64,000 nt of DNA from positions 1-64,000 of the forward strand of contig JAIRWF010000035.1 of the NCBI GenBank assembly GCA_031253335.1. Direction: 5' to 3'. Source of the stretch: Streptococcaceae bacterium. Lineage in GTDB: Bacteria; Bacillota; Bacilli; Lactobacillales; Streptococcaceae. Both the position numbers and the translations under genes were made by a program. The notes beneath the pieces are model-generated. The model saw only the letters and a list, made by a program, of their open reading frames with translations, was not told where the DNA came from and did not search any database. Positions 1-64,000 of the stretch are shown piece by piece. Every line of letters begins with the position of its first letter. Position 1 is the first letter of the stretch.

Positions 1-3000
1 CCACTTGTACTCAAACTCGTCGAATTTGACAAACTTGCGCTGTCTGATAAACTGTCAGAATTTGACAAGCTGTTTGAAGTTGATGTGCTGATAGAGTTAG
101 AAAGACTCGCTGAATTAGAGTTTGAAAGACTTCCTGAATTAGACACGCTCGTACTATTTGATAGACTGCCGCTTGTGCTCAAGCTTTCTGAATTCGACGA
201 ACTCCCAGACTGGCTCAAGCTTTCTGAGTCTGATAAGCTTCCTGAATTTGACAGACTTCCACTATTTGACAAGCTACCACTATTGCTCAAGCTCTCCGAA
301 TTTGACAGACTCGTACTGTTTGACAAGCTACCGCTGTTACTTAAACTTTCAGAATTTGACAGACTCGTACTGTTTGACAAACTACCACTATTGCTCAAGC
401 TCTCCGAATTTGACAGACTCGTACTGTTTGACAAGCTGTCGCTGTTACTCAAACTCTCTGAGCCTGATAAGCTCCCCGAGTTTGACAAACTGCTACTATT
501 ACTCAAACTTTCACTTGTTGACAGACTTGTCAAATTTGACAGACTCATGGAATCAGAGAGACTGCCGCTCGTAAGCTCCGACGTTGAATTTGACAGGCTC
601 ACTGAGCCCGACTCACTAAGTGAGAGTGATGTGGAATCTTCTTCATAGACGACCATAAATGCCTGCATGGCACTATCTGTCTGAGATGTCCCATTCGCAG
701 TCGTATCAAAGAGTCCATTAGCCAAAAGAGCTGCCGCGAGCGTTTCGTAGCTCTTCCCGTCAGGCCCCACCACATGATAAGTGTAGCCCACCCGCGCGAG
801 GTCCGCATCCGTCACAGGCAGTGCAATCGTCCCATTCGACACGCCCGCACTGCTATAACCATTTCCTGCTATCACCGTATTTGGGATTGCAGGATAAGCC
901 GCTCCTGTCCCAGGATTTACACTAGGTGCGTTCTCTGAAACAACCCCCGCAAGCTGATAATCAGGCATCAGCAAAATCGTTAAACTCTGAGGCACACTGT
1001 CTGTGCTATTTCCACCATTTTCCGTGGCATCAAAGGTAAATAAGGTTCCCGCCACACTCGGATCCAAATGATAACCTGAAATAATCCCAGAAGTCACTAA
1101 CTGCGCCCAGGTCAGGCTTTCCCCCGTCGTTCCTGTAATACTGAGCGCAGACTGCTCAGGAATCGGACGACCCGCACTATCTGTAAAGGTTACATTGACC
1201 GTCTGACTATCTGCTGCCACATACAAAGTCGTCACAGCATTCGTCGTCGAAACAAGCGTACTAACAGGCTGCGTCTTTCCAGAAAGCTCAGACGCTCCAG
1301 CATAATGCCAACCCGCAGGTAAATTCCCACCTTTTCCCGTCGAAGTCGTATAATAACTAGCCGTCCAGCTAATTGTATTGCCATAGTTCGCAGGCGGAAG
1401 TGCCGTTCCAGCAGCCTCTTCTCCCATATTCGCCCCAGGCATACTGTTTGTTGCGATGACCTGACCTGTTTTCACATCCACATACTGATACGTTACCGAC
1501 TGAGCCGTCCCATAGACATAGATTTTATAGCTATTGGTCTGACCTCCCACAGGTACAATCGCATAATTCGCCTGTCCCAACGCATCCCCATTATCCGTCG
1601 TTGTCGTGGGATCACCCCCTGACTGATGGTCAGAAGCTGCGCCTGCATACGTCTGTACGCCCAAAGCCCACATATAGTTTGCTGGCATATGATCAAGCGC
1701 ATAATCCGTCGTCGCAAGATTTAACTGCTCACCAATAAAGCTGCCTTCAGCCTTGCTAAAATCCACCGAGTAAGTTCCCACAACCTTTCCCGTACTATCT
1801 ACATAGCTGATTTGAATCACGCCAGGCGTCAAGGCAAGGGTTTTTATCGCATTCGTATTCCCTGCAAGCTGCGTTGTCACCAGATTCCCCGAATAATCCA
1901 TCGCCGTAGCTGTCGAGCCATTAGAGACCTTCAAGGTTTGGAAAGCCACACCTGGTGCATTGGTTGCTGTGTTTGAGAGTGCCGTATTATTCCAAACTGA
2001 GATGGCCGAGTTATTCATGTTGAAGCTTGACATCCCTGAGAGATTAAAAATCGAGTTTCCCGTTGCATTTCCATTGTTATTATTGATGGCAAGCGATTTT
2101 GGTGAGATAAAACGCACCAACTGCGAACTATTCATGTAAAAGACGGAGGTGTTAGACGTCTGGTTGATTGTGAGTACTGTCCCTGGATTAAAGACCATCG
2201 CAAAGGTTCCGCCCTGCGCATTATCCACCCCATCAAAGGTATTCCCCGTGATGCCCACATAAGGCGCAGTAATCGTTGCATTTTGCCCATACTGGTAGAA
2301 CGCATTCAGCACACTCGCATTTCCGCGCGAGCTAAAGTCATCTGCTAACGTCACATTAAACTTCTGTTTGAACCAAGCTGCATTCATGGACAGGCTCTGC
2401 TCAACACTATTGGCGTTTCCAGCACCACCAGCCCCCCAGAGCGAAAGATTCCGCAAAAGCCCCGCATAGCCGTTGTAGGTCGCATTAAAGTTATCTCCCG
2501 TGATAAAATACCCATAATCTCCCCAGAAAGGCGCCCGATCGGAGACTGAGTTCGGCATGGTAAACGTCAAGGTCACATTGTCTCCAATCGCAACCCCATG
2601 CACCGCACCTGTGTCAGATGCTGTATTGACATGATCCCACGACATGAAATAAACCCCGCTATCTGTCGTGTTATCCGCTGTCGTCTGATAGCTAATTGTT
2701 GCCCCATTTGCAATATTCAACGCGCCAACCGTCATGAACTCTGCCATCGTGTTCCACTGGACATTTCCTGAGAGCGTCACGAGCGAGTCCTCCGCATCTA
2801 CAAGACGTGCCGGCATGTTTTGATTGTACGAGCCTGTCACCACGGCTTGCGCAAGTGCTGGGTCTTGTGTCACATTGTTGATATTGAACTCCCACTTACC
2901 ATCATTGGTTGCAGCCGTTCCAAAAGGCGACATGATGACCGAGCGTTGTGAGCCCGAAGAAGCCGAGTGATCGCTTGAGAGCTGGGACAAAATGACATTT

Positions 3001-3911
3001 GTCAATGTGAAAATTCCCACATTGCTAGGCACATTGCTATTTAGCTTCGCAGATTGCGAAGGTCCCGTTAGTGCAGGATTACTGTTATTCGTTGCACTCG
3101 GCGTACCCACAGCGAGCGTCACATTTAGCCCCAAATTGAGCTTATGCCCCGCCCCATCAATAATAATCGAGCTCGTACGCGCAAGTAATCCCGCATTATT
3201 TGCAGCCGTGACTGTATTTGCAAGTTGTCCTGGCGTTGTATTGGCAATGTCTCCTGTCAGCTCAATATAGCTGATTGTATTGTTATTGTAGGCATTTGTA
3301 AAGTCCGTCCAATTGGCGACAGCCGCATAAGTTCCCGCAGCAATAGCCGCAGCTTTATATTGAGTCGAGTTTGCCACCTGCTCAGGGGTGACTACCGTGA
3401 CTGATGAGGGGGTATTTTTGCTAGGATTTTGAACACTGTTGTTAAAGTCCGTGCGTCCCGTATCAGGGTCCGCAGAAACTGTTCCTAAAAGTGTCCCAGA
3501 AAGCGTCGTTGAGGCAAGTGTCTGAGTTTTCGTAAGCGATGTGCTATCCGACTCTGAAAGCGCCAAAGAAAGAGACTCGCTCGTCTCAATGGAGTCTGAT
3601 AAGCTCTCTGAGTTGCTCTCACTGACTTCCATTGACTCTGATGAGGACAAACTCTCAGAAGCCGCAGTCGTGTCAGACGTTAAGGCGGGGATTGTCGCAC
3701 CTGATTGTGTCACCAGCGTATCTGCTGTCACTTGTGAAGCCATGGTCGCGTCGGCATGAAGAACTTGAGGAGATGCCGCAGCTCCCGCAAAGACCCCTGA
3801 GAAAGTTGTCAGAGTCGCATACATCCAGTTTCTTCCTTTTTTATAAGCCCGGTAATGCTCTTTTTTCTGACTATCCCGCATGATTTTCTTCTGCATATTC
3901 TTTTTGCTCAT
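1..3911 (-). CDS. Serine-rich-repeat surface adhesin with KxYKxGKxW-type signal peptide; C-terminus is beyond the window edge
   Basis: Minus-strand reading from ATG at 3911 (upstream ggagcctcaaca): MSKKNMQKKIMRDSQKKEHYRAYKKGRNWMYATLTTFSGVFAGAAASPQVLHADA..., then an SES/SLS segment, a large Asn/Thr/Gly-rich domain, then SLSNSTSLSNSESLS repeats running off position 1. Confidence 0.9.
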   Translation of the reverse strand, partial: MSKKNMQKKIMRDSQKKEHYRAYKKGRNWMYATLTTFSGVFAGAAASPQVLHADATMASQVTADTLVTQSGATIPALTSDTTAASESLSSSESMEVSESNSESLSDSIETSESLSLALSESDSTSLTKTQTLASTTLSGTLLGTVSADPDTGRTDFNNSVQNPSKNTPSSVTVVTPEQVANSTQYKAAAIAAGTYAAVANWTDFTNAYNNNTISYIELTGDIANTTPGQLANTVTAANNAGLLARTSSIIIDGAGHKLNLGLNVTLAVGTPSATNNSNPALTGPSQSAKLNSNVPSNVGIFTLTNVILSQLSSDHSASSGSQRSVIMSPFGTAATNDGKWEFNINNVTQDPALAQAVVTGSYNQNMPARLVDAEDSLVTLSGNVQWNTMAEFMTVGALNIANGATISYQTTADNTTDSGVYFMSWDHVNTASDTGAVHGVAIGDNVTLTFTMPNSVSDRAPFWGDYGYFITGDNFNATYNGYAGLLRNLSLWGAGGAGNANSVEQSLSMNAAWFKQKFNVTLADDFSSRGNASVLNAFYQYGQNATITAPYVGITGNTFDGVDNAQGGTFAMVFNPGTVLTINQTSNTSVFYMNSSQLVRFISPKSLAINNNNGNATGNSIFNLSGMSSFNMNNSAISVWNNTALSNTATNAPGVAFQTLKVSNGSTATAMDYSGNLVTTQLAGNTNAIKTLALTPGVIQISYVDSTGKVVGTYSVDFSKAEGSFIGEQLNLATTDYALDHMPANYMWALGVQTYAGAASDHQSGGDPTTTTDNGDALGQANYAIVPVGGQTNSYKIYVYGTAQSVTYQYVDVKTGQVIATNSMPGANMGEEAAGTALPPANYGNTISWTASYYTTSTGKGGNLPAGWHYAGASELSGKTQPVSTLVSTTNAVTTLYVAADSQTVNVTFTDSAGRPIPEQSALSITGTTGESLTWAQLVTSGIISGYHLDPSVAGTLFTFDATENGGNSTDSVPQSLTILLMPDYQLAGVVSENAPSVNPGTGAAYPAIPNTVIAGNGYSSAGVSNGTIALPVTDADLARVGYTYHVVGPDGKSYETLAAALLANGLFDTTANGTSQTDSAMQAFMVVYEEDSTSLSLSESGSVSLSNSTSELTSGSLSDSMSLSNLTSLSTSESLSNSSSLSNSGSLSGSESLSNSDSLSNSTSLSNSESLSNSGSLSNSTSLSNSESLSNSGSLSNSTSLSNSESLSNSGSLSNSGSLSNSGSLSDSESLSQSGSSSNSESLSTSGSLSNSTSVSNSGSLSNSNSASLSNSISTSTSNSLSNSDSLSDSASLSNSTSLSTS
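274..435 (-). repeat. Three tandem 54-bp (18-codon) serine-rich repeat units
   Basis: 274-327 and 382-435 read identically (ctaccactattgctcaagctctccgaatttgacagactcgtactgtttgacaag); 328-381 is a diverged copy. Encodes (S)LSNSxSLSNSESLSNSGS on the minus strand. Confidence 0.85.
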
Positions 3912-4190
3912 TGTTGAGGCTCCACATTCTAAAATTTTTTTGAGAAAGTATCTGCTTTCTGGATTTTCATTCTATCTCTTTTTCCCTTGAGTTCAAAGAG
4001 TTTTGAAGGTGCCTCAGTTGATAGTTTATCAACCAATCTCTATTTGTTTGGGAAGCTAATTACTTATTTCTCACATCTTTTAGAAAATTGTTAGTTTATC
4101 AGGTGTGAACTTTTTCTACGTTTGTTTTTCATTTTTTAGAAAAATAACTTTACGCTATAATTATTTTAGAATAAAATAATAGGAGAAAAT

Positions 4191-4790
4191 ATGATTACAG
4201 AAAGTCAGCAAAAAATCATAGACGCTTTTCTCATCGCAGTCCAAGAGGCCAAATCTTTTCGCTCTGTTTCCATGCTCAAAGTCGCAAAAGTTGCTGGAAT
4301 TTCCCCACAGGCCATTTACCGCAAACACTTTAACAGCATTGAGGACATCCTCAAGACCTTGAAGCGCACCATCAAACGAGACCTCCTAGACGCCAGCCAA
4401 AGCCGACTTGAAAAAAATCCTGGCGTATCCCCCTTTAGCGTCATTTCTGAGGATCTTCTTCCCATCTTTTTCAAGCATCAGCTTGCTCTCAAAGTTTTTT
4501 ACAACTATCTAGGGACTAAGGATCTTGCCTTTTTAGAAAATGTTCTTTCAGAGTTTCTATCCCCCAATCTTGGAAATGAATGCCCAGAGGTAATCAGCCC
4601 TCCAGATTTTTTCCCAAAACTCCTCGTTCGTATGCTGCTAACGATTTTATTAGAATGGCTTTCACAAGACAATCCAACCCCGCCCACTCTCTTTCGCGCT
4701 CAATTTCTCGCGTTATGTGAAACTTTCCAGATCAAATCCTACATGCACGAGAAGCCTCAGGTGCATGACGAGCGATTAAAAAAGGTATAA
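4191..4790 (+). CDS. TetR-family transcriptional regulator
   Basis: N-terminal HTH-like [17 protein letters not shown]...[31 protein letters not shown] aggagaaaat before ATG. Confidence 0.8.
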
Positions 4791-4797
4791 TAAGGTC

Positions 4798-5154
4798 GTG
4801 AAACCTTACTATACCTATCTTTTACGCTGTGCTGATGGCACCCTCTACTGTGGCTTTACAGATAATGTCGAAAAGCGTGTTGAAGCTCACAACAATGGGC
4901 GTGATGGCGCTAAATATACAAAAACCAGGCGCCCTGTTTATCTCGTCGCGTACATTGCCTTTGACGCGAAAGATGTCACACGCCTTGCGGACGACACAAA
5001 CGACGGGCTCAATCTGACGACTGAAAAACTTGCCCTCCGCTGTGAATGGTGGGTCAAGCACCAGCTCCACAGCCCGCAAGCAAAACTCGATTTCTTTACG
5101 AGCCAGGATTTGTCTCATTTTGAAGCCTGGCTCAAACGAAAAAGCGCTAAGTAG
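4798..5154 (+). CDS. GIY-YIG nuclease superfamily protein
   Basis: GTG start; [31 protein letters not shown] matches the GIY-YIG N-terminal pattern. Confidence 0.75.
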
Positions 5155-5161
5155 CGCTTTT
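5140..5161. terminator. Bidirectional intrinsic terminator between the GIY-YIG gene and pyrE
   Basis: aaaagcgctaagtagcgctttt inverted repeat with A/T flanks. Confidence 0.7.
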
Positions 5162-5792
5162 AATGTTGCCAACTTTCCTGATTTTCCTTGAATCGTTTGA
5201 GTAATTCGAGTTCATCGGCTGTCACGTAGCCCGTCTCTTGTGCGATTTCAATCAAATGACTGTAATTGGTGAGGGTCACGAGTATGCGACCTGCTGCTTC
5301 AAAATTTGCCACTGCTTTTGGCAACTCATAGGTGAAAATCGCTGCAACTCCTAAGATTTCAGCACCTTCCCGTTCCGCCGCAGCCACTGCTTCAAGGACA
5401 GAACCTCCCGTTGAGATGAGGTCTTCGATGACGACCATCTTTTGTCCAGGCGTCACGCGTCCCTCCACTTGATTCCCAGCGCCGTGGTCTTTGGGTTTTG
5501 AGCGAATATAAGCAAAAGGTAAATTCATTTTATCCGCAATAATCGCCCCATGCGGAATGCCTGCTGTTGCCGTTCCCGCAATGACTTCAGCATCTGGAAA
5601 CTCCGCTTTTAGAAGCTCCACAAAACCATCTTCAATGTGCGTGCGCACCTCGGGATAGGCAAGGGTCACCCGATTATCCGTATAAATTGGCGATTGAATT
5701 CCCGACGCCCAAGTAAAAGGCGCACTGGGGGACAACGTCACCGCCTTAATCTTAAGTAAATCCTCTGCAATTTGTGTCGCTGTATCAGTCAT
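5160..5792 (-). CDS. pyrE: Orotate phosphoribosyltransferase
   Basis: [41 protein letters not shown]...[20 protein letters not shown] at 5792 is preceded by GGAGG. Confidence 0.95.
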
Positions 5793-5945
5793 AATGCCTC
5801 CCAAATTTGATACTTCATTTTATCACGAAATCCCTTGTCTGTCAGATTTGACAAGATATATCACTCCATTTTTGTTAAATTTGACAACTTCCAGATAACC
5901 AAAAAGTCTGTCAATTTTTGAAATGACAGTATTTGATAGCTTTTA

Positions 5946-6181
5946 AGGTTACCTCTATCTCCGCGCTTTGCGCTGCGCTGTCCATGCTCGCTAAGCCAGC
6001 AAAGCTGGCAAGTCGCATGGCAACTCCCTGCTTTTCGCCTAGCTAAAGCAGGTCCATTCGCTCTAAGTGACTAAAGTGCCGTAGCGAAGGATGGCTGTTG
6101 GTGCGGTCTGCACCTTACAGCGATGCTAGTAGGATTATCAGAGCGGACAGCCCGACACAAGTGGCGAAGATAGACACGTCC
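5946..6181 (-). repeat. Large structured intergenic element (member C of the ggRcgtgtcta...tagaggtaacct family)
   Basis: Minus strand begins ggacgtgtctatct and ends agatagaggtaacct. Internal inverted repeats: GCTGTCC/GGACAGC, GGTGC/GCACC within GCTGT/ACAGC, TTCGCT/AGCGAA, CCTGCTTT/AAAGCAGG, CCATGC/GCATGG, GCCAGC/GCTGGC. Confidence 0.6.
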
Positions 6182-6186
6182 TTAAC

Positions 6187-8484
6187 TTAATTGCGTTTCT
6201 TTTTGCGATTGCTTGCTGAAACATATTGCGCAGCTGCAAGGCCAAGTCCCGCCATAATGAATGTATAACCTGCTGTTGTCATGCCATAGTCATCTCGGTC
6301 CTCAGTTTGTGGGAGAGTCTTATTGTAGCTCACAGGAATCAGATGAACTGGAGTTTCTGGCTTCGGCAAGCTAACTGGCTGGGAAGTCGGCTTATAACTC
6401 TCTGGAGTTGGAACATGGGGCTTAGCTGACGTTTTGGGGTTCGTAATACTGGGGCTTGTCTCAGATACTGGTAATTTCTCCCATTGTGCCTTTAACGTGA
6501 GATTCGCAGTCACATGAGGATAGCTACTCCCTGGTTGATAGCTTTTCCCATCGCTTCCTGCCCAAGCAATGAATTTATAGCCCGCACGCGTTGGAATCTT
6601 AGACGAAAGTGTATAAGAATCATTTTCTTTGACGACCGCTTCATCTGGTGCTCCTTTTCCACCATTGGCATCGTAAAATACTGTGTAGGTCTGATAGACT
6701 GTGATATACTGCAGTTCATCTTGCTCAATGTCGGACGAATCAAGTCCAGATTGCGGATCTGTTGTAACCACAAGGTCAGTGTTCGGGTCTGTGTAGGTAT
6801 AAGTAACCGTATATTTTCCAGCCTGAGCGACTTTAAAAGTACCATCCTCAGAGACGTTTGAAACGATATTTCCAGACGGGTCATACACAGTAAGAGTCAG
6901 GTCACCTGCTGCAAGCGCAGAAAGAATTTGACTGTTTGTAAGCTGATTGCCTGCTGAGCCATAAACTTTTAGGCCCTGACTGGCATTTGAAAGTTGTTTC
7001 GGATCAACCGTTGTGTTCACTAGGACAGTCTGGTCTGGTCCTGGTGTAATGGCAAGGTAAATCACACTAATTGTCTGATTGATAAACGCAAGGTTTCCCT
7101 CAGAATCCTCCCATTGCCACTCTACCGTATAGGTTTTCGTATAATCTTCATCTGCCGTACCACCAGAAGGAAGAGAGTAAGTCCCATCCGCATTAGCCGT
7201 TAAAGGCGTAAGCGTCTCATCATCATTGTCCGTGATGATAACGGTCGGTTTTGCGGAACTATCCGTTGGATCAACTACCGAGACGCCTTGCTTACTTGGA
7301 TCATACGTATAAGCACTTGGCGCGCTTACACGCCCCGTAATCGCAGGTTGATAAGGATCTGTTGCTTGCAAACCTGCTACATTTATTGTTCGCATATCGG
7401 TCAATCCACCATAGCTAAACACCACCGTATAGACACCGGCTTCATCTGGCGAAAAACTTGTGACACCCGTATCTAAGGTCGTATTTTGATAGTAAGAATC
7501 CGAATCTGGCCCCGTAACAGTAATCGTTGCATCGCTCAAATCTCCATTTGGCGTGCTATTTTTAAGTGCTTCAATCGACGACAAATCAAAGACACCACCA
7601 TCACTATCCGCAAGGCCTTGAAGACTTATTGACGTTGTTCCACCAAGCTGACTAAACGCCACCGTATTATCAATCTCAGGAGAGACATTAATCACTGCAG
7701 TTGCCGATATTGTCACACTTTTTTGCTCCAGCGTCGTATAGGTATAATTATAGCTTACTGTATAACTTCCCGCGACATCAGGCGTAAAGCTACCTGAGCT
7801 GATGTCAGTTGCTAGATTACTTCCTGAAGGGACACTAGTTAAACTTATTGACGTAAGGCTGCCATTTCCCAACTCATCTGGATCCGTTATGGTCGCATTT
7901 GTAGGTAATGTGATTGCCGTCCCGACAGTGCCTGTCGTTGGGATGCCATCAGGAGCACTAATGCTAGGAGTTGTTGGGGTATCTTGTGACCAACTATCAC
8001 CCCCATTATAGATTAAAATGTGTCCTGACGTACTTGAAAGTGTCGTGTTAGCATCGTATTCTGCAATTTTTGTGAAGCTATTGTCCCAACTTGTACTTCC
8101 AGCATCATTGATGTTTGGGCTCGTCCCCAGGATAAAGGAAATCATTCCTGCATTCGTCGTGAGTGGAACATTTGCAACGTAAGCCGTCCCAGCGCTATTT
8201 AGCGTCAGAACTACGTAACTGCCACTTCCACTGCCATACCATACCCAGGCATAAGGCGTCCCTGAAGAAACTTGACTCGCACTTATACCAATCGTTACTG
8301 TATTTGCAGCAGGTGCGTCTGCATAAACGCTAATACCTTGCTCGTCAAAGAGCACAGTCGGCGCCACTAGTCCCACAGAAAGAGTAGCCAAAAGCGAGGC
8401 CCCGTAGAGCCAAACTTTTTTTGTTTTATGTGCAGCCTCTAAGCTCGGATGAAGACGCTGTATCCTACTAAAACGTGTTGCCAT
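6187..8484 (-). CDS. LPXTG (LPQTE) cell-wall-anchored protein with putative starch/carbohydrate-binding N-domain and an InlB-type repeat
   Basis: Signal-like N-terminus, YAWVWYGSGSGSYVVL...WSQDTP domain, TVFYDANGGKGAPDEAVVKENDSYTL...GYKFIAWAGSDG repeat, LPQTEDRDDYG + TM + KKKRN. Confidence 0.85.
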   Translation of the reverse strand: MATRFSRIQRLHPSLEAAHKTKKVWLYGASLLATLSVGLVAPTVLFDEQGISVYADAPAANTVTIGISASQVSSGTPYAWVWYGSGSGSYVVLTLNSAGTAYVANVPLTTNAGMISFILGTSPNINDAGSTSWDNSFTKIAEYDANTTLSSTSGHILIYNGGDSWSQDTPTTPSISAPDGIPTTGTVGTAITLPTNATITDPDELGNGSLTSISLTSVPSGSNLATDISSGSFTPDVAGSYTVSYNYTYTTLEQKSVTISATAVINVSPEIDNTVAFSQLGGTTSISLQGLADSDGGVFDLSSIEALKNSTPNGDLSDATITVTGPDSDSYYQNTTLDTGVTSFSPDEAGVYTVVFSYGGLTDMRTINVAGLQATDPYQPAITGRVSAPSAYTYDPSKQGVSVVDPTDSSAKPTVIITDNDDETLTPLTANADGTYSLPSGGTADEDYTKTYTVEWQWEDSEGNLAFINQTISVIYLAITPGPDQTVLVNTTVDPKQLSNASQGLKVYGSAGNQLTNSQILSALAAGDLTLTVYDPSGNIVSNVSEDGTFKVAQAGKYTVTYTYTDPNTDLVVTTDPQSGLDSSDIEQDELQYITVYQTYTVFYDANGGKGAPDEAVVKENDSYTLSSKIPTRAGYKFIAWAGSDGKSYQPGSSYPHVTANLTLKAQWEKLPVSETSPSITNPKTSAKPHVPTPESYKPTSQPVSLPKPETPVHLIPVSYNKTLPQTEDRDDYGMTTAGYTFIMAGLGLAAAQYVSASNRKKKRN

Positions 8485-8493
8485 CAGAAAACC

Positions 8494-11205
8494 TCATTTT
8501 GAAAGTTTTATCACCGTAGCTGTCAAATTTGACACAGTCACACTAGACGTCGTCAATGCTTGCCCCGTCAAGCTTGACAATGTTGAATCACTTGTTGTGA
8601 TTAAATTCTTACCTGCCAAATCTGACGACCCATAAAAACTGCCGCCTTGACCAATCGTCACCGAATTTCCAGACGCATTAAAGATAACCAAATACTTTGT
8701 TGTCCCCGAGGTCAACTCTTCAGTGATAACACCTGACGTCGCATTCGTCACATTCTCAACCCCTGTACTTGTTGGCGTCCAAGCCAATTTCGAGTAATCA
8801 TTAGGCCAAAATTGCGGATTTGCCTTTTTGAATTTCATGAGACTTGCGATAAAGTTCACAGCAGATTGATTGCTTGCAACATTATCCCAGTTCATCGCAT
8901 TGACCACATCCCCCGCAACAACAGGCGTGTAAAGGTTGCTCCCTGGCCAGTAATTCCCATAATAGTTTCCACTTAAGTCTTTCCCAAATAGCCCATTATA
9001 AGAATTAGCCGCGGTTGCCCAAGAGGCACTATACCAAGCAGGTGCCGGAGTTGTTCCATTTTGATAACTCTGAATCTGCGTCGCACTCAAGCTTGTCAAT
9101 GTTGTAGGATTCACAAGCTTCGTCTGATCAAATTCCTGCCCAGTCTCCATAAAGGTTATGCCATCAGCCATCAGATTGATTGCATTGGCAAGTTCATCTC
9201 GCGAATCATGCGTTGCGATTGTATCTTTTGGATTAGATGACCAGATTTGATCACTCAAGGTATAGCTATCATGGCACTCCACATAGTTCGCAGATTGGCT
9301 CGGTGTAAGGAAGCTTTCAAGCGCAGGCGTGCCATTCCAACCTCCAGAGCCCAGCAGTCCATCAGCAACACTTACCGTTGCTGCTGTATTTCCTGAAACA
9401 AGTCCACCTGCCTCACCTTTGTTATTGCTAATGGCATCACGCTCTCCCGCATTAAAGAAACCAATTCCTGGAACTTGAGCCCAGTTTGATGTTTGCGTCG
9501 GAGTAAAGTTATCGCTCGTTGCACCCCAACCCTCGCCGTACATGATGATATGTGGATCAAGCGCCGTTAAAGCAGCTCGCAGCTTATTCATTGTCGTAGT
9601 ATCCAGTAAGCTCATCTCATCAAAGCGGAAACCATCAATATCATAATTTTTTGCCCAATACGTCACAGAATCTATAATGAACTTACCGAACATTTCATGA
9701 TTGCTAGCTGTATCATTCCCACAGCCAGACTGCGTATATTTACGGAAGTAATAACCAGGTTCTGCCTTTTCAAAAGGAGAGTCCGACTGACTATACACAT
9801 GGTTTAAGACCATATCCATGACAACCCCGATGCCATTTGTGTGCAAGCCTTGCACCATCTGCTTCATTTCAGTAATACGTGTTAAAGGATTAACAGAATT
9901 GCTCGCGTATTCCCCCTCTGGAACCATCTCATTTTCAGGATCATAACCCCAGTTAAAATTATTCGGGAATGCAGACGTCACCGTCCCTGTTTCGCTAACA
10001 GAAGCGTATTGACTCGTCGGCATCAACTGAATATAGTTAAAGCCCTCATTCTTGAGATAGGATAACCCCGTAGTCGATCCCGTATTAGGATCTTTCGTAT
10101 TAGCCTGGATAACACCTAGATATTTCCCACGATTTGCAGCTGAAACCCCAGAAGTCGAAGATATGGTAAACTCCCTAATATGCAGCTCATCTACAATCGC
10201 TTGCGTCGGACTTGCCACACGCCAGCTTGCAGCACTTCCCTGTTTCACAGAAAGATTGCTTGCCATTGCCGCAGGCGACTCTACAACTGAACGCAAACCA
10301 CCTTGAGTAGTCGCAATCGAATAAGGATCATTCGTTGTATTCGTCACAGAAGCCGTGTTCAAAGTCCCATAAGTAGGTTCTCCTGCCGTTCCAACAGCAT
10401 AGTCACTAATCGTACCATCTGCGAAAGTAACTTTATATTGATAAACAAGTCCCGTTTGATTACCTGTCAAGGTATAAGTCCATGTCCCGACTGTATTTGT
10501 CGTGTGCTTATTTGGACTTGACACATTGCCACGTGTCATCGTATAAGTTGTTTTAACTCCCGCTGTCGGGCTCGTATTCGTTCCATAGCTTACCAGTTGT
10601 ACACTTGTTGCCGTTGGCGCCCAAAGCTTGAAAGACGTGCTTTTTGTCGAATAATTAAAGCCTAAGTCCGTCCCCTCATATCCCCATTGCAAATCAAAGG
10701 CCGAGAAATCATTTATCTGCGCTGCTTGATACTCGTCAGCCGTCGCAAAAGCAGCCAACTGCAGACTCGCGTTCGTTGTTGTCGCTTCAGAAATTCCATA
10801 ACCCCGTGACGTCACATAGCTCGTGAGAGCTTTCCCTTTAGAAGCAACAGTCAAACCATTACCTGTACCCACAATTTTATTCGGATTGTTAGCCCAGTTG
10901 TTCCCGTCCGTAATAAAAAAACTAAAGCTGGACACATTGCTTGGAACGTTGAGCACGAGGGTCTCAACGCCATTACTTGGTGTTTTAGGAATCGCTGTAA
11001 ATCCTGTCTTTGAGCCATTATCAAGCGTGCCAGCACTATCCCACGCATAAACATAATACTGCGTCGTTGAAGAGGGCGCCTGAAACTTAATTGTCTCTGC
11101 AACATTTGTTGTGGTTGCTGCATAGTCCTTAACAGGAGCAGGTAAAATCACAAGAATACTCAAAAATGCAATAAATCCAGCAAAGAACGCATACCTGAAT
11201 TTCAT
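8494..11205 (-). CDS. pulA: Type I pullulanase (secreted GH13)
   Basis: Signal peptide; FKLWAPTATSVQLVSYG; MVLNHVY; DGFRFDEMSLLD; VECHDSYTLSD. Confidence 0.93.
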   Translation of the reverse strand: MKFRYAFFAGFIAFLSILVILPAPVKDYAATTTNVAETIKFQAPSSTTQYYVYAWDSAGTLDNGSKTGFTAIPKTPSNGVETLVLNVPSNVSSFSFFITDGNNWANNPNKIVGTGNGLTVASKGKALTSYVTSRGYGISEATTTNASLQLAAFATADEYQAAQINDFSAFDLQWGYEGTDLGFNYSTKSTSFKLWAPTATSVQLVSYGTNTSPTAGVKTTYTMTRGNVSSPNKHTTNTVGTWTYTLTGNQTGLVYQYKVTFADGTISDYAVGTAGEPTYGTLNTASVTNTTNDPYSIATTQGGLRSVVESPAAMASNLSVKQGSAASWRVASPTQAIVDELHIREFTISSTSGVSAANRGKYLGVIQANTKDPNTGSTTGLSYLKNEGFNYIQLMPTSQYASVSETGTVTSAFPNNFNWGYDPENEMVPEGEYASNSVNPLTRITEMKQMVQGLHTNGIGVVMDMVLNHVYSQSDSPFEKAEPGYYFRKYTQSGCGNDTASNHEMFGKFIIDSVTYWAKNYDIDGFRFDEMSLLDTTTMNKLRAALTALDPHIIMYGEGWGATSDNFTPTQTSNWAQVPGIGFFNAGERDAISNNKGEAGGLVSGNTAATVSVADGLLGSGGWNGTPALESFLTPSQSANYVECHDSYTLSDQIWSSNPKDTIATHDSRDELANAINLMADGITFMETGQEFDQTKLVNPTTLTSLSATQIQSYQNGTTPAPAWYSASWATAANSYNGLFGKDLSGNYYGNYWPGSNLYTPVVAGDVVNAMNWDNVASNQSAVNFIASLMKFKKANPQFWPNDYSKLAWTPTSTGVENVTNATSGVITEELTSGTTKYLVIFNASGNSVTIGQGGSFYGSSDLAGKNLITTSDSTLSSLTGQALTTSSVTVSNLTATVIKLSK

Positions 11206-11238
11206 TATTTTCTCCTTCAGTTGAGATTGATTTTGTTT

Positions 11239-11253
11239 TGAAATCGCTTACAA
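11239..11253 (-). promoter_or_regulatory. Catabolite-responsive element (cre) upstream of pulA
   Basis: Minus strand TTGTAAGCGATTTCA fits WTGNAANCGNWNNCW at every defined position. Confidence 0.75.
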
Positions 11254-11257
11254 CCTT

Positions 11258-11284
11258 ATCATACCAAAAAAAAAAAAAAAACAA
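11258..11284 (-). promoter_or_regulatory. pulA promoter with a T16 homopolymer in the spacer
   Basis: Minus strand TTG-T16-GG-TATGAT; the -10 lies just upstream of the cre. Confidence 0.6.
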
Positions 11285-11412
11285 GATTTCTGTTAAAGGT
11301 TGATTTCAGGCTCGGAGTGCCTCCTTCAAATCCAAAAGTTCTTATTTAACGTGGTTTTCGAGTATATCCCTTCAATCATTCCAAAAGAAAAAAAGGCTCT
11401 CAGCCCCCTTTT

Positions 11413-11733
11413 TTATTTTTTTATCGCCGCAAACTGCATAAAGTATTTTTCATTTTGCTTAAAACGTGCCTCACTTCGAGGGCCAAATAGCGCTGCAAGG
11501 TACATCTCACGCGCGCGAAGAATTTCTTTGGTGCGTGGCGACTGCTGTGCAATTAGCTCTGCCACCGTTGCATCAAACAAATCAAGCGTCCTCTCCATAG
11601 CCGCATTCATACGCTTATCATTTCCCACCCTTGCAGCATTATAAGTGCGTCCCACCTCCGCACCAATATTGGCAAGTTGAGAGGTCAAAGGCATCTGCCC
11701 CCACTTCTTACGATCTATCGCATAATTAGTCAT
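11413..11733 (-). CDS. Small helical conserved hypothetical protein
   Basis: 106-aa ORF; start overlaps the stop region of the upstream ORF 11726-12070. Confidence 0.65.
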   Translation of the reverse strand: MTNYAIDRKKWGQMPLTSQLANIGAEVGRTYNAARVGNDKRMNAAMERTLDLFDATVAELIAQQSPRTKEILRAREMYLAALFGPRSEARFKQNEKYFMQFAAIKK

Positions 11734-12070
11734 CTGACACCTTATTTTCTACGAGCTGACGAATCTTGTGTTGTAACTCTTCATTTTCGACACTCCTTGA
11801 GAAATTCTTATCACTTGGTCTGATATTAATCAATGAATCAAACTCAATAAACATATTCTCTCCAAAATCACTCGGGTAAAGATTAAGCCCCCAAAGATTA
11901 GATTGTTTTGAACCCTGGGCAAGCAAAAACTGCTCTCCATCCGCGTGAAGTTCCATATCAACAACGAGTAGCCCTTTTTCAACATCAACAACAGCCTTTA
12001 GCATATCTCCATACATCTTCTCAGCCATCATCGTCAACTCGCCAACTGTAATACTCTCAATCAATTCCAT
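11726..12070 (-). CDS. DUF5674-like hypothetical protein
   Basis: MAEKMYGDMLKAVVDVEKGLLVVDMELHADGEQFLLAQGSKQSNLWGLNLYP resembles DUF5674 from memory. Confidence 0.65.
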   Translation of the reverse strand: MELIESITVGELTMMAEKMYGDMLKAVVDVEKGLLVVDMELHADGEQFLLAQGSKQSNLWGLNLYPSDFGENMFIEFDSLINIRPSDKNFSRSVENEELQHKIRQLVENKVSDD

Positions 12071-12110
12071 AGCGTGATTTTAGCATAACACCTAAACAAT
12101 AGCAAGTAGC

Positions 12111-12814
12111 TCAAGCGTTCCACTCCTTTTTAATCTCATTATACGCTTCCACTACATCTGCCGCTTGCGTAATCGGCCGCCCCACGACAATATAGTCTGA
12201 GCCAATTTCTCGCGCGGCACTTGGCGTCATCACGCGCTTTTGATCACCATTGCTGCTACCTGCAGGTCTAATGCCAGGTGTGAGACAGATAAAGTCCTTT
12301 GAGGTTGCATTTTTGATGAGTTCCACTTCTTGCGCCGAACACACCACCCCGTCAAGTCCTGCTTCGTCTGTGATTTTTGCATAATGCACGACGGCTTCTT
12401 GAATCGTCGTCTGGATATTTTGATCCCGATGTAAAATCTCTTCCGAAGTTGAAGTCAATTGCGTCACCGCAATCAATTTCGTGGCAAACCCGCCACCTTC
12501 ATTCAATCCCTCACGTGCGGCTTTCATCATTTCCACGCCACCAGCCGCATGGACATTCGTCATATCCACACCCAGTTGCGCCAAAACAATCATCGCAGAC
12601 TTCACCGTATTCGGGATATCATGGAGTTTCAAATCCAAAAAGACACTGTGCCCGAGCTCCTTCACGTAGCGTACGACCTCAGGCCCCACGCTGTAAAAGA
12701 GCTCCATGCCGATTTTCACATATAATTTTTTATCCGCTGGAAATTTCGCCAAAAAGCTTTTTACTGCGTCATACGTTGGAAAATCCAAGGCAATTACTGG
12801 CCGTTCTTCAACAG

Positions 12815-12818
<4 letters not shown>
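12111..12818 (-). CDS. pyrF: Orotidine 5'-phosphate decarboxylase
   Basis: [49 protein letters not shown]. Confidence 0.96.
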
Positions 12819-14673
<1,855 letters not shown>

Positions 14674-14677
<4 letters not shown>

Positions 14678-15519
14678 AACACTACCTCTTTTGATTGAAA
14701 AACAGGGCCATCTTCACAGACTTTCTTGGCTGCCGCAGGACCCTCAGGCGTATGGACGACGCAGGCATAGCAAGCACCAATCCCGCAGGCCATCCGCGCT
14801 TCCATCGAAAGTTGAACATTTGCGACGGTATCGCTGTATTTTTTCGCCACCGCTTGGAGCATAAGCGGTGCCCCGCAGCTAAAGACCGCATCAGGCGTGA
14901 AATTAAGGGCATCCATGAGCAGTCCCACGTGACCATGCTCGCCATAACTGCCATCATCCGTCGCAATTTTCATCGTCACACCCAGATCAAGAAATTCTTT
15001 TTCTAAAATTTTGACGGCTTTTGAGGCAAAACCAAGCAAAACGGTCACTTGGTTCCTTTTTTCAATCAGTTGTTTAGTCAATTCATAGAGCGGTGGTACA
15101 CCAATTCCCCCGCCCACAACGAGAACTTCTTGATTTTCTGTCACCTCAAATCCGTGTCCCAGAGGGCCCAAGACATCAGCCGTATCCCCCGCGCCTAATT
15201 TGGAAAGTTCATAAGTCCCCGATTGATCAGAGCCAATCCGGTATATAAGCGTGCAAGTCCCAGCTTTCTTGTCCCAACTCGAAATCGAAATTGGGCGGCG
15301 CAAGAGCTGTGCAGGGTTCGGGACAGCCAGATTGAGGAAACGACCAGGCTGATTCATCGCTTGTACCAACTCACCCGACAAAACAAGCTCAAAAATATCC
15401 CGTGCAATCTCACGCTGACTGACCACTGTCATCATTTCTTTTAATTTTGCCAAATCTGATTCTCTCCTCTCACAAACTCTGCCAAGCACTTCCACAGACC
15501 TATATCTTCTCACATACAA
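14674..15519 (-). CDS. pyrK: Dihydroorotate dehydrogenase electron transfer subunit; true start probably near 15435-15459
   Basis: [60 protein letters not shown] Fe-S motif. Confidence 0.92.
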
Positions 15520-15928
15520 TGCCCAAAGTCTGTATCAATTCTTCCTCGTAGGGCTCCTTCGCATGGTATTCCTCAATATAGCGAATCTCACGGACCCCAG
15601 CCGCAATGACTAGTTTCAGGCAGGCAATACAGGGAAAGAGCGTCGTATAGAGAATCGCACCCTCAGGCGACACCCCGTGTTTCGCAGCTTGCGCAATGGC
15701 ATTTTGCTCAGCATGCACCGTTGCAATGCAATGCCCATCCTTATCCTCTAGGCAACCCACATCCGTACAGTGTGGCATCCCAGCCACCGAGCCATTATAA
15801 CCAGTTGATAAGATCTGTCCATCACGCGTCACAAGCAAAGCCCCCACCTGCGCATGCGTACAAGTCGAACGCTTCGCTACCACCTGCACAATTTCTTTTA
15901 AATATTCATCTTTTGTAGGTCGTGTCAT
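15500..15928 (-). CDS. comEB: dCMP deaminase family protein (ComEB)
   Basis: Zinc motifs [14 protein letters not shown] and [13 protein letters not shown]. Confidence 0.9.
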
Positions 15929-16455
15929 AGTCTTTTATAGTCTCCTAATTTCAAATCTCCGAGTTGGTAGTCTCCAATCTGCGTCCGAACCAAGCGCAAG
16001 GTCGGAAAACCAACAGCTGCTGTCATCCGCCGCACTTGACGGTTACGCCCTTCATGGATTGTGAGTTCAATCCATGACGTCGGAATTTCGCGCCGTTCCC
16101 GAATGGGTGGCGTTCGCGTCCAAAGCCAATCGGGCTCCGCTACGCACCGTGCCTTCGCGGGCAGCGTCAATCCGTCTTTCAGCACGACGCCTTGCGCCAA
16201 TTTTCCTAAGGCCTCATCCGTCACACGTCCTTCCACTTGCGCCAGATAAGTCTTCTCCGCGTGCGCTTTCGGAGATGTCAATCGTGCCTGAAGCTTGCCA
16301 TCATCCGTCAAGAGCAAAAGCCCCTCGCTATCCTTATCGAGCCTTCCCGCCGCATAGATATGCGGAATATCAATGTAATCACTCAGCGTCGCACGTCCTT
16401 CGGCATCTGTAAATTTTGTCAAGACTCCGTAAGGTTTGTTAAATAAGACAATCAT
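15925..16455 (-). CDS. RsuA/RluE-type pseudouridine synthase
   Basis: [55 protein letters not shown]. Confidence 0.88.
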
Positions 16456-19400
16456 TAAATCGTGACCGTCGCAAAACTACGTGACTCCGCGACTTTAAGA
16501 ATCGCTGCTGCGGTATCGAGCGCCGTAAACAATGGAATATTACGCGAAATCGCTTCTTGTCGAATGCGGAAACCATCAGTCTCAACACCAACTTCGCGGT
16601 TCTTACCCATGGTATTAACCACCGCCTGCACGCGTCCCGTCCGAATTTCCTCAATGGCCGTCCCCGCTTCTTCTTCCGAGCCTTCGAGTTTCCCAATTTC
16701 ACGAACATAGAGTCCGTTTTCAGCAAAATATTGCGCCGTCCCATGTGTCGCGACAAGGGAATAACCGACTTCGGCAAACCTTTTCGCAAGCGCCAGGGTC
16801 TCCGCCTTGTCATCGTCCGCGACAGTAAAGAGAATCGAGCCGTAGTCGCTCATATGAAGTTTCGCCGCCTCAAAGCTCTTGTAAAGTGCTTTTTCAAGCG
16901 TGAAGTCAGAGCCCATTGCCTCACCGGTTGACTTCATCTCAGGACCAAGCAGGCTATCCACGTGCGCGAGCTTGGTGAAGCTAAAGACAGGGATTTTCAC
17001 GTGTACCATATCTGGCGTAGGTGCTAAGCCTGAAGTGTAGCCATGCTCCGCCAACGTCTCGCCCAAAATCATACGGGTCGCAAGCTGCGCCATTTGGATA
17101 TTGGTGACTTTGGATAAGAACGGCACGGTACGTGACGCCCGCGGATTGACCTCGATGACATAGACCTCATCTTTATACACGACAAACTGCACATTCATCA
17201 TACCGATGCAGTTCAGTCCCAAGGCCAAGCGTTTTGTGTAATCCACAATCGTGTCAATGATTTTCTGACTGAAATTTTGTGGCGGATAAACGGCCATAGA
17301 GTCGCCCGAGTGGACGCCCGCCCGCTCAATGTGCTCCATGATTCCCGGCAGCAACACGTCCTTGCCATCACAAATCGCATCGACTTCACATTCTTGCCCC
17401 ATGAGATAGCTATCCACGAGCACAGGATGCTCTGGTGACGCTTTCACAGCACGGTTCATGTAGTCCCGCAAGTCATGCTCATTGGAAACAATTTCCATGG
17501 CACGACCGCCCAAGACAAAGGATGGCCGCACAAGGACAGGATAGCCAATGCGATTCGCGTTAGCCACCGCTTCTTCTTCATTCGTCGCGGTAGCACCTTC
17601 TGGCATCGGGATGCCCATATTAATCAGGGCTTGCTCAAAGAGGTCGCGGTCTTCCGCGCGGTCGAGGTCAGCCACTTGCGTCCCCAAGATTTTCACTCCT
17701 GCCTTGGATAATGGTTCAGCTAAGTTAATCGCCGTCTGTCCGCCAAATTGCACGATGACACCTTCTGGTTGCTCGACGTCAATGACATTCATGACATCTT
17801 CAAAGGTCAAGGGCTCAAAATAGAGCTTGTCAGAAATCGAGAAATCCGTCGAAACCGTCTCAGGGTTGCTATTGATGACAATTGCCTCGTAGCCCATCGA
17901 TTGAATGGCCTTGACGCTGTGCACCGTCGCATAGTCAAACTCGACCCCTTGCCCAATCCGAATTGGACCCGAGCCCAAGACGAGAATTTTCTTTTTGGCC
18001 GATTTGAAAGATTCCGTCTCCGTCTCGTAAGTCCCATAATAATAGGGCGTTGCGGACTCGAACTCTGCTGCACAGGTATCGACCATCTTGAAGACAGGGA
18101 GTAAATTGTGTTCTTTACGAAAGTCACGAACGGCGTCAGGCGTGGTTTGCCAGAGCTTTGCGATTTCACGGTCGGAGAAACCGTTTTTCTTCGCGAGTTC
18201 GAGGGTATCCGCATGGAATGTCAGCTTTTTCAAGCTATTTTCAATCTCGATGATATGGAGCAATTTGTCGAGAAAGAAAATGTCAATTTTTGTGAGATCA
18301 TGGATTTCTTCAATCGAAATTCCACGGCGAATAGCTTCAGACAGGTAGAATAGGCGGTCATCTTGAACTTTGACCATTTTTTCATAGAGCTTGTCATCGT
18401 CGGCTTCGCGGGCTTCGTCCAGTTCATTGTGGAAAACGCCGATTTCAAGGGAACGGACAGCTTTCAAAAAGCTCTCTTCGATGTTGCGTCCAATCGCCAT
18501 GACTTCGCCCGTGGCCTTCATCTGCGTGCCGAGGTGACGGTCGCCGTGTTCAAATTTATCAAAGGGAAAACGGGCAATTTTCGCGACCACATAGTCAAGC
18601 GCTGGTTCAAACATGGCATAGGTCGTGCCAGTGACGGGATTAATGATTTCATCGAGCGTCATGCCGACCGCTATTTTCGCGGACATTTTGGCAATCGGAT
18701 AACCCGTGGCTTTCGACGCTAAAGCAGACGAACGCGACACACGCGGGTTAACTTCAATCACGCGGTACTGGAAGCTATTGGGGTCAAGCGCCAGCTGGAC
18801 GTTACACCCGCCTTCGATTTTGAGGGCACGAATGATATTGAGCGAAGCGTCGCGCATCATCTGGACCTCGATGTCGGTCAGGGTCTGAATGGGGGCAAAA
18901 ACGATGGAGTCCCCCGTGTGAACGCCGACGGGATCGAAATTTTCCATGTTGCAGACAACCATGGCGTTGTCGGCAGAGTCACGCATGACTTCAAACTCGA
19001 TTTCCTTGTAGCCCGCGATGGATTCTTCAATCAAGCATTGAGTCACAGGACTAAGTTTCAGGCCGTTTGTGACGATTTCACGGAGTTCGGTCTCATCGGC
19101 ACAAATCCCGCCGCCAGTGCCGCCCATGGTGAAGGCCGGCCGCACAATGATGGGATAGCCGATACGATTGGCGATTTCTACGGCTTCTTCGGTGGTCGTT
19201 GCAATGTCTGATTCACAGAGAGGTTCGCCGATTTCCTCGCAGAGTTCCTTGAAGAGTTCCCGATCTTCGGCGCGGTCAATCGCTGAAAGCTTCGTACCCA
19301 AGAGCTCAACGCCCAGTTCATCAAGAATCCCTGATTTTGAGAGTTCCATCGCCATATTCAGCCCCGTTTGCCCTCCAAGAGTTGGCAGAAGCGCATCAGG

Positions 19401-19646
19401 ACGTTCCTTGCGGAGAATTTTGCTGACAAACTCCAGCGTAATGGGTTCGATATAAACGGTATCTGCGATTTCACGGTCGGTCATGATGGTCGCAGGGTTT
19501 GAATTCACCAAAACGACCTCATAGCCCTCCTCCTTGAGCGAGAGGCAGGCTTGCGTGCCGGCATAGTCAAACTCAGCCGCCTGTCCGATAATAATGGGAC
19601 CAGAGCCTATAATCATGATTTTTTTGATGTCGGTACGTTTAGGCAT
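16455..19646 (-). CDS. carB: Carbamoyl-phosphate synthase large subunit
   Basis: 1063 aa with duplicated ATP-grasp halves: [41 protein letters not shown]. Confidence 0.98.
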
Positions 19647-20730
19647 GTTTCACCTCCTTTTTGGCTTTGAAATCGTCCATGAGATCCATAAAGTTATCGA
19701 ATAGATAGTCTGCATCGTGCGGTCCAGGCGCAGCGTCTGGGTGGAATTGCACAGAAAAAGCTGGGTAGCGCTTATGACGGACACCTTCAACAGAGTGGTC
19801 ATTGATTTCTTCGTGCGTAATGAGGAGATCCTCAGGAAGATTTTCACGAGAGACGGCATAGCCATGGTTTTGTGAGGTGAAGTCCACGCGTCCCGTCGCA
19901 ATCTCACGTACGGCATGGTTAAAGCCACGGTGTCCAAATTTCATTTTGTAGGTCGTTGCGCCGTTGGCAAGGGAGAAAAGCTGATGGCCCAAGCAAATAC
20001 CAAAAATGGGAACTTTGCCTTGAATGCCTTGAATCATTTCGATCCCTTCGGGAACATCTGTCGGGTCACCAGGACCATTTGTTAACATGACGCCGTCTGG
20101 ATTCATGTCGAGAATCTCTTGAGCTGTTGTATTTTCGGGGACAACTGTGATATTGCAGTTGCGCTTGGAGAGCTCGCGGAGAATTGAGTGCTTAAGTCCA
20201 AAGTCAACAACGACAACATTGCGTCCATTATTGGGTTGCGGATAGGCTGTCTGCGTGGAGCTGGTCTTCACTTGATCTGTTGGGAGATCTGTTTGAGTGA
20301 GATGGGTAAGGGCTTCCTCAGTATTTGCATTCGATGTGAGGCTTGCTTTGATGACCCCATGTTGACGGACAATCTTCGTAATGGCACGTGTATCCACACC
20401 TGAAATGCCAGGAATGTCCTTTGCTTTCAAGAATTCATCAAAGGAAAGTTGCTTGCGCCAATTGGATGGTCTGCGCGCTGCTTCATGCACGACGACGGCT
20501 TGACAGGTCGGGTGAATGGACTCATAATCATCGCGGTTGACCCCATAATTGCCAATCAAAGGATAGGTAAAGGTCAAAATCTGGCCGTTGTAGGACTGAT
20601 CTGTGATGGACTCCTGATAACCTGACATGCCGGTGTTAAAGACAAGCTCGCCCACGACGTCTTTTTCTGCGCCGATAGATTCCCCCTTAAACACTGTCCC
20701 ATCTGCTAAAACTAAATATTTACTTACCAT
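19639..20730 (-). CDS. carA: Carbamoyl-phosphate synthase small subunit
   Basis: Class I glutamine amidotransferase motif [18 protein letters not shown]. Confidence 0.97.
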
Positions 20731-22002
20731 TTAGAGTTCCTTTCTATAAACAATCTTGCCATCCACCATCGTAAGTCGCGTCTCCCCATAAAGTTCCCAG
20801 CCAATAAAAGGTGTGTTCGTCCCTTTAGAAAGAAAATCTTTGGGGTCAACGCTAAATTCTTTTTTGAGATCAAAAAGGACAAGGTCCGCTGGGTCACCGA
20901 TGTGAAGTTGACCTGCGTTCGTGATGTTGAAAGCTTTGACAGGCGCAGTGCTCATCCATTTTTGGAGCTGTTCAAGTGTAAAAATACCCGTCTGGACAAA
21001 TTTGGTATAGAGAAGCGCAAAAGCTTGTTCGATATTTACGATGCCAAAGGCTCCCTCTCGGAAACTTCCTGATTTTTCTGCCGTTGTGTGGGGGGCTTGA
21101 TCAGTCGCAATCATGTCAATCGTCCCGTCTAAGAGCCCTGTGAGGAGGGCTTCTTGGTCTACTTGGGTCGGTAGAGGTGGGTTCATCTTGTATAGCGCAT
21201 TATCTTCTGGGATGTCTTTGACGGCAAGGAGTAAGTGGTGAGGTGCAACTTCTGCTGTAACATGGACGCCATTAGCTTTCGCCTTTCGCACAAGATCGAC
21301 AGTTTCTTTGGTGGAGATGTGGCAGATATGGTAATGGACACCCGTTTCTTTCGCAAGTTTTAAATCACGAGCAACTTGTTCGTATTCAGTCTCAGGCTTC
21401 CATTCTGGAAGACCAAACTTGCCTTCACGGATGACTCCGCCCGCCATGAGGTTTTTATTCTCGGCATGGGCGACAATGGCTTTATGAAGTTTTGTAGCTT
21501 CTGTCATGGCTTGTCGCATGGTGTCTTCAGTCTGCACGCCATTGCCATCGTTACTAAAGGCAAAAGCACCAGACTTAGCGAGTAAGGAGAGCTCTACTAA
21601 ATCTTCTGTCATCCGATTTTGGGTGATTGAAGCGTAAGGTAAGACCTTGACAACTGCATCTTTTTCGATAATGTCTTGCTCGACTTTCAGGTGTTCTGGC
21701 GTGTCAGGCACAGGGTTAAGGGTCGGCATGGCGCAGATTGTCGTGTAGCCCCCATGTGCTGCTGCTTTAGTACCTGTTACAATTGTTTCTTTTGCTTCAA
21801 AACCTGGCTCACGCAAGTGCGTATGGACATCGACGAGACCTGGCATCACAAGAGCTCCATGTGCATCCAGGACTTCGCCTTCTTCATCAATGATTCCAGA
21901 ATTCATGGCGACGATTTTTCCGTCTTCGATAACTACCATAATAGGTTCTAGTTGGTTGTCTCGCACAATACGGCGAGCCTTGGTGATAATTGTTTTTGTC
22001 AT
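20731..22002 (-). CDS. pyrC: Dihydroorotase
   Basis: [39 protein letters not shown]. Confidence 0.97.
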
Positions 22003-22907
22003 TTAAGCACACTTTCTAGTATTGCCATGCGGGCATAGACGCCATTTGTCATTTGCTTCACGATACGTGATTGTGGAGATTCAACGAGGGCGTCTGCGAG
22101 CTCTACGTCCCGATTGACAGGGGCAGGGTGCATGATAATGGCATTGCCTTTCATTTGAGACGCACGTTCAAGCGTTAACCCGTACTCTTTATGGTAGTCC
22201 GCTTTTGAAAAGCTTGCATTTGCTTTTTCGTCTTGGCGCTCGTGCTGAACGCGGAGAAGCATAACGACATCAGACGTTTGGACTAAATCGTCCATCGCAA
22301 GGAATTGCCCATATTGGTCGAAATCCGGATTGTACCATTCTTTTGGGCCTGAGAAATAAACTTTGGCTCCGAGTTTAGTCAGCATTTGGGCGTTACTACG
22401 TGCGACGCGGGAGTGACTGATGTCACCAGCAATGCCCACTTGAAGGCCCGTAAAATCACCGAACTCTTCTTGGATGGTCATGAGGTCTAACAAACACTGG
22501 CTTGGGTGTTGGCCAGAGCCATCGCCGCCGTTTACAATCGCACAATGGATGTTCTCAGAGTTAATCAGCTCGTCGTAATAATGGTCCGTGGAATGGCGCA
22601 AAACGCAGACTTCCACACCCAGTGCATCAAGAGTTAGTACTGTATCATACAGTGTCTCACCTTTTTTGACACTGGATTGGCTTGCATTAAACTCGAGAAC
22701 GTCAAGACCGAGTTTGCGTTCTGCGATGTGAAAGCTATTATGCGTGCGGGTGGAGTTTTCAAAAAAGAGATTGGCGGCAAAGATTTGCTTGTTAGGCTTA
22801 TCCCAGCTTGCACCTGACTTGAACTCACGTGCACGTTTCAATAGGGCTAGGATTTCGTCTGGCGTGTAGTCTTCCATGGAAACGAAATGTTTTCGGCTTT
22901 TTATCAA
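21999..22907 (-). CDS. pyrB: Aspartate carbamoyltransferase catalytic subunit
   Basis: [44 protein letters not shown]. Confidence 0.97.
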
Positions 22908-22913
22908 AAAAAT

Positions 22914-23030
22914 CTCCTGTCTAAAAGGCAGGAGAAGTTATCAAAAAGTACCCATTTTTGCTTAATTTTCCTACCTTTTTCGCCTCTCTGGACGAACTTA
23001 AAGGTAAGTTCATTCTACCAAATTTGGCTG
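22914..23030 (-). promoter_or_regulatory. PyrR-type attenuator leader of the pyr operon
   Basis: Minus strand cgTCCAGAGAGGcg matches the PyrR binding-loop consensus; followed by terminator hairpin ctcctgccttttagacaggagattttttt before pyrB. Confidence 0.85.
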
Positions 23031-23113
23031 GAAAGTGCAAGAAGAAATAAAACGTAAAGTTAAACGTGAATACATCGCTTTACTACTAAAAGCCGCGTGA
23101 AATGGCTAAATTT

Positions 23114-23704
23114 TTAAATCCCACCTGTGTGGAGTAACAAGCCAATACCATAAGTCACGGCCATCGTCAAAATCCCAACGACGATATTACGGATTACCGC
23201 GGGGCGCGTTGGTGCATCGCCTAGACGCGCAGAAATATAACCTGTAAAAAAGAGTGCAATAACGACAGCACCAGCTGTAATCCAGACTTTAAGTCCTGCT
23301 GGTGTGAAATACACCGCCACAAGTGGCAAAATTGACCCAATCGTGAAGCTCACAAAGCTCGAAAAAGCAGCATGCCAAGGATTTGTGTATTCAATCTCAT
23401 AGTCAAAATCATGATCTTGCGAGACAGCCATCTCGGTATCGCGCTGCGTGGAAACTGAGACATACTCTCCGCCCGCCATGGAAAAAGCACCTGCGAGTAA
23501 GGCAGCAAGACCAGCGAGCAAAATCACAGAATTTGACTGACCGGCAGCCGCCACCCCGATGACGACCCCAGCTACCGAGACAATCCCATCGTTGGCACCC
23601 AAAACACCCGCACGCAAAACATTCAAGCGCTCCGCTAAGGTCATTTCGCGTTTTTCTTTTTTATCTGCCATTGTTTTTATTATAGCAAAAAAGTCCGTTT
23701 CCAC
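23114..23704 (-). CDS. VIT1/CCC1 family membrane protein
   Basis: LNVLRAGVLGANDGIVSVAGVVIGVA; AGAFSMAGGEYVSVSTQRD. Confidence 0.88.
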   Translation of the reverse strand: METDFFAIIKTMADKKEKREMTLAERLNVLRAGVLGANDGIVSVAGVVIGVAAAGQSNSVILLAGLAALLAGAFSMAGGEYVSVSTQRDTEMAVSQDHDFDYEIEYTNPWHAAFSSFVSFTIGSILPLVAVYFTPAGLKVWITAGAVVIALFFTGYISARLGDAPTRPAVIRNIVVGILTMAVTYGIGLLLHTGGI

Positions 23705-23725
23705 GGGCTTTCTGAGCTGTCAAAT

Positions 23726-25975
23726 TTATTTGACAAATTTTGATTTGGCGTGGTCAATCGTCTCAGACTCACGAATAGCACCATCTGAGAGAACACCGAC
23801 ACTCCCATTCATGTGTTTCACACGTGCTGAGATCTCCTTATGCCTACCATTGACCATCGGACGCGCCTGAGGGTTCCCCAGGTAACCACAAGTCCGTTTC
23901 ACGACATCACAGGTTTTCGGATCTGTATTGCCACAATTTGGGCACTTAAAGCCGCGTTCCGTTGGGATGAAGTCGCCATCAAAGTCACACTTATAGCAAT
24001 GGTCAATCGGCGTATTCGTCCCTAGATAGCCGACTTTGTCATAAGCAAAGTCCCAGACGGCTTCAAGCGCCTTAGGATTCTGCTGAATCATCGGATATTC
24101 GACATAGTGAATAAAACCACCGCTCGCATAATGCGGGTAAGGTGCTTCAAATTCAAGCTTTTCAAATGGCGTCGGATTCTTGCGGATGTCGTAGTGGAAG
24201 CTATTGGTGTAGTATTCCTTATCCGTAATATCAGGGACCTTGCCAAACTTCGCTGTATCCAGCCTGCAGAAACGATCTGTCAAGCTCTCAGACGGCGTAG
24301 AATAGAGACTAAAGTGGTAACCATACTCTTGTGACCAATCCGCACAGGCTTCGGACATGGATTTAACGACTTGGAGTGTAAATTCTTTTGCTTCAGCGTT
24401 GGTCTCCCAGGCGTTGCCATAAAAGACTGTCCCGACTTCGTAAAGACCGATATAACCCAGACTGACGGTAGCGCGTTCGTTTTTGAAGAGGTCATCTACA
24501 TTTCCCTGCGGTTTCAAACGCCCAAAAGCACCGTATTGATAGAGGATTGGAGCGTTCAATGGTGAGGCTTCTTTAGCACGATTGACACGGTAAACGAGAG
24601 CATCTTTTGCAATGCCGAGGCGTTCTTCAAAGATTTCCCAGAATTTATTGAAATCGCCTTTGGACTCCATCGCGATACGTGGGAGGTTCACCGTCACAAC
24701 GCCAAGATTCATGCGGCCATCTTCTTCATCTTCGCCTGTCTCAGGATTAATCCAGCCCTGCAAGAAACTCCGGCACCCCATGGAGCACTTGAAAGAACCC
24801 GTGATTTCTGTAATCATGTCATAGGAGAGAATGTCCGGATACATACGTTTCGTCGAGCATTCGAGGGCGAGTTGCTTGATGTCGTAGTTTGGCGACGAGG
24901 GTTCCAGATTCACTCCACGTTTTAACGTAAAGAGGAGCTTGGGAAAAATCGCCGTACGGTGCTCTGAGCCAATCCCTTTGATGCGGATATTGAGAATGGC
25001 TTTTTGTATCTCACGCGCAAACCAATCTTCGCCCAGACCAAAGCCGAGTGTTGTAAAAGGGGTCTGACCGTTTGATGTAAATAAAGTATTGATTTCATAC
25101 TCAAGAGATTGCATGGCGTCGTAGATGTCTTTTTGCGTCTTCTCACGCGCATAATCTTCTTGTTTTTCTGGAATCACCCAATTTTTGGCGTCAGACAAAT
25201 GTTTTTCATAATTTTTTTGGGCGTAAGGCGCTAAGACTTCGTCAATTCGGTTGGCAGAACAACCACCGTACTGCGAGCTTGCGACGTTGGCAATAATCTG
25301 TGAAATCTGAGCCGTTGCTGTCCCAATGGATTTGGGGCTTTCGACTTCCGCATTACCCATCTTAAAGCCATTTGCGAGCATGTCCTTGAAATTAATCAAG
25401 CAACAATTTGTCATGGTCGTGTAAGGGCTATAATCCAAATCATGATAGTGAATATCGCCTTTTTGATGCGCATTCGCGACATGAGGGGGCAGCATCTTAA
25501 GGCCAATGGATTTTGCGACAATTCCTGCAGTCAAGTCACGCTGTGTGTTGAAGACATCGGAGTCTTTGTTAGCATTCTCATTCACAACGGTCTGATCTTT
25601 TTTGAGGAGCTTATTGATTGTAAAGTTGATATCTGTCGCCTTAGAGCGCTCTAAGTCGCGCGTCGTCCGATAGCCAATATAGGCCTCTGCGAGATCGTAC
25701 TCACCCATGTCCAAGAGCTCGTGCTCGACAATCGACTGGAGTTCATAAATCTTGACATTATCCGCAAAACGCGAAAAAACTTCGCCGTCAATACGCGCAA
25801 CTGCTGCGCGGAGCTTTTGCTCCAGCATGGGCGTCATCTCAGAAAGCTGTTTTTCGGCCTTGACTAAGGCATTGTAGATTTTCTCATCGTTGAAATCGAC
25901 AAAGCGTCCATCGCGCTTCACGACGTGCATATTGCGGTCATTGACGTACTTTTCGACTTCTTCTAACTTCATCAT
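23726..25975 (-). CDS. nrdD: Anaerobic (class III) ribonucleoside-triphosphate reductase
   Basis: HVVKRDGRFVDFNDEKIYNAL; C-terminal zinc site CYKCDFDGDF...CPNCGN and glycyl-radical region RTCGYLGNPQARPMVNGRHKEI. Confidence 0.96.
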   Translation of the reverse strand: MMKLEEVEKYVNDRNMHVVKRDGRFVDFNDEKIYNALVKAEKQLSEMTPMLEQKLRAAVARIDGEVFSRFADNVKIYELQSIVEHELLDMGEYDLAEAYIGYRTTRDLERSKATDINFTINKLLKKDQTVVNENANKDSDVFNTQRDLTAGIVAKSIGLKMLPPHVANAHQKGDIHYHDLDYSPYTTMTNCCLINFKDMLANGFKMGNAEVESPKSIGTATAQISQIIANVASSQYGGCSANRIDEVLAPYAQKNYEKHLSDAKNWVIPEKQEDYAREKTQKDIYDAMQSLEYEINTLFTSNGQTPFTTLGFGLGEDWFAREIQKAILNIRIKGIGSEHRTAIFPKLLFTLKRGVNLEPSSPNYDIKQLALECSTKRMYPDILSYDMITEITGSFKCSMGCRSFLQGWINPETGEDEEDGRMNLGVVTVNLPRIAMESKGDFNKFWEIFEERLGIAKDALVYRVNRAKEASPLNAPILYQYGAFGRLKPQGNVDDLFKNERATVSLGYIGLYEVGTVFYGNAWETNAEAKEFTLQVVKSMSEACADWSQEYGYHFSLYSTPSESLTDRFCRLDTAKFGKVPDITDKEYYTNSFHYDIRKNPTPFEKLEFEAPYPHYASGGFIHYVEYPMIQQNPKALEAVWDFAYDKVGYLGTNTPIDHCYKCDFDGDFIPTERGFKCPNCGNTDPKTCDVVKRTCGYLGNPQARPMVNGRHKEISARVKHMNGSVGVLSDGAIRESETIDHAKSKFVK

Positions 25976-26045
25976 AATAAATTACCACCTAAATTAATCT
26001 GGTTTTATTCTAGCAGTTTTGAAAACAAATTGCAAGGATAGAATC

Positions 26046-26098
26046 CTAGATATAGTGGTTTTTCTTGTGATTATTGTGAAAAAATACTAGATGTAGTG
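26046..26098 (-). promoter_or_regulatory. Two NrdR-box-like sites upstream of nrdD
   Basis: ctagatatagtg at 26046-26057 and ctagatgtagtg at 26087-26098, 41 bp apart (about four helical turns). Confidence 0.65.
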
Positions 26099-26131
26099 TT
26101 TCATGTCGGTTCGGAGTCAAAAAGACTGGTC

Positions 26132-28711
26132 TCAGGCTTTGTGAAATTTGCTCTGCACCAATTTCACCACCTCCACAATCACAATCACAGCAATCGACAT
26201 GCCAAGCACCATCGCCCACTGCGCGGCGTCAAGATCTGAGACGTGGAAGACGTCGTTGAGCCCCGGTACGACGATGACGCAGACCATGAGGACCGCAGAG
26301 AGTGCGATACACCAGTTGAAGGTCCGATTTTTGAATGGGCCAACCTTGAAAATCGACTGGTGGACGCTCTTGACGTTGAACGCATGGAAAAGCTGAATGA
26401 GGCCAAGCGTTGCAAAACTCATGGTGAGCGCATCCTGGTGCATCAGCACGTGATTTCCCGCATGCACAGGGAAAGCGAGCGCGAGCGCGTAAATGCCAAG
26501 CGTGAGTGCGCCTTGCACGATGCCTTGATAAATCGTTGAAAGCAACACGCCGCCGCTAAAGAACGACGCAGACTTCCCCCGAGGCGTCTCAAGCATAGAA
26601 CCTGGCTCCTCCGGCTCCACGCCTAGCGCAATTGCAGGGAAAGTGTCCGTCACGAGATTGATCCAGAGGAGCTGTACGGGAAACATGACGTCCCAGCCCA
26701 GCATGGTCGCGGTGAATATCGTGAGGACCTCGGCCGTATTCGCACTCAGCAGGTATTGAATCGTTTTTTGGATGTTCGCAAAAACCTTGCGCCCCTCACG
26801 CACCGCGGTCACAATCGTTGCAAAATTATCGTCGGCAAGCACCATGTCGCTAGCGCCTTTAGAAACTTCGGTCCCTGTGATGCCCATGCCAATGCCAATG
26901 TCGGCCTGTTTCAGCGCAGGCGCGTCATTAACCCCGTCGCCCGTCATGGCGACAATCTTGTTGTGATTCTGCCAGGCCTTGACGATGCGCACCTTGTGCT
27001 CCGGCGAGACCCGCGCATAGACGCTGTATTGCGCGACTTTCTGCTTGAATTCTTCATGGGAAAGTTGGTCAAGCTCCGCCCCTGTGATAACACTATTCTT
27101 AGCGTTTTCGTCCAGAATTCCAAGCCTTTTCGCAATGGCTTCCGCCGTATCCTGGTGGTCGCCCGTGATCATGATCGGGCGGATGCCCGCCGTTTTTGCC
27201 ACAGCAATCGCGGCTTTTGCCTCCTCGCGCTCTGGGTCAATCATCCCGACCAATCCGGCAAATTCCAGGTCTTCTTCGAGTTCTGTCAAATTTGACGGAA
27301 GTGTTGAGACAATTTTATACGCCATCATCAGCACCCGCAAGGCCTGATGCGCCATGTCCGAGTTCGCTTTTAGAATTTCGTCAGATTTCGTGAGTAGTTT
27401 TTCATACAAGCGGTCCGGTGCCCCTTTGACCGCGATGAAAAATCGCCCGTCAGGCATCTGATGCGCCGTGCTCATGAGCTTGCGCTCGCTGTCAAACGGA
27501 TTCTCCGCCACCCGCGGCATTTCTGTCAGATTTGACAACACGTCAAAGTTCATTTTCTGCGCGTACGCCACCAGCGCCGTCTCCGTCGGGTCGCCAATCA
27601 GGCTGCCGTCCGCTCCAATTTTCGTGTCGTTGGCAAAGGCCATGACCCGCACCGTATCGCTAGTTTCGCCCCAGATTTTCTCGACGGTCATCTGGTTCAT
27701 CGTGAGCGTTCCCGTCTTGTCCGAGCAGATAATCTCCGTCGAGCCAAGCGTTTCAACAGCTGGGAGCTTTCGCACAATCGCATTTTTCTTCGCCAAGACT
27801 TGCGTCCCCAGCGCCAGCACAATCGTCACAATTGCAGGCAAACCCTCAGGAATCGCCGCCACAGCAAGCGCCACGGACACCATGAGGCCTTCGAGCACAT
27901 TATTTTGCGTGAACTCGGTCAAGCGCAAAATGTGCACGATGAAGGTCACGACCGCAATCGCCAAAATCGCCCAGGTCAAGACCTTTGAAAGGCGGTTCAG
28001 ATTGCGTTTCAGCGGCGTCTCTGTCTCGTCCGCCGCCTCAATCATGCCCGCAATCTTTCCGACTTCAGTTGCCATGCCCGTTGCGACCACGACTGCCGTG
28101 GCACGCCCGTAAGTCACATTTGAGTTGGCAAAGGCCATGTTCACACGGTCACCAATCCCGCTATCTGCATCTACGGCAGCATCTGCGTCTTTTTCGACTG
28201 GCACCGATTCCCCGGTCAACGCTGCTTCCTCAATTTTCAGCGACGCCGACGCCATCAAGCGCACGTCCGCAGGGACCACATCGCCCGCCTCGAGCAAGAC
28301 AACGTCCCCCACGACCAATTCGCGCGAGTCCATCTCCGTCACGTGCCCGTCCCGCAAAACACGCGCCGCAGGCGAGCTCATGTCTTTCAGCGCATCAATC
28401 GCCGCCTCCGCGCGTCCCTCCTGATAGACCCCAAACACCGCATTGATCAGCACCACCGCCAGAATAATCAGCGCATCCGACCAATCATGCCCGCCACTCG
28501 TCACAATCGACAAAATCGCCGCGATAATTAAAATAATAATCATCAAATCCTTAAATTGTTCTAGGAATTTGACGATAATCGACTTCTTCTTACCTGCTGA
28601 CAGCTCATTGCGTCCATCCCGCGTAAGTCTCGCAGCAGCCTCACTTCCCGTTAGTCCGTTTTCGTCAGATTTGACAGCTTTCAACACGTCAGAAATTTTT
28701 TGATCAAACAT
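26132..28711 (-). CDS. P2-type cation-transporting ATPase (L. lactis YoaB-like, probable Mn2+/Ca2+ exporter)
   Basis: TGES; SDKTGTLTMNQMTVEKIW; MTGDGVNDAPALKQADIGIGMG. Internal start MFDQKISDVLKAV chosen because the ORF 5' extension overlaps the riboswitch. Confidence 0.93.
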   Translation of the reverse strand: MFDQKISDVLKAVKSDENGLTGSEAAARLTRDGRNELSAGKKKSIIVKFLEQFKDLMIIILIIAAILSIVTSGGHDWSDALIILAVVLINAVFGVYQEGRAEAAIDALKDMSSPAARVLRDGHVTEMDSRELVVGDVVLLEAGDVVPADVRLMASASLKIEEAALTGESVPVEKDADAAVDADSGIGDRVNMAFANSNVTYGRATAVVVATGMATEVGKIAGMIEAADETETPLKRNLNRLSKVLTWAILAIAVVTFIVHILRLTEFTQNNVLEGLMVSVALAVAAIPEGLPAIVTIVLALGTQVLAKKNAIVRKLPAVETLGSTEIICSDKTGTLTMNQMTVEKIWGETSDTVRVMAFANDTKIGADGSLIGDPTETALVAYAQKMNFDVLSNLTEMPRVAENPFDSERKLMSTAHQMPDGRFFIAVKGAPDRLYEKLLTKSDEILKANSDMAHQALRVLMMAYKIVSTLPSNLTELEEDLEFAGLVGMIDPEREEAKAAIAVAKTAGIRPIMITGDHQDTAEAIAKRLGILDENAKNSVITGAELDQLSHEEFKQKVAQYSVYARVSPEHKVRIVKAWQNHNKIVAMTGDGVNDAPALKQADIGIGMGITGTEVSKGASDMVLADDNFATIVTAVREGRKVFANIQKTIQYLLSANTAEVLTIFTATMLGWDVMFPVQLLWINLVTDTFPAIALGVEPEEPGSMLETPRGKSASFFSGGVLLSTIYQGIVQGALTLGIYALALAFPVHAGNHVLMHQDALTMSFATLGLIQLFHAFNVKSVHQSIFKVGPFKNRTFNWCIALSAVLMVCVIVVPGLNDVFHVSDLDAAQWAMVLGMSIAVIVIVEVVKLVQSKFHKA

Positions 28712-28719
28712 ATTTTCCT

Positions 28720-28830
28720 CTAAAGCAAAAGACCTGTGGCCTAAGTTCCACAAGTCTCGCTGTTTCATGCAGCGCCGGGCCAAAGCCGTATTGACGACAC
28801 TACAACGCTCACGCGTTAGCTACTCCCTTG
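28720..28830 (-). ncRNA. yybP-ykoY (Mn2+) riboswitch
   Basis: Minus strand AAGGGAGUAGCUAACGCGUGAGCG...GUCGUCAAUACGGC...CCGGCGCUGC..GCGAGAC matches the family's conserved blocks. Confidence 0.85.
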
Positions 28831-28845
28831 AAATTTGTTTCAAAA

Positions 28846-29310
28846 TTAATGAAACACAAGATGCCAGAGCCTTGGGATAAAAATCACTGCCCCGCAAAGC
28901 CCTGCAAATAGAGATAAAACAAGAACCGATCCCGCCGCCATGTCCTTGGCTCGCTTCGCCCGCATATGAAACTTATAGTCCGCTGCGAGATCCACCACAT
29001 TTTCAATCGCCGAGTTCATCAGCTCGGCCGCAATGACGAGAAACACTGACATCAACAGAATCAGCCAGTCTAGCATCGTTACCCGCAACACAATCCCAAA
29101 GATGACCACAAGCACCGCTGAGACCAAGTGTTTGCGCATATTACGCTCTTCGCGCACCGCAGAAATAATTCCTGACAGCGCAAACTCAAGACTCGAGATA
29201 AAATCCGCATTCTTCCAGCGACTGCGAATCTCTTTTTCAGGGGTCTTGCCCCCCGCGAAATCCCGCTCCTGGAAAATCTTGATTTCATCCGTGTTCTCGT
29301 GCTTATCCAT
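28846..29310 (-). CDS. dgkA: Diacylglycerol/undecaprenol kinase family
   Basis: [43 protein letters not shown]. Confidence 0.9.
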
Positions 29311-29332
29311 CCGTCCTCATTATATCAAAATT

Positions 29333-29944
29333 TCAGCCAAATATCTTGAGCAAATCAAAGTTAAAATGGACTTCTCCCGCATAAAAGAAATTCCCACCAT
29401 TGACATAAAGCTTTCCGCCATTATAGAACAGCGAATCCCAGGTCAGATGCCGATATGTCGCACCCGTCTTATTCCCAAGGCTCGGCGCCACGACCGTTCG
29501 CGAATAGGCATCTGCGAGTTTCACACTTGTGACTTTCCCATGCACCGCCACATAGTCAATATACGCTTTCCCAAAGTTATAAGCCTGCACCGCTGTGTAA
29601 ACGTCGCAACCCTTACTATTACTATACTCAATGAGGCTCGTCAGCTCATCTACCCCCTGGCTAATAGACTCTGTTTGGCTTGCAATCGCATTTGCTCCGC
29701 CCTTGCCATACAGGCTCTCCGACGACTGCATAATATCAGCTGAGCCACCCTTCGTCTCCGTGTAGATGATTGCAAGCACCAGCTGCGTATCCCCCTGCAA
29801 TCCGCTTTTCGCAAGTTCCGCCTGAACCTGTGGCTTGTAACTCTCCACACGCGCCACGGCCTCATGCGTTCGATAAGCCCAAAGGCCGACCACGATGACA
29901 ACAAGCACCATAAGCCCAAGCACGATTTTCCGGAAAATTTTCAC
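29333..29944 (-). CDS. Lysozyme-like / PvaA-family protein
   Basis: N-terminal TM; VLAIIYTETKGGSADIMQSSESLYG; VQAYNFGKAYIDYV. Confidence 0.85.
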   Translation of the reverse strand: MKIFRKIVLGLMVLVVIVVGLWAYRTHEAVARVESYKPQVQAELAKSGLQGDTQLVLAIIYTETKGGSADIMQSSESLYGKGGANAIASQTESISQGVDELTSLIEYSNSKGCDVYTAVQAYNFGKAYIDYVAVHGKVTSVKLADAYSRTVVAPSLGNKTGATYRHLTWDSLFYNGGKLYVNGGNFFYAGEVHFNFDLLKIFG

Positions 29945-29971
29945 GAGTCTTATTATACCATGAATGCCAAG

Positions 29972-30727
29972 TCATTCCAAACAAGCTCCGGACGTCTTTT
30001 GTAATTCTCTAAGCTCCGCATCTGAAAGCGCCCTGTAGTCGCCCTCAGAAAGCCCCGCATCCAGCACTAGGCTTCCCATACGCACCCGCTGTAAACTCTT
30101 GACCTCCATGCCCACCGCGCGAAACATCCGCTTTACCTGATGGTACACCCCCCGATGAATCACCAAACGAACCAGGCTCTGGTAGCCACTCTTCATCACA
30201 TCATCTTTTGTAATAGTCTCAAGCGTCAGCTCCCCCACAAAAGGATTTCCCTTTTCGCCATGAAGCGCAACCCCAGCCGCAAAAGCCTCTATCGTTCTTT
30301 TCGTTACGTGTCCATCCACTCGCACGTGATACTCCTTTGCCACATGCTTGTGCGGGCTCAAAAGATGGTGTGCCAAATCTCCGTCATTGGTTAAAAGCAA
30401 AAGCCCCGTCGTGTCTTTATCAAGCCTTCCTGCTGGAAACAAATCCGCCCGATAGTCCCCAGGACGCAAGAGTGACATCACCGTCTGATGCACATTATCC
30501 TGCGTCACACTTACAAGCCCCGCAGGTTTATTTAGCATGTAGTAAAAGAGCGTCTGATGCACGACCGGCACCCCGTCAAATTTGACAGCCACCAAATTCG
30601 CATCAATTTGCATTTTGTCAGATTTGACAAGGACATCATCTACTGTAATGCGTCCTTTTTTGATGAAGGTCTTAACCTCCGAGCGCGTCCCTAGCCCACT
30701 TTCAGCCAAATACTTATCCAGTCTCAT
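29972..30727 (-). CDS. rsuA: 16S rRNA pseudouridine synthase (RsuA family with S4 domain)
   Basis: MRLDKYLAESGLGTRSEVKTFIKKGRITVDD; FPAGRLDKDTTGLLLLTNDG. Confidence 0.92.
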   Translation of the reverse strand: MRLDKYLAESGLGTRSEVKTFIKKGRITVDDVLVKSDKMQIDANLVAVKFDGVPVVHQTLFYYMLNKPAGLVSVTQDNVHQTVMSLLRPGDYRADLFPAGRLDKDTTGLLLLTNDGDLAHHLLSPHKHVAKEYHVRVDGHVTKRTIEAFAAGVALHGEKGNPFVGELTLETITKDDVMKSGYQSLVRLVIHRGVYHQVKRMFRAVGMEVKSLQRVRMGSLVLDAGLSEGDYRALSDAELRELQKTSGACLE

Positions 30728-30774
30728 GGCTTATATTATACGCTAAATCCAGATTTTTTTGATATACTTAAAAC

Positions 30775-31494
30775 ATGAAAAAATCACTCCTCATCGGCGC
30801 TGTTATCCTTGCCAGCTTGAGCCTTGCGGGCTGTTCGGCAAAGAAAAAAACCTCAAGCGACGGCATGAATCAAATCACCCAAACGACACCAGCCACCCCA
30901 ACCACCGTGGCTGAGCTCGCCGGTATGGTTGCCTCCAATCATTACAGCACGACAGCCCTCTATCAGTTCACAGGCACCTTTGTCAACTCTAGCTCCTGGG
31001 CTTACGTCTCCAGCAACAACACCTACAACGTCCAGATTTCGGGAAACGGTAGCACGCTGAACCTCTCTGCACCTGCTGATGACGTCAACACCTGGACGGA
31101 CAACACGCAAGCAAGCGTCACTGTCCGTGTGAGTCGTAGCAGTAAAGGCACAAGCGTTCTCGTTACCTCAGCCACTGTCACAAGCGGTGCCACGACCCTA
31201 AACGACAAAGTTCAAGGCGCCTTTGATAGCGTTACAGCAAGCATCAACAAGCAGCTCGGTGCCACAGGTATTGACTCTGTCACGCTAAATGGCTCATTTC
31301 CAGACTATAACGTCAATCTTGATAGCAACCTCAACCAAATGTCCACCGCAAATCTCGACTCATCCATCACCAATATCAACAGCAGCTACACAGGATCTGT
31401 TTCAAAGTACAACGTCAAACCTACCCTCCACTACATTCTAGGTGGTAAAGAAATCGCCAAAGCTACAAACGGCGGTGCTGCAGTCATCGAATAA
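30775..31494 (+). CDS. Secreted lipoprotein of unknown function
   Basis: Lipobox: MKKSLLIGAVILASLSLAGCSAKKK. Confidence 0.85.
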   Translation: MKKSLLIGAVILASLSLAGCSAKKKTSSDGMNQITQTTPATPTTVAELAGMVASNHYSTTALYQFTGTFVNSSSWAYVSSNNTYNVQISGNGSTLNLSAPADDVNTWTDNTQASVTVRVSRSSKGTSVLVTSATVTSGATTLNDKVQGAFDSVTASINKQLGATGIDSVTLNGSFPDYNVNLDSNLNQMSTANLDSSITNINSSYTGSVSKYNVKPTLHYILGGKEIAKATNGGAAVIE

Positions 31495-31498
31495 ATCA

Positions 31499-31527
31499 TA
31501 AAAAACGACTCAGCGGTCGTTTTTTTA
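31499..31527. terminator. Bidirectional intrinsic terminator
   Basis: aaaaaacgactcagcggtcgttttttt. Confidence 0.8.
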
Positions 31528-32097
31528 TACTTTTAGCATCCCAATATAAGCATTGTAGGTCTCTATCGTCTGCGGATAAATTGGCAAGTGCTTTTCAGCC
31601 AAATGAGCCACCGTATGCACCGTTTCATAGGCGACTGCTGCGTCTAAGGACTCAGATGCAATCTTTCTGGCGTCATCAACACCTGGAAAATCACGATTTT
31701 CCTCAATATAATCCGCGACATAGACGATTTTATCAAGGAGCGACATCTCTGCACAACCCACCGTATGCACCTCAATCGCATGCAGCATCTCACGATCTGT
31801 GACGCCAACTTCATCCCGTACGATAATCCAGCCAACATAGCCATGCCAGACTGCATTCGACCAGTTTTTAAGATCTGGGTTAAGACCTTCCCGATCAATT
31901 ACCTTCGCATAGTCCTCAGCCGTGCGCTCCTTCGCATAATCGTGCAAAAGTCCCGTAAGGCCTGCTTTTTCTACATCTGCATAGTCATAGCGTTCTGCAA
32001 GCGCGCGAGCCGCCGCTTCCACCCCGAGGCAGTGCGTAAAACGCTTCTTAGACAAAGTTGCTTGCATTTTTTCAATGATTTCATCACGTGTCAGCAT
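31525..32097 (-). CDS. yqeK: HD-domain hydrolase YqeK (symmetrical Ap4A hydrolase family)
   Basis: HCLGVEAAARALAERY; GLLHDYAKE; downstream of nadD. Confidence 0.92.
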   Translation of the reverse strand: MLTRDEIIEKMQATLSKKRFTHCLGVEAAARALAERYDYADVEKAGLTGLLHDYAKERTAEDYAKVIDREGLNPDLKNWSNAVWHGYVGWIIVRDEVGVTDREMLHAIEVHTVGCAEMSLLDKIVYVADYIEENRDFPGVDDARKIASESLDAAVAYETVHTVAHLAEKHLPIYPQTIETYNAYIGMLKV

Positions 32098-32698
32098 AGA
32101 GACTCTCTTTCTTGATATAGGCCAAAACCTTTGGCGCTAGAAGAAAATTCGGCACCAGACCCTTTTGAATCTGTGTACGAATCTGCGTGCTAGACACGTC
32201 CATCATGGGCACATCTATCCACATAATAGGATAACTCGTCCCCGCACGATACCTCGGACGTTGCACCCCTACAAACTGCACCAACTCGACCAACTCATCA
32301 ATATGATCCCAGCGTACGAGCGAGCCTACCAGGTCTCCCCCGATGATAAAATAAAAATCCACCTCAGGCATTTTTTCTTTCAATGCCTTAAGGGTCTCAT
32401 AGATAGAGCGCTTGATTTTTCCCTCATTTTCCGTGCAGCGGCAGGCTTCTACCTCAAGGCCCGTCTTTCCTGAAAGCGCGCGCTCAAGCATCTCTCGAAT
32501 ATGTCCCGAAGGGTCTTGCTCAGGTAGAAACAAAACCTTCTCCAAATGGAGCTGCTGGCGCACCTGGTCTGCAATCGTCAAATGAGCTACATGCACCGGA
32601 TTAAAACTACCCCAAAAAATCCCGATAGCTCGCCTTTCAGTCGTCTTATCGGGCTCTAACTCTACTTTGGTAAATGGGGTCAGTAAATCCAGTGCCAT
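32084..32698 (-). CDS. nadD: Nicotinate-nucleotide adenylyltransferase
   Basis: GIFWGSFNPVHVAHLTIA; MDVSSTQIRTQIQKG. Confidence 0.95.
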   Translation of the reverse strand: MALDLLTPFTKVELEPDKTTERRAIGIFWGSFNPVHVAHLTIADQVRQQLHLEKVLFLPEQDPSGHIREMLERALSGKTGLEVEACRCTENEGKIKRSIYETLKALKEKMPEVDFYFIIGGDLVGSLVRWDHIDELVELVQFVGVQRPRYRAGTSYPIMWIDVPMMDVSSTQIRTQIQKGLVPNFLLAPKVLAYIKKESLYADT

Positions 32699-32701
32699 CG
32701 C

Positions 32702-33010
32702 TTATATATCCTGTACCTCTGTTGAAATTTTTCGGTTTTTCATGAGACTGGCGACCTTGAAAATCACAAGATTCCGTCCGATGGTTTGGACCACCTCAAA
32801 GCCCATGTTTTCACACATTTCAGCGACTTCATCAACCACTGTCTCAGAATTTTGCAAAATCTGTACTTTAATCAACTCACGCGAATCTACCGCGCTACGA
32901 ATACTATCCAAGATTTCATTGGTCAATCCAGCCTTCCCAATTAAAACCACAGGCCGCATGGTCACCGCAAGTGAACGTAAATAGCGTTTTTGCTTTCCCG
33001 TTAAATCCAT
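32702..33010 (-). CDS. yhbY: YhbY-family RNA-binding protein
   Basis: LTGKQKRYLRSLAVTMRPVVLIGKAGLT. Confidence 0.93.
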   Translation of the reverse strand: MDLTGKQKRYLRSLAVTMRPVVLIGKAGLTNEILDSIRSAVDSRELIKVQILQNSETVVDEVAEMCENMGFEVVQTIGRNLVIFKVASLMKNRKISTEVQDI

Positions 33011-33039
33011 TCTTTTATTATATCATTTCTTTTTGCACA

Positions 33040-34131
33040 TCAGATAAGCGCGCGTCTTCGCACACATTCGACACCTTCAGGCACCCAGACCGTAATTTCC
33101 GCATGCTCAGGTACGCGTATCCAGCCAAGCCCTGAAAAGACAATGTCAGATTTTTCATTTATTGTAAAGCGCTTAGGGATAAGATCCTGCGCTACGATTG
33201 GTTGCAACAACTCCCCTCGGTGACGCTGCCAAAAGTCATCTGCGCCTATAAGTTTTGTCCGATGAATCACTAACTCGTTTTCAAAATAGCAGGTCATCCC
33301 TTGTCTTGGTCCATCCACAAAGTCAAAGCGTGCCAAGCCCCCCAGAAAAAGTGTCTGTTCAGGATTGAGTTGAAAAGTGATGGGCTTAATTTCTTTTTTA
33401 GGACTTACCAATTTTAAGTCCTCTGGCGCCAGATAGTGCGCCATTTGTCCGCGATGAATGATTCCTGGTGTATCGACCAAAAAGCTCTTCTCATCCAGCG
33501 GAATCTCGATTTTATCCAATGTCGTCCCTGGAAAGCGGCTCGTCGTGATGGTCTCCGCATTGCCGCTTGCTTGCTTGATGATGGCGTTGATGAGGGTTGA
33601 TTTCCCGACGTTCGTCACCCCCACCACATAGACATCACGTCCCTGACGCAGCTGATCTATGCGCATCATAAGCGCTTGAATGTCAAAAGGATTAAAGCTT
33701 GAGACGACCATGATGTCTTCTGGCTCAAGTCCTGCTTCACCCGCACGCGCACGTAGCCAGTTTTTGAGTTTGAGCGTTTTGAGTGACTTGGGAAGAATAT
33801 CTCGCTTATTTGCGACGAGTAGAACTGGATTTTTGCCAACCAGCTTGTGAAGCTGCGGAATCATTGAGCCATTGAAGTCAAAGATGTCAATCACATTGAC
33901 AATCAAGGCCTTTTTTTGCCCCACATCTTCTAAAAGTCTCAAAAAATCCGCATCTGTCAAGTTGACAGGGGCAATTTCATTGTAATGGCGCAACCGAAAG
34001 CAACGCTGACAATATAAATCATCACCGGTCTCGTGTTTTTCGAGTGCAGAGGCTGGCAGATAGCCGATTGCGTCAGCTTCTTCTGTTTGAATCTTTGCAC
34101 CACAGCCGATACAATAAAGTGTTTCAGTCAT
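33040..34131 (-). CDS. yqeH: Ribosome biogenesis GTPase YqeH
   Basis: CIGCGAKIQTE...CQRCFRLRHYNEI zinc finger; circularly permuted GTPase motifs VANKRDILPKS and GVTNVGKSTLINAI. Confidence 0.95.
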   Translation of the reverse strand: MTETLYCIGCGAKIQTEEADAIGYLPASALEKHETGDDLYCQRCFRLRHYNEIAPVNLTDADFLRLLEDVGQKKALIVNVIDIFDFNGSMIPQLHKLVGKNPVLLVANKRDILPKSLKTLKLKNWLRARAGEAGLEPEDIMVVSSFNPFDIQALMMRIDQLRQGRDVYVVGVTNVGKSTLINAIIKQASGNAETITTSRFPGTTLDKIEIPLDEKSFLVDTPGIIHRGQMAHYLAPEDLKLVSPKKEIKPITFQLNPEQTLFLGGLARFDFVDGPRQGMTCYFENELVIHRTKLIGADDFWQRHRGELLQPIVAQDLIPKRFTINEKSDIVFSGLGWIRVPEHAEITVWVPEGVECVRRRALI

Positions 34132-34655
34132 AGTTTATCTTGGTAGATGGCTTTCCCGTACTTTTTCTCAAGCGCGCGTACTTTAAAATGCTCGCGGGCT
34201 CGGTTGAACTTTGTCGGCCAGTGATCCGACTCTAAAAGTGGCTTTACGAGAACCGAACGAATCCCAGCACGATGCGCCGCGCGAATATCCGTCATTCGCT
34301 GATCCCCCACAAGGAGGGTGTTTTCCGGCTTCACAGCATAACGCGCAAAGGCCTTTTTGATACCTTTCGTAAAAGGTTTCATGGCGTCATTGATAAAATC
34401 TATCCCAAAAGGTGCCACTGCGCGCTTCACGCGCTTGTAATGGTTATTGGAGAGGACACAGACTTGAATGCCAGCTTTTTCAAGTTGTTGCAGCCAGTCG
34501 TGCATCTCGGGCGTCCCATCTGGGTTGTTCCAGGCAATCAACGTGTTATCTAAATCTACAAGCACCAGCTCTATCCCACGCTTCTCAAGACTTTTCACAT
34601 CCAGCTGATAAACGGCCTCCAAATAGGCGTCTGGTTTGTAATTTTCGATAGCCAT
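34128..34655 (-). CDS. yqeG: YqeG family HAD-superfamily phosphatase
   Basis: LVDLDNTLIAWN; LVGDQRMTDIRAAHRAGIRSVLVKPL. Confidence 0.94.
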   Translation of the reverse strand: MAIENYKPDAYLEAVYQLDVKSLEKRGIELVLVDLDNTLIAWNNPDGTPEMHDWLQQLEKAGIQVCVLSNNHYKRVKRAVAPFGIDFINDAMKPFTKGIKKAFARYAVKPENTLLVGDQRMTDIRAAHRAGIRSVLVKPLLESDHWPTKFNRAREHFKVRALEKKYGKAIYQDKL

Positions 34656-34701
34656 GACGTCTATTATAGCAAAAAAGTGAGTGTAAGCGGATAGGCGATG
34701 G

Positions 34702-34730
34702 TTACCGTTTGAAATATTTTTTGATATAAT
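34702..34730 (+). promoter_or_regulatory. Sigma-A-like promoter for queT
   Basis: TTACCG, 17-bp spacer, TATAAT. Confidence 0.55.
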
Positions 34731-34733
34731 GAG

Positions 34734-34882
34734 GTGCTTCGTATGTACGGAGCCCTTCGCGACTTAGGCCTTTGCGCGAAGCATAATATAGTTCAGATGT
34801 ATTGGGGTGCAGTCATACCGGTAGCGGAAAATGGCTCGTCATGTCATACGAAGCACACAGCAATACATCGTGAATAAAGGAG
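34734..34882 (+). ncRNA. preQ1-II-like riboswitch with an enlarged P4-like domain, upstream of queT
   Basis: P1 CTTCGCG (34755-34761)/CGCGAAG (34775-34781) with loop acttaggcctttg, then GCATAATATA; CCTTT complementary to AAAGG of the Shine-Dalgarno (34876-34882). P4-like stem GATGTATTG (34796-34804)/CAATACATC (34861-34869). Confidence 0.7.
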
Positions 34883-34887
34883 ATAAA

Positions 34888-35403
34888 ATGACTAAAATGA
34901 CGGTGCGGGATGTGACGCTAGTTGCGGTGGTGGCTGCTTTGTATGTGATTTTGACTGCAGTACCTCCGTTGAATGCGATTAGCTATGGGCCGATACAGTT
35001 TCGGCTCTCAGAAGTATTGAATTTCCTGCCTTTTTACAATCGGCGCTATATCTGGGCGGTGACGCTGGGGTGCCTCATCTCGAATATCTTTACGTCGAGC
35101 AATATTGCTCTGGACATGACGGTTGGGACGCTCCAGACGCTTGTTACCTTGCTTTTGGGGGTATGGTTGTTCAAACGTTTGATGAATCAGCGCGTAGCTA
35201 ACGTGACAAATTGGGGATTTTTGGGGATGAGTCTCTTTACGGCAGTGATGGTGGGAGCTATCATTGGGGCAGAGCTTGCGATTGTGGCTCACTTGCCATT
35301 TTGGTTGATAGCAGCAGAAATTTTTGTGGGAGAACTCGCAGTGATGCTTGTGGGAAGTGTTGTGATTTTTCAGCTGGCACGACGAGTGGATTTGACGCGC
35401 TAG
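34888..35403 (+). CDS. queT: QueT family (COG4708) queuosine precursor transporter, ECF S component
   Basis: VTLVAVVAALYVILTAVPPLNAISYGPIQFRLSEVLNFLPFYN; start after AAAGGAG. Confidence 0.9.
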   Translation: MTKMTVRDVTLVAVVAALYVILTAVPPLNAISYGPIQFRLSEVLNFLPFYNRRYIWAVTLGCLISNIFTSSNIALDMTVGTLQTLVTLLLGVWLFKRLMNQRVANVTNWGFLGMSLFTAVMVGAIIGAELAIVAHLPFWLIAAEIFVGELAVMLVGSVVIFQLARRVDLTR

Positions 35404-35448
35404 GATTTGTTTGAGACAATTTTTGGCGGGCTGTGCTATAATGTTTCT

Positions 35449-35628
35449 ATGATAAAACCAATCTTTTGGACACGGATGGTCATGGCGCTTTTCGAAGCGC
35501 AGATATTCGCTTGGTCCTTATTTTCGGGAAGTTTTTTGTTCATCGTGATTTTCGGCTTTTTGCTCATCCGAAACATCATGGGAGCCTATCAGACTGAAAA
35601 AATCGCAAAAGAAAACGGGTGGATTTGA
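35449..35628 (+). CDS. Small DUF3272-like membrane protein
   Basis: 59-aa TM protein MIKPIFWTRMVMALFEAQIFAWSLFSG... adjacent to birA. Confidence 0.55.
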   Translation: MIKPIFWTRMVMALFEAQIFAWSLFSGSFLFIVIFGFLLIRNIMGAYQTEKIAKENGWI

Positions 35629-35637
35629 CCCGTTTTT
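35612..35637 (+). terminator. Intrinsic terminator
   Basis: aaaacgggtggatttgacccgttttta. Confidence 0.75.
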
Positions 35638-35647
35638 AGTTCACGCG

Positions 35648-35667
35648 GCTGTCAAATTTGACAGCTT
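35648..35667 (+). terminator. Terminator-like hairpin built on the TGTCAAATTTGACA palindrome
   Basis: ggctgtcaaatttgacagcttttttat. Confidence 0.5.
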
Positions 35668-35669
35668 TT

Positions 35670-36443
35670 TTATTTGCCTTCCCAGTCGCTTAGTGAGATC
35701 TCACCAGAGTTGAGTGTGCGTGAGCTCCCGTCGTCAAGCGTCACAATGAGCTCACCTTTTGCCGTCAAATCTGACGCGAGACCCTCAAAGCTTTTCCCAG
35801 ACTGCTCAAAGCGCACGCGTCTGCCAAGGATGAAGCTGTGCGCCTTGTAAATCGCCATGTAGTCTTTCGTTTTGAGACTGTCAAATTCTCGCCAAATGGC
35901 GCAAATGAGCTCTGAAGGACTTATCGTCGGATTTTCATCAAAAAATAACGACGTCGCACGTTCTGTCAAATTTGACGGGAAATCTGAAATCGCAAAATTT
36001 ATTCCCATCCCAAGAACCACGCGCGTCACACCTTCGGGTCCTGCTTGTGCCTCCGTGAGAATGCCTACGATTTTCTTATCCGCCAAATAAATATCGTTGA
36101 CCCACTTGATGGTGGGCTTTTTATCCGTCAATATCTCAATCGCCCGCACCACTGCCGCTGCTGCAAGTAGGGTATATTGCGTGAGATCCGTAAAATCAGG
36201 CTTCAAACTGACACTCATGTATAGCCCACCCGCAGGCGTCGCATAATAAGGACGTCCAAATCTCCCATAGGTCGCTGTTTGCCGCGTCGTCACAAATAAA
36301 TGTCCCGAGCTGTTTGCCTCTTTCGCCAGAATCTGCGTCGAAGGTGTCTCTTCAAGCTCTGTCAAATCTGACAGCCAAGGATTTTCGCTTAAAATCAACC
36401 TTCTGTCAAATTTGACAGCCGATAGCTCCTTGTCAAATGTCAT
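35670..36443 (-). CDS. birA: Biotin-[acetyl-CoA-carboxylase] ligase without an N-terminal HTH
   Basis: TTRQTATYGRFGRPYYATPAGGLYMSVSL; IKWVNDIYLADKKIVGILTEA. Confidence 0.93.
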   Translation of the reverse strand: MTFDKELSAVKFDRRLILSENPWLSDLTELEETPSTQILAKEANSSGHLFVTTRQTATYGRFGRPYYATPAGGLYMSVSLKPDFTDLTQYTLLAAAAVVRAIEILTDKKPTIKWVNDIYLADKKIVGILTEAQAGPEGVTRVVLGMGINFAISDFPSNLTERATSLFFDENPTISPSELICAIWREFDSLKTKDYMAIYKAHSFILGRRVRFEQSGKSFEGLASDLTAKGELIVTLDDGSSRTLNSGEISLSDWEGK

Positions 36444-36453
36444 TTTTCCCCCG

Positions 36454-37731
36454 TCAAGCCTCAGAATTCATATCCGATTTGACAGACGACGATTCCACCT
36501 CTGAATCTTCTGACAAGACACCACTTTCAGAGCTTTCTTCAACCAAACCATCCACCACATCCACATTCCCCGTCTCATACATCTCGGAAACCTCGCGATA
36601 CCAGCTATAGATATGGCTCACAATCACCTTTGCCGCCGCATAGACGGGAATCCCCAGAAGCACGCCCCACACCCCAAAGAGCTTCCCTGACGTAAGCAAA
36701 ATGAAAATAATTGTAATCGGATGAATCTTCATCTGTGCACCCAGAACCAAGGGCTGAATCAAGCGACTTACCACTTGCTCTTCAATGATAAAAACGACAA
36801 GCACCTTGATGAGCATCAAAGGCCCACCCGTTGCCAGAGCCAGGATTAAGGCAGGCACAAGTGCCAAGTAAAAACCTAGAAAGGGAATCAAATTCAAAAT
36901 CCCAGAAACAAGCGCCACCAAAAAAGCCAAACGCAGTCCCACAATCGGTAGCATGATGATGAGCATCACAAATACAGCTGCAGCAATCGCAACCTGCCCT
37001 AGCACATAATTTTGCAGCTGCTGATTGATTTCTGTAAGCACGCTTGCTGTATTTTCCCGCCAGCGGTTTGGTAAAAAGCCCACCAAATAGCCTCGCACAG
37101 ATTTCCCGTCACGCAAGAGATAAAACAAGACAAACGGAAAAATAATAATCGAAATGACAATTTCCGCGGTCTTTGTCAACAAGCCCGTGAGTGATGTCAC
37201 AAAGTTCGCCGACGCGTTTTTCGACCAATCAATCAACGAATTCCCGACAGAAGTTGAAATCTTATTAAACTGCGGCCGAAACTGCTCAAAGCGCGGATCC
37301 GCAAAAATGGCACTCACCTCAGCGCGCATATTGTCCACATAATGCGGCACATGTTTCGAGAAAACTGTGATGCCATCAACCATCCCAGGAATCACCACCG
37401 CGAGTCCCCAGACAATCAATGCCGCTAAAATCAAGAAAATCAACGCAATCGTCACAACCCGTGGCACATGCCGTTTTTCTAAAACATTAACCAAGGGATT
37501 TAGCAAATAGTAAAAAACCGCCGCCAACACGACCGGAATCGCAATCGTTGACAAGAAAGTCCCCACTGGTACAAAGACAAAACTCAAGGTTCGCACCAAC
37601 AGGATATTCAAAAGAACGAGAAGCAGCACTGCAAGCGCCGTCACGACCTTATTGTTTAACATCCATTTGTAAAAATAACTCGCCCGAAAACGCACACGCG
37701 GCGTCTCATCTGGCTTACTCGGTTTTTGCAT
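36454..37731 (-). CDS. AI-2E family (PerM-like) transporter
   Basis: Multi-TM; FPFVLFYLLRDG...GFLPNRWRENTASVLTEINQQLQNYVLGQ. Confidence 0.93.
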   Translation of the reverse strand: MQKPSKPDETPRVRFRASYFYKWMLNNKVVTALAVLLLVLLNILLVRTLSFVFVPVGTFLSTIAIPVVLAAVFYYLLNPLVNVLEKRHVPRVVTIALIFLILAALIVWGLAVVIPGMVDGITVFSKHVPHYVDNMRAEVSAIFADPRFEQFRPQFNKISTSVGNSLIDWSKNASANFVTSLTGLLTKTAEIVISIIIFPFVLFYLLRDGKSVRGYLVGFLPNRWRENTASVLTEINQQLQNYVLGQVAIAAAVFVMLIIMLPIVGLRLAFLVALVSGILNLIPFLGFYLALVPALILALATGGPLMLIKVLVVFIIEEQVVSRLIQPLVLGAQMKIHPITIIFILLTSGKLFGVWGVLLGIPVYAAAKVIVSHIYSWYREVSEMYETGNVDVVDGLVEESSESGVLSEDSEVESSSVKSDMNSEA

Positions 37732-37743
37732 AAACTTATTATA

Positions 37744-38364
37744 TCACTTTCTAAGCGCCTTCTTAAGCTCCCAGTATTGGATTTGCAGGTGCATTTTCCT
37801 TTTATCGACGAAAAAACCTGCCCTTAAAAACAGGTCCTGAAGCTCCTTTGGCCGATACACCTTCACATCCCCCTCGTGGGAAAAACGTGCAAGCCGCCAA
37901 TTATAAAGTCGCGTCACAAACGGAATATGAATCTCTGCGACCACAAGGCGCCCGCCAGGTACAAGCACCCGCATTGCTTCTTCTAAAAAGCTATCCGGAT
38001 GCGGAAAATGATGAAAACTCGCACTACAAATCACAACATCCATAGACTTATCCGTAAATGGCAAGTCCTCCGCGCGTCCACAAATAAAGTCCATCTGAGG
38101 AGCTCTCGCTTTTGCTACCCGAATCATCTCTGACGAAATATCCAAGCCATGTGCATCAATTTCTGTATTTTCCTGCAACAGCTCAAGCAAGACACCATTG
38201 GCGCACCCCACATCCAGCACACGCTCTCCAGGCTGAAGCTTTAGGTGCCGCACAATGTAGCGCTTGAAAAAGGACGACAAAAAGCCATCAAAGGTTTTCT
38301 CAAAATGCGTCGCAATGTGGTCGTAGTAGTCTCTACTCTCATTTTCATAGTGATGCTCGTGCAT
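37744..38364 (-). CDS. Class I SAM-dependent methyltransferase
   Basis: GERVLDVGCANGVLLELL; DVVICSASFHHFPHPDSFLEEAMRVLVPGGRL. Confidence 0.92.
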   Translation of the reverse strand: MHEHHYENESRDYYDHIATHFEKTFDGFLSSFFKRYIVRHLKLQPGERVLDVGCANGVLLELLQENTEIDAHGLDISSEMIRVAKARAPQMDFICGRAEDLPFTDKSMDVVICSASFHHFPHPDSFLEEAMRVLVPGGRLVVAEIHIPFVTRLYNWRLARFSHEGDVKVYRPKELQDLFLRAGFFVDKRKMHLQIQYWELKKALRK

Positions 38365-39706
38365 GAAAATCTCCTACCAACTCAATATGATGCGTCTGTG
38401 GAAAGAGATCCACAGGCTGCACACTCTCTAGCGCATATCCTTGCTCACTCAGCAGCTTTACATCTCGTGCAAAGGTCGCAGGATTACAGGAAATATAGAC
38501 AATCTGCCTTGCCCCCATGCTTGCTGCCGTCTCAATAAAACTCGCCTCAAGCCCTTTTCTAGGTGGATCCACAAAGATGACATCTGCTCTTACCCCACGA
38601 GAAAGCCACTTGGGCATGACTTCTTCTGCTTTACCGACTTCATAGTGTGCTTTTTCAGCGACGCCGTTAAGTACTGCATTGTGCTGCGCATCAACTACCG
38701 CCTCAGGGACCACCTCCATCCCGTAAATCTCAGCCACCTGATCACTCGCACACAGCCCAATCGTCCCAATCCCCGCATAGGCATCTACTATCACATCAGA
38801 CGCTTTGAGTTCAGCAAAGTCATAGGCCGCCTGATAGAGACGTTCTGCTTGACTTGTATTTACCTGATAAAAGGCTGCTGCCGAGATATCAAAGCTTTTT
38901 CCTAGCATCGTGTCCCGAATCGTATCGCGCCCGTAAAGCACCTCAAAATCCGCCCCCAAAATGGCATTGCCAGAAGTCGTATTGCGACTCACGAGTATTG
39001 ACACAAGTTTTGGCTCTTCTTTGTGCAACGTGTCTGCTAACTCCCTCAAACGCGCATCAAACGCCGTAGCGACAAAGACGAGCATGATCTCCCCCGTGTG
39101 CGCCCCGCGTCGCAAAACAAGATTGCGTAAAAGTCCTTTTTTGCTTGTTTCGTCATAGGCAGAAAGCCCCATCTCACGCGCTAAATCTCGTACGCGCAAG
39201 ATAAGTCGATCTAATGTAGGCTCTTGAATATAAAAGTCCTCAATCGCTATCAACTCATGTGAATTTTTACGGAAAAAACCCGTCTGAATCTCCCCCGCAA
39301 TCTCCCTCACTGGAATCTGCGCTTTATTGCGATAGTGCAGAGGCTCTTGTGCCCCAATCACCGCTTCAACCGGGAAATCACTAAGCCCTGCATTTTTAGA
39401 TAACGCAACCACCACCTGCTGCCGCTTAAACGCGAGCTGTGCGGCATAGTCCAGATGCGCTAAATCCGCAATTCCCGTCCGCAAATAATCTCGCTTGACA
39501 TCAAGCAAGCGATGCGGCGAAGTCACCAAGAGCTCTTCGACTCTCCCAAAGGCAAATTGTTTCCCTACTTTGACAATCTTCCCACGAATCGTCTCGCCAG
39601 GAAGCGCATTTTCGACAAAAACAGGAAAGCCTGAGACCCTGACAACACCCAGACCCTCATGCGTCAAATCCAGCACATCAGCTTCAAAAATCTCGTTTTT
39701 TTGCAT
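38345..39706 (-). CDS. rlmD: 23S rRNA (uracil-C5)-methyltransferase (RlmD/TrmA family)
   Basis: TRAM domain start; DAYAGIGTIGLCAS; FVDPPRKGLEASFIE; YISCNPATFARDVKLL. Confidence 0.93.
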   Translation of the reverse strand: MQKNEIFEADVLDLTHEGLGVVRVSGFPVFVENALPGETIRGKIVKVGKQFAFGRVEELLVTSPHRLLDVKRDYLRTGIADLAHLDYAAQLAFKRQQVVVALSKNAGLSDFPVEAVIGAQEPLHYRNKAQIPVREIAGEIQTGFFRKNSHELIAIEDFYIQEPTLDRLILRVRDLAREMGLSAYDETSKKGLLRNLVLRRGAHTGEIMLVFVATAFDARLRELADTLHKEEPKLVSILVSRNTTSGNAILGADFEVLYGRDTIRDTMLGKSFDISAAAFYQVNTSQAERLYQAAYDFAELKASDVIVDAYAGIGTIGLCASDQVAEIYGMEVVPEAVVDAQHNAVLNGVAEKAHYEVGKAEEVMPKWLSRGVRADVIFVDPPRKGLEASFIETAASMGARQIVYISCNPATFARDVKLLSEQGYALESVQPVDLFPQTHHIELVGDFHARASL

Positions 39707-39736
39707 GCTTTCAGTATATCAAAAAAGTACAAAAAA

Positions 39737-39751
39737 GCGCCAAACTGGCGC
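39737..39751 (-). terminator. rplS terminator
   Basis: GCGCCA/TGGCGC hairpin followed on the minus strand by TTTTTT. Confidence 0.75.
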
Positions 39752-39756
39752 ATTTC

Positions 39757-40110
39757 TTAGCTTCTTGCTTTCTCTTGAATACGAGCTGCCTTGCCTTGCA
39801 AGGTACGCAGGTAGTAGAGCTTTGCACGACGCACACGACCGTGACGCGTCACTTCGATTTTCTCAACACGTGGCGTGTGAAGTGGGAAGATACGCTCCAC
39901 CCCGACACCGCTTGAAATCTTACGTACGGTATAAGTTTCAGAGATACCAGTCCCCTGACGGGCAATCACGACGCCCTCGAAAATCTGGATACGCTCACGC
40001 GTGCCTTCGACGACTTTGGCGTGTACTTTTACTGTATCCCCAGGACGAAAGTCTGGAATATCCGTACGGAGTTGAGAGGCGTTAATTTCATCAATTAATG
40101 CTTGTGTCAT
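39757..40110 (-). CDS. rplS: 50S ribosomal protein L19
   Basis: [59 protein letters not shown]. Confidence 0.98.
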
Positions 40111-40201
40111 TTGTTTTTCCTTCTTGCACATCATACAGTCTGATTGGTATTGCTGCAGCGGAGTGCATTTTTATTATGCGTAAAGCACGGGAGTTATTAT
40201 A

Positions 40202-41605
40202 TCAGATTTTTTGAGACATGTCAATCTTAAAGGTCGTTTCTGTCTCGTCTGATGTGACTGAGAGCTCCCCATGGTGCTGCTGGGCGATGGCTTTGACAAT
40301 CGCAAGGCCAATCCCGTGCACCCCACCTTTTCCCTTGTAAAAGCGCTCAAAGATGTGAGGGAGGTCTTCTGGGGTAATGGCAGGCCCATCATTGCGCACA
40401 GAAATCACGCCCTCAGGACTTACCGCAAGTGTCACACGGCTTTTCGCGTAACGGATGGCATTGCTCACAAGATTAGCAACTGCTCGTCGCATCGCTTTGT
40501 AGTTGATTTCCCGCAGAACAGCTTTTTTAGGGAATTCGCATGAGAGCTCTAAGCCTTGTTTTTCAGCCAATGGCGTTTGTTCAGCAGCAACGTCTTTGAC
40601 TAGCTCGCGCAAATCTTGCCGCAAAAGTTCCTCGCCATCGGTCGTGCCTAGACTATCAAGACGTGAGGTCGTCAGCAAGTCCTCCACGAGCTCGGTCATG
40701 TTATCCGTTTCCTTCAAGATAGTTGTGGCAGCGTCTTTTGGCGCCATGACATCATAGGAAATGCCTTCTGCATAAGACTTGATCGTCATAAGCGGTGTTC
40801 TTAGCTCATGGCTAGCATTTTGGAAGAAGGTTTTTTGTGTCGTATCTTTCTCGCTCAGCTGCGTTGCCGCATCGTTGAGGTTGGACGCTAAGACCTTGAG
40901 TTCTCTCCCGTGATAATCCCTATCGTCTCGGGTAAAATCTCCTTTTCCGATACGCCGGGCAAAGCCCGCAAGTCGTCCTAAAGGTTGCGTGATTCGCCTT
41001 GTGGTCAAGAGAATGGACAGACTTGTAAAAATCAAGACCGCAAGCGTAATCCAGACAAGATAAGCGTTGACCTTATCGGAGAAGTTCACAATCCCTGAAA
41101 TATCTGTATAGTAGATTAGGTAACTCCCGTCGTCGGCGACGGTTTGGATATAAAAGGTTGACTCTCCTGTCTCCAAACGGTAACTTTTCAGGCCAGAAAG
41201 ACTTGTCCCATCTTCTTTGAGGCCTGTAAGTATCGTTTTGGCCGTTTGTAAATCAAAAGGCTGCAAATCACCTGCATTTTCGATTGTATAGGTACTTGTG
41301 GCTTTAAAAACCATGGAGCGGGTATTAAACCTACCGACAGGCGCATTTTCAAGATTGGGGAGGCTTGATGAGCTGCTACTTGAGCGGGCTGAGCTTTCGG
41401 GAAAATGTGCGACAGTTGAGATTTGCTTTGTTGCAGAAGACGTGATGTAGCTTGACATCAAGACGTTAAACACCACGAGAACGCCCACAAAAGCTACCAG
41501 GACAATCGAAATATTCACAAGGAGGAGCCGTGTGGTAATAGAAAATTCCCGAAAAGAAGAGAGGGACTTATTCAGCGGATTCACTGTCGTTTTTTTCTCG
41601 CTCAT
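40202..41605 (-). CDS. HAMP-domain sensor histidine kinase
   Basis: ASHELRTPLMTIKSYAEGI; HATPase motifs; two TM segments. Confidence 0.94.
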   Translation of the reverse strand: MSEKKTTVNPLNKSLSSFREFSITTRLLLVNISIVLVAFVGVLVVFNVLMSSYITSSATKQISTVAHFPESSARSSSSSSSLPNLENAPVGRFNTRSMVFKATSTYTIENAGDLQPFDLQTAKTILTGLKEDGTSLSGLKSYRLETGESTFYIQTVADDGSYLIYYTDISGIVNFSDKVNAYLVWITLAVLIFTSLSILLTTRRITQPLGRLAGFARRIGKGDFTRDDRDYHGRELKVLASNLNDAATQLSEKDTTQKTFFQNASHELRTPLMTIKSYAEGISYDVMAPKDAATTILKETDNMTELVEDLLTTSRLDSLGTTDGEELLRQDLRELVKDVAAEQTPLAEKQGLELSCEFPKKAVLREINYKAMRRAVANLVSNAIRYAKSRVTLAVSPEGVISVRNDGPAITPEDLPHIFERFYKGKGGVHGIGLAIVKAIAQQHHGELSVTSDETETTFKIDMSQKI

Positions 41606-41969
41606 AATCTTGCCTCCTAAAGATAGCTTTCACGCGCATGACAAGCTCCATCGGACTAAAAGGTTTTGTGAAATAATCATCACTTCCAAGATCGAGTCCT
41701 GTGGCGTAGTCTAGGTCGCTGTCTCGCGCCGTGAGCATGATGACGGGGACCGTCGAGTTTTTCCGGATTTTTTTTAAGATGACAAAGCCATTGGATCCAG
41801 GCATCATCACATCTAAAATAACAAAATCGGAAGGGGCTGCCTGAAAGGTTTCATAGAGAGCGTCACCCGTCTCAAAGTCCGTGACGAGATAGCCCTCTTT
41901 TTCCAGAAAGGCCTTGACCGCCACACGAATCTCTGTGGTGTCATCAGCGATATAGATAATTTTTGACAT
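41568..41969 (-). CDS. Response regulator, receiver domain only
   Basis: MSKIIYIADDTTEIRVAVKAFL...FVILDVMMPGSNGFVILKKIR...PVIMLTARDSDLD...GSDDYFTKPFSPMELVMRVKAIFRRQDYEREKNDSESAE*; no DNA-binding domain. Confidence 0.9.
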   Translation of the reverse strand: MSKIIYIADDTTEIRVAVKAFLEKEGYLVTDFETGDALYETFQAAPSDFVILDVMMPGSNGFVILKKIRKNSTVPVIMLTARDSDLDYATGLDLGSDDYFTKPFSPMELVMRVKAIFRRQDYEREKNDSESAE

Positions 41970-42203
41970 ATTCTCTTTATTTCCCTTTCTCTATCGCGAT
42001 GACACGATAGTGACTTGCTGCACAAGCCTCATTCACAACCTGAAAGCGTTGCTTTCAGCATCAGCGATATAGATGATTTTAGGCATATTCTCTTTATTTT
42101 CCTTTCTCTATCGCGATGACACGATAGTGACTTGCTGCACAAGCCTCATTCATAACCTGAAAGCGTTGCTTTCAGCATCAGCGATATAGATGATTTTTGG
42201 CAT
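41951..42203 (-). repeat. 117-bp tandem repeat including short ORFs MPKIIYIADAESNAFRL*
   Basis: ATGs at 41969 (gene), 42086 and 42203; exact 117-bp period; intervening blocks nearly identical. Confidence 0.9.
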
Positions 42204-42231
42204 GGTTTCTTTATTTTCCCTACTTCCAATT

Positions 42232-43446
42232 TTATTTTCGGTATTGTGCTAAAAAGCGCGCCATTTTTTCGCCGATGTCTTCGAGTTCATCAACACGTGG
42301 GAGATAGACGATTCGGAAATGGTCTGGCTCTGGCCAGTTAAAGCCACGCCCATGCACGAGAAGTATTTTTTCTTGTTTCAAAAAGTCTAGGACAAGCTGC
42401 TCGTCATCGTCAAAGTCGTACATGTTGCGATCAATCTTTGGGAAGATATAGAAAGCAGCGTGGGGTCTAACAGCGCTGACACCTGGAATGTCATTGATAG
42501 CTTTCATAATCACCTCGCGCTGCTCGTAGATACGACCGCCTGGTAGCAAGAGCTTATCGACAGACTGCGTCCCGCCAAGGGCAGTCTGCACAACGCTTTG
42601 AGCAAGGACGTTGGAACAAAGGCGCATAGAAGCTAGCATATCGAGACCTTCAATGTAGCCTTTTTCGTGGGATTTATCGCCTGAGAGAACCATCCAGCCA
42701 ACACGAAAGCCCGCAATACGGTGGGATTTTGAGAGGCCATTCATCGTGACGACAAAAAGATCAGGCGCTAGTGTCGCAATCGGGGTATGAACCTCGCCGT
42801 CCATGACAAGGCGATCATAGATCTCATCTGAAAAGATGATGAGCTCGTTTTGCCTAGCGACTTCAACAATTTCTAAGAGGAGATCTTTGTTGTAAAGGGC
42901 TCCTGTGGGGTTGTTTGGGTTGATGAGGACGATGGCTTTGGTATTTTCTGTGATTTTGGATTTGATATCAGCCATATCAGGGTACCAATCAGCTTTTTCA
43001 TCACAGATATAGTGAACCGCATGCCCTCCTGCGAGGGAGACCGCAGCCGTCCAGAGGGGGTAGTCTGGCATGGGAATAAGCACTTCATCTCCCGTGTCCA
43101 AAAGACCTTGCATTGCCATGACAATGAGCTCAGAGACCCCATTTCCCGTATAAATATCGTCAATACCAACGTTTGGGAAGCCTTTTAGCTGACAATATTG
43201 CATGATGGCTTTGCGGGCGGAGAAAATGCCTTTGGAGTCGCTATAGCCCTCAGATTCTACGGCATTGCGCACGAGATCATGGATAACCTCATCGGGCGCT
43301 AGAAAGCCAAATTCTGCGGGGTTGCCCGTGTTTAATCGAAGGATTTTTTCGCCATTTTCACGCATGCGGTTGGCCTCATCGAGGACGGGGCCGCGTATGT
43401 CGTAGGCGACATGGTCAAGTTTGTGGGATTTTTCAAAGTTTCTCAT
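42232..43446 (-). CDS. Pyridoxal-phosphate aminotransferase (AlaA-like)
   Basis: MRNFEKSHKLDHVAYDIRGPVLDEANRMRENGEKILRLNTGNPAEFGF; LINPNNPTGALY; GLSKSHRIAGFRVGWM. Confidence 0.94.
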   Translation of the reverse strand: MRNFEKSHKLDHVAYDIRGPVLDEANRMRENGEKILRLNTGNPAEFGFLAPDEVIHDLVRNAVESEGYSDSKGIFSARKAIMQYCQLKGFPNVGIDDIYTGNGVSELIVMAMQGLLDTGDEVLIPMPDYPLWTAAVSLAGGHAVHYICDEKADWYPDMADIKSKITENTKAIVLINPNNPTGALYNKDLLLEIVEVARQNELIIFSDEIYDRLVMDGEVHTPIATLAPDLFVVTMNGLSKSHRIAGFRVGWMVLSGDKSHEKGYIEGLDMLASMRLCSNVLAQSVVQTALGGTQSVDKLLLPGGRIYEQREVIMKAINDIPGVSAVRPHAAFYIFPKIDRNMYDFDDDEQLVLDFLKQEKILLVHGRGFNWPEPDHFRIVYLPRVDELEDIGEKMARFLAQYRK

Positions 43447-45041
43447 AAGATTTTGCTCCGATGTATGACTGGCTTTTCTTCGGATGAATTCGCAGTTGGA
43501 GTAGGGGTTGCAACGGCACTGCTTGTTGGCACGTGTCCTGTCATCGCCATGTGACGGGTCACAGTGCCTGCTGGGAGTCCCATAGGTGTAGGAGCTGCGG
43601 CTGTCGTCTCAGTCTGAAAGAGGACTGGCGGAGTTTGAGGCGTACCGGTTGCTGTAGCTTCTTCTGGAAGTGATGACACAAGCGGACTTAGCGTTTCTGC
43701 TTCTGGAGTTTCTAAGGAAGGCTCAGGGACTGGGGCAGTTTGCGGGGCTTCTTCAAGGGGCTCGTTTAGCGCTGCCTCTGAAGTTGGACTGTCACTCGCA
43801 ATAGGTGCGGAGACATCTGGGCTTTGCTCTTCTAAATCCACGCTTTCTGCAACAATCGGACGAGGTGTAGCAGGAGTGGCGTTGAGGACTGAGATTTCAG
43901 GACCTGTTGTGAAAATGGCTGGATGACTTAGAGGCTCTTGAGCAGCTGGGGCTTGTGGTGCTTCAGCTTGTGCCTGTTGAATGGGCACCAGCATATCATC
44001 CGGTAGATCGAGGTCAAGGGCATAGTCCATCGTTTCAACGGGATAGACTGGATAGAGGGGCTCATCCTGTACGGTTTCTTGGGGTGTTGTGTGCTCGTCA
44101 GGCTTGATGTTACTTAACTCAGGGAAGTCGTCATGAGCGGGTGCTGTATCAGGGAGCTTTTCAGGCGATTCAGGCGTTGCTTCTGCTTCTAGCACTTGTG
44201 CGGGCATTATCGTTTGTTCTGAGGGCTGTGCGGGTGTTGCTTCGTCATCTATCACTTGTGCTGGAGTGGCTGCAAGAATCGTGGTGGTGCTCGCTGACAA
44301 AAGTTCTTGGTTATCTTCTGCAAGAATCTTTTCAGTCGCTGCAGCTAATTTCTCACTTTCCGTGCTGCTCTCATAGGCGTCGCTCGCCTCATCTTCATTG
44401 ATGAGATCCACAAGCTCATGGATAAGATACATCCGCTCATCCAGTGCATGAATCTGCTCAGCGCAGGTCTGGAGCTCATTTGAGAGGTGGAGAGGCATGT
44501 CACCGCCATATTTGTAGCGAACTTTGTGCTCTAAGGTTGCCCAGAAATCCTGGGCGCTGGTACGGAGCTGGACTTCAACAGGGACGGTTTCATTGCCAAA
44601 GAGGCCGCCCAGCTTGACTTCGAGAATCATGTGATAGCTACGATAGCCAGAAGGCTTCGCCTCTGTCAGGTAATCTTTTTCAGATAGTACACGGAAGGCA
44701 TCTTGCTGGCGCAGAACCTCGGCGATATCAAAGATATCTTTGGCATAGCCACAGATGATGCGGATGCCTGCAATGTCTTTGAGATTTGCAACGGCAGCCT
44801 CAGCTGTGATGGGAAGGGCTTTTTTCTTGAGCTTTCCTGCGATGGACTCGGGCTGCTTGAGGCGGGATTTGATATGTTCAATCGGATTGGCAGGTGTGTA
44901 GGCCTTGTAGTAGTCTGTCAAATTTGACAGGTTCGTTAACACGAGATGAAGGGCAGCTTCATATTTGACAAGTTCGCGCTTGAGTGCGTCAAACTCGTCA
45001 GGTGCAAAGCGGGTGGCCAGAATTTCTTTGTTGAGTACCAT
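43443..45041 (-). CDS. RelA/SpoT-type GTP pyrophosphokinase (small alarmone synthetase-like) with a long C-terminal disordered extension
   Basis: IKSRLKQPESIAGKLKKK; LKDIAGIRIICGYAKDIF; TEAKPSGYRSYHMILEVK; VEVQLRTSAQDFWATLEHKVRYK; then about 290 aa of P/E/A/T-rich sequence. Confidence 0.88.
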   Translation of the reverse strand: MVLNKEILATRFAPDEFDALKRELVKYEAALHLVLTNLSNLTDYYKAYTPANPIEHIKSRLKQPESIAGKLKKKALPITAEAAVANLKDIAGIRIICGYAKDIFDIAEVLRQQDAFRVLSEKDYLTEAKPSGYRSYHMILEVKLGGLFGNETVPVEVQLRTSAQDFWATLEHKVRYKYGGDMPLHLSNELQTCAEQIHALDERMYLIHELVDLINEDEASDAYESSTESEKLAAATEKILAEDNQELLSASTTTILAATPAQVIDDEATPAQPSEQTIMPAQVLEAEATPESPEKLPDTAPAHDDFPELSNIKPDEHTTPQETVQDEPLYPVYPVETMDYALDLDLPDDMLVPIQQAQAEAPQAPAAQEPLSHPAIFTTGPEISVLNATPATPRPIVAESVDLEEQSPDVSAPIASDSPTSEAALNEPLEEAPQTAPVPEPSLETPEAETLSPLVSSLPEEATATGTPQTPPVLFQTETTAAAPTPMGLPAGTVTRHMAMTGHVPTSSAVATPTPTANSSEEKPVIHRSKIL

Positions 45042-45087
45042 AAGTCTATTTTACCATAAATAATCGGACGTTTCGTTGCGCGGGAGG

Positions 45088-45112
45088 TGTAAAAAAGGCC
45101 CCTGAAAGAGGC
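45088..45112 (-). terminator. Terminator after the ABC transporter operon
   Basis: Minus strand aaggcctctttcaggggcctttttt. Confidence 0.7.
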
Positions 45113-45122
45113 CTTATTTGCC

Positions 45123-45785
45123 TTAGGCAATTTTTTTGAATTCGCGGTGTTTGAGCTCATAAACAACGTCGGAAGCACTCGCCACTTCCGTCTCATGTGT
45201 GATGAGAATCACGATTTTATTTTCCTCATGGGCAATACGCTTGAAGAGCGCCACGATGTCGTGGGTCGTCTCTTCATCGAGATTGCCTGTTGGCTCATCG
45301 GCCAAAATGACATCATGTCCCGTCACTAAGGCTCGCGCGATAGCAACACGTTGCTGCTGCCCGCCAGAGAGTCTCGAAACAGGTTTGTGTATCAAATCTT
45401 CGGTGAGGCCGACCTTTTCCAAGGCTTCTGTAATGGCTTTTTTCTCGTCGTCAAATTTGACAGAGCTGATGCGGACTGCTGTTTCCACGTTTTGGAAGGC
45501 TGTCATATAACTCAAAAGGTTATAGGCCTGAAAAACTGTGGAGACGGACTGTTGGCGGTACTTCGTCAAATTTGACCGCTTGATTTCTTTGTCATCCAAG
45601 AGGATTTTGCCGCCTTTTGGGGTGTCAAGGCCTGCAAGAATTGACAAGAAGGTCGTTTTGCCAGAGCCTGACTGCCCCAAGATTGCGTACATCGTGCCTG
45701 GGTTAAATTCCTCATTGACCTCACGGAAGAGATAATCCTCAGCAAGGCCGTAAGTATAGGTTAGGTTTTCAATTTTTAATGTCAT
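45123..45785 (-). CDS. ABC transporter ATP-binding protein (MacB/LolD type)
   Basis: AILGQSGSGKTTFLSILAGLD; SRLSGGQQQRVAIARAL; ILADEPTGNLD. Confidence 0.95.
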   Translation of the reverse strand: MTLKIENLTYTYGLAEDYLFREVNEEFNPGTMYAILGQSGSGKTTFLSILAGLDTPKGGKILLDDKEIKRSNLTKYRQQSVSTVFQAYNLLSYMTAFQNVETAVRISSVKFDDEKKAITEALEKVGLTEDLIHKPVSRLSGGQQQRVAIARALVTGHDVILADEPTGNLDEETTHDIVALFKRIAHEENKIVILITHETEVASASDVVYELKHREFKKIA

Positions 45786-45799
45786 AAGTCGCCTCTTTC

Positions 45800-47299
45800 T
45801 TAATTTGTCAGGACTTCTTTAGGATTGAGCCGGAGAATGCCAATCGAGGCAAGGCCAACCGCAATCAGCGCAATGAGAATTGCAATGCCCACAAGCGCTA
45901 AAATCTGCGTCGGTGACATTTGGATGTTTAGCTTCTTAAGCGCCTGCGTCTCTGCAGAAGAACGTCCAATACCAAAGGCGCGTGCCGCACCGCCAAAGCC
46001 ACCTGTTGGTGTCCCAGAAGGGCGCGTTGTGGTGCCTCCATTTTGGCTAGGGAAGCCTGATGACGTCTGGGCGCTTGTTGTCTCTTGTTTCAAGACTTGT
46101 TGACCGACAAGATTGCCCACAACATTACCCGCCGCCGTTGCAATGACGACGGAGACAATCATCACGATGAAGAGTTCTGCAAAGAACTGCCCCACGATTT
46201 TGATTTTTTGCTCTCCCAAACTCATAAGAACACCGATTTCATAGCGACGCTCGCGAATCATGAGCATGACGATGAGGGCCAGGATAATGGCTCCTGCAAT
46301 TGCCACGAGAATCACGATATTTTTCGCAAAGCCTGCGACGTTACCAAGTGTTGTTTTCGCTGTCTGATAAGCAGTGTCGTCTTTAGAGACCGTGAAGCTT
46401 GAGTTGTTCACGATTTTATTGGCCTTTGTCACAAAGCTAGAGGCATTGGCAGGGTTTGACATGTTGTAGTAGGCACCTGAGATGAGGCCGGTCGTGTCGT
46501 TTAAGATATTGGCCATCTTGAGCGTCGTGTACATCGTGTTCATGTAGGCGATGGAGTTGTCTGACGTTGAGCTAGACTGCGTCGTGAAAATGCCGACTAC
46601 AGTGAGTGTTTCAGACTTCGTGCCGTCTGTTGTCTTGATAGTAAAGGTCGAGCCAACTTTTAGATTATTCTCTTTGGCGAGTTCGCTTTCGATAACAACC
46701 CCATTCCAAACAGTCGAATCCGTGATGCCTGAGCCACTTGAGAGTTTATAGGTCCCTGTGAAAGTTGAATAAGCTGAGAGATTGCTGACACCTGTGACGG
46801 TAAAGTCGCCTTGAGAAGCACCTCCAAAGTTTCCGCCACCAAAGCCACGCGTACTTGAGCTAGATGAGCTGCTTGACGTTGACGTTTCAGAAACCTTGGT
46901 GATCCCCGTCCCCGCGTCTGCCGAGACGTTGGTCAAGACCATACTGTAGCTACTGATGTAGCTTGCATATTTGCTAGCAATGTCTTGCGCCGTGCTTTCA
47001 GCAATCTTTGGAATGTTGAAAGTTGGGCGGGTTGAGGTCGTAGAGGATGAGCTTGTCGTCGTGCTAGATGACGATGTCGTTTGTGATTGGGCGTTTTTGA
47101 TGACATTTTGCATATTTACGCCGAGGCTCACGACTGCCCCTGCCTGCTTTTCAGCATTGGCGATGGATTTATTGGCCGCTGAGTTGATGATGAGGCCTGA
47201 GAGAACAAAGACAAGAATCGCTGAAAAGGCGATAATCAAGAGTATTGTCCGAGATAATTTGGCTTTCGTGAAAAGCCATGCGCGTCTGATGAAATCCAT
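45800..47299 (-). CDS. FtsX-like ABC transporter permease
   Basis: N-terminal TM, MacB-like extracytoplasmic region, C-terminal FtsX TM bundle; Ser/Thr- and Gly-rich loops. Confidence 0.9.
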   Translation of the reverse strand: MDFIRRAWLFTKAKLSRTILLIIAFSAILVFVLSGLIINSAANKSIANAEKQAGAVVSLGVNMQNVIKNAQSQTTSSSSTTTSSSSTTSTRPTFNIPKIAESTAQDIASKYASYISSYSMVLTNVSADAGTGITKVSETSTSSSSSSSSTRGFGGGNFGGASQGDFTVTGVSNLSAYSTFTGTYKLSSGSGITDSTVWNGVVIESELAKENNLKVGSTFTIKTTDGTKSETLTVVGIFTTQSSSTSDNSIAYMNTMYTTLKMANILNDTTGLISGAYYNMSNPANASSFVTKANKIVNNSSFTVSKDDTAYQTAKTTLGNVAGFAKNIVILVAIAGAIILALIVMLMIRERRYEIGVLMSLGEQKIKIVGQFFAELFIVMIVSVVIATAAGNVVGNLVGQQVLKQETTSAQTSSGFPSQNGGTTTRPSGTPTGGFGGAARAFGIGRSSAETQALKKLNIQMSPTQILALVGIAILIALIAVGLASIGILRLNPKEVLTN

Positions 47300-47325
47300 A
47301 AAATCACACTTTCTAACCTTAAGGC

Positions 47326-47589
47326 TTATGCGCCAGTAGCACTAGACGCTGTGCTACTAGATGTTGTCCCACCCGTTGTTGCACCTGTCGATGGTGCCTC
47401 ACCGCTTTGACTCGTGCCAAAGCTTGGCATTCCCTGACCAGTCCCGCCAAAGCGGCTTCTCATTTCAGAGAGACTTGGTCTTGTAGGTGTTTGAGATTTG
47501 GCAAGGGCATAACCGCCCACCCCACCACCAATTAACGTGATGGCTGCAACAATAATCGTTACCCAGAATTTTTTGAGAAATTTTTTCAT
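47326..47589 (-). CDS. Small single-pass Gly/Ser/Thr-rich protein
   Basis: MKKFLKKFWVTIIVAAITLIGGGVGGYALAKSQ... Confidence 0.7.
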   Translation of the reverse strand: MKKFLKKFWVTIIVAAITLIGGGVGGYALAKSQTPTRPSLSEMRSRFGGTGQGMPSFGTSQSGEAPSTGATTGGTTSSSTASSATGA

Positions 47590-47640
47590 ATCCTGCCTCC
47601 TATGGCCTTATTTCCTAGCAGATTGGCTTCGAACAAGACA

Positions 47641-47784
47641 TCAAGCCTTGTCCACCTGCCCACGCGTGCTGGGATGCGTGACTTCTTGCGTTGCTGTCAA
47701 ATTTGACAGACGTTTCGGAGCCAGAATACCGACGATTGTTACCAAGACAACCGTTACAATGAGTTCAATAATTTTAGCAAACAT
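47641..47784 (-). CDS. 47-aa membrane protein (not in the supplied ORF track)
   Basis: Read by eye: MFAKIIELIVTVVLVTIVGILAPKRLSNLTATQEVTHPSTRGQVDKA*; upstream aaaggcgg. Confidence 0.5.
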   Translation of the reverse strand: MFAKIIELIVTVVLVTIVGILAPKRLSNLTATQEVTHPSTRGQVDKA

Positions 47785-47884
47785 GAGAGTGCCGCCTTTC
47801 TTTTAGGATTGAAAGGATTATATTCCTCAAATCTTAACGGTGGCTTAGGATTTTTTAATTATCAGACAGTTTAAGATAAGATTA

Positions 47885-49717
47885 TCATAAAGCGCTTTCA
47901 CGAACTTTCTTTCGCTTCGAGAGTAATGAAAATGAGAAACACATAAGAGCAATGCCACTTAGATAAGCCCATTGATTTTCTGCATCTCCCGTATCTGGCA
48001 AATCATTGTAGGAGACAGCATCTCCTAACGCCAGTTGCAGTGGGAGGTTAGCCGATGCTCCTCTATTTTGAATCTTTGTCTTCTTTGCAGCTACCGAGAG
48101 TTTAGACACCTCTCTCCCAGGAGAATATACCGCATCATCTGCTACTTCTTCGGCAAGCAGCGTTCCTTCATTTACCCCATCCTTCATTGCCGCAGCAGTC
48201 GTATCTAGCACGTCTCCATCCACGCTTGGCAATTCATCAGTCCCCGCCACACCTGCATCTTCTATACTTTCCTTTGCATCAGCAGTCTCTCCTGTCGAGA
48301 GCTCCGCATCTTCATCTAGCACCTGCTCAGTATCATTTGCCGCATTCTCTTCCTCAATTTTCGTCTCACCACCAAGTGCTTCATCTACCGCATTCTCAGA
48401 AATCACACTATCTGCAACACTCTCGTTATCCTTCATTTCAAGCTCACGCGCCCCCTCACTTAACTCTTCTTCTGTTGGCAGCTCCTTTGGCAATCCTGAC
48501 AAGGCCTCATCTGGCCGATTTTCCTCCGTTGTCAAATTTGACAAACCATCCACAAGGTCTGCAACATCAGCATCTTCTCCCAAAGCAGCACCATCTCCGT
48601 TCTTTTCCGCCCCTTGCTGCACTTGAGGCTCTTCCTTGGGTTCCTGTTCTGCTTTAGCTCCAGTCACATCCGCATTCAACGCCTCATCAGTTAACTCTTT
48701 TTGCTCTAAAACACTCAAATCATCCGAAGCCCCAGCACTCTTTTCAGTCCCTTGCTGCTCTAAAAGAGTCTCTTCAGTCCCCTTGCCGCCCTCGCCACTC
48801 TCTAAAGTCCCATTCTCAGCTATTTCTTGAGCCACTGCAGCTCCGTCTGCCTCACTCTTTCCACCTCCCCCAGCACCTCCATTTACCTGACCCTCCCCTG
48901 CATCCTGCGTCATCCCAGTCGTCCAGCTCTTGACAATCGTGCCGTCAGATTTGACAAAGGCATGTCGCACACCAGTTGCAGGCATATCGTCCAATGCACT
49001 TGCGAGTACACTCACTTTATTCAAAGCATCAGACGCCCATACGACACCCTCACCCAGTGTCAAATCCGTCACAGGGCTCCCCGAAAAGGCCATAGAGCCT
49101 ATCGTTGCTTTCGATGCCTTGTCAAATTTGACAGACGTCAATACATTGGATTGAAAGGCCTTATCCGACACCGTTGTGACACTTGCAGGCATCTCCAGCG
49201 CCGTCAATAAATTATTCGCAAATGCGCGCGTCCCAATCGTCACGACCGACTCAGGTAGCACTAGCTCTGTCAGTGCGTTCCCCGCAAATGCGTCCGTCTT
49301 AATCGTTGCCACATTCGGCCCCAATACCACAGACACCAGCGCTTTCTTATAATAGTTCGTCGCGGCCGTCGTCGTCTGAAAAGCGCTCGTTCCAATATTC
49401 ACCACATTCGCCCCAATGACGACCGAATGAATCCCCGCATTCAAAAACGCTGACGCACCAATCTCCGTCACACTATAGGTCACACCAGACACTACAATCG
49501 TATCTGGAATCACAATATCCGCCCCAGCAGCACCCGAATAACTCGCCACAAAGGCCGTTTTCTTCGTCGTATCAATCGTATAGCTCATCCCCTGGGCATC
49601 TGTATAGGCTGACGTCACGACCGCCGCTTGTGCCACCACATTTGGTAGACCCACCACTTGCCCAGCCCCTGCCATCACCGTCCCCACAGCTACCGCTACT
49701 ACAATCTTTTTGCGCAT
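47885..49717 (-). CDS. LPXTG-anchored BspA-type leucine-rich-repeat surface protein
   Basis: Signal peptide, LRR_5 repeats (VTEIGASAFLNAGIHSVVIGANVVNIGTSAF...), acidic low-complexity stalk, LPDTG + TM + SKRKKVRESAL. Confidence 0.88.
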   Translation of the reverse strand: MRKKIVVAVAVGTVMAGAGQVVGLPNVVAQAAVVTSAYTDAQGMSYTIDTTKKTAFVASYSGAAGADIVIPDTIVVSGVTYSVTEIGASAFLNAGIHSVVIGANVVNIGTSAFQTTTAATNYYKKALVSVVLGPNVATIKTDAFAGNALTELVLPESVVTIGTRAFANNLLTALEMPASVTTVSDKAFQSNVLTSVKFDKASKATIGSMAFSGSPVTDLTLGEGVVWASDALNKVSVLASALDDMPATGVRHAFVKSDGTIVKSWTTGMTQDAGEGQVNGGAGGGGKSEADGAAVAQEIAENGTLESGEGGKGTEETLLEQQGTEKSAGASDDLSVLEQKELTDEALNADVTGAKAEQEPKEEPQVQQGAEKNGDGAALGEDADVADLVDGLSNLTTEENRPDEALSGLPKELPTEEELSEGARELEMKDNESVADSVISENAVDEALGGETKIEEENAANDTEQVLDEDAELSTGETADAKESIEDAGVAGTDELPSVDGDVLDTTAAAMKDGVNEGTLLAEEVADDAVYSPGREVSKLSVAAKKTKIQNRGASANLPLQLALGDAVSYNDLPDTGDAENQWAYLSGIALMCFSFSLLSKRKKVRESAL

Positions 49718-49794
49718 TTTCGCCTCCTTAAAAAGTTCTCACTCTATTATTCGCAAAAAAACTCCATTTGTTACAAAAATCTCCCAAAAAATAA

Positions 49795-49915
49795 GGGCGT
49801 GTCTAAAAACCGTTTTGCTTTTGAAGGCGAACTCAGCGACGCGTTCATTTACTTGGCCACCTGGCCAAGCGCTGTCGCGTGGTTCGATGAAAAAGCAGGC
49901 TTTTAGAGGTAACCT
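49795..49915 (+). repeat. Structured intergenic element (member A)
   Basis: gggcgtgtctaaaa...CTTGGCCAccTGGCCAAG...ttttagaggtaacct; nested complementary stems. Confidence 0.75.
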
Positions 49916-49958
49916 AAAAAAAATCGCACACGCGATTTTCCATTTTCCGCCACAAAGC

Positions 49959-51311
49959 CTACACTTCAGAAAGACTCCCCACCTTTTTATGACGATAGTC
50001 CCGCACCATCCGCACCGTCGTCGGAATCAAAATCGACGTCGAGCCAATCCAAGCCGCAGGACTTGCGCAAATGACCACCGTATAATTCATCAACGACACC
50101 CCAATCACCGCCACAACAATACGCATCACCATCTCCATAAAACCACAAATCGTCGGAATCTTCGCATTCCCCAATCCCTGAATCGTTGAGCGCGTTACAA
50201 ACAAAATCGCAAGCACCCAGTAAAAACCACCATTCACCAGATAATAATGCCGCGCCATATCAATCACCGCGACCTGCGAACGCGCAATAAAAGCCGTCGT
50301 AAAATAAAAATTCAGCACATTCAGCAACACCGCAAAGAAAATCGCCCAGCCTACCGACAACAAAAGCGCCCGATACAGTCCCTGATTGATTCGCACATAT
50401 TGCTTTGCCCCAAAATTCTGCGCCCCAAAAGCCGCCATCGCAAGCCCCATTGAAATCATCGGAAGCATCGCCAGCTGATCAATTTTCGACGTGATAGCCT
50501 GTGTCGCCACCGCATTCGTCCCCAAGGTATTAAGCGCAATCTGCAGCGTAATCGACCCAATCGCAATAATCGACGACTGAAAGCCCATCGGCAGCCCAAG
50601 CCTCGAGTGCGCCAGCCACTCCCTCCTGTTAAAACGCAACATATAGTGCTTTGGATGAAATGCCGGCACCTTCTTCCGAATATAAAATATGAGAAATATC
50701 ACGGCCAACGCCTGTGCAAACACCGTTGCCGCAGACGACCCCGCAACCCCCCAGTGAAATACCAAAATCGTCACATAATCAAAAATAATATTCAAGAAAA
50801 CCGCCACAATCAACGCATAAAGCGGCGTTCGAGAGTTTCCTAAAGAGCGCATCGCGTTCGACAAATAGGCATACAGGTTCGGCGCAAGCATCCCCCCAAG
50901 CATGATGACAAGAAAACGCCAAGCCCCATCAAACACCACTCGAGGCGTCTGCATCAGCTGCAAAATATCCTTCAAAAATATAACGGACACCACAGATAGC
51001 ACCACAGATACCGCAATCGTAAAATACAGGCCCGTCACAAAAGACTTCTTTACCCCAAGCGTATTCTTCGCCCCAAAACGCTGCGCCGTAAGGATTGTCA
51101 ACCCCCCCGTCATCCCTTGCGCAAAACCTACAATCAAAAAGTTAATCGCCCCTGTCGCCCCAACCGAAGCGAGCGCATCTTTTCCCAGCGTCTGCCCCAC
51201 GATGAGCGTGTCAATCGTATTGAGCAAGACCTGAAAAAAATTCCCCAACAACAGCGGAATCGTGAACGCAAGCAAGCCCCGAAAAATATTCCCACGCGTC
51301 AAATCCTTCAT
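49959..51311 (-). CDS. MATE family efflux transporter
   Basis: IFRGLLAFTIPLLLGNFFQVLLNTIDTLIVGQTLGKDALASVGATG. Confidence 0.95.
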   Translation of the reverse strand: MKDLTRGNIFRGLLAFTIPLLLGNFFQVLLNTIDTLIVGQTLGKDALASVGATGAINFLIVGFAQGMTGGLTILTAQRFGAKNTLGVKKSFVTGLYFTIAVSVVLSVVSVIFLKDILQLMQTPRVVFDGAWRFLVIMLGGMLAPNLYAYLSNAMRSLGNSRTPLYALIVAVFLNIIFDYVTILVFHWGVAGSSAATVFAQALAVIFLIFYIRKKVPAFHPKHYMLRFNRREWLAHSRLGLPMGFQSSIIAIGSITLQIALNTLGTNAVATQAITSKIDQLAMLPMISMGLAMAAFGAQNFGAKQYVRINQGLYRALLLSVGWAIFFAVLLNVLNFYFTTAFIARSQVAVIDMARHYYLVNGGFYWVLAILFVTRSTIQGLGNAKIPTICGFMEMVMRIVVAVIGVSLMNYTVVICASPAAWIGSTSILIPTTVRMVRDYRHKKVGSLSEV

Positions 51312-51361
51312 AACATTCCCATTTTAGCCCAAATCCACCCCAATTTCAACCCCAACAAAAA

Positions 51362-51378
51362 ATGCTCCTAAAGAGCAT
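51362..51378 (-). terminator. sepM terminator
   Basis: ATGCTC/GAGCAT hairpin with T-run on the minus strand. Confidence 0.6.
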
Positions 51379-52440
51379 CTAATCTACCACCTTCCCCGTC
51401 TCAAGATAAGTCAGCGCATCTTTCAAGGTCTTGACTGGCACGATTTTCATCTTTGTTCCGAGCTTTTTTGCTGCCTCTTTTGCCCCGATATAGTTGTTAT
51501 CGTCTGCCGTTTTCCCGCCTGAGTCCGGTACAAGAAAGACAACGGCTCCTTCTTTACTGGCTGTGGCGACTTTCTTATCTTCGCCCCCAATTTGGCCAAT
51601 CGTCCCATCCTCATTGATTGTCCCAGTCCCCGCAATCCGCTTACCCTGCGTTAAATCTTTTCCCGTCAGTTGACTATAAATCTCAAGCGTAAACATCATC
51701 CCAGCCGACGGCCCCCCAATAGCCCCCGCGTCGATTGTGACTTTGGGCGTCGTCGTAACCCCCGTATGATCAACCAGCCCGATGCCAATCCCAGGCTTTC
51801 CGTTAGAGAGCTTGATGATTTTTCCCGAAAAGTTATGTTTCGAGCCATCCATCCGCGTCACCGCGATGGTCACAGGACTACCGATTTTTTGAGACTGCAC
51901 ATAGCGCATCAGAGCCGCCGAACTCTCAAAGGTCTTTCCATCAACCCCCGTCACCGTATCCGCAATCTGCAACTTCCCGTTAAAGGTCGAGTTTTGATCA
52001 ATCTGCAACACATAAACCCCATCATAGACCAGCTTATAAGGCTTATTCGCGAGCTTAAAGGCCTGATAGACCGCCGTATTCTGAGCTGTCTGCATATAAA
52101 ACTGATTGACGAGATTGTACTGACTGCTATTGAGCCCACCCGTCAGATCTTTCGCACTGTAAATCGTTGCAAAGTGGTTAAACTGTGCGTAGATCCAAAA
52201 AGCAGGCGTGATGGGATTCTGTAAACTCACCGTCGTAAGATACAAATCTCCGTCTTGAGTCGCTGTTCTCCCCGCAACCTTTACCATTTGAGAGACCGAC
52301 TCCGTCGTCCCTGGCGTCTCCATGTAGTAGCCAGGCATTGGCCACGCAAGACCCAGCACGACAACAAGTACCACCCCAAATGAAATAAGAGACGCAAGAT
52401 GGCGTCGTACCCATGACGATGGCTTAGTTTTCGAGCGCAT
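51379..52440 (-). CDS. sepM: SepM-like PDZ/Lon-type (S16) serine protease
   Basis: PDZ region plus VTIDAGAIGGPSAGMMFTLEIYSQLTGKDLTQGKRIAGTGTINEDGTIGQIGGEDKKVATASKEGA. Confidence 0.92.
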   Translation of the reverse strand: MRSKTKPSSWVRRHLASLISFGVVLVVVLGLAWPMPGYYMETPGTTESVSQMVKVAGRTATQDGDLYLTTVSLQNPITPAFWIYAQFNHFATIYSAKDLTGGLNSSQYNLVNQFYMQTAQNTAVYQAFKLANKPYKLVYDGVYVLQIDQNSTFNGKLQIADTVTGVDGKTFESSAALMRYVQSQKIGSPVTIAVTRMDGSKHNFSGKIIKLSNGKPGIGIGLVDHTGVTTTPKVTIDAGAIGGPSAGMMFTLEIYSQLTGKDLTQGKRIAGTGTINEDGTIGQIGGEDKKVATASKEGAVVFLVPDSGGKTADDNNYIGAKEAAKKLGTKMKIVPVKTLKDALTYLETGKVVD

Positions 52441-52900
52441 CAGCCACCTCCTCAGGGACATACGCCCGGATAGACTTCCCATAGCGCAAAAGTTCACGTA
52501 TTGCTGTTGACGTCACATAAGCATACTCAGGCTTTGCAAAGAGCACCACTGTCTCAAGTCCCACGAGTTCTCGATTATAAAAATCCAGACTCGCCTCACC
52601 CGCAACATCATTTACACCGCGCACCGAGCGCACAAGTACTGTTGCACCGAGTTTTTTCGCCTGTTCAGCCGTCAACGTCCCGTCCGACAAACGTACTTCA
52701 ATAGTTTTAGAAGTTGTAAACGTATCTCTCACGAGTTCCAGCCGTTTCTCGACAGACAAAAGCGCCGACTTCTGGGGATTTTCACCTCCCACCAGCACAA
52801 TCAACCGATCAAACAACGCTGCCCCCCGCAGAATCACATCCACATGCCCCAAATGCAGCGGATCAAACGACCCCGCAAACAACCCGATTTTCTCACTCAT
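52424..52900 (-). CDS. coaD: Phosphopantetheine adenylyltransferase
   Basis: IGLFAGSFDPLHLGHVDVILRGA; TSTAIRELLRYGKSI. Confidence 0.96.
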   Translation of the reverse strand: MSEKIGLFAGSFDPLHLGHVDVILRGAALFDRLIVLVGGENPQKSALLSVEKRLELVRDTFTTSKTIEVRLSDGTLTAEQAKKLGATVLVRSVRGVNDVAGEASLDFYNRELVGLETVVLFAKPEYAYVTSTAIRELLRYGKSIRAYVPEEVADALEN

Positions 52901-52928
52901 AGAGCTATTATAGCATATAAAAGCAGCC

Positions 52929-53480
52929 TCACAGCTGCTTTTCATAAATCACGACCCGCGTGATTCCATAAACTTTTTCTTTCCACTTTATTAAGCCCTC
53001 CACTTTGTCTGGCAGCTCAACCTCCCTTGCACTTTCACACACCACTCGAGCACCTGGTGCAAGGAGCGTTTTTTCCTGCAAGTCACAAAGCACCTCAACA
53101 AGCCGCTCCCTCGCATAAGGTGGGTCTAAAAAAATAAGCTCATAGCTCTCTCCCATTAGGGTTACAAGTGCTTGTCTATCCACCATTTTCAAAAGTTCAA
53201 ACTTTTCAGGCACCTTTGTCATCGCGATATTCTCAGCAATCACAGCCTGTGCTGCACGATTTTGATCCACAAGTACGGCACACGCACAGCCTCGTGATAC
53301 TGCCTCAATCCCTAAAGCCCCCGTCCCCGCATAAAGATCAAGCACGCATCCCCCCTCAAAAAAACCACCCAGCATATTAAAAATAGCCCCCCGCACCTTA
53401 TCCGTCGTTGGCCTTGTTACATCACGTCCAGACAAAGTTTTAAGCGTCCGTCCGCCAAATTCTCCCGCTACGATTCGCAT
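52929..53480 (-). CDS. rsmD: 16S rRNA (guanine966-N2)-methyltransferase
   Basis: MRIVAGEFGGRTLKTLSGRDVTRPTTDKVRGAIFNML; LDLYAGTGALGIEAVSRG; FLDPPYA. Confidence 0.96.
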   Translation of the reverse strand: MRIVAGEFGGRTLKTLSGRDVTRPTTDKVRGAIFNMLGGFFEGGCVLDLYAGTGALGIEAVSRGCACAVLVDQNRAAQAVIAENIAMTKVPEKFELLKMVDRQALVTLMGESYELIFLDPPYARERLVEVLCDLQEKTLLAPGARVVCESAREVELPDKVEGLIKWKEKVYGITRVVIYEKQL

Positions 53481-53539
53481 AGACTCATTTTAACACGTTC
53501 ATCCCTGACAAACCCCCAAAGAAGTCGTAAAATATCCCT

Positions 53540-54745
53540 ATGGACGCAAAATCTAAAATTCTTCTGACGGTTGCCATGCTCTTCTCCGCAGCGAACGCCA
53601 TTGCCAACACCTTTCTAAGCGTTTTTCTGATGCGCTCCACCGACAATTCCATCAATCTCATCATCTGGCAAAATATCCTCAATTACCTGGTCCTTCTGCT
53701 TGCTTTCGTCGGCAGCACCCGCCTGTTGAAGCGCTTTACCATTGCCCAAACCTTCCGCGCAGGCATCGCTGCCACCGCCCTCTATTACATCCTCATTCTA
53801 ATCTTCCACACCCATATCGCACCATTCGTTGTCCCGCTTGGCCTCTTCTCTGGGCTCGGATCAGGTCTCTACTGGTTCTCGCTCAACCTCCTCATAGGCG
53901 ACATCGTGAAAGAGCCTATGCAGGCGCGCTTTTTCAGCTACCAGCAGACAGCGGGCTTCATCTTTGGTATCGTCATCCCTGCCCTTTCAGGCTTTCTCAT
54001 TGTCCAATTTACAGGTCTAACAGGCTACTATATCCTCTTTGCAGCCTCCATCCTCGTCTTCGCAGCTGCAATTTTTCTCATCAAAAACATCTCAGGCTTC
54101 AAGCGTGAGCCAGATCTCAACGTTTTCGGTGCTTTGCGCCTGCGTGGCAACAAATTCTGGGCAGCCAACAAAATGCTCGAATTCTCGATAGGCTACAAAA
54201 ACGCCGTCAACTCCCTCGTTTTCATCCTCTTCGCATACCTCCTCTTCACCCACGAAAACATCATCGGGAGCTTTAGCTCTTTGCAGGCCGCTATTTCAGT
54301 CATTTCTTCTCTCATTTTCGCGAGAGCCTTTCGGCAAGCGCATACGCGCGGGGTTTACCTCCTGACAGCTTGTGCGAGTGCTGGTATGTTCATCATCCTC
54401 GCCCTTTTTGCAAATCCCATATCGCTGATTATCGCTTTTATCGTCTTTGGCATTATCCAGTCCTGGGGCAACGCCATCTCAAACGCCGTCAATTACCAAC
54501 TCGCCAGCCGAGCTGGCGGCGGATTCAGTCAACGCGAATATATCATCGCAAGCGAATTCCCCATCGCTGCAGGCCGCATCGGAGGTCTCCTTCTGGCGCT
54601 GCTCCTTGTTATGCTCACCCACTCCGACCTCACCGCCTACCGCCTGCTTTTTGTCAGTATTGCACTCATGTGGCTCATCGAATACTTCTACATCAACCAC
54701 AAAGTCCATTGGCTCGCCGACGAATTCAAAAAAACGGAAAGTTAG
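53540..54745 (+). CDS. MFS transporter
   Basis: Twelve-TM-like hydrophobic protein on the plus strand, unlike neighbours. Confidence 0.85.
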
Positions 54746-54756
54746 CTTTCCGTTTT
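54731..54756. terminator. Bidirectional terminator between MFS gene and pepT
   Basis: aaaaacggaaagttagctttccgttttt. Confidence 0.8.
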
Positions 54757-55989
54757 TAGATTGAGCTTCACCATCTCACGCAAGACATCCACCGCTTTTT
54801 CCATGGCTTGTAAGCTGACAAACTCATAGCGGCCGTGCATATTCTCGCCGCCTGCAAAGAGATTCGGCGTAGGAATCCCCATGAAGCTGATTTTTGAGCC
54901 ATCTGTCCCGCCACGTACCGGTTCAATCACAGGTGTGATGCCCAGATTCGTCATGGCTGTCTTCGCGAGTTCAATAATACTCATGTCCTTCTCGATAATC
55001 TGCGCCATGTTGTAGTACTGGTCTTTCATTTCAAAGCTCACGCGAGGTGCGTCAAATTGCGCATTCAAGTCCGCCACGATTTTCTCCACCAAAGCCTTCT
55101 TTTCGGCAAATTTCGCATCGTCATGGTCGCGGATGATATACTGGCTGTCCGCTTCTTCGACCGTGCCGTCGAGTTTTAGCAAGTGATAGAAGCCTTCACG
55201 TCCTTCGGTGAGTTCTGGCCGATCTCCCGCTGGCAACACATTGTGAAAGTCAATCAGCACTTGCAAAGCATTGACCATCTGGCCTTTTGCGGTGCCTGGG
55301 TGAACGTTACGTCCTTGCACATGGAGCTTGAGACCTGCCGCCGAAAAGGTTTCGTACTCAAGCTCGCCCAAAGGTCCGCCATCCACGGTATAAGCAAAGT
55401 CAACATTGAAATCTACGACATCAAAGCGGTCCGCGCCCGTGCCAATTTCCTCATCGACGCCAAATCCCAGACGAATCTCGCCGTGTGGCGTTTCAGGCGC
55501 GATGTTAATCAAGTAATCCGCAAGGGTGATGATTTCTGCCACACCCGATTTATCGTCAGAACCCAGCAAGGTCGTGCCGTCCGTGTGGATCAGCGTTTGC
55601 CCTTTGTAGTTTTTGAGATTGGGGAAATCCTTCGGATCAAGCGTAAAGCCTGAATCCCCCAGCGCAATCACGCTTTTTCCGTCATAATTTTCCAAAATCT
55701 GCGGATTGATGCCTTCTGCGTTGAAATCTGCCGTGTCCATGTGGCTAATCAAGCCCATCTTGCGAATATTTTCATAGCCCTCCGTCGCTGGAATCGTGCC
55801 AATCACGTAGCCGTTGCTCTCAAGATAATGCACGTCTGAGACACCAATGGCCTCAAGCTCTGGGATGATCACGTCCTTTGCAAAAGCCACCTGCGTTGCA
55901 GTAGAAGGCACCGTCGTAGAATCTTCGTCCGAGCGCGTATTCACGCGCACATAGCGCAAAAAGCGCTCTAAAAGTTTATCGTAAGTCAT
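54742..55989 (-). CDS. pepT: Peptidase T
   Basis: [75 protein letters not shown]. Confidence 0.97.
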
Positions 55990-56040
55990 AGCTTAAGTAT
56001 AAGAAAAAGCTGACTACTTGTCAACTTTCTATCTTCTTAC

Positions 56041-56631
56041 CTATTTTCCAAACTCCAGCGCATAGTCAGGTGCATACGTCCCAAAACTTTCGATAGAAAC
56101 CTGCGTACCAGGATAAGGCGCATGAATAAACTGATGATGACCAATATAGATGCCGACATGACCGCCTCCATCAAAGACCAGAACATCACCTACTTTTGCT
56201 TGTGATAAGGGCACTTCTCGCCCCTGTGCGATTTGGTCATAGGAGGAACGTCCAATAGACATCCCTGTCACTTCGTGATAGACGTAGCTTGTTAAACCTG
56301 AGCAATCAAAACCCGCGGGACTATCGCCCCCATAGACATAGGGGACACCCAGATACTTTTTCGCATCCGCAACAATCTTGACACCAGTAGCTTTAAGGGA
56401 TGCACCTTTTACTTTGTGCGCATTATGTTGGTAGGCGTATGCCTCCACCTGAGAAATACTCCCCGTTACAAGTCCTTCATTTGGCGTCTGAGACTTAATC
56501 GCTTGTTTGACGGGCTGCATTTGAGAAAGCACATCAGTGGAAGCGGCCTGAGCAGTCGGACCTACTAATAACGAGATTCCTAGAGTAGCTATCGTAAGAA
56601 TGACTGGGCGAGAAATTTTTTTGAACAACAC
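56041..56631 (-). CDS. Secreted NlpC/P60 peptidoglycan hydrolase
   Basis: Signal peptide; YLGVPYVYGGDSPAGFDCSGLTSYVYHEVTG; GDVLVFDGGGHVGIYIGHHQFIHAP. Confidence 0.94.
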   Translation of the reverse strand: MLFKKISRPVILTIATLGISLLVGPTAQAASTDVLSQMQPVKQAIKSQTPNEGLVTGSISQVEAYAYQHNAHKVKGASLKATGVKIVADAKKYLGVPYVYGGDSPAGFDCSGLTSYVYHEVTGMSIGRSSYDQIAQGREVPLSQAKVGDVLVFDGGGHVGIYIGHHQFIHAPYPGTQVSIESFGTYAPDYALEFGK

Positions 56632-56739
56632 AAAGGGGATTATAACACACTATTTTCTCTATTTTTTCGCATTTTCTAGCTTTAACAAAATTGTTGTCTC
56701 CTTGTTATTTTGTCATGCTTTTGTCACACAATGAAGGAA

Positions 56740-58392
56740 TCAACTGAGTCCTTCAATCTCTCCCTCATCTGAGATCGTCATGCGCAGTGCCGCAGGCTCT
56801 TTTGGAAGTCCAGGCATCGTCAAGACTTTCCCCGTCAAAGCGACGATAAAGCCTGCGCCTAATTTTGGAATTAAACGCCTGACGTGCAAGGTCCAGCCTT
56901 CAGGAGCCCCCAAAACTTTTGCATCATCGGAAAAGCTTGCGGGGGTCTTTGCCACACAAATGGGCAAATCCTGCCAGCCATTTGCCTCAATTTCTGCCAA
57001 GTCTGTCTGTGCTTCTTCCGACAACTCCCAAGCCTCGCCCCCATAATACTTCGTCAACTTCCAAAGTTTCTTGTCCAGCGTTTGATTTTCATTTTGCAAC
57101 GATTCAAATTGAGCAGATTCTTGGCTTGCCGTCTTCACTAGCTCCGCCAGTTTCACAGCACCCTTGGAGCCTTCCACAAAGCTGGAAATGACCTCCGCCG
57201 AAATGCCACACTCAGACACAAGCTCCTTCAGTCGCGAAATTTCAGCTTCCGTATCCGTCCCAAAGCGATTTATCGCGACCACCACTGGCGCACCAAACTT
57301 TTGCATATTGCGAATATGGCGACGCAGATTGATAAATCCTGCTTCCAAAGCAGCTACATCCTCTACATTGTAATTTTCAGCTCCTCCATGGAATTTTAAG
57401 GCTCGACAGGTCGCGACAATGACCACAACATCAGGCGATTTTCCGAGTACTGGCGATACAATATCCATAAATTTCTCTGCGCCCAGATCTGCCCCAAATC
57501 CTGCTTCCGTCACCGCCCAATCGCCATATGTCAACGCTGCTTGAGTGGCTAAAATCGAGTTACAACCATGCGCAATATTTGCAAAGGGTCCACCATGCAC
57601 AAAAGCCGCATTACCTTCTAGCGTCTGTACCAAATTTGGCTTCAGCGCAACTTTCAATAAAATCGCTGCTGCATCCACACAGCCCAAATCTGTGACTGTG
57701 ACTGGTTTTCCTACTGTATTAAAAGCCACCACGATACGCCCCAAGCGTTTTTTCAAATCCGCAAGACCCGTTGCAAGACAAAAGACTGCCATGATTTCAG
57801 AGGCGACAACAATATCAAAGCCATCCTGACGTTCAACCCCATTGACTTTCGCACCTTGTCCCACCGTAATCTCCCGCAAGACCCGATCATTCGTATCGAC
57901 GACACGCTTCCACAGCACTCGCTCAGGGTCAATATCAAGCGTGCCCTGATAGATATGATTATCCAAGACAGCTGCAATGAGGTTATTCGCCGCTGCAATC
58001 GCCGCGAAATCCCCCGTAAAATGCAAATTGATGTCTTCCATGGGGATGACTTGCGCGTAACCCCCGCCCGCAGCACCGCCCTTCATGCCAAAAACAGGCC
58101 CCATGGACGGTTCACGAAGCGCTAATACCGCTTTTTCACCGATTGCATTTAAGCCATCTGCGAGACCTATGGATACGGTGGTTTTCCCTTCGCCAGCGGG
58201 TGTCGGGCTCATCGCAGTGACAAGTACCAATTTCCCTACTTTTTGAGCGTCAAAGTTCTTCGTTGCAACTTTTACTTTGTCCCAGCCGTAAGGCGTTAAG
58301 TTCTTATGCTTAATGCCCAGTTTCTCAGCAATATCAGCAATCGGAGCCGCTTTACTCTCCGCTTCTCGTGCTATTTCAATATCTGTTTTCAT
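56740..58392 (-). CDS. fhs: Formate-tetrahydrofolate ligase
   Basis: MKTDIEIAREAESKAAPIADIAEKLGIKHKNLTPYGWDKVKV; TPAGEGKTTVSIGLADGL; start chosen after AGAGGAAAT. Confidence 0.97.
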   Translation of the reverse strand: MKTDIEIAREAESKAAPIADIAEKLGIKHKNLTPYGWDKVKVATKNFDAQKVGKLVLVTAMSPTPAGEGKTTVSIGLADGLNAIGEKAVLALREPSMGPVFGMKGGAAGGGYAQVIPMEDINLHFTGDFAAIAAANNLIAAVLDNHIYQGTLDIDPERVLWKRVVDTNDRVLREITVGQGAKVNGVERQDGFDIVVASEIMAVFCLATGLADLKKRLGRIVVAFNTVGKPVTVTDLGCVDAAAILLKVALKPNLVQTLEGNAAFVHGGPFANIAHGCNSILATQAALTYGDWAVTEAGFGADLGAEKFMDIVSPVLGKSPDVVVIVATCRALKFHGGAENYNVEDVAALEAGFINLRRHIRNMQKFGAPVVVAINRFGTDTEAEISRLKELVSECGISAEVISSFVEGSKGAVKLAELVKTASQESAQFESLQNENQTLDKKLWKLTKYYGGEAWELSEEAQTDLAEIEANGWQDLPICVAKTPASFSDDAKVLGAPEGWTLHVRRLIPKLGAGFIVALTGKVLTMPGLPKEPAALRMTISDEGEIEGLS

Positions 58393-58399
58393 ATTGATT

Positions 58400-58515
58400 T
58401 CCTCTAAAAACTTTCTTTTTCGTCCAACCACGCGATAACGCTCGGCGAAATCGCCGAGTAAATAAACGTGTCGCTGAGTTGGTCTTCAAAAGAAAACCAG
58501 TTTTTAGACACGCCC
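58400..58515 (-). repeat. Structured intergenic element (member B), 5' leader position of fhs
   Basis: Minus strand gggcgtgtctaaaaactgg...CTCGGCGAttTCGCCGAG...agtttttagaggaaat; aligns along its length to member A. Confidence 0.75.
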
Positions 58516-58530
58516 TCTTCATTTTAACAA

Positions 58531-58552
58531 AAAAAGAGCACAAAGCTCTTTT
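58531..58552 (-). terminator. mapZ terminator
   Basis: aaaaagagcacaaagctcttttt. Confidence 0.75.
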
Positions 58553-60330
58553 TAATAATCCAACGGATCACCTTTTCCATTACCAAAGTAATAGCCTGTC
58601 TTACAGTTGATGGTCATGATATAGCTCCCATCTGGACGATAGAGATTGTAGTAGCCACAAACTTCTGGCGTCGTGGTGCCTACGATTTTACCATCAGCCC
58701 CATAGAGGTTTCCATTCGTCGTGTGAATAGCTACAGGCTGCAAGATATAAGCATTACCTGAGATGTAGCCACGGGAGCGCGCCGTAGCAAGAATATTCGC
58801 AAGGACACCCGGAGCCCAGCTAAATGCAGGATCGTTTGGATTGAGGCCTGCCTGCGGTTGGACGCGCGCATTTGAGTTATCTGGCGAGACACCATATGGG
58901 TTTTGTGAATACGTACCTGATCCTGTTGCACTGGATTGTGGGTTAGCCGCAGCAGCTTTACTGGCAGCGGCAGCCTTACTTGCAGCAGCTGAGGAGCTAC
59001 TTGCACTCAGTTCCTGAGCTTTCGCAATCGCAAGCGCCTCTTGAAGCTGCTTATCAATACTACTATTTTTAGAGCTCAACGTAGGAACGCTCACGTTTGC
59101 CTTAAGCTTTGGATTGCTAGCAATCTTGCCATCCACAATAATCGGTGCTTCAAACAGTGCATTGACCGTCTTTATCGCTGAAATGTCTGAAGACAAGTTC
59201 TCATAATCCGTTTGATAAGTTTTGTAGGACTTGTCGTTCGGCGAGAGCTTGTCTAAGTCATCTCCCAGAGCGGTCAATTTATCAAAGTGATCATTTTTCA
59301 ATGCCGTTTGTTTACTATTCGTGAAAAACGCTGCATAATCTTGCTTAAAGTTATTTGCAGCTTGCGACTGTTGCATCGCAAGTTTCTTGGTCTGAGCCTG
59401 ATGCTGTTGCTCTCCGTGGTAGAGGGCAACACCGCCTCCAACGAGTGCAAGAGCGGCCACAACGCTCACCCAGATGATGACCGACTTACGCCCTGAACTA
59501 GGCTTTTCCTTCTCATCTTCTGGCGTTTCATCCCCCATTTCTTCTAAAACGGGAGTAGCCTCTGTTTTCTCATCTCGTGAAGGCTCTCCTGGGAGTACAA
59601 CTGTCTGTTCTACAGGCGCTGCCACAATCGCATCAAACCTAGAACTAGTTGATTCAGAGGTATCTTTAGAAGCATCTACAGGGACCTCGCTAGATGTTTC
59701 AGAGACTGATGCCTGCATCTCTTCACTCTCTAAAGAGTCCGTATTTTCAGTATCTTGAAGGTCAATCTTCTCAGCTGCCAGTGGAAGCGGAAAAACAACG
59801 TGCTGTGTTGCACTGAAAGGACTTCCAGAATCCTCTTCAGGAGTTGCATCTAGGATTTCCCCTTCAACAGCCTCATCAGGTGTTTCCACTGAAAGAGACG
59901 GCTCATTTTCTTCAGAGTTTGCCTCTGGTAAGGCGCTCTCACTTTCAGAACTACTTTCTCCCTCAATCGTAACAGCTTCAATCTTATCAAAAGTTGCAGA
60001 TGGTGCAGCACTTTCAGAGGTTTCTGAAGTCTCAGTCTCTCCATTCGTTGCAATAACTGCACGCTCTTTTTTGACAAGATCATCCAAATCCGTTGCTTGC
60101 CCAAATCCTGCACGCACTTCTTCAACCTCTTCACGATGCTTGCGGACATATTTATCAAGGGGACTTTCTGTGAGAACATTCTCTGTTTCCACTGCTGCCG
60201 CCTCATCCTGAACTTCTTCAATCGTCAAGTCATCAGAAAGGTTCGCAAAATCAAGTGTCGCCTCGCGATGCACTTGGCTTTCGGAGTTGTTCGCACTTGA
60301 TGTACTTGGTTGAGAAGATTCTTCGCTCAT
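58552..60330 (-). CDS. mapZ: MapZ/LocZ-type midcell-anchored division protein
   Basis: Cytoplasmic ESPLDKYVRKHREEVEEVRAGF, single TM (KSVIIWVSVVAALALVGGGVALY), extracellular C-domain ending GYYNLYRPDGSYIMTINCKTGYYFGNGKGDPLDY; between fhs and the rlmL-like/rnpB/gpsB cluster. Confidence 0.85.
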   Translation of the reverse strand: MSEESSQPSTSSANNSESQVHREATLDFANLSDDLTIEEVQDEAAAVETENVLTESPLDKYVRKHREEVEEVRAGFGQATDLDDLVKKERAVIATNGETETSETSESAAPSATFDKIEAVTIEGESSSESESALPEANSEENEPSLSVETPDEAVEGEILDATPEEDSGSPFSATQHVVFPLPLAAEKIDLQDTENTDSLESEEMQASVSETSSEVPVDASKDTSESTSSRFDAIVAAPVEQTVVLPGEPSRDEKTEATPVLEEMGDETPEDEKEKPSSGRKSVIIWVSVVAALALVGGGVALYHGEQQHQAQTKKLAMQQSQAANNFKQDYAAFFTNSKQTALKNDHFDKLTALGDDLDKLSPNDKSYKTYQTDYENLSSDISAIKTVNALFEAPIIVDGKIASNPKLKANVSVPTLSSKNSSIDKQLQEALAIAKAQELSASSSSAAASKAAAASKAAAANPQSSATGSGTYSQNPYGVSPDNSNARVQPQAGLNPNDPAFSWAPGVLANILATARSRGYISGNAYILQPVAIHTTNGNLYGADGKIVGTTTPEVCGYYNLYRPDGSYIMTINCKTGYYFGNGKGDPLDY

Positions 60331-60357
60331 GTGGCTCCTTAAATGGGCTTTTGGAAA

Positions 60358-61347
60358 TTATTTTGGCTGAATATTACCGTTTTGAAAGACGGAGGCAACA
60401 AAGGTACCATTTTCTTGGTAGATATTCATAACCGTTGCATTCGCTGGGATGAACTTTGGATTGGCGCCGACACTAATACCTGCAGATTGCAATGCGCTGA
60501 TAGCATCCTGTGGGCTCCAGCCAAGCGGCCAGCTTCCAGAACCATTGTAGTTGGGGTCAAGCGCAACGCCTGCGCCAACATCGCTTGAAACAGAGTTAAT
60601 CAATTTCTGACGTGCTGATAGACTAGCAGACGATGCGGCAGAACTAGCTGAAACGATGGTCGTGGAGTGTGTGACCTCACTTGATGAAACGCTAGAGGTA
60701 ACACTTGAGCTACTTGCTGGTGTTGCTTTAATCGTATCCCCATGATTATTCAGTAATGTAAAGACACCTGCTGCAATGAGAATCAATGCAATAATTGCTA
60801 AAACAACAGGCACAATACGACTAGGTCGTGAGGGTCCAGTACTCCCCATTTCTTGCTGTTTCTTGTCTGAGCGTGCAGGGGTTTTTTCTGAATTAGCAGG
60901 TACGGGAGCTGCTTCAGCTGATTTTTGGTCAGCTGGAGTTTCTGGTACCCCGTTTGAGGCAGTAGGTGTCTCTGGTGCTTCTTGAGGATTTGTGGCCGCT
61001 AGAGGAGCTTCTGAGGGTACAGGAGCTATTTCGGCAGGTGTGACACTATCAAAAACTGCTTCTGAGCTTTCTGGACTTGCCTCAACAGCTGGATCAGCTT
61101 CGGTTTCAGAAACTTCTGCGTTTTCTGGGGCACTACTTGCAGGCGTTTCACTTGGTGTTCTCGCAGCCAACGCTTCTGCGGTAAGTTCTGGAGCTACTTC
61201 TGGTGTAGCACCTTCTTTGCGTCCAGCGACTTCATTTTTTTGCCCATCCAATATCGCTTGGATGCGTGCAATTTTTTCTTCAAAGGTCTCATTTGACTCA
61301 ACACTAGAGGGGGATTTGAGTTCCTCATTTTCATCTGCCATGTTCAT
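60358..61347 (-). CDS. Single-pass membrane protein, acidic/Ala-Pro-rich cytoplasmic part, small extracellular domain
   Basis: FEEKIARIQAILDGQKNE; TM RIVPVVLAIIALILIAAGVFTLL; C-terminus ATVMNIYQENGTFVASVFQNGNIQPK. Confidence 0.8.
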   Translation of the reverse strand: MNMADENEELKSPSSVESNETFEEKIARIQAILDGQKNEVAGRKEGATPEVAPELTAEALAARTPSETPASSAPENAEVSETEADPAVEASPESSEAVFDSVTPAEIAPVPSEAPLAATNPQEAPETPTASNGVPETPADQKSAEAAPVPANSEKTPARSDKKQQEMGSTGPSRPSRIVPVVLAIIALILIAAGVFTLLNNHGDTIKATPASSSSVTSSVSSSEVTHSTTIVSASSAASSASLSARQKLINSVSSDVGAGVALDPNYNGSGSWPLGWSPQDAISALQSAGISVGANPKFIPANATVMNIYQENGTFVASVFQNGNIQPK

Positions 61348-61352
61348 TTCTC

Positions 61353-62516
61353 CTAATCTTTTTTGGGACGTTCTCCAAAGAACTGATAATAGTCGGTTCT
61401 CAATGTCCCATTATATAATTTACGTTTTTTGTTGGCTTTTGCGCCATAGAGCGCTTCAAAGCTCTCGTTACTAGTCAAGATGTACTTGGACCAGGTTTTT
61501 AGAGGCCGCAATGCCTCGCCCATCTCTTGATAAAGGGCTTGTGCTTCTTCTTGCTCAAGCAAACGCTCGCCATAAGGCGGATTTGAAACAATCACACCAT
61601 CGAGTTGCGCGCTTGTAAAATCCTGCAAGCGCATCTCTTTATATTTTACCACATTTTCAAGGCCAAGTGCAAGCGTATTACGTCGTGAAATGGCAATCAT
61701 TTGAGGGTCATTATCAATGCCCGTGATATCAAGACTTAAATCTCGTTTTGCGAGCCCTTGCGCCTCTATTTTCAGCTCTGAAAGCAGTTGCAAATCACTC
61801 TGCGTCCAGTTTTCAAAAGCAAAATGCCGATGAAGACCTGGCGCCATATGAAGTGCTGCCATAGCTGCTTCAAGCACAATCGTCCCAGAGCCACAAGTTA
61901 TGTCCACAAAAGGACGCGTCGGATTCACCAGCCAATTGGTCATGAGAACGAGCGCTGCCGCAAAATTTTCTTTCAAAGGCGCTCCACCGTGTTCCTGACG
62001 GTAGCCGCGTTTGAAGAGAGAATCGCCTGTCGTATCAATGGTTAAGGTTGCAAAATCTTTGTTAAGTGCTATTTCAATGCGGTATTCAGGACCCGTCTCT
62101 TGCAAAGCCTGATTTTCTGGGCGATGATAGACTTCTTGAAGTTTTTTCACAATCGCTTTTTTCGTAATAGACTGCACAGAAGGTTCATTGTGGAGCTGTG
62201 ATTTCACGGATTTGGCCTTAGCCACGGGGAACTTAGCGCCTAAAGGGATAAAATCCTCCCAATTCAACGTATAAACTTGATCGAAAAGTGTCTCAAAGGT
62301 TTTTGCCTGAAATTCACCCATGACGATTTTCACGCGATCGGCCGTGCGCAGCCAGAGATTGGCTCGCATCATGTCAGTGAAATTCCCATCAAAAAAAATT
62401 CTGGAACGGTCGTCGATTCGAACATTCTGGAAGTTAAGGTCACGGAGTTCACGTGCTGTGAGTGATTCAATCCCAGCAGCTGCGGTGACTTGAAAAGTAA
62501 GATTTTCTATTTTCAT
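61353..62516 (-). CDS. THUMP-domain class I rRNA methyltransferase (RlmL-like)
   Basis: THUMP N-terminus; RPFVDITCGSGTIVLEAAMAA; VIVSNPPYGERLLEQEEAQALYQEMGEAL. Confidence 0.93.
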   Translation of the reverse strand: MKIENLTFQVTAAAGIESLTARELRDLNFQNVRIDDRSRIFFDGNFTDMMRANLWLRTADRVKIVMGEFQAKTFETLFDQVYTLNWEDFIPLGAKFPVAKAKSVKSQLHNEPSVQSITKKAIVKKLQEVYHRPENQALQETGPEYRIEIALNKDFATLTIDTTGDSLFKRGYRQEHGGAPLKENFAAALVLMTNWLVNPTRPFVDITCGSGTIVLEAAMAALHMAPGLHRHFAFENWTQSDLQLLSELKIEAQGLAKRDLSLDITGIDNDPQMIAISRRNTLALGLENVVKYKEMRLQDFTSAQLDGVIVSNPPYGERLLEQEEAQALYQEMGEALRPLKTWSKYILTSNESFEALYGAKANKKRKLYNGTLRTDYYQFFGERPKKD

Positions 62517-62547
62517 TCTAATTTTTCATAAAAACCGGCTTTCGCCG

Positions 62548-63072
62548 GCAGTGTCATCAGTTTTCTATAAGCCAAGTTATGTCCGAAAAGTTGCCTTTTC
62601 TGTCTGTTCATCTGTCTATAACAAGATGCTAAGGCAAATGCATTTCGCTTTGATAGTAGCGAAATCAGGCATTTATTTACTTTAACGAAGTTAAAGTGCC
62701 TGATTGAGTAGCAACTCAAAACGAGTTTGCCCTGCTCAATTTCATTTGCATTAACATCTTCTTATCTCCGAAGTGCCTTCATTTCAGCCTTCGTAAGTGC
62801 CCCGACCGTAGTTTGGGTTGCTCGCTTGAGGGGTTTAGCACGTTCCACTCTCGTCGTTTCCCACGAGACTCGTCTCTATGCCACTTTCAAGGGACTTTCA
62901 GCAATGGCGCAAGCGCTTTAGCCGATTTTCCTGCCGTCAGGTATGACTTACCTGCGCCGCGTTATTTTTTCCGCGACCACAATCACTCCATGCGACTATT
63001 TCAAGTACTTCTCAGCATGGGCGAGCCTGGACTTTCCTCACGGCCTAAACCGTGCGAACAGCCGAAAACTGT
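62548..63072 (-). ncRNA. rnpB: RNase P RNA, bacterial type B
   Basis: Minus strand contains cggccgtGAGGAAAGUCCaggcucgc, gacggcaggaaaa, UUGAAAGUGGCAUAGAGACGAGUCUCGUGGGAAACGACGAGAGUGGAACGUGCUAAACCCCUCAAGCGAGCAACCCAAAC and the 3' acuuggcuuauagaa; terminator ccggcgaaagccggttttt. Exact ends approximate. Confidence 0.92.
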
Positions 63073-63074
63073 TT

Positions 63075-63473
63075 TTAGCTATTGGCGTTGTATTGACTGT
63101 CTGCGCCAAAGACAGCACGTTCCAACCGATTGATTCGCTTAATAAGTTCGTAATTGGAAGGTTCTTTAACCTGTGGCGCAGTGCCTGTTGCGTTATTAGA
63201 AAGCATGGAAGTTGTACCACTATTTGCAATAAAGGCATCTAAGCGTTGTGTCTGATCCAGGTCGTTAGATCCTCCACCACGCTCTAGTTCTGCAACACGG
63301 TTTTTGAGGAATTCATTTTCCTCTTGGAGTTTTAAAATCTCTGAGGCATAGGTTTCATAGTCCACGATGACATTATCAAGCATCTCATCCACTTGATCTT
63401 TGTCGTAGCCTCGCATCTTCGTCTCAAAATCTGTCTCGTAAATGTCACGTGGGGTGTACTTGTAGTTAGCCAT
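63075..63473 (-). CDS. gpsB: Cell division protein GpsB (DivIVA family)
   Basis: YTPRDIYETDFETKMRGYDKDQVDEMLDNVIVDYETYASEILKLQEENEFLKNRVAEL. Confidence 0.96.
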   Translation of the reverse strand: MANYKYTPRDIYETDFETKMRGYDKDQVDEMLDNVIVDYETYASEILKLQEENEFLKNRVAELERGGGSNDLDQTQRLDAFIANSGTTSMLSNNATGTAPQVKEPSNYELIKRINRLERAVFGADSQYNANS

Positions 63474-63601
63474 GACGCCTCTCTCCTTATGATTGTCAAT
63501 CCAATTGCTAGATGTAGGCTTTTAGTGTAACACAAAAAAATTTAAATTTCAAGTCAGAAATTAGTTTTTGCACTTTTTAATATTTATTATCCACATTTTA
63601 T

Positions 63602-64000
63602 TCACATTCCTGTGGAAAGTTTAATGATTGCCAAATCAAAAAGATACGCTTTATCTGCGGCGGAGGTCTTAATGGCGAAATCAAGTGCAATGAGCTGCTT
63701 AAGTGCGTTTTGAAGATAATGTTTTGAAAGTTTCCGAACACTCCCGCGTGCTAATTTTACGCGGTAGGGATGAATTTTGAGGAAATCTGTCATCTGAGAT
63801 TCGCTCTGGCCTTTCTCTGAAAGGAGTTTCACCTGAAAATAAAGTCGAAAAGTACTTGTGAGGATGCCTAATATTTTGATGATATCTTCTCCTTGAGTCG
63901 TGAGATCCTGTACGAGTTCACGCGCTTTTTGCGTATTTCCAGTAAAAACAAATTCAGAAAGATCAAAAATTTTATCTGAAAGAGACTTGGGGACAACTTT
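63602..64000 (-). CDS. holA: DNA polymerase III delta subunit, C-terminal part (starts beyond the window)
   Basis: Open frame to the window edge: KVVPKSLSDKIFDLSEFVFTGNTQKARELVQDL...QVKLLSEKGQSESQMTDFLKIHPYRVKLA...FDLAIIKLSTGM*. Confidence 0.75.
   Translation of the reverse strand, partial: KVVPKSLSDKIFDLSEFVFTGNTQKARELVQDLTTQGEDIIKILGILTSTFRLYFQVKLLSEKGQSESQMTDFLKIHPYRVKLARGSVRKLSKHYLQNALKQLIALDFAIKTSAADKAYLFDLAIIKLSTGM

Follow-up and report, generated by a model that had tools for sequence, protein, structure and literature searches.

The window, that is, the whole 64,000-nucleotide stretch of Streptococcaceae DNA analysed here, contains a 236-bp element, C, whose outer ends also enclose the quite different interior of a second element, A. 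How the same ends come to surround different interiors, and what kind of element C is as a result, are the questions that this locus raises. An earlier note, made from the letters of the sequence, had placed C at 5946-6181 on the minus strand, with the ends of A, and had listed a set of stems inside it. We confirm the position and the ends, the outer ends of A being identical, and all of the listed stems are found in the minus-strand sequence. The same note held that C lies directly after the stop codon of a gene encoding an LPQTE surface protein; C does adjoin that gene, but the gap is not zero, since 5 nt separate C from the stop codon at 6187-6189. The features of the locus, together with A and a third element, B, are as follows.

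5946 to 6181, minus strand: element C, 236 bp, architecture Lc-p-c-Rc
6182 to 6184, minus strand: left copy of the target-site duplication of C, 3 bp, TAA on the minus strand
6141 to 6181, minus strand: left-end module Lc of C, with terminal GGACGTGTCTA and arm TCTATCTTCGC...GGGCTGTCCGCTC
6082 to 6140, minus strand: module p of C, hairpin GCTGT-aa-GGTGC/GCACC-a-ACAGC
6029 to 6081, minus strand: module c of C, hairpin arm with end AGAGCGAATGGACC, next to CCTGCTTT...AAAGCAGG
5946 to 6028, minus strand: right-end module Rc of C, cassette GTTGCCATGCGACTTGCCAGC..GCATGGACAGCGCAGC..GCGGAGATAG and terminal AGAGGTAACCT
5943 to 5945, minus strand: right copy of the target-site duplication of C, 3 bp, TAA on the minus strand
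6187 to 8484, minus strand: gene for the LPQTE surface protein, 765 aa, upstream of C (context only)
5160 to 5804, minus strand: gene for a phosphoribosyltransferase-domain protein, 214 aa, downstream of C (context only)
49795 to 49915, plus strand: element A, 121 bp, simple hairpin type La-k1-Ra, with the outer ends of C
58395 to 58515, minus strand: element B, a decayed A-type copy sharing the left end, its right end decayed

On the minus strand C starts GGACGTGTCTATCT and finishes AGATAGAGGTAACCT. Its two arms are related to each other: the cassette in Rc repeats that of the left arm in inverted and diverged form. The left arm of L071, a close relative of C, aligns to the right arm with a local score of 28.5, compared with at most 16 in 300 shuffles.

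We first consider whether the shared ends could be a coincidence. The genome from which the window derives is available as an assembly of 1.66 Mb in 44 contigs, 82% complete, and a genome-wide count of the terminal motif, as the earlier note had proposed, finds the exact sequence GGRCGTGTCTA 60 times, whereas its reversed control does not occur at all. Thus, the shared ends are not due to chance. The common ends of the family are GGRCGTGTCTA...TAGAGGTAACCT, of which 11 nt are fixed on the left and 12 nt on the right. Our family set comprises 59 elements with both ends, 58 of which were scored; it includes one left-truncated element (L029), in which what looks like the left end is coding sequence. 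The elements range from 120 to 614 bp in length, and the architecture of C is the commonest among them (12 of 59). A further 13 nearly full-length relatives of C, at 83-95% identity, are present in the same genome, along with about 25 that differ from it in length; A has about 20 relatives. The earlier note had named a decayed gene or ncRNA, or ends absent from other loci, as outcomes that would tell against a modular, possibly mobilised element. We found nothing in favour of chance similarity or of decay at a single site, and we give this explanation practically no credence, given the 60 exact start motifs against none in the control, the 14 near full-length copies, and the fact that neither C nor the longest copy matches any Rfam family, even at E-values up to 1.

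The copies lie mostly in intergenic DNA, and their GC content exceeds that of their flanks (54% versus 44%). Even the longest copy holds only short ORFs on both strands, with no evident coding capacity. The outer 11-12 bp are inverted only in part (GG.....TCTA; compare GGRCGTGTCTA with AGGTTACCTCTA), a short and imperfect match; subterminal repeats are good in copies with pure A or pure C ends, and are lost in mixed copies.

If these copies are insertions, then their flanks should retain the trace of the event. Identical 3-bp flanks are found at both ends of 36 of the 58 scored copies, compared with 8.5 expected and a maximum of 16 when right flanks are permuted 2,000 times. Matches of 2 bp, of 4 bp, or in shifted registers occur at or near background; an exact 3-bp duplication is absent in roughly 38% of copies. 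The duplicated sequences are A/T-rich and varied (AAA, ATA, TAA, TTA, GTA, CTA, TGA, AAT, TAT, GAA and ATC), and C itself is flanked by TAA/TAA. A second line of evidence comes from the genes rnc and smc, which are 452 bp apart in this genome; between them is a 328-bp element flanked by a TAA duplication. The same two genes overlap as TAATG in four of four congeners, and in several other genera they are separated by no more than a few bases; this comparison is between species, with one strain of the source species, and is not base-exact. We found no clean case of an insertion inside a gene that could be read as an empty site at the protein level. Together, the excess of duplications and the rnc-smc gap imply that the copies of the family are insertions, which supports the earlier suggestion of a possibly mobilised element. 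We consider it very probable that C belongs to a family of non-autonomous repeats spread by DNA transposition, and is a modular MITE resembling the BOX elements.

The duplications also bear on the type of transposition. The elements are small intergenic palindromes arranged in mosaics, and in this respect they are broadly similar to BIMEs, so that one might suppose them to be REP/RAYT-like palindromes moved by a Y1 (TnpA-REP) transposase. Single-strand transposition by Y1 enzymes, however, is not known to make target-site duplications, and the 3-bp duplications do not fit it; moreover, the family has two different fixed ends and elements much longer than REPs. We regard this possibility as very remote. 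Identity with the pneumococcal RUP was also considered and rejected, because the duplications here are 3 bp long and varied, and the 2-bp test is at background.

Having established that C is very probably a transposed copy, we turn to its interior. The interiors of the family are mosaics of about 20 hairpin-forming modules in about 35 architectures, and across some 58 copies they bear out the idea that shared termini with different interiors reflect modular construction. (The set of 20 modules was made by hand, with boundaries drawn by eye, and a few modules are variants of each other.) The modules follow one another in almost the same order throughout, Lc-p-h1-a-q-r-(s or w)-t-x-(c or u)-Rc, and C corresponds to the long form without the block from h1 to x. 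There are two left ends (La, Lc) and two right ends (Ra, Rc), and all four combinations are present. Duplications accompany each of them: 26 of 39 copies for Lc-Rc, 6 of 11 for La-Ra, 3 of 5 for Lc-Ra, and 1 of 4 for La-Rc. Mixed-end copies thus have duplications, and since the same 188-bp Lc...Ra form occurs at two loci (L049 and L051), mixed forms themselves move; this implies that neither the interior nor a matched terminal stem is required.

The near-constant order, and the relation of C to the long form, could be explained by loss alone. That is, a progenitor of about 600 bp or longer may have contained all of the modules, in which case the shorter forms, C included, would be internal deletions, with nothing shuffled in. 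Such a model concerns the origin of the interiors and is compatible with transposition. Against it stand the alternative cores, non-homologous or diverged, that are found in one and the same position (k1, k2, s-t-u, w-t-x), and the copies of the left arm that recur within elements (Lc2 twice in L072, and a second internal copy in L027). So does the presence of the same cassettes in other genera, within differently ended elements, which calls for exchange and not only loss. Loss alone is a possible but doubtful account.

The evidence from other genomes is as follows. Among 248 Streptococcaceae genomes, the end motif GGGCGTGTCTAAAAAC occurs in the source genome only. The inner cassettes, by contrast with the ends, recur at 90-100% identity in congeners and in a second genus, within elements having other ends. 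For example, congeners contain the Rc cassette, with as much as 93% identity across some 50 bp, in elements that have the ends AAGATGTGAGCCCGACTG... / ...AGTTCGCCCTC. In genus g9, which we suspect to be Lactococcus, single genomes hold as many as 15 copies of the hairpin TTCGCCTTGCGACTTTAGTCGCTTAGAGCGAA, often exact and otherwise with no more than three mismatches; several are contained in elements that open with AAGTGCGTGCTAA and close with GAAGTAATCACTT. Relatives of module c in another genus include hairpins identical over as many as 32 bp. Matches between genus g5 and the longest element of our own family are confined to short stretches, 29-36 bp in length. Genus g5 has intergenic hairpin mosaics of its own (L117, L129, L118 and L119, of the types CTGGGACAAAAGT... 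and TAGCTCCAAAGGTTTGGG...), which have 29-36-bp hairpins in common with modules r and t. In collections of plasmids and phages C has no match, and the g9-type elements have none among the plasmids; an order-wide 20-mer search, whose listing covered neither g9 nor the congeners, found nothing elsewhere in the Lactobacillales. We put forward, tentatively and as a conjecture that may well prove wrong, that hairpin cassettes, among them CTATCTCCGC-[h1]-GCTACGCTGTCCAT-[h2]-ATGGCAA and TTCGCCTTGCGACTTTAGTCGCTTAGAGCGAA, form a second order of mobile units, which pass between differently ended families and between Streptococcaceae genera, such that MITE-like elements carry a shared pool of self-folding sequences. 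The families that would exchange cassettes in this way presumably have different transposases.

It is important to ask, in addition, whether the hairpins are kept for a function in RNA. The predicted fold of C is -102.9 kcal/mol; relative to dinucleotide shuffles its z is -4.8, and not one of the 200 shuffled sequences was as stable. Across the family, z falls below -2 in 52 of 58 elements, with a mean of -4.7 compared with -1.0 for the flanks. In a comparison of nine A-type copies, both sides have changed with the pairing kept at 14 of 42 pairs, where shuffles give 6.1 and slid controls 0-2; the A-type hairpin fold is conserved by compensatory changes. Covariation in the C-type copies is uninformative, these being 92% identical. 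According to crude gene calls, a putative stop codon is no more than about 15 bp away from roughly half of all copies. These three observations, the folding, the compensatory changes and the clustering near stop codons, speak for a family of structured regulatory RNAs or attenuators, whose hairpins are kept for action in 3' UTRs or between genes and whose mobility is secondary or ancient. Yet the family has no Rfam match, the genes adjoining different copies are unrelated, and the matched terminal stem is lost in mixed-end copies. Clustering near stop codons is also expected if upstream insertions are purged. As for the paired changes, template switching is reported to create and maintain hairpins and to give compensatory changes at quasi-palindromes (PMC8794818), and so such changes can reflect either selection on the hairpin or the copying of one arm onto the other. 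We also see no strict rule of orientation relative to genes: between co-directional gene pairs, again by crude gene calls, 27 copies run 3'-to-5' and 14 the reverse. On balance we consider a primary role in RNA unlikely. If C is co-transcribed with the upstream gene, it would place a very stable hairpin in the LPQTE 3' UTR or in an intercistronic RNA.

Some copies may contribute to gene expression in another way. B lies directly upstream of a gene for formate-tetrahydrofolate ligase, and its right end holds AGAGG before the probable ATG. Judging from the sequence, the decayed right end (TTAGAGGAAATCAATATG, window 58389-58400) appears to supply the Shine-Dalgarno sequence of this gene. An A-type copy elsewhere, L005, likewise appears to supply one before an ATG.

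How, then, might a transposed repeat such as C have been moved? We envisage a DDE-type transposase, acting in trans, that would recognise both ends and insert the element at A/T-rich sites. Neither the interior nor a matched terminal stem would have to be recognised by such an enzyme, given that duplications also flank copies with mixed A and C ends. The interiors would then diversify through deletion, through template switching, and through copies recombining with one another at their inverted hairpin arms; recombination or template switching could also maintain the complementarity of the arms. Ends starting with GG and 3-bp duplications would, we presume, suit an IS5-type DDE enzyme, which we offer as a lead. 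In the 82%-complete, repeat-broken assembly we found no transposase or autonomous element with the ends GGRCGTGTCTA/TAGAGGTAACC, and neither PF01609 nor PF13340. The sole element with a PF00665 (rve) domain was rejected as the mover: it is IS30-like and frameshifted, and its ends are unrelated. An IS30-like element lies in contig C9, near 30,500-31,500 (L141), with terminal AAGTGCAACG repeats and a transposase split into two ORFs, between a glycosyltransferase gene and a sugar-nucleotide dehydratase-like gene. Several contigs (C3, C16, C20, C23 and C1) start or stop at the borders of A-type elements. Thus the repeats fragment the assembly, and could hide an autonomous IS.

Several features of a MITE are present here: short elements without transposase coding, target-site duplications, and an empty site between species. 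The closest known kind, in architecture and with no claim of membership, is the BOX elements of S. pneumoniae and S. mitis, which are modular, 67-637 bp long, restricted to few species, and possess inverted repeats and a target duplication (PMC3049150). In S. suis the BOX-type families boxA/C and boxE/F form two end-frames around the same boxB modules (PMC3049150). Our family resembles BOX in its fixed end modules around variable inner ones, its size (120-614 bp versus 67-637 bp), its stable fold, partial inverted repeats, target duplication and species restriction, and its abundance (about 60-120 copies per genome). As in S. suis, the same inner modules occur within different end-frames, here across species and genera. 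It is unlike BOX in its ends, in sharing cassettes with other-ended elements of another genus, and in its much larger set of alternative nested-hairpin modules in place of tandem boxB units; no tandem boxB-like arrays were seen in the elements, which vary by the presence, absence and choice of modules.

Other bacterial repeats are more distant. RUP, an IS630-Spn1-related MITE of pneumococcus, is likewise a short non-autonomous repeat of a related bacterial family, but it has terminal inverted repeats like those of IS630-Spn1, a TA duplication and a length that is constant at about 107 bp, whereas here the duplications are 3 bp, the interior varies, and no partner IS was found. Correia, ERIC and other bacterial MITEs are also intergenic, hairpin-forming and present in many copies; they have a single core with internal deletions, whereas the present family combines about 20 modules in about 35 ways, and its GC content above the flanks sets it apart from them and from AT-rich MITEs. 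REP/BIME mosaics share the palindromes between genes, but not the fixed ends with 3-bp duplications or the defined unit of 120-614 bp.

BOX repeats have been known for decades, although to our knowledge neither their mover nor the source of their modules is known. The present family displays modular assembly at a larger scale, with the same cassettes behind at least three end pairs in two genera. The part that is mobilised (the ends) can thereby be separated from the part that is exchanged (the cassettes), and the many natural combinations make the origin of modules testable. There is a practical consequence too, in that such repeats break MAG assemblies, several contigs stopping exactly at element borders.

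Several minor observations accompany these results. In contig C22, at about 22,000-22,200, a truncated A-type copy (L085) abuts a stretch that looks like a CRISPR array, with the repeat GGTTTTGGGGGCATTCTATTCAACACGGCGCTAAAAC and spacers of about 30 bp. Within the window, positions 1-300 (minus strand) encode part of a serine-rich repeat surface protein (SLSNSGSLSNS...), from an adhesin-like gene that extends past the window edge. Gathering-level Rfam matches identify a PyrR binding site at 22904-23008 and a class B RNase P RNA at 62563-63069, both on the minus strand.
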